From assembly GCF_018326005.1 (NCBI RefSeq), contig NZ_AP021903.1, forward strand, positions 4,125,501-4,189,500: 64,000 nt of DNA, given 5' to 3'. This DNA comes from Pseudomonas sp. Seg1 (GTDB taxonomy: Bacteria > Pseudomonadota > Gammaproteobacteria > Pseudomonadales > Pseudomonadaceae). Below the pieces are notes generated by a model. That model worked only from the letters and a program-made list of their open reading frames with translations, had not been told where the DNA came from and did no database searches. Each line of letters starts with the position of its first letter. Within the stretch, counting starts at the first letter, position 1. Below, piece after piece: positions 1 through 64,000 of the stretch. Position numbers and translations under genes: made by a program.

Positions 1-1
1 A

Positions 2-343
2 CGTCAACTGGCCAAGCGTGACGACATGCTCGACACCATCGGCAAGCGCCTGCCGCAGATTCAGTCGCAGGTCGAACACTTCGGCCCGGCCCACGAAAAC
101 GTCGTCGCCGCTTGCGGTGCGCTGTATCAGGACACCCTGAGCACCCTGCGCCAACGCATTCAGGTGCATGGCGACATGCGCAACCTGCAGCAGCCGAGCA
201 ATGCCTCGAAGATCCGCGCCCTGCTGCTCGCCGGTATCCGTTCAGCGCGCCTGTGGCGACAGCTCGGCGGCCACCGCTGGCAATTGGTGATCAGCCGTCG
301 CAAATTGCTCAAAGAGCTGTATCCGTTGCTGCGCAGCGAGTAA
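2..343 (+). CDS. hflD: HflD family protein, 3' part of the gene
   Basis: This is the C-terminal part of an HflD-type protein; the start lies before the window and the frame is open from base 2. The visible 113 codons are helical and basic, ending in [14 protein letters not shown], which matches the end of pseudomonad HflD as I remember it. HflD is a peripheral inner-membrane protein named for its effect on phage lambda lysogeny in E. coli; its normal role is poorly known. The position directly upstream of purB supports the call, since mnmA-hflD-purB is the usual order in gammaproteobacteria. The stop is 126 bases before the purB start. Confidence 0.85.
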
Positions 344-382
344 ACGCCACGCAATAAAAGTTTTGTAGCCTGTAACGCGTAA

Positions 383-1840
<1,458 letters not shown>

Positions 1841-1863
1841 TCGACCGCTTGACCCGTTTGAGA

Positions 1864-1887
1864 CGCCCGGCCGCGCCGGGCGTTTTT
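1864..1887 (+). terminator. Rho-independent terminator of purB
   Basis: CGCCCGG at 1864-1870 pairs with CCGGGCG at 1876-1882 around a five-base loop and is followed by five T. It lies 24 bases after the purB stop. Confidence 0.9.
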
Positions 1888-1926
1888 ATTCCCGTCTGAA
1901 AAGTGCTTTTTTTCAATAGGTTACAT

Positions 1927-3096
1927 ATGAATTCCGATATTCCTCTTCAACTTCTGGGCGGTCTCACGGCGCGCGAATTCCTGCGCGACTACTGGCAGAA
2001 AAAGCCACTGCTGATCCGTCAGGCGATTCCTGACTTCGAAAGCCCGATCGACGCCGACGAACTGGCCGGCCTGGCCCTGGAAGAAGAAGTCGAATCGCGT
2101 CTGGTGATCGAACACGGCGAGCGCCCATGGGAACTGCGTCGCGGCCCGTTCGCTGAAGACGAATTCAGCAAGCTGCCGGAAAAAGAGTGGACCCTGCTCG
2201 TTCAGGCAGTCGATCAATTCGTACCGGAAGTCAGCGAGCTGCTGGAAAACTTCCGCTTCCTGCCGAGCTGGCGCGTTGACGATGTGATGATCAGCTTCGC
2301 CGCCCCGGGTGGCAGCGTTGGTCCGCACTTCGACAACTACGACGTGTTCCTGCTGCAAGGTCACGGCAAGCGCAACTGGAAAATCGGCCAGATGTGCGAT
2401 TCCGAGAGCCCGCTGCTGCAACACGCGGACCTGCGCATCCTCGCCGAATTCCATGAGACCGAAGAGTGGGTGCTGGAACCGGGCGACATGCTCTACCTGC
2501 CGCCACGCCTGGCCCACTGCGGTGTCGCGGTCGACAACTGCATGACCTATTCGGTTGGCTTCCGCGCACCGAGCGCCTCCGAAGTACTGACCCACTTCAC
2601 CGACTTCCTCAGCCAGTTCCTGACCGACGAAGAACGTTACACCGATGCCGACGCGCAGCCAGCGGCCGATCCACACCAGATTCAACATGACGCACTGGAT
2701 CGCCTGAAGAGCCTGCTCGCCGAGCACATGAGCGACGAGCGCCTGCTGCTGACCTGGTTCGGCCAGTACATGACCGAGCCGCGCTACCCGGAACTGGTGG
2801 TTGGCCCGGAAGAAGTCGAAGAAGAAGACTTCCTCAGCGCCCTGCAAGATGGCGCGATACTAATCCGCAACCCGAGCGCGCGCCTGGCCTGGTCGGAAGT
2901 CGATGACGATCTGCTGCTGTTCGCCAGCGGCCAGAGCCGTTATCTGCCGGGCAAACTGCGCGAGCTGCTGAAGCTGATCTGCGCCGCAGACGCCCTGCAC
3001 ACCGACAACCTCGGCGAGTGGCTGAACGACGAAGACGGTCGCGGCCTGCTGTGCGAACTGGTCAAGCAAGGCAGCCTGGGGTTCGCTGATGAATAA
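1927..3096 (+). CDS. roxA: JmjC/cupin 2-oxoglutarate oxygenase, ribosomal protein uL16 arginine hydroxylase type (RoxA/YcfD)
   Basis: The protein (389 residues) is a cupin-fold Fe(II)/2-oxoglutarate oxygenase of the YcfD/RoxA type, which in E. coli hydroxylates an arginine of ribosomal protein L16. The metal-binding triad is visible: His134 and Asp136 in VGPHFDNYD, and His197 in LAHCGVAV. The N terminus has the family segment TAREFLRDYWQKKPLLIRQA, and a winged-helix-like C-terminal part follows. The ATG at 1927 gives MNSDIPLQLLGGL; an earlier in-frame ATG at 1903 lies inside the purB downstream region and is less likely. The gene overlaps the next GNAT gene by 8 bases, which suggests translational coupling. 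The substrate is inferred from the family. Confidence 0.9.
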   Translation: MNSDIPLQLLGGLTAREFLRDYWQKKPLLIRQAIPDFESPIDADELAGLALEEEVESRLVIEHGERPWELRRGPFAEDEFSKLPEKEWTLLVQAVDQFVPEVSELLENFRFLPSWRVDDVMISFAAPGGSVGPHFDNYDVFLLQGHGKRNWKIGQMCDSESPLLQHADLRILAEFHETEEWVLEPGDMLYLPPRLAHCGVAVDNCMTYSVGFRAPSASEVLTHFTDFLSQFLTDEERYTDADAQPAADPHQIQHDALDRLKSLLAEHMSDERLLLTWFGQYMTEPRYPELVVGPEEVEEEDFLSALQDGAILIRNPSARLAWSEVDDDLLLFASGQSRYLPGKLRELLKLICAADALHTDNLGEWLNDEDGRGLLCELVKQGSLGFADE

Positions 3097-3514
3097 AATT
3101 CGCGTACGTGTCGCAGACTGGCAGAAGGACATCGCCGAGATCCGGCGCATTCGTGAAACGGTGTTCATCGCCGAACAATCGGTGCCACCTGAGTTGGAAT
3201 GGGACGCGGATGACGCGACCGCTGTGCATTTTCTGGCGTTTGAAGGCGACTTTCCGATCGGCACTGCGCGCCTGTTGCCCGATGGGCACATCGGCCGGGT
3301 TTCGGTGCTGAAAGACTGGCGCGGCATGAAGGTCGGCGATGCGCTGATGCAAGCGGTGATTGCTGAAGCGGAAGCGCGCGGCTTGAAAGAGCAAATGCTC
3401 AGCGCGCAGGTTCAGGCCACGGCGTTCTACGAGCGCCTGGGCTTCAGTCTGGTCAGTGAGGAGTTCCTGGAAGCAGGAATTCCGCATGTCGACATGGTTC
3501 GCCATTCGGCCTGA
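3089..3514 (+). CDS. GNAT family N-acetyltransferase, YjcF/ElaA-like small form
   Basis: This 141-residue protein has the GNAT fold: an N-terminal strand-helix (IRVRVADWQKD), the acetyl-CoA region around GRVSVLKDWRGMKVGDALM at about residues 70-90, and a C-terminal FYERLGFSLVSEEFLEAGIPHVDM segment typical of the YjcF/PA-type acetyltransferases. It would move an acetyl group from acetyl-CoA to an amine, but the substrate cannot be read from the sequence. The start overlaps the end of roxA by 8 bases, so both are probably made from one transcript. Such roxA-GNAT pairs are, as I recall, common in pseudomonads. Confidence 0.85.
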   Translation: MNKIRVRVADWQKDIAEIRRIRETVFIAEQSVPPELEWDADDATAVHFLAFEGDFPIGTARLLPDGHIGRVSVLKDWRGMKVGDALMQAVIAEAEARGLKEQMLSAQVQATAFYERLGFSLVSEEFLEAGIPHVDMVRHSA

Positions 3515-3524
3515 ACGCTGCGCT

Positions 3525-3635
3525 GATCGTTCCCATGCTCTGCGTGGGAATGCCTCTCGGGACGCTCCGCGTCCCTTGCGACATGTGACGCAGAGCGTCA
3601 CTGGCTGCATTCCCACGCGGAGCGTGGGAACGATC
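3525..3635. repeat. REP doublet (REPIN-like), GATCGTTCCCACGC family
   Basis: Two copies of a GATCGTTCCCA(C/T)GCTC(T/C)GCGTGGGAA unit face each other as an inverted repeat, with smaller GGGACGCTCCGCGTCCC palindromes between them. The same family recurs at 45915-46024. Elements of this form are non-autonomous repeats moved by RAYT transposases in Pseudomonas; no RAYT gene is in this window. Confidence 0.85.
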
Positions 3636-3653
3636 ACCACAAGAGCAGCTCTC

Positions 3654-3689
3654 AAAACGCCCCGCCATTTTCGGATGCCGGGGCGTTTT
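3654..3689 (+). terminator. Rho-independent terminator after the roxA-GNAT pair
   Basis: AAAACGCCCCG at 3654-3664 pairs with CGGGGCGTTTT at 3679-3689 around a 14-base loop. The A and T flanks make it able to work in both directions. It lies 140 bases after the GNAT stop because the REP doublet sits between. Confidence 0.85.
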
Positions 3690-3768
3690 GCTGTCTACGA
3701 TTCAACTTGCCCCACCCCGGGCCGACAAACTGGCAATATCAAGCCTTTCGAAAGCGGAGATAACGGAC

Positions 3769-4521
3769 ATGTCCCTACGCACCCTGCTCACCACCCTGCT
3801 GCTTGGTTGCAGTTTCTCGGTGATGGCAGCCACAGAAATCGTGCCACTCAATTACCGCACCAGCACCGACATGCTGCCGATGGCGCAAGACTTTCTCGGC
3901 AAGGACGGCCAGGTCAGTGCCTATGGCAATCAACTGATCATCAAGGCCGAGCCGGACAAGATCCAGGAACTCAAGGCACTGATCACCCAGCTCGACACCG
4001 CGCCGAAGCGCCTGCTGATCACAGTCGACACCAACGAGAACAATGGTCGTGGCGACGAAGGTTATTCAGTCAACGGCGCGCAAACGCGCATCATCAGTCG
4101 CAGCACCGCCAGCCGCGACGGCGGCGTGCAGCAGGTGCAGGCCACCGACGGCATGCCCGCACTGATTCAGGTTGGCCAGAGCGTGCCGATCACCAGCAGC
4201 CAGAGCAATTCCTACGGCGACTACAGCAGCCAGACCCAATATCGCAACGTCACCCAGGGTTTCTATGTCACCGCCAGCGTCACCGGCGACATCGTTCATC
4301 TGGCGATCAGTACCAACCGTGACCGCATGAGCCAGGAACGTTCCGATGTAGTGAACGTGCAAAGCACCGACACAACGGTCAGCGGACGCCTGGGTGAATG
4401 GATCACGCTGGCGGGCGTGAATCGCCAGACTCAGGCTGATAAACAGGGCCTGGCCCGCAGCTACTCGACTCAAGGCCGGGATGACATGACCCTGAAGGTC
4501 AAAGTCGACGCCTTGGACTAA
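3769..4521 (+). CDS. Exported protein with a secretin-type short N domain
   Basis: The 250-residue product begins with a signal peptide (MSLRTLLTTLLLGCSFSVMA, cleavage probably after residue 20). The next 60 residues, including LNYRTSTDMLPMAQDFLGKDG and the segment IIKAEPDKIQELKALITQLD, look like the N1/N0-type domain found in type II and type IV pilus secretins. The remainder contains IQVGQSVPITSS and a C-terminal beta-rich part like the start of a secretin core, but at this length there is no room for a full outer-membrane barrel. It therefore looks like a free periplasmic relative of secretins. A GGAG site lies 9 bases before the ATG. No other secretion gene is nearby, so the role is unknown. 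Confidence 0.75.
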   Translation: MSLRTLLTTLLLGCSFSVMAATEIVPLNYRTSTDMLPMAQDFLGKDGQVSAYGNQLIIKAEPDKIQELKALITQLDTAPKRLLITVDTNENNGRGDEGYSVNGAQTRIISRSTASRDGGVQQVQATDGMPALIQVGQSVPITSSQSNSYGDYSSQTQYRNVTQGFYVTASVTGDIVHLAISTNRDRMSQERSDVVNVQSTDTTVSGRLGEWITLAGVNRQTQADKQGLARSYSTQGRDDMTLKVKVDALD

Positions 4522-4998
4522 AGCACCGAAAACTGACTGATTAGTCGTATTAGACGAAAGATGTAGTGCTTGAAAAAAAGCACTACAAAACGTTTGACGA
4601 GGCAAAAAAGCGAAGGCATGATGGCCTCGCTCCCGCTAATCAGAGGCCCTGGCAAGGGCCTTCGAAGCGATGTTCGCACCTACCCCCGCGAACCGTTTCG
4701 TGTCTGTACCGCCCACAAGGTGTGTTTGACGAGGTTGCCGACTGGAACGAAGTTGTCCCGAGGGACGGAAGCGTAATTAGGTAACCCGGCATCACACTGT
4801 AGTTCGTATAAAGGCCCACGATGCCCGAATGCGCCCGCCAGTTTCGCCACTACCTGCTCACTTCCCCTCGAGCCCATCGTTCATCCCGTCGCCTGCCCCG
4901 CCGAACCCGACCTGACCACCTAAGCTTCTGGTCAGCGAGCGCAAGGAATTTTCCACCGCAGAACAACTTTTCATAAAGACGCGACGAGGTTTATCTCC
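4522..4998 (+). promoter_or_regulatory. Long leader/promoter region of aceA with two inverted repeats
   Basis: These 477 bases hold no credible gene. At 4562-4587 there is a perfect palindrome, TGTAGTGCTT and AAGCACTACA around GAAAAA. At 4912-4935 CTGACCA and TGGTCAG form a second repeat with a 10-base spacer. The first resembles the TGTAGT/ACTACA style of site I recall for RccR, the RpiR-family regulator of glyoxylate-shunt genes in P. fluorescens; this is an inference. The promoter itself is not obvious. Confidence 0.5.
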
Positions 4999-6324
4999 AT
5001 GGCACTGACACGCGAACAGCAAATTGCAGCCCTTGAAAAAGACTGGGCTGAAAACCCGCGCTGGAAAGGCGTGACTCGCACTTATTCCGCTGCTGACGTC
5101 GTCCGTCTGCGTGGCTCGGTTCAACCTGAGCACACCTTTGCGAAAATGGGCGCCGAGAAGCTGTGGAACCTGGTCACCCAGGGTGCCAAGCCGTCCTTCC
5201 GCCCAGAGAAAGATTTCGTCAACTGCATGGGCGCCCTGACCGGCGGCCAGGCTGTTCAACAGGTCAAGGCCGGTATCCAGGCAATCTACCTGTCGGGCTG
5301 GCAGGTTGCTGCGGACAACAACTCCGCAGAATCGATGTACCCGGACCAGTCGCTGTACCCGGTGGACTCGGTGCCAACCGTGGTCAAGCGCATCAACAAC
5401 TCGTTCCGTCGTGCTGACCAGATCCAGTGGAAAGCCGGCAAGAACCCTGGCGACGACGGCTACATCGACTACTTCGCGCCAATCGTGGCTGACGCTGAAG
5501 CCGGTTTCGGCGGCGTTCTGAACGCCTATGAGCTGATGAAAAGCATGATCGAAGCAGGCGCCGCCGGCGTTCACTTCGAAGACCAACTGGCTTCCGTGAA
5601 GAAGTGCGGTCACATGGGCGGTAAAGTACTGGTGCCTACTCAGGAAGCCGTGCAGAAACTGACCGCTGCTCGCTTGGCTGCAGACGTTGCCGGTACGCCG
5701 ACCATCATTCTGGCCCGCACCGACGCCAACGCGGCTGACCTGCTGACTTCCGATTGCGACCCGTACGACCAGCCGTTCGTGACTGGCGAGCGCACTCAGG
5801 AAGGTTTCTACAAGGTTCGTGCCGGTCTGGATCAAGCGATCGCTCGTGGCCTGGCTTACGCGCCGTACGCCGACCTGATCTGGTGCGAAACCGCCAAGCC
5901 GGATCTGGACGAGGCTCGTCGCTTCGCTGAAGCGATCAAAAAGGAATACCCGGACCAACTGCTGTCGTACAACTGCTCGCCTTCCTTCAACTGGAAGAAA
6001 AACCTGGACGACGCGACCATCGCCAAGTTCCAGCGCGAACTGTCCGCCATGGGCTACAAGCACCAGTTCATCACCCTGGCCGGCATTCACAACATGTGGC
6101 ACAGCATGTTCAACCTGGCGCACGACTACGCCCGCAACGACATGACTGCCTACGTGAAGCTGCAAGAGCAGGAATTTGCTGACGCTGCCAAGGGTTACAC
6201 CTTCGTGGCTCACCAGCAGGAAGTGGGCACCGGCTACTTCGACGACATGACCACCGTGATTCAGGGTGGCTCGTCCTCGGTAACCGCACTGACCGGTTCG
6301 ACTGAAGAAGAACAGTTCCACTGA
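4999..6324 (+). CDS. aceA: Isocitrate lyase
   Basis: AceA splits isocitrate to glyoxylate and succinate, the first step of the glyoxylate shunt, and allows growth on acetate and fatty acids. The 441-residue length fits the short (E. coli-type) form. The catalytic loop [14 protein letters not shown] is present with the active-site cysteine at residue 203, and the magnesium/substrate segments [12 protein letters not shown] and [13 protein letters not shown] are visible. The ATG at 4999 gives [16 protein letters not shown]. The upstream region is unusually long, and a strong terminator follows the stop. No malate synthase gene is linked here. Confidence 0.97.
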
Positions 6325-6392
6325 TTCTGCTTCGCCTGAGCAAACGGCCTTTGCGGATCGTATAGAAAGCTAACCGCAGAGCCGCAAAACTG

Positions 6393-6423
6393 ACGCCCCG
6401 ACTGGTTCGGGGCGTTTTTTTTT
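6393..6423 (+). terminator. Rho-independent terminator of aceA
   Basis: ACGCCCCG at 6393-6400 pairs with CGGGGCGT at 6408-6415 around a seven-base loop, followed by a run of T to 6423. Confidence 0.95.
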
Positions 6424-6453
6424 GCCCACGTTTTCTCAGACACCTGAAGAACC

Positions 6454-6544
6454 CTGTGGGAGCGGGCTTGCCCGCGATGGCGGCTCAGCTTCAACACATG
6501 AGCAAACTGATACACCGCTATCGCGGGCAAGCCCGCTCCCACAG
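6454..6544. repeat. REP doublet, GTGGGAGCGGGCTTGCCCGCGA family
   Basis: Two units of CTGTGGGAGCGGGCTTGCCC(G) type stand in inverted orientation about 40 bases apart, ending in CCGCTCCCACAG. The same family recurs at 22666-22756. Confidence 0.9.
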
Positions 6545-6970
6545 GTACAGTGTCAGACCTTTCTGAAAAAACATTGATCCAGAGCGCTATAGACGTCAGA
6601 AAAATCAGCTAAAACTGGGACCACCGCTACTTGCAGTAACAGGCATATAAGACAACTTCCTGATTACTGCACCGCTAAACAGTTACAAAACCACCTCAAA
6701 CGATATTAATTATCATTTAGCCACAACTATGTTCGTTACATTTCCCACAAAACATAATTCACGCAAAACCGGCTAATGCCCGCAACGCATGGGCTGCAGG
6801 GCATCGGAGGTGCGCTATGTCCTTATTCCAATAAATAATTTCGCTATAGGAATTTTACTTGCCGGGTGTTTAGCCATAAAATCAGCGCGATTGATTGCTG
6901 CGACATATCGTCACTGCCTTATTTCTTTATCAAGCTCAGAGACCTTTGCTCTCTGTTAAGGATTACCAGC
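6545..6970 (+). promoter_or_regulatory. Upstream region of the nuo operon with a Fur-box-like site
   Basis: This 426-base region has no gene of normal size. GATATTAATTATCATTTAG at 6702-6720 matches the classical 19-base Fur consensus at about 13 positions. At 6776-6804 ATGCCC and GGGCAT form a hairpin, followed by GGAGG at 6806-6810 and a five-codon ORF (6817-6834). The nuoA ribosome site AAGGA lies 8 bases before its ATG. No promoter could be placed with certainty. Confidence 0.4.
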
Positions 6971-7384
6971 ATGCCCGAAGCGACAGGACTCATGGCCCAC
7001 AACTGGGGCTTTGCCATTTTCCTTCTGGGTGTAGTCGGCCTGTGTGCCTTCATGCTCGGCGTCTCCAGCCTCCTCGGGTCAAAAGCCTGGGGCCGCAGCA
7101 AAAACGAACCGTTCGAGTCCGGCATGCTACCTACCGGTGGCGCCCGCTTGCGGCTCTCAGCCAAATTCTATCTGGTCGCGATGCTGTTCGTGATCTTCGA
7201 TATCGAAGCCCTCTTTCTCTTTGCATGGTCTGTGTCCGTCCGCGAAAGCGGCTGGACCGGATTCGTCGAAGCTCTCGTTTTCATAGCAATTCTGTTGGCA
7301 GGTCTTGTCTACCTGTTCCGAGTGGGCGCCCTTGACTGGGCTCCGGAAGCTCGTCGCAAGCGGCAGGCGAAGCTGAAACAATGA
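6971..7384 (+). CDS. nuoA: NADH-quinone oxidoreductase subunit A
   Basis: NuoA is a small inner-membrane subunit of complex I at the junction of the membrane arm and the peripheral arm. The 137-residue product has three hydrophobic segments (about residues 12-35, 65-90 and 95-118) and the conserved loop [25 protein letters not shown] region near the quinone site. The ATG at 6971 gives [14 protein letters not shown], as in other pseudomonads, and has AAGGA 8 bases upstream; longer in-frame extensions are not supported. It is the first gene of the nuo operon and is followed by nuoB after 10 bases. Confidence 0.95.
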
Positions 7385-7394
7385 GGCTTTGGCA

Positions 7395-9927
<2,533 letters not shown>

Positions 9928-9929
9928 GC

Positions 9930-10427
9930 ATGAACAGCACGCTTATCCAGACAGACCGTTTCACCCTGAGTGAAACCGAGCGCTCGGCCATCGAGCACGA
10001 GCTGCATCACTACGAAGACCCGCGCGCGGCGTCGATCGAAGCCCTGAAGATCGTTCAGAAAGAACGCGGCTGGGTGCCGGATGGCGCCTTGTACGCGATC
10101 GGCGAGATCCTCGGCATCCCGGCCAGCGACGTTGAAGGTGTGGCGACGTTCTATAGCCAGATCTTCCGTCAACCGGTTGGCCGTCACATCATTCGCGTCT
10201 GCGACAGCATGGTCTGCTACATCGGCGGCCACGAGTCGGTGGTCAGCGAAATCCAGAACAATCTGGGCATCGGCCTGGGTCAGACCACCGCCGACGGTCG
10301 TTTCACCCTGCTGCCTGTCTGCTGCCTCGGCAACTGCGACAAGGCTCCGGCGCTGATGATCGACGACGACACCTTTGGCGACGTGCAACCTGCTGGCGTC
10401 GCCAAACTGCTCGAGGGCTACGTATGA
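9930..10427 (+). CDS. nuoE: NADH-quinone oxidoreductase subunit E
   Basis: NuoE (165 residues) is the thioredoxin-like subunit that carries the binuclear cluster N1a in the NADH-dehydrogenase module. The four cysteine ligands are seen in [12 protein letters not shown] (strictly CDSMVC) and [12 protein letters not shown]. It starts two bases after the nuoCD stop and overlaps nuoF by four bases (ATGA), which points to translational coupling. Confidence 0.95.
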
Positions 10428-11776
10428 CCCTGACATCTTTCGGTCCTGCCAACCGCATTCAGCGTTCGGCCGAGACTCACCCGCTGACCTGGCGTCTGCG
10501 TGACGACGGCGAAGCCGTGTGGCTCGACGAATACCAGGCCAAGAACGGTTACGCCGCAGCACGCAAAGCCTTCGCCGACATGGATCAGGATGCCATCGTC
10601 CAGACCGTGAAAGACGCAGGTTTGAAAGGTCGCGGTGGTGCAGGCTTCCCCACTGGGGTGAAGTGGGGCCTGATGCCCAAAGACGAATCCATCAACATCC
10701 GCTACCTGCTGTGCAACGCGGATGAAATGGAGCCGAACACCTGGAAAGACCGCATGCTGATGGAGCAACTGCCCCATCTGCTGATCGAAGGCATGCTGAT
10801 CAGTGCCCGCGCACTGAAAACCTACCGTGGCTACATCTTCCTGCGTGGCGAATACACCACCGCCGCCAAGCACCTCAACCGTGCCGTGGAAGAAGCCAAG
10901 GCAGCGGGCCTGCTGGGCAAAAACATTCTGGGCAGCGGTTTTGATTTCGAACTGTTCGTCCACACCGGCGCCGGGCGTTACATCTGCGGTGAAGAAACCG
11001 CACTGATCAACTCCCTCGAAGGCCGCCGCGCCAACCCGCGCTCCAAGCCGCCCTTCCCTGCCGCCGTCGGCGTGTGGGGCAAGCCGACTTGCGTGAACAA
11101 CGTGGAAACCCTGTGCAACGTGCCGGCGATCATTGCCGACGGCGTTGACTGGTACAAATCGTTGGCCCGCGAAGGCAGCGAAGACATGGGCACCAAGCTC
11201 ATGGGCTTCTCCGGCAAAGTGAAAAACCCGGGCCTGTGGGAACTGCCATTCGGCGTCACCGGTCGCGAGCTGTTCGAAGACTACGCCGGCGGCATGCGCG
11301 ACGGCTTCAAGCTCAAGGCCTGGCAGCCAGGTGGCGCCGGTACCGGTTTCCTCTTGCCAGAACACCTCGACGCACAAATGTACGCCGGCGGCATCGCCAA
11401 AGTGGGCACCCGTATGGGTACCGGCCTGGCCATGGCTGTGGATGACAGCGTCAACATGGTTTCCCTGCTGCGCAACATGGAGCAGTTCTTCGCTCGCGAG
11501 TCCTGCGGCTTCTGCACCCCGTGCCGTGATGGTTTGCCATGGAGCGTCAAGCTCTTGATGGCCATCGAAGAAGGCCGCGGTCAGCCAGGCGACATCGAGA
11601 CCCTGCTGGGTCTGGTCAACTTCCTCGGCCCGGGCAAGACCTTCTGTGCTCACGCACCAGGTGCCGTGGAGCCGTTGGGCAGTGCCATCAAATACTTCCG
11701 TCCAGAGTTCGAAGCCGGTATTGCGCCTGTAAGCGCCGTCCCGCCTCTGGCAAGGCCGATCGTAGTCGGCGCGTAA
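10424..11776 (+). CDS. nuoF: NADH-quinone oxidoreductase subunit F
   Basis: NuoF (450 residues) binds NADH and FMN and carries cluster N3. The glycine-rich nucleotide site [13 protein letters not shown] is at about residues 66-78, a second conserved stretch [19 protein letters not shown] is near residue 185, and the cluster N3 ligands are in [12 protein letters not shown] with a further cysteine in FCAHAPGA. It overlaps nuoE by four bases. It is followed by an unusually long gap of 136 bases before nuoG. Confidence 0.96.
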
Positions 11777-11784
11777 ACGCTTAA

Positions 11785-11814
11785 AAAGGCGAAGGGTCCG
11801 TGCCCTTCGCCTTT
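11785..11814 (+). terminator. Strong hairpin between nuoF and nuoG, possible partial terminator or processing site
   Basis: AAAGGCGAAGGG at 11785-11796 pairs perfectly with CCCTTCGCCTTT at 11803-11814 around a six-base loop. Only three T follow, and they are part of the stem, so it is not a full terminator; it could cause attenuation, RNA processing or 3' end protection within the operon. Confidence 0.6.
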
Positions 11815-11912
11815 CGTCCGATGACGCCTTTCGGGGCTGACTGGATTCGGACGGATAACAAGATTCCATTAGCCACGCCCGCTGACACCGGGCCAACGAA
11901 GACCTTTGAACC

Positions 11913-14627
11913 ATGGCCACTATCCACGTAGACGGCAAAGCGCTCGAAGTCGACGGGGCAGACAACCTGTTACAGGCATGTCTGTCGCTGGGCCTCGACA
12001 TCCCTTATTTCTGCTGGCACCCCGCGCTTGGTAGCGTCGGGGCTTGCCGCCAGTGCGCGGTCAAGCAGTACACCGACGAGAACGACACCCGTGGTCGCAT
12101 CGTCATGTCCTGCATGACCCCGGCCACCGATAACACCTGGATCTCCATCGACGATGAAGAATCCAAGGCGTTCCGCGCCAGTGTTGTCGAATGGCTGATG
12201 ACCAACCACCCGCACGACTGCCCTGTGTGCGAAGAAGGCGGTCACTGCCACCTGCAAGACATGACCGTGATGACCGGCCACAACGAGCGCCGTTATCGCT
12301 TCACCAAACGCACCCACCAGAACCAGCAACTGGGCCCGTTCATTTCCCACGAAATGAACCGCTGCATCGCTTGCTACCGCTGCGTGCGCTTCTACAAGGA
12401 TTACGCCGGCGGCACCGACCTCGGTGTGTTCGGCGCCCACGACAACGTGTACTTCGGTCGCGTTGAAGACGGCACCCTCGAAAGCGAGTTCTCCGGCAAC
12501 CTCACCGAGGTCTGCCCGACCGGTGTGTTCACCGACAAGACTCACTCCGAGCGCTACAACCGTAAGTGGGACATGCAGTTCTCGCCGAGCATCTGCCATG
12601 GCTGCTCGAGCGGTTGCAACATCTCCCCGGGCGAGCGTTACGGCGAACTGCGTCGCATCGAGAACCGTTACAACGGTTCGGTGAACCAGTACTTCCTGTG
12701 CGACCGTGGCCGTTTCGGTTATGGCTACGTCAACCGCACCGACCGTCCACGTCAGCCGCTGCTGGCCGACGGCACCAAGCTGGGCCTCGACGCCGCACTG
12801 GATAAAGCCGCTGATCTGCTGCGCGGTCGCAATATCGTCGGTATCGGTTCGCCGCGTGCCAGCCTCGAAAGCAACTACGCGTTGCGCGAACTGGTCGGCG
12901 CCGAGCACTTCTACTCCGGTATCGAAGCCTCCGAGTTGGAGCGCATCCGTCTGGTCCTGCAAGTGCTCAAAGACAGCCCGCTGCCAGTGCCGAACATGCG
13001 CGACATCGAAGACCACGACGCCATTTTCGTCCTCGGTGAAGACCTGACCCAGACCGCCGCCCGTATGGCCCTGGCCCTGCGTCAATCGGTCAAAGGCAAA
13101 GCTGAAGACATGGCTGAAGCCATGCGCGTTCAGCCTTGGCTCGACGCCGCAGTGAAGAACATCGGTCAGCACGCGCTGAACCCGCTGTTCATCGCCAGCC
13201 TGGCGGAAACCAAGCTCGACGACGTCGCTGAAGAATGCGTACACGCCGCTCCCGACGATCTGGCGCGCATCGGTTTCGCCGTTGCTCACGCTCTGGATGC
13301 CAGCGCGCCGGCCGTCGAAGGTCTGGACGCCGAAGCACTGGAACTGGCCAAGCGCATTGCTGATGCCCTGCTCGCGGCCAAACGTCCGCTGATCATCGCC
13401 GGTACTTCGCTGGGCTCCAAAGCGCTGATCGAAGCCGCTGCGAACATCGCCAAAGCCCTGAAGCTGCGCGAGAAGAACGGTTCGATCAGCCTGATCGTGC
13501 CGGAAGCCAACAGCCTCGGCCTGGCCATGCTCGGTGGCGAATCGGTTGATGCGGCGCTGCAAGCAGTCATCGACGGCAAGGCCGACGCTATCGTTGTGCT
13601 GGAAAACGATCTGTACACCCGCACTGCCAAAGACAAGGTCGATGCTGCACTGAATGCTGCGAAAGTAGTGATCGTTGCCGACCATCAGAAGACCGCCACC
13701 AGCGATCGCGCGCACCTGGTTCTGCCAGCCGCAAGCTTCGCTGAAGGCGACGGTACGCTGGTCAGCCAGGAAGGTCGCGCCCAGCGCTTCTTCCAGGTTT
13801 TCGATCCGCAATACCTCGACGCAAGCATTCTTGTTCACGAAGGCTGGCGCTGGCTGCACGCCCTGCGCGCCACTCTGCTGAACCAGCCGATCGACTGGAC
13901 GCAACTCGACCACGTCACCGCTGCCGTGGCTTCGAGCACCGAGCAACTGGCGCGTATCGTCGACGCTGCACCGTCCGCCGCGTTCCGCATCAAGGGTCTG
14001 AAACTGGCGCGTGAGCCGCTGCGTTATTCCGGTCGCACCGCGATGCGCGCCGACATCAGCGTTCACGAACCACGCACCCCGCAAGACAAAGACACCGCGT
14101 TCGCCTTCTCCATGGAAGGTTACTCGGGTTCGGCTGAGCCACGTCAGCAAGTGCCATTCGCCTGGTCCCCGGGCTGGAACTCGCCACAAGCGTGGAACAA
14201 GTTCCAGGACGAAGTCGGTGGTCACCTGCGCGCTGGCGACCCGGGCACCCGCCTGATCGAAAGCACTGGCGATTCGCTGAACTGGTTCGCTGCCGCTCCG
14301 CGTGCGTTCAACCCGGCGCCGGGCACCTGGCAAGCCGTGCCGTTCTACCACCTGTTCGGCAGCGACGAGAACTCGTCGAAAGCCGCACCGGTGCAAGAGC
14401 GCATTCCGGCTCCGTATGTTGCTCTGGCCAAATCCGAAGCGGATCGTCTGGGCGTCAACGACGGTGCCCTGCTGAGCCTGAACGTCGCCGGCCAGACCCT
14501 GCGTCTGCCGCTGCGTATCAATGAAGAACTGGGCGCAGGTCTGGTGGCATTGCCTGCGGGCATCGCCGGCATTCCACCGGCATTCGCCGGCGTATCCGTC
14601 GACGGTCTGCAGGAGGCAGCGCAATGA
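11913..14627 (+). CDS. nuoG: NADH-quinone oxidoreductase subunit G
   Basis: NuoG (904 residues) is the large iron-sulfur subunit of the NADH module. The N-terminal 2Fe-2S domain has ligands in [14 protein letters not shown] and a later MSC; next comes the His-Cys segment [17 protein letters not shown], the two-cluster motif [14 protein letters not shown] with EVCPTGV, and the extra N7 site [10 protein letters not shown] near residue 230. The rest is a molybdopterin-oxidoreductase-like domain. The ATG at 11913 follows a 136-base gap holding a hairpin. It overlaps nuoH by four bases. Confidence 0.96.
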
Positions 14628-15631
14628 CCTGGTTCACCCCTGAAGTGATCGATGTGATCCTGACGGTCATCAAAGCCATCGTGATTCTGCTGGCCGTTGT
14701 GGTCGCAGGCGCGTTGCTCAGCTTTGTCGAACGTCGCCTGCTGGGCTGGTGGCAGGACCGTTACGGTCCGAACCGCGTTGGCCCGTTTGGTATGTTCCAG
14801 ATCGCCGCCGACATGCTGAAGATGTTCTTCAAGGAAGACTGGACCCCGCCGTTCGCCGATAAAGTGATCTTCACTTTGGCACCGGTGGTGGCCATGTCCG
14901 CCCTACTGATCGCGTTTGCGATCATCCCGATCACCCCGACCTGGGGTGTGGCGGATCTGAACATCGGCCTGCTGTTCTTCTTCGCCATGGCCGGTCTGTC
15001 GGTCTACGCGGTGCTGTTCGCCGGCTGGTCGAGTAACAACAAGTTCGCCCTGCTCGGCAGCTTGCGTGCCTCGGCGCAGACCGTGTCCTACGAAGTGTTC
15101 ATGGGCCTGGCCCTGATGGGCATCGTGGTGCAGGTCGGCTCGTTCAACATGCGCGACATCGTCGAGTACCAGGCGCAGAACCTGTGGTTCATCATTCCGC
15201 AGTTCTTCGGCTTCTGTACCTTCTTCATCGCTGGCGTCGCCGTGACTCACCGTCACCCGTTCGACCAGCCGGAAGCGGAACAGGAACTGGCAGACGGTTA
15301 CCACATTGAATACGCCGGTATGAAATGGGGCATGTTCTTCGTCGGTGAATACATCGGCATCATCCTGATCTCGGCGCTGTTGGTCACCCTGTTCTTCGGT
15401 GGCTGGCACGGTCCGTTCGGCATCCTGCCGCAACTGTCCTTCGTCTGGTTCGCACTGAAGACCGCGTTCTTCATCATGCTGTTCATCCTGCTGCGCGCTT
15501 CCATCCCGCGTCCGCGTTATGACCAGGTGATGGATTTCAGCTGGAAATTCTGCCTGCCACTGACCCTGATCAATTTGCTGATAACCGCTGCGGTTGTGTT
15601 GTGGAACACACCTGCGGTTGCGGTTCAGTGA
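14624..15631 (+). CDS. nuoH: NADH-quinone oxidoreductase subunit H
   Basis: NuoH (335 residues, about eight membrane segments) lines the quinone chamber and links it to the proton path. Conserved segments [21 protein letters not shown] (loop 1) and the acidic loop [17 protein letters not shown] are visible. The start overlaps the nuoG stop by four bases, and nuoI follows after 11 bases. Confidence 0.96.
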
Positions 15632-15642
15632 GGATTTGACCC

Positions 15643-16191
15643 ATGTTCAAATATATTGGCGACATCGTTAAGGGTACTGGTACCCAGTTGCGCAGCCTGG
15701 TCATGGTCTTCGGCCATGGCTTCCGCAAGCGCGACACCCTGCAATACCCGGAAGAAGCGGTCTACCTGCCTCCACGCTACCGTGGCCGTATCGTCCTGAC
15801 CCGCGACCCCGATGGCGAAGAGCGTTGCGTAGCCTGCAACCTGTGCGCCGTGGCCTGCCCGGTGGGTTGCATCTCGCTGCAGAAAGCTGAAACCGAAGAC
15901 GGTCGCTGGTACCCGGACTTCTTCCGTATCAACTTCTCGCGCTGCATTTTCTGCGGTCTCTGCGAGGAAGCCTGTCCGACCACCGCAATCCAGTTGACTC
16001 CGGATTTCGAGATGGCCGAGTTCAAACGTCAGGACCTGGTGTACGAGAAAGAAGATCTGCTGATCTCCGGCCCCGGCAAAAACCCTGATTACAACTTCTA
16101 TCGTGTTGCAGGTATGGCAATCGCTGGCAAGCCGAAAGGCGCCGCGCAGAACGAAGCCGAACCGATCAACGTGAAGAGCTTGCTGCCTTAA
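15643..16191 (+). CDS. nuoI: NADH-quinone oxidoreductase subunit I
   Basis: NuoI (182 residues) is the ferredoxin-like subunit carrying clusters N6a and N6b. Both eight-iron motifs are intact: [15 protein letters not shown] and [15 protein letters not shown]. It passes electrons between NuoG and NuoB. It lies 11 bases after nuoH and 9 bases before nuoJ. Confidence 0.97.
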
Positions 16192-16200
16192 GGAAGAACG

Positions 16201-16701
16201 ATGGAATTCGCTTTCTATTTCGCATCGGGTATCGCTGTTGTGTCCACGCTTCGCGTGGTCACCAACACCAACCCTGTGCACGCCCTGCTCTACCTGATCA
16301 TCTCGTTGATCGCCGTGGCCATGACCTTCTTCGCACTCGGCGCACCGTTCGCCGGCGTGCTGGAAGTGATCGCCTACGCCGGCGCCATCATGGTGCTGTT
16401 CGTGTTCGTGGTGATGATGCTGAACCTGGGGCCCGCCTCGGTTCAGCAAGAACGCAGCTGGCTCAAGCCTGGCATCTGGGCAGGGCCGGTGATTCTCGCC
16501 GCGCTGCTGCTGGCCGAACTGCTGTATGTGCTGTTCGCTCACCAGAGCGGTCAGGCCATCGGACATACCACCGTAGATGCGAAAGCCGTGGGCATCAGCC
16601 TGTTCGGCCCGTACCTGCTGGTGGTCGAACTCGCCTCGATGCTGCTGCTCGCCGCAGCCGTCACGGCGTTCCATTTGGGCCGTAACGAGGCGAAGGAGTA
16701 A
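16201..16701 (+). CDS. nuoJ: NADH-quinone oxidoreductase subunit J
   Basis: NuoJ (166 residues) is a membrane subunit with five hydrophobic segments, including the conserved third helix [20 protein letters not shown] that changes shape during turnover in complex I. It lies between nuoI and nuoK with very short gaps (9 and 3 bases). Confidence 0.95.
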
Positions 16702-16704
16702 GAC

Positions 16705-17013
16705 ATGCCTGCTATCCCTCTCGAACATGGATTGGCCGTTGCCGGCATCCTGTTCTGCCTTGGTCTGGTCGGCCTGATGGTCCGCCGCAACATTTTGTTC
16801 GTGTTGATGAGTCTGGAAGTGATGATGAACGCCTCTGCACTGGCCTTCATCGTCGCGGGCGCCCGCTGGGCGCAGCCGGATGGACAGATCATGTTCATCC
16901 TGGTGATCAGCCTTGCAGCTGCCGAGGCCAGTATTGGTCTGGCGATCCTGCTGCAACTGTATCGCCGCTTCCACACGCTCGATATCGACGCTGCCAGTGA
17001 GATGCGCGGATGA
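16705..17013 (+). CDS. nuoK: NADH-quinone oxidoreductase subunit K
   Basis: NuoK (102 residues) has three membrane helices with the conserved glutamates in [10 protein letters not shown] and in [11 protein letters not shown]. These form part of the proton path of complex I. It overlaps nuoL by four bases. Confidence 0.95.
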
Positions 17014-18863
17014 ACCTGATCTTTCTGACTTTCGTATTCCCTCTGATCGGTTTCCTGCTGCTGTCGTTCTCCCGTGGACGCTGGTCGGAAAACCTCTCGG
17101 CGCTGATCGGCGTGGGTTCCATTGGCTTGTCGGCGATTGTCGCCGCTTACGTCATCTGGCAATTCAACGTCGCGCCACCCGAAGGCGGTCACTACACCCT
17201 GGTGCTCTGGCAGTGGATGGCGGTCGAAGGCTTCAAGCCTGACTTCGCCCTCTACGTCGACGGCCTGTCGATCACCATGCTCGGCGTGGTGGTGGGCGTC
17301 GGTTTCCTGATCCACCTGTTCGCGTCCTGGTACATGCGCGGCGAAGCGGGCTACTCGCGCTTCTTCTCGTACACCAACCTGTTTATCGCCAGCATGCTGT
17401 TCCTGGTGCTCGGCGATAACCTGTTGTTCCTGTACTTCGGCTGGGAAGGCGTAGGCCTGTGCTCGTACCTGTTGATCGGTTTCTACTACAGCAACCGCAA
17501 CAACGGTAACGCCGCCCTCAAGGCCTTCATCGTGACCCGGATCGGCGACGTGTTCATGGCCATCGGCCTGTTCATCCTGTTCCAGCAAGTGGGCACGCTG
17601 AACATCCAGGAACTGCTGGTGCTGGCACCACAGAAATTCCAGGTCGGTGACTTCTGGATCACCCTGGCGACTCTGATGCTGCTGGGTGGCGCAGTCGGTA
17701 AATCGGCACAACTGCCGCTACAAACCTGGCTCGCGGACGCGATGGCCGGCCCTACCCCGGTTTCGGCACTGATCCACGCCGCAACCATGGTGACCGCCGG
17801 TGTCTACCTGATCGCCCGTACCCACGGTCTGTTCACCCTGGCGCCGGACATCCTGCACCTGGTCGGCATCGTCGGCGGCGTGACTCTGGTTCTGGCCGGT
17901 TTCGCCGCACTGGTACAAACCGACATCAAACGTATCCTCGCCTACTCGACCATGAGCCAGATCGGCTACATGTTCCTGGCGTTGGGGGTTGGCGCTTGGG
18001 ATGGCGCGATTTTCCACCTGATGACCCACGCCTTCTTCAAGGCCCTGCTGTTCCTTGCTTCCGGTGCGGTGATCGTTGCCTGCCACCACGAGCAGAACAT
18101 CTTCAAGATGGGCGGTCTGTGGAAAAAACTGCCACTGGCCTATGCCAGCTTCATCGTCGGTGGTGCTGCCCTGGCCGCTCTGCCACTGGTTACCGCAGGC
18201 TTCTACTCCAAGGACGAAATCCTTTGGGAAGCGTTTGCCAGCGGCAACCACGGTCTGCTCTACGCAGGTCTGGTCGGCGCGTTCATGACTTCGCTGTACA
18301 CCTTCCGCCTGATCTTCATCACGTTCCACGGTGAAGCCAAGACCGAAGCCCACGCCGGTCACGGCATCGCTCACTGGCTGCCACTGTCGGTGCTGATCGT
18401 GCTGTCGACCTTCGTCGGCGCGATGATCGTGCCACCGCTGCACGGCGTTCTGCCGGAAAGCGTCGGCCATGCCGGCGGCGAAGCCAAGCACAGTCTGGAA
18501 ATCGCCTCGGGCGCCATCGCCCTGGCCGGTATCCTGCTGGCGGCCCTGCTGTTCCTTGGCAAGCGTCGCTTCGTGACGGCAATCGCCAACAGCGGCATCG
18601 GCCGTTTCCTTTCGGCCTGGTGGTTCGCTGCCTGGGGCTTCGACTGGATCTACGACAAACTGTTCGTCAAGCCGTACCTTGCGATCAGCCACATGCTGCG
18701 CAAAGACCCGCTCGACCAGACCATCGGTCTGATCCCGCGTATGGCCAAGGGTGGTCACACTGCCCTGAGCCGCACCGAGACCGGTCAACTGCGTTGGTAC
18801 GCTGCTTCGATGGCTGCTGGTGCCGTGCTGGTAATCGGCGCCATCGTGCTGGTAGCGGTCTGA
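17010..18863 (+). CDS. nuoL: NADH-quinone oxidoreductase subunit L
   Basis: NuoL (617 residues) is the largest antiporter-like membrane subunit. Conserved elements include [23 protein letters not shown] helix 5 with its glutamate, the [16 protein letters not shown] segment, and [15 protein letters not shown]. The long C-terminal lateral helix region is present from about residue 520. A 39-base gap with GAAAGGAAAC precedes nuoM. Confidence 0.96.
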
Positions 18864-18902
18864 TATGAACCTTGCGAATTTGCGAAAGGAAACGAGCCCG
18901 TC

Positions 18903-20435
18903 ATGATTCTGCCTTGGCTAATCCTGATCCCCTTCATCGGCGGCCTGCTGTGCTGGATGGGTGAGCGCTTCGGCGCTACCCTCCCCCGCTGGATTGCGCT
19001 GTTGACCATGACCCTGGAACTCGCCCTCGGCCTCTGGCTGTGGGCCCACGGTGACTATTCATTTGCTCCGGCGCCTGGCGCCGATCCGACCTGGGCGCTT
19101 GAGTTCAAGCACGTCTGGATCCAGCGCTTCGGCATCAACGTGCACCTGGCCCTCGACGGCCTGTCGCTGTTGATGATCCTGCTGACCGGTCTGCTGGGTA
19201 TCCTCTCGGTACTCTGCTCGTGGAAAGAGATTCAACGTCATGTTGGCTTCTTCCACCTGAACCTGATGTGGATCCTGGGCGGCGTTGTCGGCGTGTTCCT
19301 CGCCCTCGACCTGTTCATGTTCTTCTTCTTCTGGGAAATGATGCTGGTGCCGATGTACTTCCTCATCGCGCTCTGGGGTCACAGTTCTTCGGACGGCAAG
19401 AAAACCCGGATCTACGCAGCAACCAAGTTCTTCATCTTCACTCAGGCTTCCGGTCTGATCATGCTGGTGGCGATCCTCGGTCTGGTGCTGGTCAACTTCA
19501 ACAACACTGGCGTGATTACCTTCAACTACGCCGACCTGTTGAAAACCAAGATGTCGATGACCACCGAGTACATCCTGATGCTCGGCTTCTTCATCGCCTT
19601 CGCGGTCAAGCTGCCAGTCGTACCGTTCCACTCGTGGTTGCCTGATGCTCACGCCCAGGCGCCGACTGCCGGTTCCGTCGACCTCGCCGGTATCCTGCTG
19701 AAAACAGCGGCTTACGGTCTGTTGCGTTTCGCCCTGCCGCTGTTCCCGAATGCCTCGGCCGAGTTCGCGCCGATCGCCATGACCCTCGGTCTGATCGGGA
19801 TCTTCTACGGTGCGTTCCTCGCGTTCGCGCAAACCGACATCAAGCGTCTGATCGCCTTCTCGTCCGTTTCCCACATGGGCTTCGTACTGATCGGCATCTA
19901 CTCCGGTAGCCAACTGGCACTGCAAGGTGCAGTCATCCAGATGCTCGCGCACGGTCTGTCGGCGGCGGCACTGTTTATCCTCAGCGGTCAGTTGTACGAG
20001 CGTCTGCACACTCGTGACATGCGTGAGATGGGCGGTCTGTGGTCGCGTATCGCTTACCTGCCGGCAATCAGCCTGTTCTTCGCAGCCGCCTCCTTGGGCT
20101 TGCCGGGTACCGGTAACTTTGTCGGCGAGTTCCTGATCCTGATCGGTACTTTCGCCAGCGCTCCATGGATCACTGCGATTGCCACCTCCGGTCTGGTGTT
20201 CGGTTCGGTCTACTCGCTGATCATGATCCACCGTGCTTACTTCGGTCCGGCCAAATCGGATTCGATCCTGCACGGCATGGACGGTCGCGAACTGATCATG
20301 GTGCTGGGCCTTGCGGTGCTGCTGATTTACCTCGGCGTTTACCCGCAACCGTTCCTCGATACTTCTGCCGCCACGATGCATGGCGTGCAGCAGTGGCTCG
20401 GCACCGCCTTCACTCAACTCGCTTCGGCCCGGTAA
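18903..20435 (+). CDS. nuoM: NADH-quinone oxidoreductase subunit M
   Basis: NuoM (510 residues) is an antiporter-like proton-pumping subunit with about 14 membrane helices. The helix-5 motif [20 protein letters not shown] contains the key glutamate, and [20 protein letters not shown] holds the conserved lysine and histidines. nuoN follows after 7 bases. Confidence 0.96.
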
Positions 20436-20442
20436 GAGCGCT

Positions 20443-21906
20443 ATGGAATTCACGATTCAACACTTTATTGCGCTTGCGCCACTGTTGATCACCAGCCTCA
20501 CCATTATCGTGGTGATGCTGGCAATCGCCTGGCGCCGCAACCACTCGCAGACCTTCCTGATCTCGGTCGCCGGTCTGAACCTGGCTTTGCTGTCGATCCT
20601 GCCAGCCCTGAAAGTCGCGCCTCTGGCCGTGACCCCATTGCTGCAGATCGACACCTTCGCCTGCCTGTACATGGCGCTGATCCTGGTCGCCACCCTCGCT
20701 TGCGTCACCCTCGCCCACGCCTACCTCGGCGATGGCGGTTCGGGTTACCCGGGCAACCGTGAAGAACTCTACCTGCTGATCCTGATGGCCGCCGCCGGTG
20801 GTCTGGTTCTGGTCAGCGCGCAGCACCTGGCCGGTTTGTTCATCGGTCTGGAACTGCTGTCGGTGCCGGTTTACGGTCTGGTGGCTTACGCCTTCTTCAA
20901 CAAGCGTTCGCTGGAAGCCGGCATCAAGTACATGGTGCTGTCGGCCGCCGGTTCGGCGTTCCTGTTGTTCGGTATGGCGCTGCTGTACGCCGATTCGGGT
21001 TCGCTGAGCTTCGTCGGTATCGGTCAGGCACTGGCTGCAACTGGCCTGCCTAGCTCGCTGGCGCAACTGGGTCTGGGCATGATGCTGATCGGTCTGGCGT
21101 TCAAGCTGTCGCTAGTACCGTTCCACCTGTGGACGCCGGACGTCTACGAAGGTGCTCCGGCGCCGGTCGCCGCGTTCCTCGCGACCGCTTCGAAGGTTGC
21201 CGTGTTTGCGGTAATGGTGCGTCTGTTCCAGATCTCCCCTGCTGCCAGCAGCGGTGTACTGAGCGACGTGCTGACTGTCATCGCCATCGCCTCGATCCTG
21301 TTCGGTAACCTGCTGGCCCTGACCCAGAGCAACCTCAAGCGTCTGCTCGGTTACTCGTCCATCGCGCACTTCGGCTACCTGCTGATCGCACTGGTGGCGA
21401 GCAAGGGTCTGGCGGTGGAAGCCATCGGCGTCTACCTGGTCACCTACGTGATCACCAGCCTTGGCGCGTTCGGCGTGATCACTCTGATGTCCTCGCCGTA
21501 CAACGGTCGTGACGCAGATGCCCTGTACGAGTATCGCGGCCTGTTCTGGCGCCGTCCGTACCTGACCGCCGTACTGACCGTGATGATGCTGTCCCTGGCC
21601 GGTATCCCGCTAACCGCAGGCTTCATCGGCAAGTTCTACATCATCGCTACCGGTGTCGAGTCGCACCAATGGTGGCTGGTCGGTTCGCTGGTACTGGGCA
21701 GCGCCATCGGCGTCTTCTACTACCTGCGCGTGATGGTCACCCTGTACCTGATCGAACCAAACCTGCGCCGCCACGATGCGCAACTGCACTGGGAACAGAA
21801 GGCAGGCGGCGTGATGCTGCTGGCCATCGCCCTGGTTGCGTTCTTCCTCGGCGTTTACCCGCAGCCATTGCTGACACTGGTTCAGCAGGCGGGTCTGGCG
21901 GGCTGA
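20443..21906 (+). CDS. nuoN: NADH-quinone oxidoreductase subunit N
   Basis: NuoN (487 residues) is the third antiporter-like subunit of complex I. Conserved segments include [36 protein letters not shown] and [17 protein letters not shown]. The ATG at 20443 gives [15 protein letters not shown]; an earlier in-frame ATG lies inside nuoM. It is the last gene of the operon and a terminator follows within 25 bases. Confidence 0.96.
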
Positions 21907-21928
21907 TTGCTTGGCTGGCTGGAAACGG

Positions 21929-21955
21929 AAACGGCACCTTCGGGTGCCGTTTTTG
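21929..21955 (+). terminator. Rho-independent terminator of the nuo operon
   Basis: ACGGCACC at 21931-21938, a TTCG tetraloop, GGTGCCGT at 21943-21950, then T residues; AA flanks extend the stem. It lies between the convergent ends of nuoN and the GNAT gene. Confidence 0.95.
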
Positions 21956-21976
21956 TTTTGTGCGGTCTCTTGATCT

Positions 21977-22444
21977 TTATCGCAACGCTTTCACCATTGG
22001 CACACACGCCAGTTGCAGACCCGAAGGCGATTGATAAATCGCACTCCCCTCCCCGATGTAACCGCAACGCCGGTAAAAGTCGGCAGCGTTCAACGTTGCG
22101 TCCAGACACACCTCTGTCAGCCCCAGCTCTCGCGCTAGGCTCTCAAGAAAATACAGGACACGCTGACCCAACCCCCGCTGCATGAAATCAGGAAGAATAA
22201 AGATCGCGCCGATTTCACGATGCTGCAGATCAAGCATCCCGGTCGCTATCGCTTCACCGTCCACGCACCCCAAATAGAAATGCTTTGCCATGAGTGTGTC
22301 GTAACCGTCCTCGGCCGAACCTCTCGTCCAATCGAGCATTTGCTGCTCGCTGTAGGCACCGATGCACTGATGCCGAATCGCTAGTCGCCGGATATCGAAG
22401 GCAATCTGGGCATCGTCCGGGGTCGCTCTTCTGATTTCGAACAT
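21977..22444 (-). CDS. GNAT family N-acetyltransferase behind an attenuator-like leader
   Basis: The 155-residue product has the GNAT pattern: FEIRRATPDDAQIAFDIRR at the N terminus, the acetyl-CoA segment FILPDFMQRGLGQRVLYFLES at about residues 86-106, and LDATLNAADFYRRCGYIGEG near the end. The substrate is unknown. The start at 22444 (MFEIRRAT) is chosen because GGAGAGAG lies six bases before it; a second ATG four codons upstream has no ribosome site. A minus-strand terminator and a 20-codon ORF stand directly upstream (see those entries), so expression may be set by attenuation. The gene converges with nuoN. Confidence 0.85.
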   Translation of the reverse strand: MFEIRRATPDDAQIAFDIRRLAIRHQCIGAYSEQQMLDWTRGSAEDGYDTLMAKHFYLGCVDGEAIATGMLDLQHREIGAIFILPDFMQRGLGQRVLYFLESLARELGLTEVCLDATLNAADFYRRCGYIGEGSAIYQSPSGLQLACVPMVKALR

Positions 22445-22479
22445 TTCTCTCTCCATGAGCCATGTGCGGACGGGCAATG

Positions 22480-22512
22480 AAAAAGCCCCGTCCATTTCTG
22501 GCGGGGCTTCGG
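22480..22512 (-). terminator. Terminator in the leader of the GNAT gene
   Basis: Read on the minus strand, AAGCCCCG (22509-22502) pairs with CGGGGCTT (22490-22483) around 11 bases and is followed by T residues. It lies only about 40 bases upstream of the GNAT start, so it would stop the GNAT transcript unless it is prevented from folding. No full gene lies upstream on this strand that it could otherwise serve. Confidence 0.8.
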
Positions 22513-22543
22513 GTAACACGTGAAATGGAAAACACGTATGACC

Positions 22544-22606
22544 TTATGGCCCGCCGGAAGCGGTCATAGAGGAGCACATCTTGTTCATTCGGTGTTGGGT
22601 ATTCAT
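22544..22606 (-). CDS. Possible 20-residue leader peptide ending in Gly-Gly-Pro-stop
   Basis: This short ORF starts with MNTQHRMNKM and ends TASGGP-stop. It lies 35 bases upstream of the leader terminator of the GNAT gene, the position typical of leader peptides in attenuators. A final proline next to a stop codon is a known slow-termination context. The GGCGGG that encodes Gly-Gly (22555-22550) can pair with CCCGCC (22505-22500) in the 5' arm of the terminator, which would give an antiterminator. No good ribosome site is seen before the first ATG, so translation is unproven. Confidence 0.35.
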   Translation of the reverse strand: MNTQHRMNKMCSSMTASGGP

Positions 22607-22665
22607 TGGGCGATAGTGCTGTGGATTGTTCCGACGCGTCAATCGCGAAGTTTCCCCTAAACCCA

Positions 22666-22756
22666 TGTGGGAGCGTGGCTTGCCCGCGATGACGCCGGCA
22701 CATTCAGCATCATCATTGCCTGACCCAACGCTTTCGCGGGCAAGCCCGCTCCCACA
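22666..22756. repeat. REP doublet, GTGGGAGCGGGCTTGCCCGCGA family
   Basis: Two inverted REP units (TGTGGGAGCGTGGCTTGCCC and its partner GGGCAAGCCCGCTCCCACAG) with about 45 bases between. The left unit carries one extra base compared with the copy at 6454-6544. Confidence 0.9.
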
Positions 22757-22964
22757 GGTTTCAGTGGTGTTCATAAATCCAGGTACACCCGCATGGCTTG
22801 GCGTTACAGCCACATGACGAAATTGTAATTCCCGCATCACCTTGGCGTTATCCGCAGCTTGCAACGATGTCCCCCGGCGACCATGCCGACGAGCCCCATG
22901 CCCGTCGAACAATAAAACCCACGCCGAAGCACGTTCCCGTTCTGCCGAACCCAAGGAGTGTTTG

Positions 22965-24290
22965 ATGGTTAACAATACAAAAATTTCGATGGCCGCTTTA
23001 GCGGTGGTGGTCGGCTCCGGGCCGTCCATGGTGTTTGCAGAAGACAAGCCTGAGGGCTTTATCGAAGGCAGCAGCCTGACGGTGCTCAACCGCAACTTCT
23101 ACTTCAATCGTGATCACCGCAACGGCCAGTCCAGCCCCACCGGCAACGGCTATTCCGAAGCTTGGGCGCATGCGGTGATCAGCAAGTTTGAATCCGGTTT
23201 TACCCAAGGCACCGTCGGGGTCGGTGTGGATGCGTTTGCCATGATCGGCTTGAAGCTCGACACCGGTGACGGACGTAATGGCGGGCGCAGTTCGTTTGAT
23301 GTGCTGCCGGTCAACAGTGACGGCGAGGCGCGGGACGAATACACCAAGGTCGGTGGCGCAGCCAAGGTGCGGGCGTTCGATACGGTGGTCAGGGTCGGTG
23401 ATGTGTTCCCGGCCAATCCGGTAGTCGCAGCGGGAGACTCGCGATTGCTGCCGGAAAGTTTCCGTGGTGTGACCGCGACCAACACCAGCATCGAAGGTCT
23501 GTCGGTTCAGGGCGGTCGACTGCATGCGATGAGCCAGCCCGTGTCGAGTGACATGCGCGAGAACTTCGCAACCTTCTATGCAGGCCCGGTCAATTCGCCG
23601 TGGATCGCTTACGGCGGCGGCGATTATGCGCTTAACAAAAACCTCAGTTTCAGCCTCTACTCCAGTCGTCTCAAGGACGCCTGGAATCAGTACTACGCCG
23701 GTACTACGTGGACGTATCCACTGTCGGATGACCTGTCGCTGTTCGGCGGCCTGAACTATTACAAGGCTGTCGATGAGGGCAAACAACTGCTCGGCGAGTT
23801 CGACAACAACATCTGGAGCGGCCGTGCCGGCGTGAAGTTCGGCGCCCACTCCGTCGCCCTCTCCCACCAGCGCAACAACGGCAATGACGACTTCGATTAC
23901 CTGCGCCAGTCCGACTCGATCTTCCTCGACAACTCCATCCAGTACAGCGACTTCAACTCGCCGAAAGAGCGTTCGTGGATGGTGCGTTACGACCTCGACA
24001 TGACGACCTACGGCGTGCCCGGTCTGTCGTTCATGACCCGTTACGCGCACGGCACCGATGCCGATTATTCCAACGCCAACGCGGTGTACATGCGCCGGGA
24101 TGCCGAAGGTAACCCGCTGACCGATCAGAAGCGTTGGGAGCGCGACATCGAAGTCAAATACGTGGTGCAGAGCGGTTCGTTGAAGGACATGTCGCTGCGC
24201 TTGCGCCAGGCCACCACTCGCTCCACGGCGTTCGAGTCGGACCTGGATGAAGTGCGGGTGATTGTCGAATATCCGTTGGCGATTCTCTGA
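22965..24290 (+). CDS. OprD-family outer-membrane porin
   Basis: The 441-residue product starts with a signal peptide (MVNNTKISMAALAVVVG to about residue 25, cleavage near VFA-EDK). The mature part has the OprD/Occ family pattern: an early GFIEGSSLTVLNRNFYFNRDHR strand-turn region, LPVNSDGEA, the RVGDVFPANPVVAAGDSRLLPESFRG loop, and the C-terminal strand ending VIVEYPLAIL. These porins form narrow, substrate-selective channels for carboxylates or basic amino acids; the substrate here cannot be told. AAGGAG lies before the ATG at 22965. The gene stands alone between a REP doublet and a terminator. Confidence 0.9.
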   Translation: MVNNTKISMAALAVVVGSGPSMVFAEDKPEGFIEGSSLTVLNRNFYFNRDHRNGQSSPTGNGYSEAWAHAVISKFESGFTQGTVGVGVDAFAMIGLKLDTGDGRNGGRSSFDVLPVNSDGEARDEYTKVGGAAKVRAFDTVVRVGDVFPANPVVAAGDSRLLPESFRGVTATNTSIEGLSVQGGRLHAMSQPVSSDMRENFATFYAGPVNSPWIAYGGGDYALNKNLSFSLYSSRLKDAWNQYYAGTTWTYPLSDDLSLFGGLNYYKAVDEGKQLLGEFDNNIWSGRAGVKFGAHSVALSHQRNNGNDDFDYLRQSDSIFLDNSIQYSDFNSPKERSWMVRYDLDMTTYGVPGLSFMTRYAHGTDADYSNANAVYMRRDAEGNPLTDQKRWERDIEVKYVVQSGSLKDMSLRLRQATTRSTAFESDLDEVRVIVEYPLAIL

Positions 24291-24354
24291 GTTCACGAGC
24301 AATACACATTCACCTTTAGAAGCTCCTTGCTCCTTTGGTAAGAGGTGAATCTTT

Positions 24355-24380
24355 TGGCGTCCTTCGGGGCGCTTTTTTTA
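24355..24380 (+). terminator. Rho-independent terminator of the porin gene
   Basis: GCGTCC (24357-24362), TTCG, GGGCGC (24367-24372, one G-T pair), then seven T. A larger inverted repeat, ATTCACCT and AGGTGAAT at 24308-24350, precedes it. Confidence 0.85.
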
Positions 24381-24483
24381 TGCCCGGTGTTTAACAGACA
24401 GAGTGGCGAGAGCGCTTGTGACCCCAAGAACTATCAGGTAAAGAGTGGCGTTCCGACGTTCCCTACACCTGAACCGGAGTCAG

Positions 24484-25290
24484 GTGGATCAATTCCAAGG
24501 ATCAATTGTGCTTGACCTCATTTACCGCGCTTCATGGGGCGTTGTACTGCTGCTGATTTTCCTCAGCGAAGCAATAACGCTGTTTGCCGCCGGGTTCCGG
24601 CTCGATCAGATGGAACGCCACCTCATCGAGTCTGACTTTGTCGGCACTGAACGAAAAAGACTGGGCAATGGCCCGTTGGGGCGAATGAAGAGAGTCAGGC
24701 AGATTCGCGCACTCACCGGCCGAATCACTTACCCCCTTATGCTGGAGCGCCACGCGGTCATGGAGGCCGAGCGCTTACCGGCGCACCTGAAAAAGTGGCT
24801 GGCGATGCCACGATGCCTTCTGCGAATGGCTCTGATGGGGGCCTGTCTACTGTTGCTTTGGCTCGGTTTCGAGCGGTTATGTACGACGCTTTCCACACCG
24901 GCGAGCGACGCCAAGCTGCTGTACGTGGCAGCCATGATCGCCTGTGTACTGGTGGCAGCTGTGGCGCTGTCCGTGCGGACGTACGTCAGTTTTTTCAAAC
25001 TGACTGAAATCGAGTCTTTTCTGAAAGAGTCCTACTTCGTCGAACGAAACAGGCGGGTGCTGGGTGACAGTGTTTATGGCCGCTCCTGCCGCCTGTACCA
25101 CATCTCGAACATTCTGTTCCTGGACTATGGCTATCTGCAGGCCAGTGATCCCGATGCCATCCCCGAGATTGACCGTTTTCCGTTGCCTCTGCGGAACTGG
25201 GTCAATATTCCGGCCCGGATGTTTGGCTACTCTGTTCCGGGTTTTGTCGCGGTTTACTGCACGGCGTGGATCTTCGGAGTGTTCGCCTGA
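24484..25290 (+). CDS. Membrane protein of unknown function with internal duplication
   Basis: I do not recognise this protein. It has four hydrophobic segments (near residues 12-32, 115-135, 145-165 and the C terminus) and two related soluble repeats. The first repeat reads LDQMERHLIESDFVGTERKRLG... ending LPAHLKKWLAMP; the second reads LTEIESFLKESYFVERNRRVLG... ending LPLRNWVNIP. So the gene looks like a tandem duplication of a one- or two-helix unit. The start is uncertain: GTG at 24484 has GGAG four bases before it, GTG at 24508 has AAGG seven bases before it, and the frame is open to GTG 24445. It is followed by a terminator. Confidence 0.6.
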   Translation: MDQFQGSIVLDLIYRASWGVVLLLIFLSEAITLFAAGFRLDQMERHLIESDFVGTERKRLGNGPLGRMKRVRQIRALTGRITYPLMLERHAVMEAERLPAHLKKWLAMPRCLLRMALMGACLLLLWLGFERLCTTLSTPASDAKLLYVAAMIACVLVAAVALSVRTYVSFFKLTEIESFLKESYFVERNRRVLGDSVYGRSCRLYHISNILFLDYGYLQASDPDAIPEIDRFPLPLRNWVNIPARMFGYSVPGFVAVYCTAWIFGVFA

Positions 25291-25306
25291 CGATCAGTCT
25301 TTCAAT

Positions 25307-25337
25307 AAAACGCGGCCTGGATAGCGCCGCGTTTTTT
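25307..25337 (+). terminator. Rho-independent terminator, probably bidirectional
   Basis: ACGCGGC at 25310-25316 pairs with GCCGCGT at 25326-25332, with A residues before and T residues after. It separates two convergent genes. Confidence 0.9.
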
Positions 25338-25357
25338 CACCCCTCTCGGCAGATTGA

Positions 25358-25738
25358 TCAGCCAGCAGGCTCGACGTTATCCAAAGCCCTGTTCACCGCC
25401 AGTTCGCCGAGCATGACGACTTGGGCGATGCCCAGAATCGTCTTGCGATGCGTGCCTTCCAGCAGCGCGGCGAAGTCGCCGAGCATGACGGAGGCGGAGG
25501 CCAGGGATTCGCAGGCGTTGGCCAGCAGGGATTCGGTGTCGGCTTTGGGATTGGCCAGGAACATCTGATTGGGGGTGTAGGGCGTGGCCATGATGGCGGC
25601 GCTGGGTTTGAGGTAAAAGTCGAGGGCGCGGTCGGCGGCTTTGTGGAGTTTTCGAATGTCGGCGGAGACGTAGGGGGATGTTGTATCGGCGTCCGCTGGA
25701 ACGGTTGTTTCAGGCGGATTGGGTGTTGGCTTTTTCAT
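25358..25738 (-). CDS. DUF6124 family protein
   Basis: The 126-residue product begins MKKPTPNPPETTVPADADT, contains KLHKAADRALDFYLKP, and ends with TESLLANACESLASASVMLGD and QVVMLGELAVNRALDN. From memory this is the DUF6124 family, small proteins abundant in Pseudomonas, often in several paralogues per genome, with no known function. No signal peptide or membrane segment is seen. The ATG at 25738 has GGAG seven bases upstream. The stop of a long upstream frame overlaps this start as ATGA, and the 220 bases upstream form the structured leader described separately, so control at the RNA level is likely. Confidence 0.8.
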   Translation of the reverse strand: MKKPTPNPPETTVPADADTTSPYVSADIRKLHKAADRALDFYLKPSAAIMATPYTPNQMFLANPKADTESLLANACESLASASVMLGDFAALLEGTHRKTILGIAQVVMLGELAVNRALDNVEPAG

Positions 25739-25960
25739 AATGAAACTCCGGTGTGGCAATGGAGCTGGCCCATTCGGTTCCAATCGAAGGGTGGCAGCTG
25801 TACGCAGGTTGGAACCCGGGCCACCAGACAAAACCCGACAGACTCGAAGTCTCCCGCGCACAGCCGCCATAACGGAGTGCACACCATCAAGGTGCGCAAG
25901 CATACGTTATGAAAGCCAATTTTGCGCTTTCGGGTGGTCCGGGGTTCCAATCCCGATCGC
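25739..25960 (-). ncRNA. Structured leader RNA of the DUF6124 gene, with alternative helices
   Basis: On the minus strand the outer arms at 25953-25933 and 25825-25807 form a long helix (GGATTGGAACCCCGGACC with GG(C)CCGGGTTCCAACC). Inside lie three hairpins: GAAAGC/GCTTTC (25931-25911 region), a compound stem CATAACG/CGTTATG (25911-25868) enclosing TGCGCACC/GGTGTGCA, and AGACT/AGTCT (25852-25840). The 3' outer arm can instead pair with GATTGGAACC at 25785-25776. Next to the gene, CTCC at 25764-25761 can pair with the ribosome site GGAG at 25749-25746. An open frame (25735-26010) crosses the element and ends ATGA on the DUF6124 start. No known riboswitch class is recognised. Confidence 0.5.
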
Positions 25961-26107
25961 TGATTTGGCAGCGACATCCACACACTAGAGAGCCGACGTC
26001 CGACGGACAACCTGAAAACATTGTGGGAAGGTTCTGCGATTGACCTACACCCTTAAACATCCCGAAGCGAAATACAGATCGTGATATTGCAATACCCCCG
26101 GTGTCGG

Positions 26108-26440
26108 CTATCCACCGCTGTTCCGGCAAACGCCCGCCACGCTGTATTTGAGGGTGTTGAGCTGCCCTTGCGAATCTTCATAGGTCATGGCGGTGGGGAC
26201 GACCGAGCAGGCAGGCTGCGGCTTCACCACGCTGACGATTTTCACCACGTCCAGCTTCATCCCGTATTCGTAATCCCTCACCACCGGCGGCGCTTTGCCC
26301 TGGTTGGCGGCGTATTGCGCCATGGCTTTGGCATTGGCGCTGAATGCGCGCTCGAACGCGCGGTCGCCCCCGCCCTCGGCCAGCACATTCATGGACATCG
26401 CCATGACGCCGGCGAGGGTCAACGACTTGATCAATTTCAT
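26108..26440 (-). CDS. Small exported protein: PtrA-type N-terminal domain joined to DUF2790
   Basis: The 110-residue product has a signal peptide (MKLIKSLTLAGVMAMSMNVLA), then AEGGGDRAFERAFSANAKAMAQYAANQ, which matches the N-terminal part of PtrA-type proteins, then a DUF2790 domain (YGMKLDVVKIVSVV, a cysteine, VVPTAMTYEDSQGQLNTLKYSVAGVC). DUF2790 proteins are small periplasmic proteins of pseudomonads, often induced by metals or stress; the function is not settled. GGAGGAG lies before the ATG at 26440. It follows a second PtrA-type gene by 67 bases, so the two are probably one transcript next to czcCBA. Confidence 0.8.
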   Translation of the reverse strand: MKLIKSLTLAGVMAMSMNVLAEGGGDRAFERAFSANAKAMAQYAANQGKAPPVVRDYEYGMKLDVVKIVSVVKPQPACSVVPTAMTYEDSQGQLNTLKYSVAGVCRNSGG

Positions 26441-26507
26441 GTTCAACTCCTCCATAAAAAAGCCCGGCATCGATGCGCGATGACAGGCTTGTTCCAGCAC
26501 GGTGTGG

Positions 26508-26711
26508 TTACAGATCCTGGGTCTTGTCGTCTTTCTTTTCATTGACGACGACCGGATTGCCTGCAGCCTTTTCCTTGGCGACAAACAGCTCTACCGAGCG
26601 GTCGCTGGCGGCCATCATTTTTTCAAAAGTACGGTCGCCGCCACCTTCGGCCATGGCCAGGGAAGACAACGCCAAAGCTGCGGTAAAGGCACTGATCTGA
26701 GCGAATTTCAT
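26508..26711 (-). CDS. Small exported PtrA N-terminal-domain protein
   Basis: The 67-residue product has a signal peptide (MKFAQISAFTAALALSSLAMA) and the motif AEGGGDRTFEKMMAASDRSVELFV, the same as the first part of its downstream neighbour. This is the domain named after P. aeruginosa PtrA, a copper-induced periplasmic protein first described as a type III secretion repressor; the name does not prove that role here. The lysine- and aspartate-rich tail ends KKDDKTQDL. GAGGA lies before the ATG. The promoter (26761-26799) shares a box with that of czcC, which suggests metal control through CzcRS. Confidence 0.8.
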   Translation of the reverse strand: MKFAQISAFTAALALSSLAMAEGGGDRTFEKMMAASDRSVELFVAKEKAAGNPVVVNEKKDDKTQDL

Positions 26712-26760
26712 CTTTGATTCCTCGTTTAAGTAGCTGACGGGATCAAGGTAACAATCCGAA

Positions 26761-26799
26761 CCTATCGTGACGGTGGCGGGGAAATTACATATCCGTTAT
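26761..26799 (-). promoter_or_regulatory. Promoter of the PtrA-type genes with a CzcR-like box
   Basis: On the minus strand ATAACGGATATGTAAT (26799-26784) is followed 17 bases later by GATAGG (26766-26761) as -10. The arrangement is nearly identical to that before czcC (32661-32623). The -10 lies 49 bases before the start codon. Confidence 0.65.
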
Positions 26800-26812
26800 G
26801 TGGGCGCAAAAC

Positions 26813-26903
26813 CTGTAGGAGTGAGCCTGCTCGCGATGGCGGTGGGTCAGCCAATGTAGATTTGACTGATAGACCGCTATCGCGAGCAGGCTCACTCCTA
26901 CAG
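26813..26903. repeat. REP doublet, TGTAGGAGTGAGCCTGCTCGCGAT family
   Basis: Inverted pair CTGTAGGAGTGAGCCTGCTC and GAGCAGGCTCACTCCTACAG with about 45 bases between. It ends 10 bases from the czcA stop and may stabilise the 3' end of the czcCBA transcript. The family recurs at 42444-42533 and 50686-50777. Confidence 0.9.
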
Positions 26904-26912
26904 GGGGATTAC

Positions 26913-30077
<3,165 letters not shown>

Positions 30078-31271
30078 TTAATGACTGTGCTCGGCTGAGG
30101 CTTTGCCCAGTTCCGATTTGAGGACAAAGCTGCCGGCGCTGGCGACTTGCGCGCCGGCCTCCAGGCCTTGGGTAATTTCCACCTGCCCCGCCGCGCGACT
30201 GCCCAGCTCCACCGCTTGCGCCTTGAAGCCGTCGTCGGTGCGCACGAACACCGTGGGTTTGTCCTCGACGGTCTGGATCGCGGTTTCCGGCACCGCGACT
30301 TGCGCCTGACGGCTGTCGGTGGCCACCAGCGCGGTCACGAACAGCCCCGGACGCCACGAGCCCTGCGGGTTTTCCAGGGCGACGCGCACAGTCGCCGTGC
30401 GGGTTTGTTCGCCAAGCAGACTGCCGACGTAGGCCACGCTGCCGGTGACTTGCGCATTCAATTCCGGCGCGCTGACGGTGACCAATTTGCCCACTTGCAC
30501 CTTGGTCAAATCCTTGGGTGACACGCCGAACGTCACCCACACCCGCGACAAATCCGAGAGCGTGAAGGCCGCTGTGGTTTCATCAACCACCTCCCCGGGC
30601 GTCAGGTGTTTTTCCACCACGACACCGTCGAACGGCGCCCGCAGTTCATAGCGATTGCCGCCGGTAGCGACCACGCTGCCGCTGAGCACGCTGATTTTTT
30701 GCCGGGCGTTGCTGACGGCGATTTCGGCTTCTTCCAGCGCTTGGCGCGCCTGAAGGAAATCCTGCTCGGCGGAGATCTTGTCCTGCCACAGCTTCTTTTC
30801 GCGCTCATAGGTGGTGCGCGCCAAGGCCAAACGGCGTTGCGCTGCCGCCTGCTCGCTGCGCTGATCGGAGATCTGCTGACTGGCGATGACAGCCAGCAAC
30901 TGGCCCTTCTTCACCGATTGGCCGAGGTTGACTGCCACCGACTCGACCACACCGGGAACACGCGGCACGACGTGGGCGGTGCGGTCTTCGTCGAAACGCA
31001 CTTCGCCGGGGAACGGCAGGCCGAGGCTGATGTTCTGCGCCTGTGCCCGGGCCAGTTGAATGCCCGCCGCAGCGATCTGCTCGGCGCTCAACTCGATATG
31101 CCCTTCTTCGTCATGTTCGCCGTCGGCGGCTGCGCCTTCTTCGGCGTGATCGGCATGTTCGGCCGCTTCATCAGCGTGGGCGTCGATGGACGCGTTGCCC
31201 GGCCACATCGAGCCGATGCCGATGCCCAGCGCCAACGTCGCCGCAGCGACCACAATCAGTTTTTTTTCCAT
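30078..31271 (-). CDS. czcB: CzcB-type periplasmic adaptor of metal efflux
   Basis: The 397-residue membrane-fusion protein links CzcA to CzcC. It begins MEKKLIVVAAATLALGIG, a single N-terminal membrane anchor, followed by a His/Asp/Glu-rich stretch (DAHADEAAEHADHAEEG, then GEHDEEGHIE) that probably binds metal. The body has the lipoyl/hairpin part (VVESVAVNLGQSVKKGQLLAVI and a coiled coil with EREKKLWQDKISAEQDFL) and a beta-barrel part near FGVSPKDLTKVQVG. AGGAG stands six bases before the ATG at 31271. It lies between czcC (49 bases) and czcA (15 bases). Confidence 0.92.
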   Translation of the reverse strand: MEKKLIVVAAATLALGIGIGSMWPGNASIDAHADEAAEHADHAEEGAAADGEHDEEGHIELSAEQIAAAGIQLARAQAQNISLGLPFPGEVRFDEDRTAHVVPRVPGVVESVAVNLGQSVKKGQLLAVIASQQISDQRSEQAAAQRRLALARTTYEREKKLWQDKISAEQDFLQARQALEEAEIAVSNARQKISVLSGSVVATGGNRYELRAPFDGVVVEKHLTPGEVVDETTAAFTLSDLSRVWVTFGVSPKDLTKVQVGKLVTVSAPELNAQVTGSVAYVGSLLGEQTRTATVRVALENPQGSWRPGLFVTALVATDSRQAQVAVPETAIQTVEDKPTVFVRTDDGFKAQAVELGSRAAGQVEITQGLEAGAQVASAGSFVLKSELGKASAEHSH

Positions 31272-31320
31272 GGAAACTCCTCTGCGCCAAACCATCGCGC
31301 AGTGATCAAAAAGATGAAAT

Positions 31321-32568
31321 TCAAGGGCTGACGGCGAGGTCGCCGAAGATTCGTTCGATGCGCACGCGGGCATCGGTGGCTTCGCTGACAGCCTGGATGT
31401 ATTGGCTGCGCGCACTGATCAGAGTGCGCTGAGCATCAAGCACGTCGAGGAAGCCGAACTTGCCCATTTCGAAACCGCGCGTGGCGCTGTCCACCGCACT
31501 TTGCGCGGCGGGGAGGATGGTCTGGTTGAACGCTGTGACTTCGCCGTTGGCGGTCTGCCATTGCGCAAGGCTGGTCTGGATTTCCGTGCGCAAACGCAGT
31601 TCGGTGGCGTTGCGCAGATCCCGCGCCTGATCGGTGCGCCGCGCCGCCGCGAGGACGTTGCCCTGATTGCGATTGAACAGCGGAATCGGCATCGACAGCC
31701 CGACCACGTTGACCCGCTCGCGCTCGGTTTCGCTGTATTGACTGCCGAGGCTTACGGTCAGATCGGGGATACGCTGGGACTTTTCCAGGCCCAACGACGC
31801 TTCGCGCTGATCGATCTGCAGCTTGGCCAGACGCAACTCGGCGGTCTCGTTCAGACGCTCAAGCAAACGGTTCGGCGGCGGCACATTGGCGAGGTTTTGC
31901 GGGGCTGCTTGCACCGTGGTCGAGGTCGGCAACGGCGCACCTATGACCTGCGCCAATTGTTGATAGGCGTTGGCCTGATCGCGCTCGGCGCGGCTCAACT
32001 CCAGGCGCACTTCGGAGAGCTGCACCTGCGCCCTTGTACCTTCTACCGGCGATGATTTACCGGCCTCGATCCGCCCTTGCGCAACGCGCAAGCCATGCTC
32101 GGCCAGTTGCAGTGACTGGCGCGACAACTGCAAGCGTTGCTGCGCGGTCTGGGCGCCGTTGAACGCCTGAATGACATCGGCGCGCAAGGTGTTGCGCTTG
32201 CGCTCAAGCTCGATTCCGGCGGCATCCTGCGCACGGCTGGCGACGTCAATGCGCGCGCCGCGTTTGCCACCCAGTTCGATCGGCTGGCTGAGCTTCACTG
32301 TGGTGGTGCGGGATTCGCGGCGGGTGTCCTCGGCCTCCCACGAGACTTCAGGGTTGGGGATCAGGCCAGCCTGTTTGCGGTCGCCCTCGGCGATGCCGAT
32401 TTCCCATTGGGCAGCGGCCAGATCGGGGTTGCCGGCGAATGCGGTTTGCAGGGCCTGCTCCAGAGTCAGGGTCGATGCAACCGCAAGGTTTGCAGTGGCC
32501 AGCAACAGAATGCCGCTGGCTATTTTTTTCAGGCGTGATCGCGCCGTCAGTTCTGTTAAACCTGGCAA
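31321..32568 (-). CDS. czcC: CzcC-type outer-membrane factor (TolC family)
   Basis: The 415-residue product is the outer-membrane channel of the Czc system. A signal peptide (SRLKKIASGILLLATANLAVA) is followed by the TolC-type repeat LTLEQALQTAFAGNPDLAAAQWE, the conserved LSQPIELGGKR, a second half beginning RLAKLQIDQREAS, and MPIPLFNRNQGN. The start is set at TTG 32568, because GGAAG lies seven bases before it; a TTG at 32589 has no such site. It is the first gene of czcCBA and has a well-defined promoter with a CzcR-like box. Confidence 0.9.
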   Translation of the reverse strand: MPGLTELTARSRLKKIASGILLLATANLAVASTLTLEQALQTAFAGNPDLAAAQWEIGIAEGDRKQAGLIPNPEVSWEAEDTRRESRTTTVKLSQPIELGGKRGARIDVASRAQDAAGIELERKRNTLRADVIQAFNGAQTAQQRLQLSRQSLQLAEHGLRVAQGRIEAGKSSPVEGTRAQVQLSEVRLELSRAERDQANAYQQLAQVIGAPLPTSTTVQAAPQNLANVPPPNRLLERLNETAELRLAKLQIDQREASLGLEKSQRIPDLTVSLGSQYSETERERVNVVGLSMPIPLFNRNQGNVLAAARRTDQARDLRNATELRLRTEIQTSLAQWQTANGEVTAFNQTILPAAQSAVDSATRGFEMGKFGFLDVLDAQRTLISARSQYIQAVSEATDARVRIERIFGDLAVSP

Positions 32569-32622
32569 TGGCGTACTTCCTTTATTCAAGAATCTTTGAT
32601 GGCGCCACGGTAGGGTTTTGAA

Positions 32623-32661
32623 CTTATCGACAAGGTGACTGGAAGATTACAAATCCGTTAT
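32623..32661 (-). promoter_or_regulatory. Promoter of czcCBA with a CzcR-like box
   Basis: On the minus strand ATAACGGATTTGTAAT (32661-32646), 17 bases, then GATAAG (32628-32623). The box differs from that before the PtrA-type genes at one of 16 positions, and there is no normal -35, as is usual for promoters that need an activator bound over that region. Confidence 0.65.
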
Positions 32662-32979
32662 CCACGGTTGCAGGAAGTTGTTTTGCTCTAGCATGCGGAG
32701 TGCGCAACGCAACTATGCAATACATGGAAACAAATACGCCGAAGTTATCTGCTCAACAGCACTTGCCTGAACGCAATACATAGCTATTTGCACCTTCCTG
32801 CTGCGACAGGCTGTCGCAGATGGCCGAATTAAAGGGGTCAAACGTTGACCCTGTAGCCACTACAGCGTTTACCGTGCACCTCACTCAGTTATTTACTGCA
32901 CTCGGAAGCCCCTACAAAAACAACAACTTTCCCGGCCACCCTTAATTAAATATCCATTAAATAGAAGTGGTGAAAGATC
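32662..32979. promoter_or_regulatory. Rest of the czcC-czcR divergent region with three adjacent palindromes
   Basis: Three perfect palindromes stand in 65 bases: CTGCGACAG-G-CTGTCGCAG (32801-32819), GGGTCAA-ACG-TTGACCC (32835-32851) and CTGTAG-CCA-CTACAG (32851-32865). They may be operators or hairpins in the czcR leader. The final 40 bases before czcR are AT-rich. Confidence 0.5.
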
Positions 32980-33654
32980 ATGCGAATCCTTGTGATCGAG
33001 GACGAGCTTAAAGCTGCCGAATACTTGCATCAGGGTTTAACCGAAAGTGGCTATATCGTTGACCACGCGGCCACCGGCGCTGATGGTTTGCACCTGGCGC
33101 AACAACAGGTTTATGACCTGATCATTCTCGACGTCAATCTGCCCGAACTCGACGGTTGGGGCGTACTGGAGCAACTGCGCCGCACGCATTCGACGCGGGT
33201 GATGATGCTCACCGCGCGCGGGCGGCTGGCCGACAAGATTCGCAGCCTCGACCTGGGCGCCGACGATTATCTGGTCAAGCCGTTCGAGTTTCCCGAGTTG
33301 CTGGCGCGGGTGCGCACGTTGATGCGGCGCAGCGAAAACATCCCGGTACCGCAAGTGCTGAAAGTCGCCGATCTGGAACTCGACCCGGGCCGTCATCGCG
33401 CGTTTCGCGGCGCGCAGCGCATCGACCTGACCACCAAGGAATTCGCCCTGCTGCATCTGCTGATGCGCCAGTCCGGCGAAGTGCTGACCCGCACGCAGAT
33501 CATCTCGCTGGTATGGGACATGAATTTCGACTGCGACACCAACGTGGTCGAGGTGTCGATCCGCCGGTTACGGGCGAAGATCGATGAGCCGTTCGACAAT
33601 AAGTTGATCCACACCCTGCGCGGCGTCGGCTATGTGCTGGAGGCGCGCGAATGA
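32980..33654 (+). CDS. czcR: Heavy-metal response regulator, OmpR/PhoB family
   Basis: The 224-residue protein has a receiver domain (residues 1-115; acidic pair E7/D8, phosphoacceptor Asp51 in LIILDVNLPELDGWG, Lys101-type residue in DDYLVKPFEF) and a winged-helix DNA-binding domain (RIDLTTKEFALLHLLM, EVSIRRLRAKIDEPF, HTLRGVGYVLE). It is of the CzcR/CopR/IrlR type. It probably activates czcCBA and the PtrA-type genes through the box described at their promoters. It overlaps czcS by four bases. Confidence 0.92.
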   Translation: MRILVIEDELKAAEYLHQGLTESGYIVDHAATGADGLHLAQQQVYDLIILDVNLPELDGWGVLEQLRRTHSTRVMMLTARGRLADKIRSLDLGADDYLVKPFEFPELLARVRTLMRRSENIPVPQVLKVADLELDPGRHRAFRGAQRIDLTTKEFALLHLLMRQSGEVLTRTQIISLVWDMNFDCDTNVVEVSIRRLRAKIDEPFDNKLIHTLRGVGYVLEARE

Positions 33655-35084
33655 AGCCCGCCAGCCTGTCGATGCGCCTGGGTTTGACGGTGAGTATTCT
33701 CGGTGCACTGCTGGTGGTGTTTCTGGCGATCCTTGCCTACTTCGCGTTGACCCATGAGCTCAATGCGCTTTCCAGAGACAGCTTGGAAAAGAAGGTGGAG
33801 CAAGTCGAACACAGCCTGTCGCTGTACGCCGATGCTGGTGAGATTCGCTCGAAACCGCATATCTTGCTCGATCAGGTGATGGGCCATGACAACCTCACGT
33901 TGACCATTTACGACCGCGCAAATCTGCGTACGCCGCTGCTGAAATCCGGCTCGGGACTGGCCGATCCACGGATTGAATTAAAAGCGGTTCGGGCGACCAC
34001 CGAGCAGTTGAGCTACAGCGATAGCACTGATGCTGAAGGCGCAAAGTTTCTGACGGTGTCAAAGTTGATCCGCCTCAAGGATGGCAGCAGCGTACCGGTG
34101 TTGCTCTCGATGGATAACGCTCACGATCAGGCCTTGCTCAGTGCCTACCTGCGCTCGACGCTGATGGCCTTGCCGTTGCTGCTGATCTTCATTGGCCTGA
34201 CGGCCTGGGGCGCGGTGCAGCGCGGGCTGGCGCCGATGCGCGAGTTTCGCAAAGTGGCGGCGATGGTCTCGACCCAGGATCTGGATCATCGACTGTCAGT
34301 GGTGAACATGCCGCAGGAACTGAGCGAACTGGCGCAGGGCATCAACTTCATGTTGCACCGCCTCGATGCCGGCGTGCAGCTGCTGTCGCAGTTCTCCGAT
34401 GATCTGGCGCATGAACTGCGCACGCCGATCAACAACCTGATGGGCAAGGCGCAAGTGACGCTGTCGCGCGAACGCTCGGTGGATGAGTACAAGGATGTGC
34501 TGGTGTCGTGCACCGAAGAACTGGAGCGCGTGGCGCGGATTGTTTCGGACATGTTGTTTCTGGCGCAGGTCAGTCATCCGTCGGCGCTGGCGCCTTTTGA
34601 ACAGATTGCTTTGGAAGAGGAAGCGTCGAAAGTCGCCGAGATGTTTTCGCTGTCAGCGCAGGACAAGCAGATTCATTTGAATGTGCTCGGCAGCGCCTCG
34701 GTGATGGGCGATCGGTTGATGATTCAGCGGGCGATTTCCAATTTGCTGTCGAACGCGTTGCGGCATTGCCCGTCCGGGAAAACCGTGACGTTGTTGATCG
34801 AACAAGGTGCCACGCAAAGCTCGCTGCTGGTCAGCAATCCCGGGGCCGGGATTGAAGCGCAACATCTACCGCATCTGTTCGACCGCTTCTACCGTGTCGA
34901 CAGCAGCCGCTCGCGCTCACAAGGCAGTACCGGGTTGGGGCTGGCGATTGTGCGCTCGATCATGAGCCTGCATCAGGGTATGGCCGACGTAAAAAGCCTG
35001 CCTGGCGCGATGACCGTGTTCAGACTTGAATTTCCTGCGGTGACTCCAACGACCCCATCGCTGGCAAGCCAGCTCCCACAGTGA
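33651..35084 (+). CDS. czcS: Heavy-metal sensor histidine kinase
   Basis: The 477-residue kinase has an N-terminal membrane helix (about residues 9-30), a periplasmic sensor domain to about residue 165, a second helix (LMALPLLLIFIGLTAWGAV), HAMP, the H-box SDDLAHELRTPINNL with His254, and the ATPase boxes (ISNLLSNALRHCP, DRFYRVD, GSTGLGLAIVRSIM). It fits the CzcS/CopS/CusS family of metal sensors. The last ten or so codons, SLASQLPQ-stop, are encoded by a REP element, so the C terminus has been rewritten by the repeat. It starts inside the czcR stop (ATGA). Confidence 0.92.
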   Translation: MKPASLSMRLGLTVSILGALLVVFLAILAYFALTHELNALSRDSLEKKVEQVEHSLSLYADAGEIRSKPHILLDQVMGHDNLTLTIYDRANLRTPLLKSGSGLADPRIELKAVRATTEQLSYSDSTDAEGAKFLTVSKLIRLKDGSSVPVLLSMDNAHDQALLSAYLRSTLMALPLLLIFIGLTAWGAVQRGLAPMREFRKVAAMVSTQDLDHRLSVVNMPQELSELAQGINFMLHRLDAGVQLLSQFSDDLAHELRTPINNLMGKAQVTLSRERSVDEYKDVLVSCTEELERVARIVSDMLFLAQVSHPSALAPFEQIALEEEASKVAEMFSLSAQDKQIHLNVLGSASVMGDRLMIQRAISNLLSNALRHCPSGKTVTLLIEQGATQSSLLVSNPGAGIEAQHLPHLFDRFYRVDSSRSRSQGSTGLGLAIVRSIMSLHQGMADVKSLPGAMTVFRLEFPAVTPTTPSLASQLPQ

Positions 35085-35147
35085 TTTCGGGTGTACCCGG
35101 AATTTGTGAGCACCACAGAAACCTATGGGAGCTGGTTTGCCAGCGGT
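35056..35147. repeat. REP doublet overlapping the 3' end of czcS, GCTGGCAAGCCAGCTCCCACA family
   Basis: CATCGCTGGCAAGCCAGCTC and its inverted partner GGGAGCTGGTTTGCCAGCGG flank about 45 bases. The left unit lies within the czcS coding region and supplies its stop region. The family recurs at 55826-55918 and 63621-63712. Confidence 0.9.
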
Positions 35148-35365
35148 GGCGATGGCGCTGGGTCAGTCGATATTTTTGTACGATTTTTTACCGATTTGCT
35201 CCCGTCCCCACACAAACGCCGAAAGCTCTCGCCGCAACCTCCGTTTTGTCCTACAGCCAGTTTGAGTACATAGCTCTATGGTGGAGGCATGGCAGATGGA
35301 AAACCGACGAGAGGCTAAAAATGAACAGGGATATCGTTTGCGAATGGGCTGAAGAAGTCTATGGT

Positions 35366-35406
35366 TTGGCAGCGTTGAAATATTCTGGCTATATTTGTCC
35401 AGAATA
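35366..35406 (+). promoter_or_regulatory. Promoter and operator of the toxin-antitoxin pair
   Basis: TTGGCA (35366-35371), 18 bases, TATATT (35390-35395). A perfect palindrome, TATTCTGG (35381-35388) and CCAGAATA (35399-35406), surrounds the -10, as expected for autorepression by the antitoxin-toxin complex. Between czcS and this promoter (35085-35365) I see only the REP doublet and no gene. Confidence 0.7.
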
Positions 35407-35419
35407 CAGGGGTGAGCTG

Positions 35420-35659
35420 ATGATCATCGTTCCGCTGGCTGAAGCCAAAAACAATTTATCCAAACTCGTCGATGATGCCGCTGCTGGCCAAGTCATCACG
35501 ATTGCCAAGCATGGGCGGGCGATGGCTCGCCTCGTTCCCGTAGGAAAACCCAGCGCTCAGCGTATTGGCGCAATGAAGGGCAAACTGGTGTTGCCCGACG
35601 ATTTCGACTCACCATTGCCAGATGACATGCTTGATGCATTTGAGGGCACTCAAGCATGA
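35420..35659 (+). CDS. Phd/YefM-family antitoxin
   Basis: The 79-residue product has the Phd/YefM N-terminal DNA-binding pattern: MIIVPLAEAKNNLSKLVDDAA, then GQVITIAKHGRAMARLVPVG. The C-terminal tail (KLVLPDDFDSPLPDDMLDAFEGTQA) is acidic and would wrap the toxin. The ATG at 35420 is chosen because it lies about 18 bases after the expected transcription start and has GGGGTGA seven bases upstream; the in-frame ATG at 35321 would lie before the promoter. It overlaps the toxin gene by four bases. Confidence 0.85.
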   Translation: MIIVPLAEAKNNLSKLVDDAAAGQVITIAKHGRAMARLVPVGKPSAQRIGAMKGKLVLPDDFDSPLPDDMLDAFEGTQA

Positions 35660-36033
35660 GGCTTCTGCTCGACACGCACATTTTGCTCTGGACGCTCAGT
35701 GATGACGCCAGACTGTCCGGCAAAGCCAGAAAATTGATTGAGAACGCCGCCGAAATCTACATCAGCGCCGCCACCTTCTGGGAAATGGCGATCAAGGTCG
35801 GGCTCGGCAAGCTGAATGTTGATCTGGAAGAAGTCCGCCAATATTGTCTCGACAGTGGCTTTATCGAACTGCCTGTGACTGCAGAGCACGCCATCGCCGT
35901 TAAGGATCTTGAGCACCATCACCGGGATCCGTTTGACCGCATTATCGTGGCCACAGCAATGACCGAACCGATGAAGTTGCTCACGGCTGATCCTTTGGTT
36001 GCTCGGTACACCGATCTGGCTGTTTTAGTCTAA
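35656..36033 (+). CDS. PIN-domain toxin, VapC type
   Basis: The 125-residue PIN-domain protein has the acidic residues of the nuclease site: Asp6 in LLLDTHILLW, Glu43 in ATFWEMAIK, Asp91 and Asp94 in RDPFDRIIVA, and Asp112 in LLTADPLV. VapC toxins cut specific RNAs, often tRNAs; the target here is unknown. It starts in the antitoxin stop (ATGA), so the two are coupled. The reading frame is intact. The pairing of PIN toxin with a Phd-type antitoxin is common in proteobacteria. Confidence 0.88.
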   Translation: MRLLLDTHILLWTLSDDARLSGKARKLIENAAEIYISAATFWEMAIKVGLGKLNVDLEEVRQYCLDSGFIELPVTAEHAIAVKDLEHHHRDPFDRIIVATAMTEPMKLLTADPLVARYTDLAVLV

Positions 36034-36048
36034 CCACCGCCCCTGAAC

Positions 36049-36210
36049 CTGTGGGAGCCAGCCTATTGACGATGGCGGCGGGTCAGTCGATATCAATGTT
36101 GAATGTCAGATCGAATCGCTTGCAGGCAAGCTCCCACAGTGGTTTCGGGTGCACTCGGAATATGTGAGTGACTCAGAAACCTGTGGGAGCTTGCCTGCAA
36201 GCGAAAGCGG
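36049..36210. repeat. Three REP units of the GTGGGAGCTTGCCTGCAAGCGA family
   Basis: Units lie at about 36049-36075 (degenerate: GTGGGAGCCAGCCTATTGACGA), 36111-36140 (inverted, GCTTGCAGGCAAGCTCCCACAG) and 36180-36205 (CTGTGGGAGCTTGCCTGCAAGCGA). The second and third form one doublet, and the first could form another with the second. Confidence 0.85.
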
Positions 36211-36223
36211 TAGATCAGGCGCC

Positions 36224-36252
36224 AAAAAAAACGGCACCTCACGGTGCCGTTT
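36224..36252 (-). terminator. Rho-independent terminator of the ABC importer operon
   Basis: ACGGCACC (36231-36238) and GGTGCCGT (36243-36250) with a four-base loop; seven A on the plus strand give the T run on the minus strand. It lies 20 bases after the solute-binding protein stop. Confidence 0.92.
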
Positions 36253-36271
36253 GCTCTTCACATTTCAGCGT

Positions 36272-38014
<1,743 letters not shown>

Positions 38015-38062
38015 AGAGACCTCCTGTTTAGGATTTCGGAGCACGGTTGCCGATCGATTCGA

Positions 38063-38335
38063 CTAGCCCCAACGCATCACAGCCAACAGCCACACCAGGG
38101 ACAACGCGGACGCCACCCAGATGCTCCAGTCGGTGGCGCCGATGACCAGCAAATGCAGGTAGGCGCTGCCGAGAAGACCGATAAACAAGCGATCGCCACG
38201 GGTGGTGGCAATCGGCAGAAAACCTCGCCGCAGGATGCTCGGCGAGCGCAATTCCCACGTGGTCATGCCCACCAGCAGCAGACCAATGGCGATGAAGAAC
38301 CCCGCTGTCGGGGTGGTCCAGCTCATCCATTCCAT
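38063..38335 (-). CDS. DUF2160 small membrane protein (GlpU-like)
   Basis: The 90-residue product begins MEWMSWTTPTAGFFIAIGLLL and has three hydrophobic segments with the conserved WELRSPSILRRGFLP after the first. It is the DUF2160 family, found almost only inside this kind of ABC operon and called GlpU in rhizobia; the function is not established. GAGGAA lies before the start; the ATG one codon earlier (38338) is too close to it. It starts 10 bases after the second permease gene. Confidence 0.82.
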   Translation of the reverse strand: MEWMSWTTPTAGFFIAIGLLLVGMTTWELRSPSILRRGFLPIATTRGDRLFIGLLGSAYLHLLVIGATDWSIWVASALSLVWLLAVMRWG

Positions 38336-38345
38336 CATCAGTTCC

Positions 38346-39146
<801 letters not shown>

Positions 39147-39155
39147 GGCCGGGCC

Positions 39156-40022
39156 TCAGCGGTTGGCGTCGGAGTGCGTCATGGCGGTGTAGAACAGCCA
39201 GGACACCAACAGGATGATCAGGAAGTACACCAGCGAAAACGCCGCTGCCGGACCGAGGTCGAATTGCCCTACAGCCATCTGCGTCAACGTCTGACTCAAG
39301 AAGGTCGTGGCATTGCCCGGCCCGCCGCCGGTGAGCACGAACGGCTCGGTGTAGATCATGAAACTGTCCATGAAGCGCAGCATCACCGCGATCAGCAGCA
39401 CGCTTTTGAGCTTCGGCAACTGAATATGGCGAAACACCGCCCACGCCGAAGCGCGGTCAATCCGCGCGGCCTGGTAATACACGTCGGGAATCGCGCGTAA
39501 GCCAGAGAAGCACAGCAACGCTACCAACGAAGTCCAGTGCCAGACGTCCATCACCAGCACCGTGACCCAAGCGTCCATGGTGTTGGCCGCGTAGTTGTAG
39601 CTGATGCCCATGGCGTTGAGGCTCGACCCGAGCAAACCAATGTCGGCGCGGCCAAAGATCTGCCAGATCGTGCCAACCACGTTCCACGGAATCAGCAACG
39701 GAATCGCCAGAATGATCAGTACCACCGAGGACCAGCGGCCCTTGGTCGGCATGGTCAGGGCGACGGCGATGCCCAGCGGAATTTCAATCAACAACACGCA
39801 GGCCGAGTAGATGAACTGGCGCAGCAACGAGTCGTGCAGACGCGGATCAAGCAGCACCTGCTTGTACCAGTCGGCACCGACGAAGTAGCGGCTGGACTGG
39901 TCGAAGATGTCCTGCACCGAATAGTTGACCACGGTCATCATCGGTATCACTGCACTGAACGCCACCAGCAGGAACACCGGCAACACCAGCCACCAGGCCT
40001 TGTTGTTCTGCACCTTGTTCAT
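39156..40022 (-). CDS. ABC importer permease 1 (GlpP-like)
   Basis: The 288-residue protein starts MNKVQNNKAWWLVLPVFLLVAFSAVIP and has six membrane segments of the MalF/UgpA group, with the EAA-type loop AIPDVYYQAARIDRASAWAVF near residue 190. It overlaps the end of the second ATPase gene by four bases and is 9 bases from permease 2. Confidence 0.88.
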   Translation of the reverse strand: MNKVQNNKAWWLVLPVFLLVAFSAVIPMMTVVNYSVQDIFDQSSRYFVGADWYKQVLLDPRLHDSLLRQFIYSACVLLIEIPLGIAVALTMPTKGRWSSVVLIILAIPLLIPWNVVGTIWQIFGRADIGLLGSSLNAMGISYNYAANTMDAWVTVLVMDVWHWTSLVALLCFSGLRAIPDVYYQAARIDRASAWAVFRHIQLPKLKSVLLIAVMLRFMDSFMIYTEPFVLTGGGPGNATTFLSQTLTQMAVGQFDLGPAAAFSLVYFLIILLVSWLFYTAMTHSDANR

Positions 40023-41128
40023 GGCTGCACCTCATCATCGGCTTCAAGCAGAAACTCATCGGCATAAACCATCAGCCACTGCGCCGGAAAACTGATGTAC
40101 GCGGTGCCCTGGGGCACCGGTTTGTCTTCGGCCAGACGCACTTTCAGCGGCGCGCCGTCGAGATTGAGGGTCATGATCTTGTAGGTGCCAAGGTCTTCGA
40201 CGTGTACGACCCTAGCCTGCATCGCGTCGTCAAATGGCTCGTCCCACACGTGAATGAACTCGGGGCGGATGCCGACCTTCAGATTTTTCCACTGGCCGTG
40301 TTCGATATGTCGCTGCATGGCGTCGGACAACGGCAGGTGTGTCGAGGCAAAACCGACGCCGCCGGGTTGTGGCTGCACCTCGATCAGGTTCATCCCGGGG
40401 CTGCCGATGAAATAGCCGACAAAGGTGTGGCTCGGCCGCTCGAACAATTCCCGTGGCGTGCCGAACTGGACGATCTGGCCGCCGTACATCACCGCGATCT
40501 TGTCGGCGAAGGTCGAAGCCTCCAGCTGATCGTGGGTGACGTAGACCATGGTGATGTTGAACTGCTCGTGTATCTGCTTGAGCTTGCGCCGCAGTTTCCA
40601 CTTCAGGTGCGGGTCGATCACCGTCAGCGGTTCATCAAAGAGGATTGCCGAAACGTCGTCACGGACCAGACCACGGCCCATGGAGACTTTCTGTTTTTCA
40701 TCGGCGGTGAGGTTACGGGCCTTTTTGCTCAGCAGGCTTTGCAGATCGAGAACCTCGGCAATTTCCTGCACCTTGCTGTGCACTTTCGCCTCGGCCATGC
40801 CCTGATTGCGCAGAGGGAAGGCGAGGTTGTCGAACACGGTCATGGTGTCGTAGACCACCGGAAACTGGAAAACCTGAGCGATGTTGCGTTTCTCCGGGGT
40901 CAGGTCGTTGACCGCTTTGCCGTCGAACAGCACATGGCCCTGCGAGGGGCTGAGCAGGCCGGAAATGATGTTGAGCAAGGTCGACTTGCCGCAACCCGAA
41001 GGTCCGAGCAAGGCATAGGCGCCGCCCTGTTCCCAGACGTGGTCCATCTCGCGGATCGCGTAATCCTCCGCGCCGCCGGGGGTTTTGCTGTAGCTATGGG
41101 CGAGGTGTTGCAAATGGATTTCGGCCAT
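40019..41128 (-). CDS. ABC importer ATPase 2 with a degenerate signature motif (GlpT-like)
   Basis: The 369-residue ATPase has a canonical Walker A (GPSGCGKST, near residue 42), Walker B (ILFDEPLTVIDP) and a proper His in the switch (YVTHDQLEAS), but in place of LSGGQ it has LTADEKQKVSMGRG. A C-terminal MOBE/TOBE part follows from about residue 240. The neighbour ATPase has the opposite faults, so together they would form one good and one poor ATP site. The naming follows rhizobial GlpT, not the glycerol-3-phosphate permease of the same symbol. Confidence 0.88.
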   Translation of the reverse strand: MAEIHLQHLAHSYSKTPGGAEDYAIREMDHVWEQGGAYALLGPSGCGKSTLLNIISGLLSPSQGHVLFDGKAVNDLTPEKRNIAQVFQFPVVYDTMTVFDNLAFPLRNQGMAEAKVHSKVQEIAEVLDLQSLLSKKARNLTADEKQKVSMGRGLVRDDVSAILFDEPLTVIDPHLKWKLRRKLKQIHEQFNITMVYVTHDQLEASTFADKIAVMYGGQIVQFGTPRELFERPSHTFVGYFIGSPGMNLIEVQPQPGGVGFASTHLPLSDAMQRHIEHGQWKNLKVGIRPEFIHVWDEPFDDAMQARVVHVEDLGTYKIMTLNLDGAPLKVRLAEDKPVPQGTAYISFPAQWLMVYADEFLLEADDEVQP

Positions 41129-42222
41129 CAGGCAACCCTCGCGACGCGCCGGCCCGGTGCTTGCACCAGTCGGCCCTGCGCATCGAAAACGAACAGTTTG
41201 TGGGTCGGGATATAGATGCGGATCGGCGCATCGACGTCGTATTCGTGAACGCCAGGCAGGTGCAGCACCAGCAGGAAATGCTCGTTGCGCACGTGCAGGA
41301 AGGTTTCCGAACCGCTGATCTCGGCGACTTCGACGGTCACCGCCAATTCCAGATCGTCATCGTTGCTCGGCACCAGCGAGATGTGGCTCGGGCGTACGCC
41401 GAAACGGAACTCGCCCTCGCCCACCGGACGCAAATCGACGTTCAACGGGAAGTGCACAAAATTGGCGAAGCTGACTTCGTTGCCGGCGATGCGCCCGGGC
41501 ATCAGGTTGATCGGTGGCTCGGAGAACAATTCCGCCGCCAGTACCGATTGCGGCTGGTGATAAACCTCGGTCGACGGGCCGCTCTGGATCACCCGGCCTT
41601 CGTGCAGAATCGTGGTAGTGCCGCCCAGCGCCAGCGCTTCGTTGGGCTCGGTGGTGGCGTAGATGGCGATGGTGTGGCGCAGCTTGAACAGCTCGCGCAT
41701 TTCCTGGCGCAGTTCTTCGCGCAGTTTGTAGTCGAGGTTGACCAGCGGCTCGTCGAACAGGATCAGTTCGGCATCCTTGACCAACGCGCGGGCCATGGCG
41801 GTGCGCTGTTGCTGACCGCCGGAGAGTTCCAGCGGATAGCGTTGCAGAAACTTCTCGATGCGCAGCATCTTCGCGGTTTCCTGCACCTTGCTGTAGATAA
41901 TCTCTTTTGAGACACCGGCCTGCCGCAGTGGCGAGGCGATGTTCTCGAACACGGTCATGGTCGGGTAGTTGATGAACTGCTGATAGACCATCGACACGTT
42001 GCGCAAACGCACCGGGCGCTGGGTGACGTCGACGCCGTTCATCAGGATGCGGCCGCTGTCGGGTTTGTCCAGACCGGCCATCAAACGCATCAGACTGGTT
42101 TTGCCGGACAGGGTGCGGCCGAGCAAAACGTTGAAGGAACCGGGTTCGAATTTCAGGCACGCATCGTCGATCCAAGTCTGGCCTTCGACGGTACGGCAGA
42201 CGTGCTCCAGGGTGAGTGACAT
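41128..42222 (-). CDS. ABC importer ATPase 1 lacking the switch histidine (GlpS-like)
   Basis: The 364-residue ATPase is the first gene of the operon. Walker A is GRTLSGKTS, the signature LSGGQQQRTAMARAL is normal and Walker B reads LILFDEPLVNLD, but the usual switch histidine is missing (AIYATTEPNEALALG in place of YVTHDQ). A TOBE-type C-terminal region follows. It overlaps the second ATPase gene by one base. A -24/-12 promoter lies 45 bases upstream. Confidence 0.88.
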   Translation of the reverse strand: MSLTLEHVCRTVEGQTWIDDACLKFEPGSFNVLLGRTLSGKTSLMRLMAGLDKPDSGRILMNGVDVTQRPVRLRNVSMVYQQFINYPTMTVFENIASPLRQAGVSKEIIYSKVQETAKMLRIEKFLQRYPLELSGGQQQRTAMARALVKDAELILFDEPLVNLDYKLREELRQEMRELFKLRHTIAIYATTEPNEALALGGTTTILHEGRVIQSGPSTEVYHQPQSVLAAELFSEPPINLMPGRIAGNEVSFANFVHFPLNVDLRPVGEGEFRFGVRPSHISLVPSNDDDLELAVTVEVAEISGSETFLHVRNEHFLLVLHLPGVHEYDVDAPIRIYIPTHKLFVFDAQGRLVQAPGRRVARVA

Positions 42223-42266
42223 GGCTCGGCCTTTTTATTATTGGAGTCAAGCGACCGAGACAGTAG

Positions 42267-42283
42267 AGCGACATTCGTGCCAG
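42267..42283 (-). promoter_or_regulatory. Sigma-54 (-24/-12) promoter of the ABC importer operon
   Basis: The minus strand reads CTGGCACGAATGTCGCT. This matches the consensus YTGGCACGrNNNTTGCW with a single mismatch (T to C in TTGC), and GG and GC have the required 10-base spacing. Confidence 0.8.
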
Positions 42284-42337
42284 AAATGGCAAGTGGTTGA
42301 TTTGTCGTGAAAATCGTTGAAAGCGTGGGGATTGGGC

Positions 42338-42430
42338 GTTCATTGCTGAACACATTTGAACAGTTGGGCGATTGACAATGAACAATAGTGAACAACACTC
42401 TATGAACGCTTTTTGCCCGATTTCGTGAAC
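42338..42430. promoter_or_regulatory. Array of TGAAC motifs, candidate activator-binding sites
   Basis: TGAAC starts at 42347, 42357, 42379, 42389, 42403 and 42426, and GTTCA at 42338. Two pairs have exactly 10-base spacing, which places them on the same face of the DNA. The cluster lies about 55-150 bases upstream of the -24 element and between it and the activator gene. Confidence 0.6.
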
Positions 42431-42443
42431 ACTAAAGATCCCT

Positions 42444-42533
42444 TGTAGGAGTGAGCCTGCTCGCGATAGCGGTCTATCGGACATATATGTATTGACTGAC
42501 ACACCGTTATCGCGAGCAGGCTCACTCCTACAG
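42444..42533. repeat. REP doublet, TGTAGGAGTGAGCCTGCTCGCGAT family
   Basis: Inverted pair of TTGTAGGAGTGAGCCTGCTC type units with about 45 bases between, in the promoter region between the ABC operon and the activator gene. Confidence 0.9.
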
Positions 42534-42604
42534 GGGATTTGTATAGGTTTCGAAGATTGGGTTCATAACAACAATAAAAATCGCTGCATCAGAGGCCCAT
42601 TGCC

Positions 42605-44443
42605 ATGGCCGCACCTGCCCCGCCGCTGTCCCACGACGCCCTCGTCCAGAGTTCCTGGCAACGTTGCCGCGCGTTCGGCCTCGACCACCAAAGCACTCCG
42701 GCCTTCGATCAGCTGCCCGCCGCCGGCATCGCGCAGTTGCTCGACAGTCAGCACTCGCTGGTGCAGACCACCCACCAGGAAGTGCTGCCTTACTACGAGA
42801 ACATCCTCAGTAATTCCAATTGCCTGATCATGCTCGCCGACAATCAGGGCCAGGTGCTGACGTCGTGGGGCACGCAGCGTTTTATCGAACCCAGTCTGGC
42901 CCGGGGTTTTCAGGCGGGTGCAAGCTGGATGGAACGTTGCAGTGGCACCAATGCCATCGGCACTGCGCTGGCCTGTGAGCAGGCGGTACACATTGAACAC
43001 GATGAGCATTTCCTCAAGGCCAACCGCTTCATGACCGGCTCCGCCGCGCCGATTTTCGACGCCGAGCGCAAGGTGATTGCGGTGCTTGATGTGTCCAGCG
43101 ACAGTTATCTGCCGCCCTCGCACACTTTGGGCATGGTCAAGATGATGAGCCAGACCGTGGAGAACCGGCTGATCCTCAACCTGTTTCACGGCCAGCACTT
43201 TCAACTGACCTTCAACACCGGGTTGAACAACCTCGACAGCCAATGGGCCGGGCTATTGATTTTTGATGAGAGCGGTCAGGTGCTGTCGGCCAATCGTCGG
43301 GCCGACAATCTGTTGGGCGTGCGCTTGTCGCGGGTCAGCGTCGAGAGTCTGTTCAAGGTGTCGTTGCTGGAGTTGATCAATCAGCCGGACGGTTTACCGT
43401 TTGCCTTGCAGACCTCCGGTCGTAACCGCTTTCAGTGTCTGTTGAAGCGGCCGAAACAGGCGCCGATTCAACCGCGCGTTTTTGCGGCTGAACCGAAAAC
43501 TGCCGCGCCCACCGCCATCAGTCTAAACACTCTGCACTTCGGCGACAGTCGCGTTGAAAAAGCCGTGCGGCAGGCGGAACGGTTACTGGAGAAAGACATT
43601 CCCCTGTTGATTCACGGCGAAACCGGGGTCGGCAAGGAAGTGTTCGTCAAAGCCCTGCATCAGGCCAGCTCACGGAGCAAACAGGCATTTATCGCCGTCA
43701 ATTGCGCGGCGATCCCCGCTGAACTGGTGGAGTCTGAGCTATTTGGCTACGAGAAAGGCGCGTTCACCGGCGCCAACCAGAAAGGCAGCATCGGCCTGAT
43801 TCGCAAGGCTGACAAAGGCACGCTGTTCCTCGATGAAATCGGCGACATGCCATTGCCGACCCAGGCGCGGTTATTGCGGGTGCTGCAGGAACGTTGCGTG
43901 CAACCGGTGGGCAGCAGCGAGTTGTTCGCGGTGGATTTGCGGATTATCTCGGCGACCAACCGCTCTTTGAGGGAACAGGTGCAATTGGGGCGGTTTCGTG
44001 AGGATCTTTATTACCGCATTGGCGGACTGACTCTGGAACTGCCGCCGCTTAGGGAGCGCAGTGATAAAGAAGCGTTGTTTAAACGACTGTGGGAACAGCA
44101 TCGTGAACCGACGCAATGGGCAGGGTTGAGCCGTGAAGTGCTGGAGCTGTTTGGCCGTCATCCGTGGCCTGGGAATCTGCGCCAAGTCAGCAGCGTGATG
44201 CAGGTGGCGCTGGCCATGGCCGAGGAACAACCAGTGCGGCCGGAGCATTTGCCGGATGATTTTTTTGTCGATCTGGAGATGGAGCCGGTGGAGAGCGTGC
44301 AGCCGCTGGGTCTGGATTTGAATGATGTTGAAGCGTTGAATCGGGAGTTGAAGGCGGCTGGTGGGAACATTTCGCACTTGGCGCGTCGGTTGGGGGTTAG
44401 TCGCAATACGCTTTATAAGCGGTTGCGGCAGTTGGGCGGTTAA
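42605..44443 (+). CDS. Sigma-54-dependent activator, AcoR/GAF type
   Basis: The 612-residue protein has an N-terminal sensor part with a GAF-like domain (about residues 75-200; CSGTNAIGTALACEQAV and FMTGSAAPIFDAERKVIAVLDVS are typical of AcoR relatives), a PAS-like stretch, an AAA+ domain (Walker A GETGVGKE at about 338-345, sigma-54 contact loop GAFTGA at 385-390, Walker B GTLFLDEIGDM) and a Fis-type helix-turn-helix at the C terminus (GGNISHLARRLGVSRNTLYKRL). It stands divergent to the ABC importer, which has a -24/-12 promoter, so it is very probably its activator. The effector, by analogy a small alcohol or ketone for AcoR relatives, is unknown. Confidence 0.92.
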   Translation: MAAPAPPLSHDALVQSSWQRCRAFGLDHQSTPAFDQLPAAGIAQLLDSQHSLVQTTHQEVLPYYENILSNSNCLIMLADNQGQVLTSWGTQRFIEPSLARGFQAGASWMERCSGTNAIGTALACEQAVHIEHDEHFLKANRFMTGSAAPIFDAERKVIAVLDVSSDSYLPPSHTLGMVKMMSQTVENRLILNLFHGQHFQLTFNTGLNNLDSQWAGLLIFDESGQVLSANRRADNLLGVRLSRVSVESLFKVSLLELINQPDGLPFALQTSGRNRFQCLLKRPKQAPIQPRVFAAEPKTAAPTAISLNTLHFGDSRVEKAVRQAERLLEKDIPLLIHGETGVGKEVFVKALHQASSRSKQAFIAVNCAAIPAELVESELFGYEKGAFTGANQKGSIGLIRKADKGTLFLDEIGDMPLPTQARLLRVLQERCVQPVGSSELFAVDLRIISATNRSLREQVQLGRFREDLYYRIGGLTLELPPLRERSDKEALFKRLWEQHREPTQWAGLSREVLELFGRHPWPGNLRQVSSVMQVALAMAEEQPVRPEHLPDDFFVDLEMEPVESVQPLGLDLNDVEALNRELKAAGGNISHLARRLGVSRNTLYKRLRQLGG

Positions 44444-44452
44444 CAGCGAAGA

Positions 44453-44534
44453 TCAAAAGATCGCAGCCTGCGGCAGCTCCTGCACGGTGTACACCATCCC
44501 CGTGTAGGAGCTGCCGCAGGCTGCGATCTTTTGA
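44453..44534. repeat. Long perfect-arm inverted repeat between convergent genes
   Basis: TCAAAAGATCGCAGCCTGCG... and its complement ending GCTGCGATCTTTTGA form arms of about 34 bases around a short centre. It is a known style of Pseudomonas repeat (GCAGCCTGCGGCAGCTCCTG). With the T-rich end it may also end transcription of both convergent genes. Confidence 0.88.
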
Positions 44535-44550
44535 CTCTAAATCCACGCAA

Positions 44551-45759
44551 TCACTGGCACGTCGACTCTACCTGTGTCGCTGACGCTAAACCGAGCGTGC
44601 GCAACCCAATCAACACAACCGCCATCATCATCACCCCCGCACCAATCGCCACCCCGAACCCCGCACGCGCGCCATAAGCATCAATCACCGGCCCCGCGAG
44701 CATGCCCCCAAGCGCTACGCCAATGCTGATGCCAGTGGTCATCCACGTCAGCCCTTCGGTCATCCTGGACGCAGGGATGATGATCGTCCCCAGCTTCATG
44801 ACCACGACCATGGTGGGCGCAAACGATATGCCCGCGATAAACAGCATCGCTGACAGGACATAAACATCTGTTGCGAAAACCGGCAGTACGCCGGTCACGG
44901 CCGTGACCAATATGCCAATAAAGAACTGTTTTTCGATCGGCAGGGAAACCCGTAATGCACCGAACGTCAGGCCCGCCACCAGGGAGCCGAACGCATAGGC
45001 AGCGAGGATGAAGGTGGCAGACGCTGGCCAGCCTTGGGCATTGGCGAACGCCACAACGGCGACATCGATTGCTCCGCCAATGACCCCCATCGCCAACAAC
45101 GCCAGCACGATGGTGCGAACGCCGGGAATCAACAAGGTGGAGCCGGTTTGGTTCTTGTGGCCCAAGACCACTTTCGGTTCGGTCTGGCGCTGCAGGAGAA
45201 AAGCCGTCACCCCGATGGCCAACAGCGCCACCGCCACAAGCGGCCCGGCTTCGGCGAAAAAGCTCACACTCAAACCGATAGCCAGCGGCGGACCGATGAT
45301 GTAAGCCAGTTCGGTCAGCACCGTATCCAGAGAGAACGCTGTGTGCAGCTGCGGTTTGCCACGAAACAGCTGCGACCAGCGAGCCCTGATCATCGACGGC
45401 ATGCTCGGCATCGTTCCCGCCAGCGCGGCAAGCACGAAGAACAATGCGGCAGGAGCCCTCATGTAAACAGCGAAGATCAGCGCCAGCAGCATGACAACGC
45501 TGAACGCCGTGACGATGGGCAGCACGCGGCTCTGGCCGCGCTGATCAACCAGTTTCGAGATGCGCGGGCCGAGCAGCGCATTGGCCAGGGTAAACGTACC
45601 GGCGACGGCGCCGGCCAGCCAGTACACGCCTGTTTGCTGCACCAGCATGGTGATGATGCCAATGCCGATCATTGCCTGCGGCAAGCGGGCGATGGAGCTC
45701 GCGAGCACTAACCCGGTGGCGCCGGGGGTCGTTAGAAGCTCGCGATAGTGATTAGCCAT
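44551..45759 (-). CDS. MFS transporter
   Basis: The 402-residue protein has about 12 hydrophobic segments. It begins MANHYRELLTTPGATGLVLAS and carries the loop 2-3 type motif GPRISKLVDQRGQSRVLP near residue 67, typical of major-facilitator antiporters. It resembles putative drug or metabolite exporters of the YfcJ/arabinose-efflux kind; the substrate is unknown. GGAG lies before the ATG at 45759. It stands alone, between convergent repeats and the cysS terminator. Confidence 0.82.
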   Translation of the reverse strand: MANHYRELLTTPGATGLVLASSIARLPQAMIGIGIITMLVQQTGVYWLAGAVAGTFTLANALLGPRISKLVDQRGQSRVLPIVTAFSVVMLLALIFAVYMRAPAALFFVLAALAGTMPSMPSMIRARWSQLFRGKPQLHTAFSLDTVLTELAYIIGPPLAIGLSVSFFAEAGPLVAVALLAIGVTAFLLQRQTEPKVVLGHKNQTGSTLLIPGVRTIVLALLAMGVIGGAIDVAVVAFANAQGWPASATFILAAYAFGSLVAGLTFGALRVSLPIEKQFFIGILVTAVTGVLPVFATDVYVLSAMLFIAGISFAPTMVVVMKLGTIIIPASRMTEGLTWMTTGISIGVALGGMLAGPVIDAYGARAGFGVAIGAGVMMMAVVLIGLRTLGLASATQVESTCQ

Positions 45760-45880
45760 GATTTCTCCATTTTATAAACGTCGCTGATCAGCATCCGGCT
45801 GCATGCGCGCAGCCAGTGTTGACCACGTCCGACATCAAGACCTACGCGAACAGCAAAAGCAACCTTGGCTAAGCAGCAGA

Positions 45881-45914
45881 AAAACAAAAACCCGCACAAG
45901 GCGGGTTTTGTTTT
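45881..45914 (-). terminator. Rho-independent terminator downstream of cysS
   Basis: CCCGC (45891-45895) and GCGGG (45901-45905) extended by A/T pairs, with T runs on both strands. It follows the REP doublet after the cysS stop and precedes the MFS gene on the minus strand. Confidence 0.85.
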
Positions 45915-46024
45915 GATCGTTCCCACGCTCCGCGTGGGCATGCAGCCCGGGACGCTCTGCGTCCCTGCAAAGCCGAACGCGGAGCGTCCGAAGAGGCATT
46001 CCCACGCAGAGCGTGGGAACGATC
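45915..46024. repeat. REP doublet, GATCGTTCCCACGC family
   Basis: Inverted pair of GATCGTTCCCACGCTCCGCG units, with GGGACGCTCTGCGTCCC palindrome between, the same architecture as 3525-3635. It lies between the cysS stop and its terminator. Confidence 0.88.
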
Positions 46025-46056
46025 ATCGCGGCGGATGTCTCCAGCAGGTACAGCGA

Positions 46057-47439
46057 TCAGTCAGCCAGACGCCAGGTAGTCCCACCCTTGCCATCTTCCA
46101 GCACCACACCCATGGCGGTGAGCTGGTCGCGGATGCGGTCGGATTCGGCCCAGTCCTTGCCGGCACGTGCTGCCAGACGCGCAGCAATCAGCGCATCAAC
46201 CTCAGCCGCATCGACACGCCCTTCAGCGCCCGCTTGCAGGAAGTCATCAGCCTCAAGCTGCAACACACCCAACACGCTCGCCAGCTCTTTCAGACGTGCC
46301 GCCAAACCCGCCGCCGCATCGAGATCGCTCTCACGCAGACGGTTGATCTCACGCACCATCTCAAACAGCACCGCACAGGCTTCCGGCGTGCCGAAGTCGT
46401 CGTTCATCACCGTGGTGAAACGCTCGACGAACGCTTCGCCGCCAGCCGGCGCAACGCTCGGCAGGCCTTTCAACGCGTGGTAGAAACGCTCGAGTGCGCC
46501 TTTGGCGTCCTTGAGGTTGTCTTCCGAGTAATTGATCGCGCTGCGGTAGTGGCTCGACACCAGCAGATAACGCACGACTTCCGGGTGGTACTTGTCGAGC
46601 ACGTCGCGAATAGTGAAGAAGTTGTTCAAGGACTTGGACATCTTCTCGCCATTGATTCGGATCATGCCGCAATGCATCCACGCGTTGGCGTAGGTCTTGC
46701 CGGTGGCCGCTTCGCTCTGGGCGATTTCGTTTTCGTGGTGCGGGAATTCCAGATCGCTGCCGCCGCCATGAATGTCGAAAGTCTCACCCAGGCAGCAGGT
46801 GGACATCACCGAGCACTCGATGTGCCAGCCCGGACGCCCGGCGCCCCACGGCGATTCCCAGCTTGGCTCGCCCGGCTTGGTGGCTTTCCACAGCACGAAG
46901 TCCAACGGATCCTGCTTGGCTTCGTCGACTTCGATCCGCGCGCCGATGCGCAGGTCTTCGATCTTCTTGCGCGACAGTTTGCCGTAGCCCATGAACTTGG
47001 CGACGCGGTAGTACACGTCGCCATTGCCCGGGGCGTAGGCGTAACCCTTGTCGATCAGCGTCTGGATCATGCTCAGCATGCCCGGAATATGGTCAGTGGC
47101 ACGCGGTTCCATGTCCGGCTTGAGGATGTTGAGGCGCGCCTCGTCCTCGTGCATCGCCGTGATCATGCGCTCGGTCAGTGCGTCGTACGGCTCGCCGTTT
47201 TCGCGGGCGCGATTGATGATCTTGTCTTCAATATCGGTGATGTTGCGCACGTAGGTCAGGTTGTAACCGCTGAACCGCAACCAGCGGGTCACCAGGTCGA
47301 ACGCAACCATGCTGCGGCCGTGGCCAATGTGGCAGTAATCGTAGACGGTCATCCCGCAGACGTACATGCGCACATTGTTGCCATCGAGCGGCTTGAAGAC
47401 TTCTTTGCTCTTGGTGAGCGTGTTGTAAATCGTCAGCAC
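46057..47439 (-). CDS. cysS: Cysteinyl-tRNA synthetase
   Basis: CysS (460 residues) charges tRNA-Cys with cysteine. The class I motif HIGHGRS and the KMSKS motif ([10 protein letters not shown]) are present, as are the zinc ligands: CGMTVYD, the CSVMS segment, and the [15 protein letters not shown] region. The start is GTG 47439, giving the family N terminus (M)[12 protein letters not shown], with AAGGA upstream; a longer ATG-started frame reaches back into glnS. It follows glnS by 22 bases and is probably in the same transcript. Confidence 0.95.
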
Positions 47440-47461
47440 TTTTAATTTCCTTGACGCTGAA

Positions 47462-49162
<1,701 letters not shown>

Positions 49163-49413
49163 AGGATCCTTGACTTACATGTGCGCGGCCGCAAAGGGGG
49201 GCCAGACAAAACAAAGCCGCTATCATAGCCGATGCTGTCAAGGGGCTGACAGAGCACGGCCTATAAAGGAGCGCATTTAATCGCCGGGATTTGAAAAACA
49301 GCCTCGAAATTCGCGCCTGTCACGCTAAACTGCGCACCTTGGCCGATGCAGGCTGAACCGGTTGCGGGGCCTGGCGCTCCAAAACCACGAATTCCTTATA
49401 AAGAGTAATGACC

Positions 49414-49920
49414 ATGACTCAAGTCAAACTGACCACCAACTTCGGTGACATCGTCATCGAACTGAACGCCGAGAAAGCCCCGATCACCGTGGCCAACTTC
49501 ATCGAGTACGTCAAAAAGGGTCACTACGAGAACGTCGTGTTCCACCGTGTGATCAAGGGTTTCATGATCCAGGGCGGCGGTTTCGAGCCTGGCATGAAGG
49601 AAAAGAAAGACAAGAGCCCAAGCATTCAGAACGAAGCTGACAACGGTCTGAAGAACGAGAAGTACACCCTGGCCATGGCTCGCACCATGGAGCCGCATTC
49701 GGCATCGGCGCAGTTCTTCATCAACGCCACCGACAACAGCTTCCTCAACCACACCGCCAAAACCGCTCAGGGTTGGGGTTATGCCGTATTCGGCAAAGTG
49801 GTTGCAGGCACTGACGTTGTCGACAAGATCGAAGGCGTTTCCACCACGTCCAAAGCAGGCCACCAGGACGTACCAGCAGACGACGTGATCATCGAGAAAG
49901 CCGAGATCATCGAAGCGTGA
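49414..49920 (+). CDS. ppiB: Peptidyl-prolyl cis-trans isomerase B, cyclophilin type
   Basis: PpiB (168 residues) is a cytoplasmic cyclophilin that speeds proline isomerisation. The motifs [30 protein letters not shown] and VFGKVVAG are typical. The ATG at 49414 ([12 protein letters not shown]) is preferred over 49408, which is only two bases from the GAG ribosome site. Its stop overlaps the lpxH start (GTGA). Confidence 0.94.
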
Positions 49921-50669
49921 TACTGCTGATTTCAGACTTGCATCTGGAAGAGGAGCGCCCGGACATTACCCGGGCGTTTCTGGATTTGCTCGCCGGACGC
50001 GCCCGCTCGGCGAGTGCGTTGTACATTCTGGGCGACTTTTTCGAGGCGTGGATTGGCGACGATGCCATGACGCCCTTCCAGCGTTCCATCTGCCAGGCCC
50101 TGCGCCAATTGAGCGACAGCGGCACGGCGATCTTTCTGATGCACGGCAATCGCGACTTCATGCTCGGCAAGGCCTTTTGTAAACAGGCCGGCTGCACACT
50201 GTTGAAGGACCCGAGTGTCGTGCAGTTTTACGGCGAGCCAGTGCTGTTGATGCACGGCGACAGCCTGTGCACTCGCGACGTTGGCTATATGAAGCTGCGG
50301 CGCTATCTGCGCAACCCGATCACCCTGTTTATCCTGCGGCACCTGCCGCTGAGCACCCGGCACAAACTGGCGCGCAAACTGCGTAGCGAAAGCCTTGCGC
50401 AGACGCGGATGAAGGCCAATGACATTGTTGATGTCACGCCTGAGGAAATCCCGCGGATCATGCAGGAGTTCGGCGTGAAAACCTTGATCCACGGGCACAC
50501 CCATCGTCCGGCGATCCATAAGCTGCAGCTCGGTGAGCAAGCGGCGAAACGGATTGTGCTGGGGGATTGGGATCGTCAGGGCTGGGCGTTGCAGGTCGAT
50601 GAGAGCGGGTATGCCTTGGCGCCGTTCGACTTCGCCCCGCCGCCAGCCCTGCCCGCCCCCGCAATCTAA
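49917..50669 (+). CDS. lpxH: UDP-2,3-diacylglucosamine diphosphatase
   Basis: LpxH (250 residues) hydrolyses UDP-2,3-diacylglucosamine to lipid X and UMP in lipid A synthesis, at the inner face of the membrane. It is a calcineurin-type metallophosphatase: [42 protein letters not shown] and [10 protein letters not shown] are all present. The start is GTG, overlapping the ppiB stop, as usual in this locus. Confidence 0.95.
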
Positions 50670-50685
50670 AGCCAAACACAAACCA

Positions 50686-50777
50686 CTGTAGGAGTGAGCC
50701 TGCTCGCGATAACGGTGTATCAGTCAACGAAGATGTTGAATGTGATACCGATATCGCGAGCAGGCTCACTCCTACAG
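50686..50777. repeat. REP doublet, TGTAGGAGTGAGCCTGCTCGCGAT family
   Basis: Inverted pair CTGTAGGAGTGAGCCTGCTC / GAGCAGGCTCACTCCTACAG between the convergent ends of lpxH and the EmrB-like gene. No other terminator is seen here. Confidence 0.9.
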
Positions 50778-50793
50778 TTTGACCGCGTTTTAC

Positions 50794-52323
50794 TCAGTGA
50801 CCGCTGGCGGCCGGGCCTGCCTTGGCAGCAAACGGCGGTTTCGCCAACCACACAATCAGAATCAACCCCATAAACCCCCAACCCAGCAACGTGAAGTAAT
50901 CCACGGTGGAGAGCATGTACGCCTGGCTGGTCAAAATCTGATCCATCTGCGCGTAAGCCGATTGGCTCGCGCCGCCTAAATGGTTCAAGGTCTCGCGTGT
51001 CGCCGGCTCATAGGTGCTGATGCTTTCACTCATGTACGCATGATGCTGATCAGCCCGACGAATCCAGATCCACGTGGTCAGCGATGCCGCAAAGCTACCG
51101 CCCAGCGTTCGCAGAAAAGTCGCAAGCCCGGCACCATCAGCGATCTGGCTTGGCGGCAAGTCCGACATCAGGATGCTCAGGGTCGGCATGAAGAACAGCG
51201 CCACGCCAATGCCCATGAACAGCTGCACCAAAGCGATGTGCTGGAAGTCCACTTCATTGGTGAACCCGGCGCGCATGAAACAGCTCAAGCCAATCGCCAG
51301 AAACGCCAGACCGGCCAGCAAGCGCAGGTCGAACTTGTTCGCGTACTTGCCGACAAACGGCGACAGCAGCACCGGCAAAATACCGATTGGCGCCACCGCC
51401 AGCCCCGCCCAGGTCGCGGTGTAGCCCATCTGGGTCTGCAACCACTGCGGCAGGATCAGGTTGATGCCGAAGAACCCGGCGTAACCCAACACCAACACCA
51501 GCGTGCCGATGCGGAAGTTACGGTGGGCGAACAGGCGCAGATTCACCACCGGGTGCTGATCGGTCATTTCCCAGATGATGAACACCGCCAGCGCGATCAC
51601 CGAAATCGCCGCGCCGATGATGATGAAGTTCGACTCGAACCAGTCCAGGTCATTGCCCTTGTCGAGGATCACCTGCAAAGCGCCGACGCCGATGATCAGG
51701 GAGATCAGGCCAACGTAATCCATCGGCTGACGGCTGGTTTCCACCGGCCGTTTGGCCAGTTGCGAACGCACCACCATCACCGCGAAGATGCCGATCGGCA
51801 CGTTGATGAAGAAGATCCACGGCCAGCTGTAGCTGTCGGTAATCCAGCCACCGAGAATCGGCCCGGCAATCGGCGCGACCACCGTGACCATCGCCAGTAA
51901 CGCCAAGGCCATGCCGCGCCTCGCGGGAGGATACACGGCGATCAACAGGGTTTGCGTCATCGGGTACAGCGGCCCGGCCACCAGACCTTGCAGGACACGG
52001 AAGCCGATCAGCTCCGGCATCGAAGTCGAGATACCGCAGAGAAACGAGGCCAGCACAAACAGCATGGTGGCCCAGAGAAACAGCTTCACCTCACCGAAAC
52101 GGCGGCTGAGCCAACCGGTCAGCGGCAGCGCAATCGCGTTACTTACGGCAAATGACGTAATGACCCAGGTGCCCTGCTCCGAACTCACCCCAAGGTTGCC
52201 GGATATCGTCGGCAGCGCCACGTTGGCGATGGTGGTGTCGAGCACTTGCATGAAGGTCGCCAGCGACAGGCCGATGGTGCTGAGCAACAGGCTGGGCGGC
52301 GTGAAAGAGGCGTTATTGCTCAT
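50794..52323 (-). CDS. EmrB/QacA-family MFS multidrug exporter (DHA2)
   Basis: The 509-residue protein has about 14 membrane helices and the DHA2 motifs: LDTTIANVALPTISGNLG in helix 1, PLTGWLSRRFGEVKLF, and the motif-C stretch APIAGPILGGWITDSYSWPWIFFINVP. It would pump hydrophobic drugs through the linked adaptor and outer-membrane factor. It is the last gene of the marR operon, separated from the adaptor gene by a 203-base gap that holds a nested repeat element. Confidence 0.9.
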   Translation of the reverse strand: MSNNASFTPPSLLLSTIGLSLATFMQVLDTTIANVALPTISGNLGVSSEQGTWVITSFAVSNAIALPLTGWLSRRFGEVKLFLWATMLFVLASFLCGISTSMPELIGFRVLQGLVAGPLYPMTQTLLIAVYPPARRGMALALLAMVTVVAPIAGPILGGWITDSYSWPWIFFINVPIGIFAVMVVRSQLAKRPVETSRQPMDYVGLISLIIGVGALQVILDKGNDLDWFESNFIIIGAAISVIALAVFIIWEMTDQHPVVNLRLFAHRNFRIGTLVLVLGYAGFFGINLILPQWLQTQMGYTATWAGLAVAPIGILPVLLSPFVGKYANKFDLRLLAGLAFLAIGLSCFMRAGFTNEVDFQHIALVQLFMGIGVALFFMPTLSILMSDLPPSQIADGAGLATFLRTLGGSFAASLTTWIWIRRADQHHAYMSESISTYEPATRETLNHLGGASQSAYAQMDQILTSQAYMLSTVDYFTLLGWGFMGLILIVWLAKPPFAAKAGPAASGH

Positions 52324-52376
52324 TGTGAATCCTATGAAGCAGGGTTGGCGCCGCGTCTGTTAAAGACACAGCAGCA

Positions 52377-52515
52377 CTTGTAGGAGTGAATCCTGTGGTG
52401 AGGGGATTTATCCCCGATGGGTCGCGAAGCGGCCCCTCTTTTGATGGAAAAAGCCGGGCCTGCTGCGCAGTCCATCGGGGATAAATCCCCTCACCACAAG
52501 GCTCACTCCTACAAG
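52377..52515. repeat. Nested REP element between emrA-like and emrB-like genes
   Basis: The outer arms CTTGTAGGAGTGAATCCT (52377-52394) and AAGGCTCACTCCTACAAG (52498-52515) belong to the TGTAGGAGTGAGCCTG family. Inside them, GTGGTGAGGGGATTTATCCC and its complement (52395-52497) belong to a different family. The combined structure is a nearly continuous hairpin of about 44-base arms inside an operon. Confidence 0.85.
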
Positions 52516-52526
52516 GTCAGTGCAGA

Positions 52527-53729
52527 TCAGCGTTGCGCGGTTTTGCTCACCGCAGCGCTGTTGTCGTGGATCAGTTGCGCAATCATCGCGTCGGCTTCGG
52601 CCAGTTGGCGGTCGTAGACGTTGGTGCTGAACGAAGCTTTTTGCGGTGGCTGCTGAGCCAATACCGGGCCGCTCTGGTCATGCAGGTTCACTTCAACGTT
52701 GGTCGACAGGCCGACGCGCAGCGGATGCTTGGCCAACTCTTCGGCGTTGATGTGAATGCGCACTGGCACACGCTGAACGATCTTGATCCAGTTACCGGTG
52801 GCGTTCTGCGCCGGCAGCAAGGCAAACGCGCTACCGGTACCGGCGCCGAGGCTGTCGACGGTGCCGCTGTATTTCACGTCGCTGCCATAGATGTCGGACT
52901 CGATGTCGACCGGCTGACCGATGCGCATGTCACGCAGTTGGGTTTCCTTGAAGTTGGCGTCGATCCACAACTGATCCAGCGGAATCACCGCCATCAGCGC
53001 GGTGCCCGGCTGTACGCGCTGACCGAGCTGCACGGTACGTTTGGCCACGTAACCGGTGACCGGCGCGATCAAGGTGCTGCGCGCATTGGTCAGATAGGCC
53101 TGACGCAAATCGGCGGCGGCCGACATCACGTCCGGGTGCGACGACACCACGGTGTCATCAACCAATGCGCTGGTGGTTTTCAGTTGCTGCCTGGCGTTGG
53201 CCAGAGCGTTTTGCGCGGAGGTCAGGTCGTCGCGGGCGTGGGACAGTTCTTCCTGGGAAATCGCCCCGCCCTGCGCCAGGTTTTTCCGGCGGTTGTAGTT
53301 GTCCTGGGCTTTCTGCACTTCGGCCTGTTGCGCGTTGACCTGGGCTTTCATGCCGTCGACGTTGCTATACAGACCGCGCACCTGACGCACGGTGCGCGCC
53401 AGTTTCGCCTGCGCGCTTTGCAGGCCGACTTCGGCGTCATTCGGGTCGAAGTTGATCAGCACCTGACCTTCGTGAACCAGATCACCATCGTCAGCACCAA
53501 TGCTGACCACGGTGCCGGTCACCAACGGAGTGATTTCCACGACGTTGCCGTTGACGTAGGCGTCGTCGGTGCTTTCGTTAAAGCGCCCGATGAACTCGTG
53601 ATAGGCCCAGACGCCAGCGCAGGAGAGAAGGACGACAACGGCCAGCACCACCAGCATGACTTTGCGTTTGCGCGGATTGCCGGTGTCGGGGGTGTTGTCT
53701 TGAGCTTGGGTGTTTTCGGCAGTGGCCAT
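52527..53729 (-). CDS. EmrA-type membrane-fusion protein (HlyD family)
   Basis: The 400-residue adaptor has one N-terminal membrane helix (VMLVVLAVVVLLSCAGVWAY), then STDDAYVNGNVVEITPLVTGTV, typical of EmrA, a lipoyl part, a long coiled coil (about residues 105-200, NYNRRKNLAQGGAISQEELSHARDDL) and VTGYVAKRTVQLGQRVQPGTALMAVIPL. It links the EmrB-like exporter to the outer-membrane factor. It starts 15 bases after the outer-membrane factor gene. Confidence 0.9.
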   Translation of the reverse strand: MATAENTQAQDNTPDTGNPRKRKVMLVVLAVVVLLSCAGVWAYHEFIGRFNESTDDAYVNGNVVEITPLVTGTVVSIGADDGDLVHEGQVLINFDPNDAEVGLQSAQAKLARTVRQVRGLYSNVDGMKAQVNAQQAEVQKAQDNYNRRKNLAQGGAISQEELSHARDDLTSAQNALANARQQLKTTSALVDDTVVSSHPDVMSAAADLRQAYLTNARSTLIAPVTGYVAKRTVQLGQRVQPGTALMAVIPLDQLWIDANFKETQLRDMRIGQPVDIESDIYGSDVKYSGTVDSLGAGTGSAFALLPAQNATGNWIKIVQRVPVRIHINAEELAKHPLRVGLSTNVEVNLHDQSGPVLAQQPPQKASFSTNVYDRQLAEADAMIAQLIHDNSAAVSKTAQR

Positions 53730-53744
53730 GACAAATACCTTGAA

Positions 53745-55214
53745 TTAGTTGTGCGGCGTGGCTGGGCTGGCGTTGGCTGCGGTCAGGGTTTCACCCTGGA
53801 AGCCGCCGCCCAGCGCTTGCATCAGTTGAATCGACAGGTCGATCTGCTCGGCATTGAGGTTGGCCAATTGACGCTGGGCCTGCAGCAATTGCTGCTCGAT
53901 GCTGAGCACGTCCAGGTAGTTGCCGATGCCGGAACCGTAACGCTGGACGACGGTGTTGTAAGAGTCCTGAGCAATCTCGGTGGCGTGTTGCTGCGCGCCG
54001 ATCTGCCGGCCGATGTCACGCAACTGATTGATCGTGTCGCTGACATCGCCCAGTGCTTTCACCAGACTTTTGTTGTACTGCGCCACCGCCAGATCGTAAT
54101 CGGCGTCGCGCGCATCGAGGTTGGCACGCAGGCGCCCGCCGTCGAAGATCGGCACCGAAATGGTCGGGGCAATGTTGAAGAAGCGACTGGCCGAACCGAA
54201 CATTGCGTCACCCAACAAAGATTCGGCACCGGCCGAGGCCGTGAGGTTCAAGTTGGGATAGAACTGAGTCTTGGCCGAATCGATGTCTTTGCTCGCCGCT
54301 TCGACGCGCCAGCGGGCAGCAACCAGATCCGGGCGACGACCGAGCAGTTCTGCCGGCAAGACCGACGGCACCGCGACAGCGCTGGCTTGCAGGACTTTCG
54401 GCCGGGCAATTTCATTGCCGCGATCCGGGCCTTTGCCGAGCAACACGGCCAAGGCGATCTTCGCGCTGTTCAGGCGCTTTTCCGCATCGATCAGGCTGGC
54501 TTCGGAGCTGGCCTCCAGACTTTGGGTTTGCTGGAACTGGTACTGACTGTCGATCCCCGAACTCAGGCGACGCTGGCTCAGGTCGAGCATTTGTCTGGTG
54601 CGCTTGAGGTCGTCGTTGGCCAGGTCATAAACGATGTGCGCCTGACCGAGATCGCTGTAGGCACGGGCGACGTCGGCAGCCAGCGTCAACTGCGCGGCCT
54701 GACGGTCGACTTCGGCGGCGCGGGCCTGACCGAGTGCAGCTTCCCACGCATCGCGCTGGCCACCCCACAGGTCAAAGTTGTAATTGAAACCGGCGCTGAC
54801 GTTACGCACGGTGGCGTAGGCATCGCCCTGCCCGCGCGGATCCTGATCCTTGGCCAGACGCGAACGGCTGATGCCGGCGCTGGCGTCGAGGGTCGGATAA
54901 CGTGCGGCGTCGGCGGCATAGGCGGCGGCGCTGGCCTGATGGGCGCGGGCTTCGGCGATCTGCATGTCCGGGCTGTCGTGCAGGGCTTCGCGGATCAAAC
55001 CGTCGAGTTGCGGATCGCCGAGGCTGGTCCACCAGTCGCTTTTCGGCCAAGCGGCCGGCGACAGGGTCACGCCGTTCAGGGACTGGCCGACTTTCAGGCT
55101 TTTCGCATCGAGGTTCTGGCCGTGGGTATCGAGGCCGCTGTAGTTGGCGCAACCGGCGAGGATCATCGCCGACAGCACCAGCGTCAGGCTGCTGCGCAAG
55201 GTTTTACCGCTCAT
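53745..55214 (-). CDS. NodT-family outer-membrane efflux lipoprotein
   Basis: The 489-residue protein starts MSGKTLRSSLTLVLSAMILAGC, a lipoprotein signal with lipobox LAGC, then the RND/EmrAB-type outer-membrane factor pattern: WWTSLGDPQLDGLIREALHDSPDM, FDLWGGQRDAWEAA, and VPIFDGGRLRANLDARDADY. The ATG at 55214 is preferred (AGG eight bases upstream); GTG 55223 is three codons earlier. The start overlaps the end of marR by 11 bases. Confidence 0.9.
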   Translation of the reverse strand: MSGKTLRSSLTLVLSAMILAGCANYSGLDTHGQNLDAKSLKVGQSLNGVTLSPAAWPKSDWWTSLGDPQLDGLIREALHDSPDMQIAEARAHQASAAAYAADAARYPTLDASAGISRSRLAKDQDPRGQGDAYATVRNVSAGFNYNFDLWGGQRDAWEAALGQARAAEVDRQAAQLTLAADVARAYSDLGQAHIVYDLANDDLKRTRQMLDLSQRRLSSGIDSQYQFQQTQSLEASSEASLIDAEKRLNSAKIALAVLLGKGPDRGNEIARPKVLQASAVAVPSVLPAELLGRRPDLVAARWRVEAASKDIDSAKTQFYPNLNLTASAGAESLLGDAMFGSASRFFNIAPTISVPIFDGGRLRANLDARDADYDLAVAQYNKSLVKALGDVSDTINQLRDIGRQIGAQQHATEIAQDSYNTVVQRYGSGIGNYLDVLSIEQQLLQAQRQLANLNAEQIDLSIQLMQALGGGFQGETLTAANASPATPHN

Positions 55215-55686
55215 TGTGTTCACCTAACCGCTGGATAGTGATCGGGTCACCGGCTGCCAGCAGGATTTTCTTGAGAATGTATTCCAGGGTTTTCAACTCG
55301 TCCGGGGTCACGGCGCCGGCCAGTTCATTCATGGCGTCGGCACCAATGTGCGGCAGGCGATCGGCCAGTTGCTGGCCCTGTTCGGTGAGCTTGAGCTGCA
55401 CCTGACGGCGATCGCCTTCGCTGCGTTGGCGAGCCAGAAAGCCTTTCTGCTCCAGACGATCGAGCATGCGTGTCATCGAACCGCTGTCCAGCGACAGGTG
55501 CCGGCACAGTTCGGCCGGGGTATCGACGCCGAATTGGGCCATGATGATCAACACCTTGAACTGCGCGGCGGTGATGCCGTGGGGTTCCATGTGAGTGTCG
55601 ATGATCTTGTCTTTGAGCAGCGCAGCACGGCCAAGCAACAGGCCGAGGTGGCAGTGTTTGAATTCGTCCGGGGTGAAATGCTTCAT
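55204..55686 (-). CDS. MarR-family repressor of the efflux operon
   Basis: The 160-residue protein has the MarR winged-helix pattern: HGITAAQFKVLIIMAQF, TPAELCRHLSLDSGSMTRMLDRLEQKGFLAR, SEGDRRQVQLKLTEQGQQLADRLP. It is the first gene of the efflux operon and overlaps the outer-membrane factor gene. Two identical palindromes lie on its promoter, so it very probably represses the operon and is released by the exported compound. It resembles EmrR/FarR-type regulators. Confidence 0.9.
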   Translation of the reverse strand: MKHFTPDEFKHCHLGLLLGRAALLKDKIIDTHMEPHGITAAQFKVLIIMAQFGVDTPAELCRHLSLDSGSMTRMLDRLEQKGFLARQRSEGDRRQVQLKLTEQGQQLADRLPHIGADAMNELAGAVTPDELKTLEYILKKILLAAGDPITIQRLGEHNER

Positions 55687-55700
55687 TTGCTCACCTAATA

Positions 55701-55756
55701 ACTGCCTAGGCAGTGAATGTATGTCGAGATGTTACTGCCTAGGCAGCGAATGTCAA
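55701..55756 (-). promoter_or_regulatory. marR promoter with two MarR operators
   Basis: On the minus strand TTGACA (55756-55751), a 16-base spacer, TAACAT (55734-55729). The palindrome ACTGCCTAGGCAG(T/C) occurs at 55734-55747, filling the spacer, and at 55701-55714, just after the likely transcription start. The centres are 33 bases apart, about three helical turns. Confidence 0.8.
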
Positions 55757-55825
55757 TGGAATAGTTAGGAGGCTTGGTAATTAGTTGACCAGTGGACTGG
55801 GGTTTTCTGTTGCACAGGCGCACGC

Positions 55826-55918
55826 CATCGCTGGCAAGCCAGCTCCCACAGGGATCTGCGGTGAACACAAACTCGGTGAACACCAGAGAAACCTGTGGGA
55901 GCTGGCTTGCCAGCGATT
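55826..55918. repeat. REP doublet, GCTGGCAAGCCAGCTCCCACA family
   Basis: CCATCGCTGGCAAGCCAGCT and GGGAGCTGGCTTGCCAGCGAT face each other across about 45 bases, upstream of the marR operon and downstream of the HdeD-like gene. Confidence 0.9.
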
Positions 55919-55940
55919 GGGGCGACTCGTGTAATGCCGG

Positions 55941-57263
55941 TCAGGACTGGTCGGAAGGGTTCGCAGGCGGCTGCACCGGATGCACCTCACGCCCACGCAA
56001 GGCAGTAGCCACATACCCGCAGGCACGTTTGGCGCCCGCGTAAAGGCCATGCCAGCCCGGTGGCGCCGGCTCGATGGCCGCATGCAATGCCCGCGCATAA
56101 TCAAGCACCAGCCCCGGCGTCCAGGCCATCGCCTCGGCGCGTTTGCGCACTTGCGCCGCCACCCAGAACTCGGGGCTGGTAATGATCCGGGCGAAATCAA
56201 GCATGCTCGACTGGCCTCGATTCATCGCCCCCTCAAGGGCCGCTTCGAGGCTATGGGCGACGGCACTGGAACAATTGCGGCTGGTGAGGTTGTACGTGGT
56301 GTTCTGCCGATAATCCGCCCAGAACGCCGCCAGCCGCCGGGCATCGTAATGGGCAAAACTGACCTGCACCGAAGACGGACACCAGTCCGCCACCTCGCCG
56401 GCATAGTCAGGCAGAAACCTGCCGGCCACATCGTTGTTCGGCGTCGCCCGCAACAACCGGACGAAATCCCCCGCCGATCGATCAATGTCGTCCAGCGGGT
56501 AATGGCTGATGTAGATGTCCGGGCCACATGCCAGTGCCGCGTGGCCGGCAGAGATCACGCCGTTGATGTCGACCGCCGCGATATAGCGGTTGAGCAGGCG
56601 GTTGCGTACCAAGGTGTCGTCAACTGTGCCACTCGGTGTCCAGACGTGGATCACCAGCGAGGTGCTGGGTGCCGGCGCGCTGACCGAGAAAGGGCTTAAC
56701 GGCGACTGCCAGTTTTTGAAGCGCAAAGACTGCCGCAGCAAGGCGCCGCCCGAGAGAAAGAGGCTCATGCCAATGCAGAACGGCACAGTGCCCTTATAAA
56801 GCGTCGGGTACGGTTCGAGGATGAACAGGCCAAAGCCGATTTCGAACAACCCCGTGAGCAATGACACTTGCCAACCGACAAAGCGCACCACTACCGCCGC
56901 CGCCAGCCGAAAGCCGCCATCGAGCAGAAACGCCACACCACACAGCACTGCCAGAATCAGGCTGGCAGCATGTTGCCTGTCGACGATCAGCAGTCCAAGT
57001 ATCAGGAAAGCCAGACCTCGCACTTTGCGCAGAGCAGTAGCAGTGGCGGTGCCGGTTTGCGGTGCCGGCACCAGCAGAATGATCAGGGCTTCGAGCAACA
57101 ACAGATAGCCGAACACATGCAGCGGAAAATACAGCACGCCGTCCAGCGCATCGATGAAGATGGCCACGCCGGCCGCCCCCCAGACGATGCCCGTCAGCGC
57201 CAGCGCCGACCAACGCTTGCGGACAAAATCGTTACCGAGCAAAACCATACTCAAGCGAACCAT
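55941..57263 (-). CDS. HdeD-like membrane domain fused to a papain-like (LRAT/NlpC-type) domain
   Basis: The 440-residue protein has six hydrophobic segments in its first 190 residues (DUF308/HdeD pattern, with ALTGIVWGAAGVAIFIDALDG and TGLFEIGFGLFILEPYPTLYKG). The C-terminal half is soluble: it starts STSLVIHVWTPSG and has an early histidine in SAGHAALACGPDIYISHYP and a later cysteine in NLTSRNCSSAVAHSLEAAL. This His-then-Cys order is that of permuted papain-like hydrolases (LRAT or DUF4105 type). The function is unknown; it may cut or transfer acyl or peptide groups at the membrane. The ATG at 57263 has AGGG before it. Confidence 0.6.
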   Translation of the reverse strand: MVRLSMVLLGNDFVRKRWSALALTGIVWGAAGVAIFIDALDGVLYFPLHVFGYLLLLEALIILLVPAPQTGTATATALRKVRGLAFLILGLLIVDRQHAASLILAVLCGVAFLLDGGFRLAAAVVVRFVGWQVSLLTGLFEIGFGLFILEPYPTLYKGTVPFCIGMSLFLSGGALLRQSLRFKNWQSPLSPFSVSAPAPSTSLVIHVWTPSGTVDDTLVRNRLLNRYIAAVDINGVISAGHAALACGPDIYISHYPLDDIDRSAGDFVRLLRATPNNDVAGRFLPDYAGEVADWCPSSVQVSFAHYDARRLAAFWADYRQNTTYNLTSRNCSSAVAHSLEAALEGAMNRGQSSMLDFARIITSPEFWVAAQVRKRAEAMAWTPGLVLDYARALHAAIEPAPPGWHGLYAGAKRACGYVATALRGREVHPVQPPANPSDQS

Positions 57264-57340
57264 AGGCTTCCCTGTTGTCTTCGGGCAGCCGCAAACCGCG
57301 CAGCTTTCGAGCTGCGCTGAGTCTAATACATTCGGGCAAT

Positions 57341-57366
57341 GCCGGATCGCTGCGGTGCGATCCGGC
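57341..57366. other. Hairpin between tamB and the HdeD-like gene
   Basis: GCCGGATCGC and GCGATCCGGC pair perfectly around TGCGGT. It lies 15 bases after the tamB stop. There is no T run on either strand, so it is not a clear terminator; it may protect the tamAB 3' end. Confidence 0.6.
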
Positions 57367-57381
57367 GATGGGGAGCGCGAC

Positions 57382-60300
57382 CTAGAAATCGCGCTTGTAG
57401 AAGATATCCAGCGAGCTGGCGACGCCACTGGCCGCCTCGACATAAACCTTCTTGCTCAGCTTGTAACGCAGCGCGATGGTGTTGGCCGGTTCAAACACGC
57501 CGACGCCATAACGCAAACTGAGTTTTTCGGAAATGTTGCCGCTGGCGACCACGCTGGTGGTGTTGCCGCTGCCCTGGGTGTCGAGCTGGAAGTCCTGAAT
57601 CCCCAGATCCTTGGCCAGGCTGCTGGTCACCCCGGAACTGCCCATCAAACCCAGACCCAACGCCGCTTGCGCGAGCATGTTGTTGTCTTCGCCGTTGGTG
57701 CTCAGAGGGCGGCCCAAGACCAGATAGGACAACGCCTGCTCCTGACTCATGGCCGGCTCGGAGAAGATCTGCGTGGTCGGTTGCTCGGCGCTGCCGCTAA
57801 GGCGAATACCGGCGATGACGTCGTCGGTCTGGCGGATCGCTTCGATGTCCAGATACGGTTGATCGATGGGCCCGGCAAACAGCAGGCGCGCACGCCGCAC
57901 CGTCAGGCGTTGGCCGTAGGCGCGGTATTTGCCGTCGTTGAGCCACAGCTCGCCACGGGTGTCCATGTTGTCGCCGATGTGCACATGCCCTTGCAGGTTG
58001 GCGGTCAGGCCGAACCCGGCGAAGCTGAGTCGGTCCTCGCCGACCACCACATCGATGTCCATTTTCATGGCCATCGGCGGCTTGCCCTCTTCGGTCTGCG
58101 CACCGACGATGATCGTGTCGTCGGAGACTTTCACCGTGGATGGCGGCAATTCACGCACGGTGATTTCACCTTTGGGCACCAGCACTTTGCCGGCGATTTT
58201 CAGCTCGTCGCCGGCCATGGAGATTTTCAGATCGGGTGCCACTTCCAGCTTGGCGTACGGTTCGACGGTGACCGGCAGTTGCGTGCCTTTCAACGCCAGA
58301 TCGACCATCAGCGCCTGGCCCCAGGCGACGTTACCGTTGAGGCTGCCCTGCCCGGTCTTGCCGCTTTTCCAGCCGCCGTCCAGACGCACCGACTCACCGG
58401 CAATCACCGCTTTGAGTTGCAGGCCCTGCAGCTCCGTCGGCAACTCGGCGCCGGACACTTCGCCGTCGCTGAGCTGCACGGTGCCGTTGACCAGCGGCGC
58501 CAGCAATCCGCCGGAAATGGTGCCGCTGCCGTTCAGGCGTCCGGTGAGCTTTTCGACCATCGGCACAAACGGCCGCGCCACCGACAGGTCGAGCCCGGTG
58601 AGACGGAACGAGCCGCTTAGCGGTTTGTTTTTCGGCAGCGGATTGAGCTGCGCCTGCACCATCAGTTCACCGAGTTTGCCGCCGACGAAATTCAGTTCGG
58701 TATCGACACGCTTGGGCGTCAGTTTGCTGGTGAGTTTCAGGGTCTGGTAAGGGAAATCCAGCCACTGATCCTTTTCTTTCATCCGCAAGGTGCCGCCGCT
58801 GGCGTCGATGTTGATCACACCGTTCGGGCCACTGGCCGGCAGATCCAGTTGCAGGTCGGCGTTAAGCTTGCCCTGCCAGGCGAAATCCTTGGGCAGCCAT
58901 TGCGCCAGGCTTTCGATCGGGAATTGCTTGAGGTGGTAACGCAGTTTCGGATCGGGCATCAGCCGTTGATCCTCACCACACAGGCTGGCGCTGCCGGACA
59001 TCCAGCAATGGGCGCCGAAGTTGATTTTGCCGTCAGCCAGACGTTCGAGTTTCGCCGGGTTTTGCAGCTTCCAGTCCTGACCGCCGGCCTGAATATCGCC
59101 GCTGGCCAAGCGCCCGCGCCAGTTGCCCTTGTCCAGATTGCCGTCCAGACCGAGGGCCAGTTTCAGCTTCGGGCCGAGCAGATCGAGACTGAGTTTCTGG
59201 TTCTTGATGTCGCCCTGAGCGCTGGCGGTCAGCGTGCCCAGATTGGTATCGCCGGCCTGAATCCCGCTGCCCTTCAGATCGATCTTGGCTCGTTGCGCAC
59301 TGTCGAGCGTGGCGTCGAGGTTGAGGCTTTGCAGGCGATTGTCCTGAAACGCCAGTTGCGAACCTTGCAGACCGAGTTTGCCTTGCGGCGCCTTCAGCGT
59401 ACCGGCGACGTTGACCTGACCGTTGATCTGCCCGCGCAGTTCTGGCCACAGCTGGGCCAGCCGCGACAGCTTGATGTCGATCTGCCCGGTGAGTTTCTGT
59501 TGCAGGCTGCCTTTGCCATTGATGCTGTTGTCGCCGAGGCGGATTTGCAGGGCATTGAGGTTCCACTGTTCGCCAGCACCATCAGCCTTGGCTTGCAGAA
59601 TCGCCGGTTGGCCGCGCAGTTTGCCCTTCAGGTCGAGATCGGCGGTCAGGCTCAGGCGTTCGTTTTTCATTTCGCCCTGGCTTTTAAGCGGGCCAGCTAA
59701 AGTGCCCGGCAACTCGGCGACCCAGTACGCCGGGTTGAGCGCCGACAAGTCCAACGCGGTGTCCCAGGCGATACCGTCGGCGAACTGCACGTTGATGTGA
59801 CCTTCAGCCTTGCCCTGCCCGGCTTGCATTTGCAGTTGCGGCAAAGCGATCTGTTTGAGATTGCCACTGAACGGACTGCTCAGTGTAAACGCCCCCGCCG
59901 GGCCATCGAGGGCGGCGGCGAAGTTGCCGATGTACTGACCATCGGTGTAGGAGACTTCGCCAGTGAAGGTACGCAAGGCGACTTCCGGCTCGTCGACTTC
60001 GTTATAGAGCCGATGCCACGGGAAGTCCTGCCAATTGATGTTGGCTTGCGCCGTGAGGCCTTTGCTCCAGTCGACGCTGCCGGTGAGTTTGAGGCTTTGC
60101 TTGTCGTTGGCTGTCAAATCGAGGCCGGCGATCTGCGCGCCGCTGGCGTCGACCTTGCCGGTGAGCAGCAGCGCTACCGGGCCTTTATCCGCCGGCAGCG
60201 TGGCGTTGCCGTTGAGCTGGTAACCGTTGTTCAGATCGCCTTCGCCGGTCAGCAGCAATTGATTGAGTTGCAGGGTGTCGGGTAGATCGGCACTCGGTTT

Positions 60301-61056
60301 GAAGGCCTCGCTGGTGATGCGCACCTTGGCCGGCAGGTTTTCCGCCAGCGGTTGCAGCTCGCCAGTCAGTTGACCGTCGAGGTAGCCATGGCTGTCGGCG
60401 TGCAAGTTGAGGGTTTTCAATAGATCGCCGTCGATTTTCAACGCCAGCGTCCAGGGACCGGTGCCGGGAGACGGCAGGGTCAGATCCCCGGCGATGTTCA
60501 GCGGCCAGTTATCGGTCGGCGTGAGTGTTCCGGACAGGTTCAGGCTGAGCTCGTCGCGCTGCAATTTCACGCTGTCGATCTGCATGCCTTGGGCCGTCCA
60601 GTGCGCCGCCAGTTGCAGGCCCTTGAGCTGCTCGCTGCCGTTGAACAGCAAGCTGCCGACCTGCACGTCGCCGAGTTCGATCGCTACGGGCAGTTGCAGA
60701 TCCGGCAGTTTGATCGGACCGCTTTCAGTGCTTTCTTCACTCGGCGGGAATTGCAGGATGACCTGATCAGCCTTGAGCTGTTCGATGCACAGTGTCATGC
60801 GGGTCAGGCACAGCGGTGACCAGGCGAAAATCGCCTTGTTCAACTCGACACGACTGCTGTCCTGCTGCCACAACAGATGATCGGCGCTCCACTGCCCAGC
60901 GAGCCGGCCCTGGAAATTCTCCACGCTCAAGCCCGGCACCAGACCCAACACCCAGCGGCTGCCCGCCTGGGTGCCGAGCACGGTGGCGATGCTCAAGACA
61001 ACAAAAAGCACCAGCGCCAACAGCGCCAGCGCCGCAATTTTCAAACCACGCTTCAC
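57382..61056 (-). CDS. tamB: Translocation and assembly module protein TamB
   Basis: TamB (1224 residues) is an inner-membrane-anchored AsmA/VPS13-like protein that spans the periplasm and works with TamA; current views favour phospholipid transport to the outer membrane, besides autotransporter assembly. It has an N-terminal membrane helix (IAALALLALVLFVVLSIATVLG), a long repetitive beta-taco region, and the conserved DUF490 domain at the C terminus (AMKMDIDVVVGEDRLSFAGFGL, SYLVLGRPLS, LRYKLSKKVYVEAASG). It overlaps tamA by four bases. Confidence 0.94.
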   Translation of the reverse strand: MKRGLKIAALALLALVLFVVLSIATVLGTQAGSRWVLGLVPGLSVENFQGRLAGQWSADHLLWQQDSSRVELNKAIFAWSPLCLTRMTLCIEQLKADQVILQFPPSEESTESGPIKLPDLQLPVAIELGDVQVGSLLFNGSEQLKGLQLAAHWTAQGMQIDSVKLQRDELSLNLSGTLTPTDNWPLNIAGDLTLPSPGTGPWTLALKIDGDLLKTLNLHADSHGYLDGQLTGELQPLAENLPAKVRITSEAFKPSADLPDTLQLNQLLLTGEGDLNNGYQLNGNATLPADKGPVALLLTGKVDASGAQIAGLDLTANDKQSLKLTGSVDWSKGLTAQANINWQDFPWHRLYNEVDEPEVALRTFTGEVSYTDGQYIGNFAAALDGPAGAFTLSSPFSGNLKQIALPQLQMQAGQGKAEGHINVQFADGIAWDTALDLSALNPAYWVAELPGTLAGPLKSQGEMKNERLSLTADLDLKGKLRGQPAILQAKADGAGEQWNLNALQIRLGDNSINGKGSLQQKLTGQIDIKLSRLAQLWPELRGQINGQVNVAGTLKAPQGKLGLQGSQLAFQDNRLQSLNLDATLDSAQRAKIDLKGSGIQAGDTNLGTLTASAQGDIKNQKLSLDLLGPKLKLALGLDGNLDKGNWRGRLASGDIQAGGQDWKLQNPAKLERLADGKINFGAHCWMSGSASLCGEDQRLMPDPKLRYHLKQFPIESLAQWLPKDFAWQGKLNADLQLDLPASGPNGVINIDASGGTLRMKEKDQWLDFPYQTLKLTSKLTPKRVDTELNFVGGKLGELMVQAQLNPLPKNKPLSGSFRLTGLDLSVARPFVPMVEKLTGRLNGSGTISGGLLAPLVNGTVQLSDGEVSGAELPTELQGLQLKAVIAGESVRLDGGWKSGKTGQGSLNGNVAWGQALMVDLALKGTQLPVTVEPYAKLEVAPDLKISMAGDELKIAGKVLVPKGEITVRELPPSTVKVSDDTIIVGAQTEEGKPPMAMKMDIDVVVGEDRLSFAGFGLTANLQGHVHIGDNMDTRGELWLNDGKYRAYGQRLTVRRARLLFAGPIDQPYLDIEAIRQTDDVIAGIRLSGSAEQPTTQIFSEPAMSQEQALSYLVLGRPLSTNGEDNNMLAQAALGLGLMGSSGVTSSLAKDLGIQDFQLDTQGSGNTTSVVASGNISEKLSLRYGVGVFEPANTIALRYKLSKKVYVEAASGVASSLDIFYKRDF

Positions 61057-62780
61057 AGCTCAGGCCCCATGGAAAAGTGCAGCCGGATGCCGCCATCGTC
61101 GTCCAGCGCATGGGCCAGGTCGAGGCGGATCGGCCCTACCGGCGAGACCCAGCGCACACCAATACCGACCCCGGTCTTGAGGTTCGGCAGTTCGAGTTTG
61201 TTGAAAGAGTTGCCCTGGTCGACAAAGGTCGCGACCCGCCATTTCTCGGCAACCGAGTATTGATACTCGACGCTGCCGGCGACCATGTAGCGGCCACCGA
61301 TGCGGTCGCCGTCGGAGTTTTTCGGCGACAGGCTCTGGTAGTCGTAACCGCGCACGCTCTGATCGCCACCGGCGAAGAAGCGCAGCGACGGCGGCACCGA
61401 GTTGTAACCGTTGGTGGCGCTGCCGCCGACCTGCACACGGCCGAGGAAACGGTGTTTGTCGAACACCGTGGTCAGGCCTTTGACCAGCGCGGTGCCATAC
61501 AGCAGGTTGTTGTCGGAACCGACGCCCTCCTTCGCCACTTTGCTTTCAAAAGTCAGGCGATAGCCGTTGTGCGGGTCGATGCGGTTGTCGCTTTTCAGGT
61601 AGGAATAGCTGATGCCGGGCATCAGCAAAGTACTCAGGCCGGAGTCGTCGCCGAGTTCATATTCTTCGCGCTGCCATTTCAGCGAGATCACGCGCTGCCA
61701 GCCGCTGGGCAACTTGCTGTGCCATTCCGGGCCGAAGGTCAGCAGTTTGCTCAACGTGTCGGAGCCGTCGATATCTTCAAATTGATAGCCGCCGGCCCAA
61801 CGCAATTTGTCAGTCAGTGGCGGGTCGAGCGGAATGTCATAGAACAGCCCGACGTTTTGCCGTGGCGCAGAGATTTCCGCTTCCCAGCCATAACTGTCGC
61901 CTTGCGGGTTGACCCAGTGGCGTGTCCAGTTGGCTTTGACCCGCGGCCCGACGTCGGTGGAATACCCGAGGCCCAGGCCCATGGTGCGCGGCTTGCGCGT
62001 ATCGAGTTTGACGTCCACCGGGATCACGTCGTTTTTCGCCGCGGTCGGTGCGGCATCGACGCGTATGCCTTCAAAATAGCCGCTCGATTGCAGGTCGCGA
62101 TTGAGTTCGGCGATCAGCTCGGAGTCGTAGGGCTCGCCTTCCTTGAACGGCACCATGCGTTGCAGCAGGTCTTCGTCGAACGGCGTGTCACCCTCGAATT
62201 TGACTTTGCCCAGCGCATAGCGCGGGCCGCTTTCGTAGATCAATTCGACATCGGCGACGCCAGCGCGTGGGTCGACCAAAAGTTTTTGACTGGTGAAGTG
62301 GCCGCTGAAATAACCGAAGCGCGAAGCCTGATTCTGGATCAGGCGTTTGGCGTCCTCGTAGCGACCATGGTTGAGCACCGCGCCGGATTTGAGCACGTCG
62401 CTGTTCGGCACACGAAAGGATTTGAGGGAGGCAGCCGGGCCGTCGACGCGAATGGTGACGTTGCGCAGGCGAATCGGTTCGCCGGGATCGATTTTCAGAA
62501 CAAGACGCGGTTTGTCCCCGCCCTTGACGTCGCTTTCGATCTGCGGCTGATAGTAGCCCAACGCCTGGGCCGCCTTGCGCGCCTGCTCTTCGGCACCGCG
62601 ACTGAAGCGCAGCAAGGCTTCTTCGTCGCGATCGCCGAGGCTGCCGATATAGCCTTCTATATTGGCCTTGAGTTCATCGTTGGACGGTTTGATCCGCACA
62701 TCCAATTCACTTTGCGCCAGTGCCGCACAGCTGGTTAACAGCATGAGCACGCCACTGGTAAATCTTCCTGGAAACTTCAT
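61053..62780 (-). CDS. tamA: Translocation and assembly module protein TamA (Omp85 family)
   Basis: TamA (575 residues) is an outer-membrane barrel with three POTRA domains, partner of TamB. The signal peptide is MKFPGRFTSGVLMLLTSCAALA. POTRA domains fill about residues 25-260; the barrel follows, with the Omp85 loop-6 motif VRGYDYQSLSP and the final strand PIRLDLAHALDDDGGIRLHFSMG. The ATG at 62780 is chosen as the family start. The ribosome site is weak. It forms an operon with tamB. Confidence 0.93.
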   Translation of the reverse strand: MKFPGRFTSGVLMLLTSCAALAQSELDVRIKPSNDELKANIEGYIGSLGDRDEEALLRFSRGAEEQARKAAQALGYYQPQIESDVKGGDKPRLVLKIDPGEPIRLRNVTIRVDGPAASLKSFRVPNSDVLKSGAVLNHGRYEDAKRLIQNQASRFGYFSGHFTSQKLLVDPRAGVADVELIYESGPRYALGKVKFEGDTPFDEDLLQRMVPFKEGEPYDSELIAELNRDLQSSGYFEGIRVDAAPTAAKNDVIPVDVKLDTRKPRTMGLGLGYSTDVGPRVKANWTRHWVNPQGDSYGWEAEISAPRQNVGLFYDIPLDPPLTDKLRWAGGYQFEDIDGSDTLSKLLTFGPEWHSKLPSGWQRVISLKWQREEYELGDDSGLSTLLMPGISYSYLKSDNRIDPHNGYRLTFESKVAKEGVGSDNNLLYGTALVKGLTTVFDKHRFLGRVQVGGSATNGYNSVPPSLRFFAGGDQSVRGYDYQSLSPKNSDGDRIGGRYMVAGSVEYQYSVAEKWRVATFVDQGNSFNKLELPNLKTGVGIGVRWVSPVGPIRLDLAHALDDDGGIRLHFSMGPEL

Positions 62781-62845
62781 AGGCGCGGATGCTATCACGA
62801 GCTTGGGAGCGTGATAGAGCCTGGGGTGCCGGTAAAGTTCGACCT

Positions 62846-63496
62846 CTAAGCCGTTGCAGTTTGTAACACTTGTGGATTGGCGTGAAAAAATACGTGTTCT
62901 CGCACTGGGCCGACGGCAACTTCGCCAATCTCCTCGTAACCCTGACGTTTATAAAATTCCAGGTAACGCGGGTTACCGGTGTCGAGCACCACGCCTTGTG
63001 AGGTTTCATCCACCGCGCACCAGTTGTGCACGGCGGTCAGCAGTTGCTCGCCGAAGTGTTTGCCCTGGAACTGCGGGTGTACACCAAGCAGCGGCAGCAT
63101 GTGCACCGAATCGCTGGGCACGCACGCGGCCACGGCATCGTGATATTCCAGATAGCGCCGGGTGCAGCGAAAACCGGTGCTGAGCACCATGCGCAAGCGC
63201 CACGCCCAACTTTCGGTGATGCCCAGCCGACGTTGCGGCGGTGCGATCAGGGCGATGCCGATCAAGCGGTCGTTGACCAGCAGACCGATGGCCGGCAAAT
63301 CCTGGAGGAAGTGTTGTTTGACCAACTCGCGCACCGTCGCCCGCACGCGCTGCTCGTAGCCGGGGCGCTCGGCCTCGAACAGGTAACCGAAGGTCGGCTC
63401 GTGGCGATAAGCCTGATACAGCAAGGATCGGGCTTCGCGGGAGTAACCGCGATCAAGCATATGTATGTCGGCGATGGCGGTCTGGGTTTCAGGCAT
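62846..63496 (-). CDS. GNAT family N-acetyltransferase
   Basis: The 216-residue protein has the acetyl-CoA segment LLGVHPQFQGKHFGEQLLTAVHN at about residues 143-165 and the later LDTGNPRYLEFYKRQGYEEIGE, both typical of GNAT enzymes. The N-terminal half carries MPETQTAIADIHMLDRGYSREARSLLY. The substrate is unknown. The start at 63496 is chosen since the frame upstream is unlike the family; GGAG stands 10 bases before it. It is transcribed towards tamA with a 65-base gap. In Pseudomonas a GNAT gene often stands at this place between tamA and xthA. Confidence 0.85.
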   Translation of the reverse strand: MPETQTAIADIHMLDRGYSREARSLLYQAYRHEPTFGYLFEAERPGYEQRVRATVRELVKQHFLQDLPAIGLLVNDRLIGIALIAPPQRRLGITESWAWRLRMVLSTGFRCTRRYLEYHDAVAACVPSDSVHMLPLLGVHPQFQGKHFGEQLLTAVHNWCAVDETSQGVVLDTGNPRYLEFYKRQGYEEIGEVAVGPVREHVFFHANPQVLQTATA

Positions 63497-63620
63497 GACG
63501 ATGATTCTCCCCGGGGCACGGCTCAATTGGCTGCGCTCTTGTTGGTACGAACCCTTTGGCGTTGGCACAGTTCCCCACAGGTATAGACCAACCATGGATC
63601 TTCATCGACTGGACTGGCCC

Positions 63621-63712
63621 CATCGCTGGCAAGCCAGCTCCCACATGGTCCGCGTCGTACACAACATTCCTGTACACCCGAGAAACTTGTGGGAGCTGGC
63701 TTGCCAGCGATG
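63621..63712. repeat. REP doublet, GCTGGCAAGCCAGCTCCCACA family
   Basis: CATCGCTGGCAAGCCAGCTC and GGGAGCTGGCTTGCCAGCGATG, inverted, about 45 bases apart, between the divergent GNAT and xthA genes. Confidence 0.9.
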
Positions 63713-63818
63713 AGGCCAAAACAGGCACCGCCCATCCCACAGACCAAAATGATTTCTCCCACACTGGCCCCCATCCCCCATGTCAGCTAGCATCGCCCTT
63801 TTGCCAGGACTGCCGACC

Positions 63819-64000
63819 ATGAAGATCGTTTCCTTCAACATCAACGGACTGCGCGCCCGTCCGCATCAGCTGGCAGCGCTGATCGAAAAACACCAGCCAG
63901 ACGTGATCGGCCTGCAAGAAACCAAAGTCCACGACGATCAGTTCCCGCTGGAAGAAGTCCGCGCCCTCGGCTACCACGTGTATTTCCACGGTCAGAAAGG
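63819..64000 (+). CDS. xthA: Exodeoxyribonuclease III, 5' part of the gene
   Basis: The first 60 codons of an exonuclease III/AP endonuclease are present: [19 protein letters not shown], then [16 protein letters not shown], which holds the metal-binding Asn and Glu residues of the family. The enzyme cuts at abasic sites and degrades DNA 3' to 5' in base-excision repair. The ATG at 63819 has AGGA about 10 bases upstream. The gene runs past the window end. Confidence 0.93.

Follow-up and report, generated by a model that had tools for sequence, protein, structure and literature searches.

In the phages P1 and P7, C4 antisense RNA belongs to the immI operon (c4-icd-ant) and is cut from a longer transcript; its b' segment pairs partly over the ribosome site while a' binds upstream (PMC5320573), and a few pairing bases set heteroimmunity (PMC5320573, PMC12197685). 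In phage P4 the CI RNA is a processed antisense RNA lying between two complementary targets, seqA and seqC, of its own transcript, and the IsrK RNA of the Gifsy-1 isrK-orf45-anrP system acts as an activator (PMC4825925). Chromosomal examples come from Acinetobacter baumannii, in which the Group 1 sRNAs comprise 21 similar C4-like sequences that are expressed and apparently processed (PMC5320573). PMC2864571 gives Proteobacteria and phages as the range of C4 and, for c4-a1b1, phages and the gamma-Proteobacteria. The literature retrieved on C4 antisense RNA together with Pseudomonas, judged largely by titles and the openings of abstracts, gave nothing about C4 in Pseudomonas (PMC2864571, PMC8198154). 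Neither C4 itself nor its occurrence in many copies in an Acinetobacter genome is new; the partnership with DUF6124 described below apparently is, since no report of it, or of the coordinated change of the b segments, was found in the literature searched, which included few subscription journals. DUF6124 was not named in that literature, and DUF3077 appeared only as the mention of a pseudogene.

The DNA studied here, called the window, is a stretch of 64,000 nucleotides from Pseudomonas sp. Seg1, and the element of interest is the leader of a DUF6124 gene on its minus strand (Table 1). Judged by its sequence matches, this leader is a phage P1/P7-type C4 antisense RNA module with a1b1 and a2b2 targets. 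The RF01695 model is matched over its full length (1-87) and above its gathering threshold, and the order along the leader is c4-a1b1, C4, the a2/b2 targets and the Shine-Dalgarno sequence of the gene, the whole module occupying 25988-25736. Family membership and anatomy thus come directly from computation. No icd/ant target of the immI type is present at the window locus; the target gene is DUF6124, which scores 78.4 bits against PF19619 (curated cut-off 27). The window C4 has GG at 25868-25867 and CCACC near its 3' end, a motif that reads CCACC in 34 of the 38 C4 copies of the same genome (the own genome, G000) and CCTCC in four; by analogy with P1/P7 and A. baumannii (PMC5320573), an RNase P cut is predicted near this GG. 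The coordinates in the original prediction were correct; its reading of the element as an RNA switch gives way to the C4 and c4-a1b1 matches in Rfam with their a1b1/a2b2 targets, and of the P. fluorescens repeat family that it also considered no sign was seen.

Table 1. Features of the C4 module and its DUF6124 gene at the window locus (window coordinates).
Feature	Coordinates	Strand	Details
Promoter/operator-like block	25982..26022	-	TTGTCC (26010-26005), 17-nt spacer, TAGTGT (25987-25982)
Perfect dyad GTCCGTCGGAC	26008-25998	-	In the promoter/operator-like block, directly upstream of a1b1
c4-a1b1 element: 5' hairpin and a1-bearing hairpin	25936..25988	-	Rfam RF03163, 53.7 bits, gathering 46.7
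a1 target TTGGAACCCC	25941..25950	-	a' duplex -27.0 kcal/mol
b1 target region	25916..25940	-	b'-b1 duplex -22.4 kcal/mol
C4 antisense RNA (P1, P2 and P3 helices)	25787..25874	-	Rfam RF01695, 57.9 bits, gathering 45
b' loop, specificity segment varying among species	25821..25836	-	Mean pairwise difference 0.253
a' segment CGGGTTCCAACC	25807..25818	-	Partner a1 or a2
a2 target CGATTGGAACCGAATGGGCCA	25766..25786	-	a'-a2 -23.9 kcal/mol
b2 region with anti-SD CTCC (25764-25761) and Shine-Dalgarno GGAG (25749-25746)	25743..25764	-	
DUF6124 gene, 126 aa and stop	25358..25738	-	PF19619, E 3.8e-22

Folding of the 253-nt leader gives -104.6 kcal/mol (z -3.6), an energy that none of 200 dinucleotide shuffles reached. 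C4 alone gives -44.7 kcal/mol (z -3.9; minimum-energy fold of 25872-25787), again better than every shuffle, and its P1 stem encloses P2 and P3 and leaves the b' loop exposed. The long outer helix proposed earlier, with arms 25825-25807 and 25953-25933, does pair, at -29.3 kcal/mol; where three hairpins were first described within it, the minimum-energy fold shows two branches. The two exclusive helices of the original prediction also stand: the outer one is a' with a1 and the alternative one a' with a2, and they are mutually exclusive because a' can pair with one or the other. Taken as 25822-25805, a' gives duplexes of -27.0 kcal/mol with a1 and -23.9 kcal/mol with a2 (25786-25766); the inner part of C4 pairs with a1b1 at -40.1 kcal/mol, and the downstream a2b2 target gives -31.7 kcal/mol. 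Two exclusive helices within one leader are also what a ligand- or protein-sensing cis switch, working without a free antisense RNA, would have. However, the Rfam models for C4 and c4-a1b1 both match this sequence, and b1, b' and b2 change fast and in concert, as described below, which is unlike a conserved ligand pocket; we consider such a switch highly improbable and dropped the ligand reading because of the two Rfam matches.

The leader is very probably a C4-type antisense RNA lock on the DUF6124 gene, in which, most likely, as in the phage systems, a processed C4 blocks translation of its own DUF6124 and b' is the address of the module. We propose that a single promoter upstream of a1b1 would give a transcript carrying a1b1, C4, a2b2 and the gene, from which C4 would be excised as an RNA of about 77 nt, its 5' end by RNase P as in known C4s, and would then fold on itself. 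The exposed b' and a' would bind b2 and a2; as b2 is situated at or over the Shine-Dalgarno sequence, translation of the gene would be blocked both in cis and in trans. The a1b1 element would be a second, upstream target that either holds C4 in the precursor or soaks it up, whereupon the gene would be released. The a' segment may be a class mark common to related modules, and the co-changing b', b1 and b2 the address proper to each, which would allow dozens of modules to coexist in one cell. For the window module, we infer the transcription start, the processing, the repression and the role of a1b1. The module resembles P1/P7 in its C4 fold, in the pairing of a' and b' with a target at the ribosome site and in a1b1, which is a separate Rfam family; unlike P1/P7, the C4 of this Pseudomonas genome are chromosomal, present in dozens of copies and mostly placed before DUF6124 rather than icd/ant, and b diversifies at a fixed locus. 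With the A. baumannii Group 1 sRNAs they have in common the large number of C4-like RNAs in one host genome. The A. baumannii RNAs are without known targets and reported to vary in a' (PMC5320573), whereas most C4 of this Pseudomonas genome have their targets and gene next to them, and b' is the most variable part of C4 at the window locus.

The original prediction of a repeated cis-acting module in a multi-copy DUF6124 context holds throughout the genome. In the own genome the cut-off is passed by all 38 C4 matches, by 17 of the 34 c4-a1b1 matches and by 36 of the 37 DUF6124 matches. For 31 of the 38 C4 a DUF6124 gene follows just downstream on the same strand, with 161-229 nt between the C4 end and the start of the PF19619 match in these 31 modules. 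Seven C4 have no downstream DUF6124 gene. C4 stands before a DUF3077 gene in L028, before a gene with a Bro-N domain, the target being of the classical anti-repressor type, in L031 (G000:C1:6336052-6336137), and before small proteins with no Pfam match at E <= 0.1 in L027, L054, L062 and L063; in L035 the gene is lost. Conversely, six DUF6124 matches, five over the cut-off, lack an upstream C4. L064 has only an a1b1 element (L064:871-923) directly before the DUF6124 gene with no C4 match between them, and by its sequence has apparently lost C4; L065 has only a weak a1b1 before DUF6124; L052 is the second gene of a tandem, L061 a fragment, and L275 decayed by its look. At L274:1069-1216 (G000:C1:4204300-4205600) a C4-less DUF6124 gene adjoins a PrrF sRNA (158 bits), and a stretch resembling an HTH regulator gene, judged by eye, lies nearby.

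Among 119 Pseudomonas genomes, 109 have C4 over the cut-off, the best 33 candidates per genome having been scored so that copy counts reaching 33 read as at least 33; DUF6124 over the cut-off is found in 94 of the 119, with up to 43 copies each. A class-wide sample gave C4 in at least 17 of 273 other genomes, all 17 from outside Pseudomonas, with one to six copies among the candidates scored (the best 15 per genome, under stricter filters than in the Pseudomonas survey). In certain Pseudomonas genomes C4 is plentiful and DUF6124 scarce (G009, 38 vs 2; G025, 28 vs 3), and in the loci of these two that were inspected C4 often precedes other small proteins, several of which start, by eye, near a PDPP motif. 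At L126:1215-1513 (G009:C21), three C4 with a common a' core and different b' are packed into 300 nt, and no intervening gene was seen. The matches listed for 248 other Pseudomonas genomes (best two candidates per genome) include no such array, and selection on the array is therefore not supported. Extra C4 without an obvious gene of their own lie beside complete modules at L127:1566-2121, L128:1368-1853 and L129:1256-2198 (G009, G025).

The pairing within modules was compared with that between them by computing duplex energies of a' and b' of each copy against the upstream and downstream regions of all 38 copies, own partners being set against reassigned ones. Own-copy pairing is strongly favoured for a'-a1 (z -13.3), a'-a2 (z -7.4) and b'-b2 (z -13.2) and weakly for b'-b1 (z -2.0), and the mismatched negative controls give z 0.3 and 0.8. 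In a second genome (G010; 35 of 36 matches used, the one below the cut-off left out, windows as in the own genome) the values are -12.1, -3.3, -13.1 and -4.6, respectively, with controls at -0.6 and 0.4. The longest perfect complement, a cruder measure than duplex energy, agrees, being 8.1 nt for own against 6.1 nt for other copies upstream and 8.0 against 5.3 nt downstream. For the window copy, the own a2+b2 target ranks first of 38 in both directions (-40.3 vs -31.3 kcal/mol for the next), and the window a2 is the top of the 38 targets for the window a'. Across the own genome, the summed own pair comes first for 14 of 38 C4s and 17 of 38 targets, and 148 of 1406 cross pairs equal or better the cognate pair of the target; in G010 the own pair comes first in 5 of 35 rows and 11 of 35 columns. 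Modules thus tend to fit their own targets better than those of other copies; since the energies are crude and many cross pairs match cognates, this orthogonality, as computed, is a tendency. All 38 b' cores of the own genome are distinct. An identical a' core occurs in 34 pairs of modules, none of which has a common b'; the likeness of b' is 0.62 in a'-sharing pairs vs 0.58 in other pairs, and that of the stems 0.82 vs 0.71.

The same division between a and b appears at the locus itself, for which the window was compared with 26 relatives (G019, L164-L188). The upstream DUF2790 region is also matched in 22 of the 26 (in L184 over 93 nt only), and because most relatives have this same upstream setting we treat them, with reservation, as orthologs; the region downstream of the DUF6124 gene is matched in only two of the 26, and two further loci end at a contig edge. 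Difference and pairing statistics were computed on 26 sequences, L187 being dropped. The mean pairwise difference is 0.02-0.06 in the promoter block (26022-25993, 0.050), a1, the C4 arms and a', 0.12 in a2 and 0.16 between b1 and C4; a1 is nearly invariant in the aligned relatives, L187 excepted, as is a'. It rises to 0.48 in b1, 0.25 in b' (0.253 vs 0.038 and 0.020 in the adjoining C4 segments) and 0.51 in b2. The three codon positions of DUF6124 differ by 0.134, 0.077 and 0.315 in the 26 sequences, and the third is exceeded by b1 and b2, though not by b'. The own b'-b1 and b'-b2 pairings nevertheless surpass shuffled ones at z -6.3 and z -6.8, with 0 of 20000 shuffles as good, probabilities that overstate the number of independent events because the sequences have common ancestry; about six b allele groups, grouped by eye, lie behind this result, and with one sequence per distinct b' (n=14) the values are -4.7 and -4.9. 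At this locus, computation therefore finds b1, b' and b2 changing together while their pairing is kept. The prediction of conserved arms is sustained here and in the two genomes, in the form of complementarity retained while the letters change.

Some copies are damaged: the gene is lost in L035, the DUF6124 of L275 looks decayed, and in L187 a1b1 is missing and a stop interrupts the part of the gene that was matched. It might be supposed that the modules are decaying phage remnants without function. Yet complementarity is kept as the letters change, and the codon positions point to purifying selection on DUF6124; decay is made most unlikely by this maintained complementarity.

The link to the ribosome site expected originally is borne out, as b2 reaches the Shine-Dalgarno sequence and at least three of its bases fall inside the b' duplex in 28 of the 37 own-genome copies with a gene start; in the window copy the predicted b' duplex takes in two of the four. 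The CTCC noted earlier can indeed pair with GGAG, and the Shine-Dalgarno region of the window copy taken alone is unremarkable (z -0.6). Over 37 of the 38 own-genome modules (those with a gene start), anti-SD/SD pairing is better within than between copies (z -3.6; 5 of 20000 shuffles), and a local CTCC/Shine-Dalgarno hairpin may add to the block on the gene. A different mode of action is suggested by phage P4, whose seqA-CI-seqC layout has the same order of target, antisense and target (PMC4825925): pairing of C4 with a1b1 and a2b2 would end the transcript early, directly or via Rho, and lost translation would be only part of the effect. P4 works by transcription termination, and a ribosome-site target is not described for it in the sections available (PMC4825925), whereas here b2 lies at the Shine-Dalgarno sequence with the coverage just given. 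Moreover, a scan of 25300-26150 found no intrinsic terminator, a result that does not speak against Rho. We regard control of the P4 kind as rather unlikely, and block of translation by C4 as the preferred reading.

Closer inspection of the leader frames bears on a further alternative, in which a short a1b1 RNA or a coupled leader ORF would open the gene, as in isrK-orf45-anrP of Gifsy-1. The window module recalls that system in its exclusive structures and in the resemblance of isrK to a1b1, an isrK (RF01394) match below threshold covering 25975-25909 (38.4 bits vs gathering 50); the orf45 frame closes with AUGA overlapping the following start, and its conservation is of nucleotides rather than amino acids (PMC4825925), which is much like the 91-codon frame proposed originally. 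This TTG-started frame (26010-25735) is present in the window, but it reaches 91 or more open codons in 9 of 27 locus sequences and stays open for six or fewer in 7 of 27, so that a coupled leader ORF of this length fails. In view of this AUGA overlap in Gifsy-1 (PMC4825925), the frame from the AUG of C4 itself was tested too, and its stop lies within 12 nt of the gene start in 6 of 34 cases in the own genome (control frames 2/34 and 6/34), 1 of 23 in G010 (control frames 3 and 3) and 7 of 25 window locus sequences (control frames 10 and 10); in the window copy it enters the DUF6124 gene in frame. A coupled leader ORF of the orf45 type was rejected on these counts, the 91-codon frame not being conserved and the C4-AUG frame showing no excess over controls. 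Unlike Gifsy-1, the window module has neither a conserved coupled frame nor, in the window copy, a detected terminator between a1b1 and C4 that would yield a short a1b1 RNA. Activation of the IsrK kind is accordingly judged improbable, more so than control of the P4 kind.

The block upstream of a1b1, and with it of the whole element, is a putative promoter, assigned from its conservation only. GGTTGTCCGTCGGACG, a 16-base core, has seven exact matches in the genome, all just upstream of C4 modules; with up to three mismatches it has 71 genome matches (38+33) vs 103 (46+57) for the backward control, which is no excess. Other modules have different upstream blocks. A consensus scan of 25300-26150 found no promoter, and the transcription start near 25976 is therefore a presumptive one.

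A phage counterpart is found in Pseudomonas phage PAJU2, in which a C4 module precedes the annotated anti-repressor Ant with the same module geometry as in the window; it differs in being phage-borne, in its anti-repressor gene and in a T-rich, terminator-like stretch, seen by eye, between a1b1 and C4. Ten of the 11 phage records matched by the C4 search are named Pseudomonas phages. A phage or plasmid origin of DUF6124 itself was considered and rejected: no PHROG family was matched at E <= 0.1, none was found in plasmids, and the one phage match lies at the edge of its record. In that record (L277, start of EU982300.1, Pseudomonas phage DVM-2008), the prophage repressor gene prtR has a C4-like match on one side and a DUF6124-like gene on the other. 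The DUF3077 relative (L028) matches phrog_36471 (E 8.7e-11) and phrog_6327 (E 7.1e-4), phage families of unknown function, and a search of phage records found none. The AlphaFold2 model of DUF6124 (mean pLDDT 69.7) is confident only over about residues 68 to 120, a helical hairpin, and of low confidence in the N-terminal half. Foldseek gave no match with E <= 0.001 in PDB or BFVD, and the best match among PDB sequences has E 0.41; with no fold or sequence match of note, no function is inferred for DUF6124.

The presence of 38 C4 in one genome, most of them beside their own target gene, is a natural experiment on the number of antisense pairs that a single cell can keep separate, and on the way in which a pairing code can shift and stay intact. 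The DUF6124 family gains a testable mode of control, and the origin of phage heteroimmunity specificities can be approached through chromosomal loci that have many alleles. We also put forward, as a speculative and probably incorrect extension, that the C4 modules are mutually private locks throughout the genome whose b code diversifies like self/non-self recognition. If so, a resident C4 would silence its own DUF6124 and incoming modules of the same code, new b alleles would escape, and gene-free C4 (those of L126 and the two leading C4 in L128) would be trans-acting, memory-like repressors.

Three further observations concern the rest of the window. An SrbA sRNA match (93.2 bits) lies at 4639-4866. 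At 26108-26711, the DUF2790 gene (26440-26108) is preceded by a 67-aa frame, and the AEGGGDR start common to both makes them probable tandem relatives. A long imperfect inverted repeat, TGTAGGAGTGAGCCTGCTCGCGA ... TCGCGAGCAGGCTCACTCCTACA, is visible by eye at 26813-26901.
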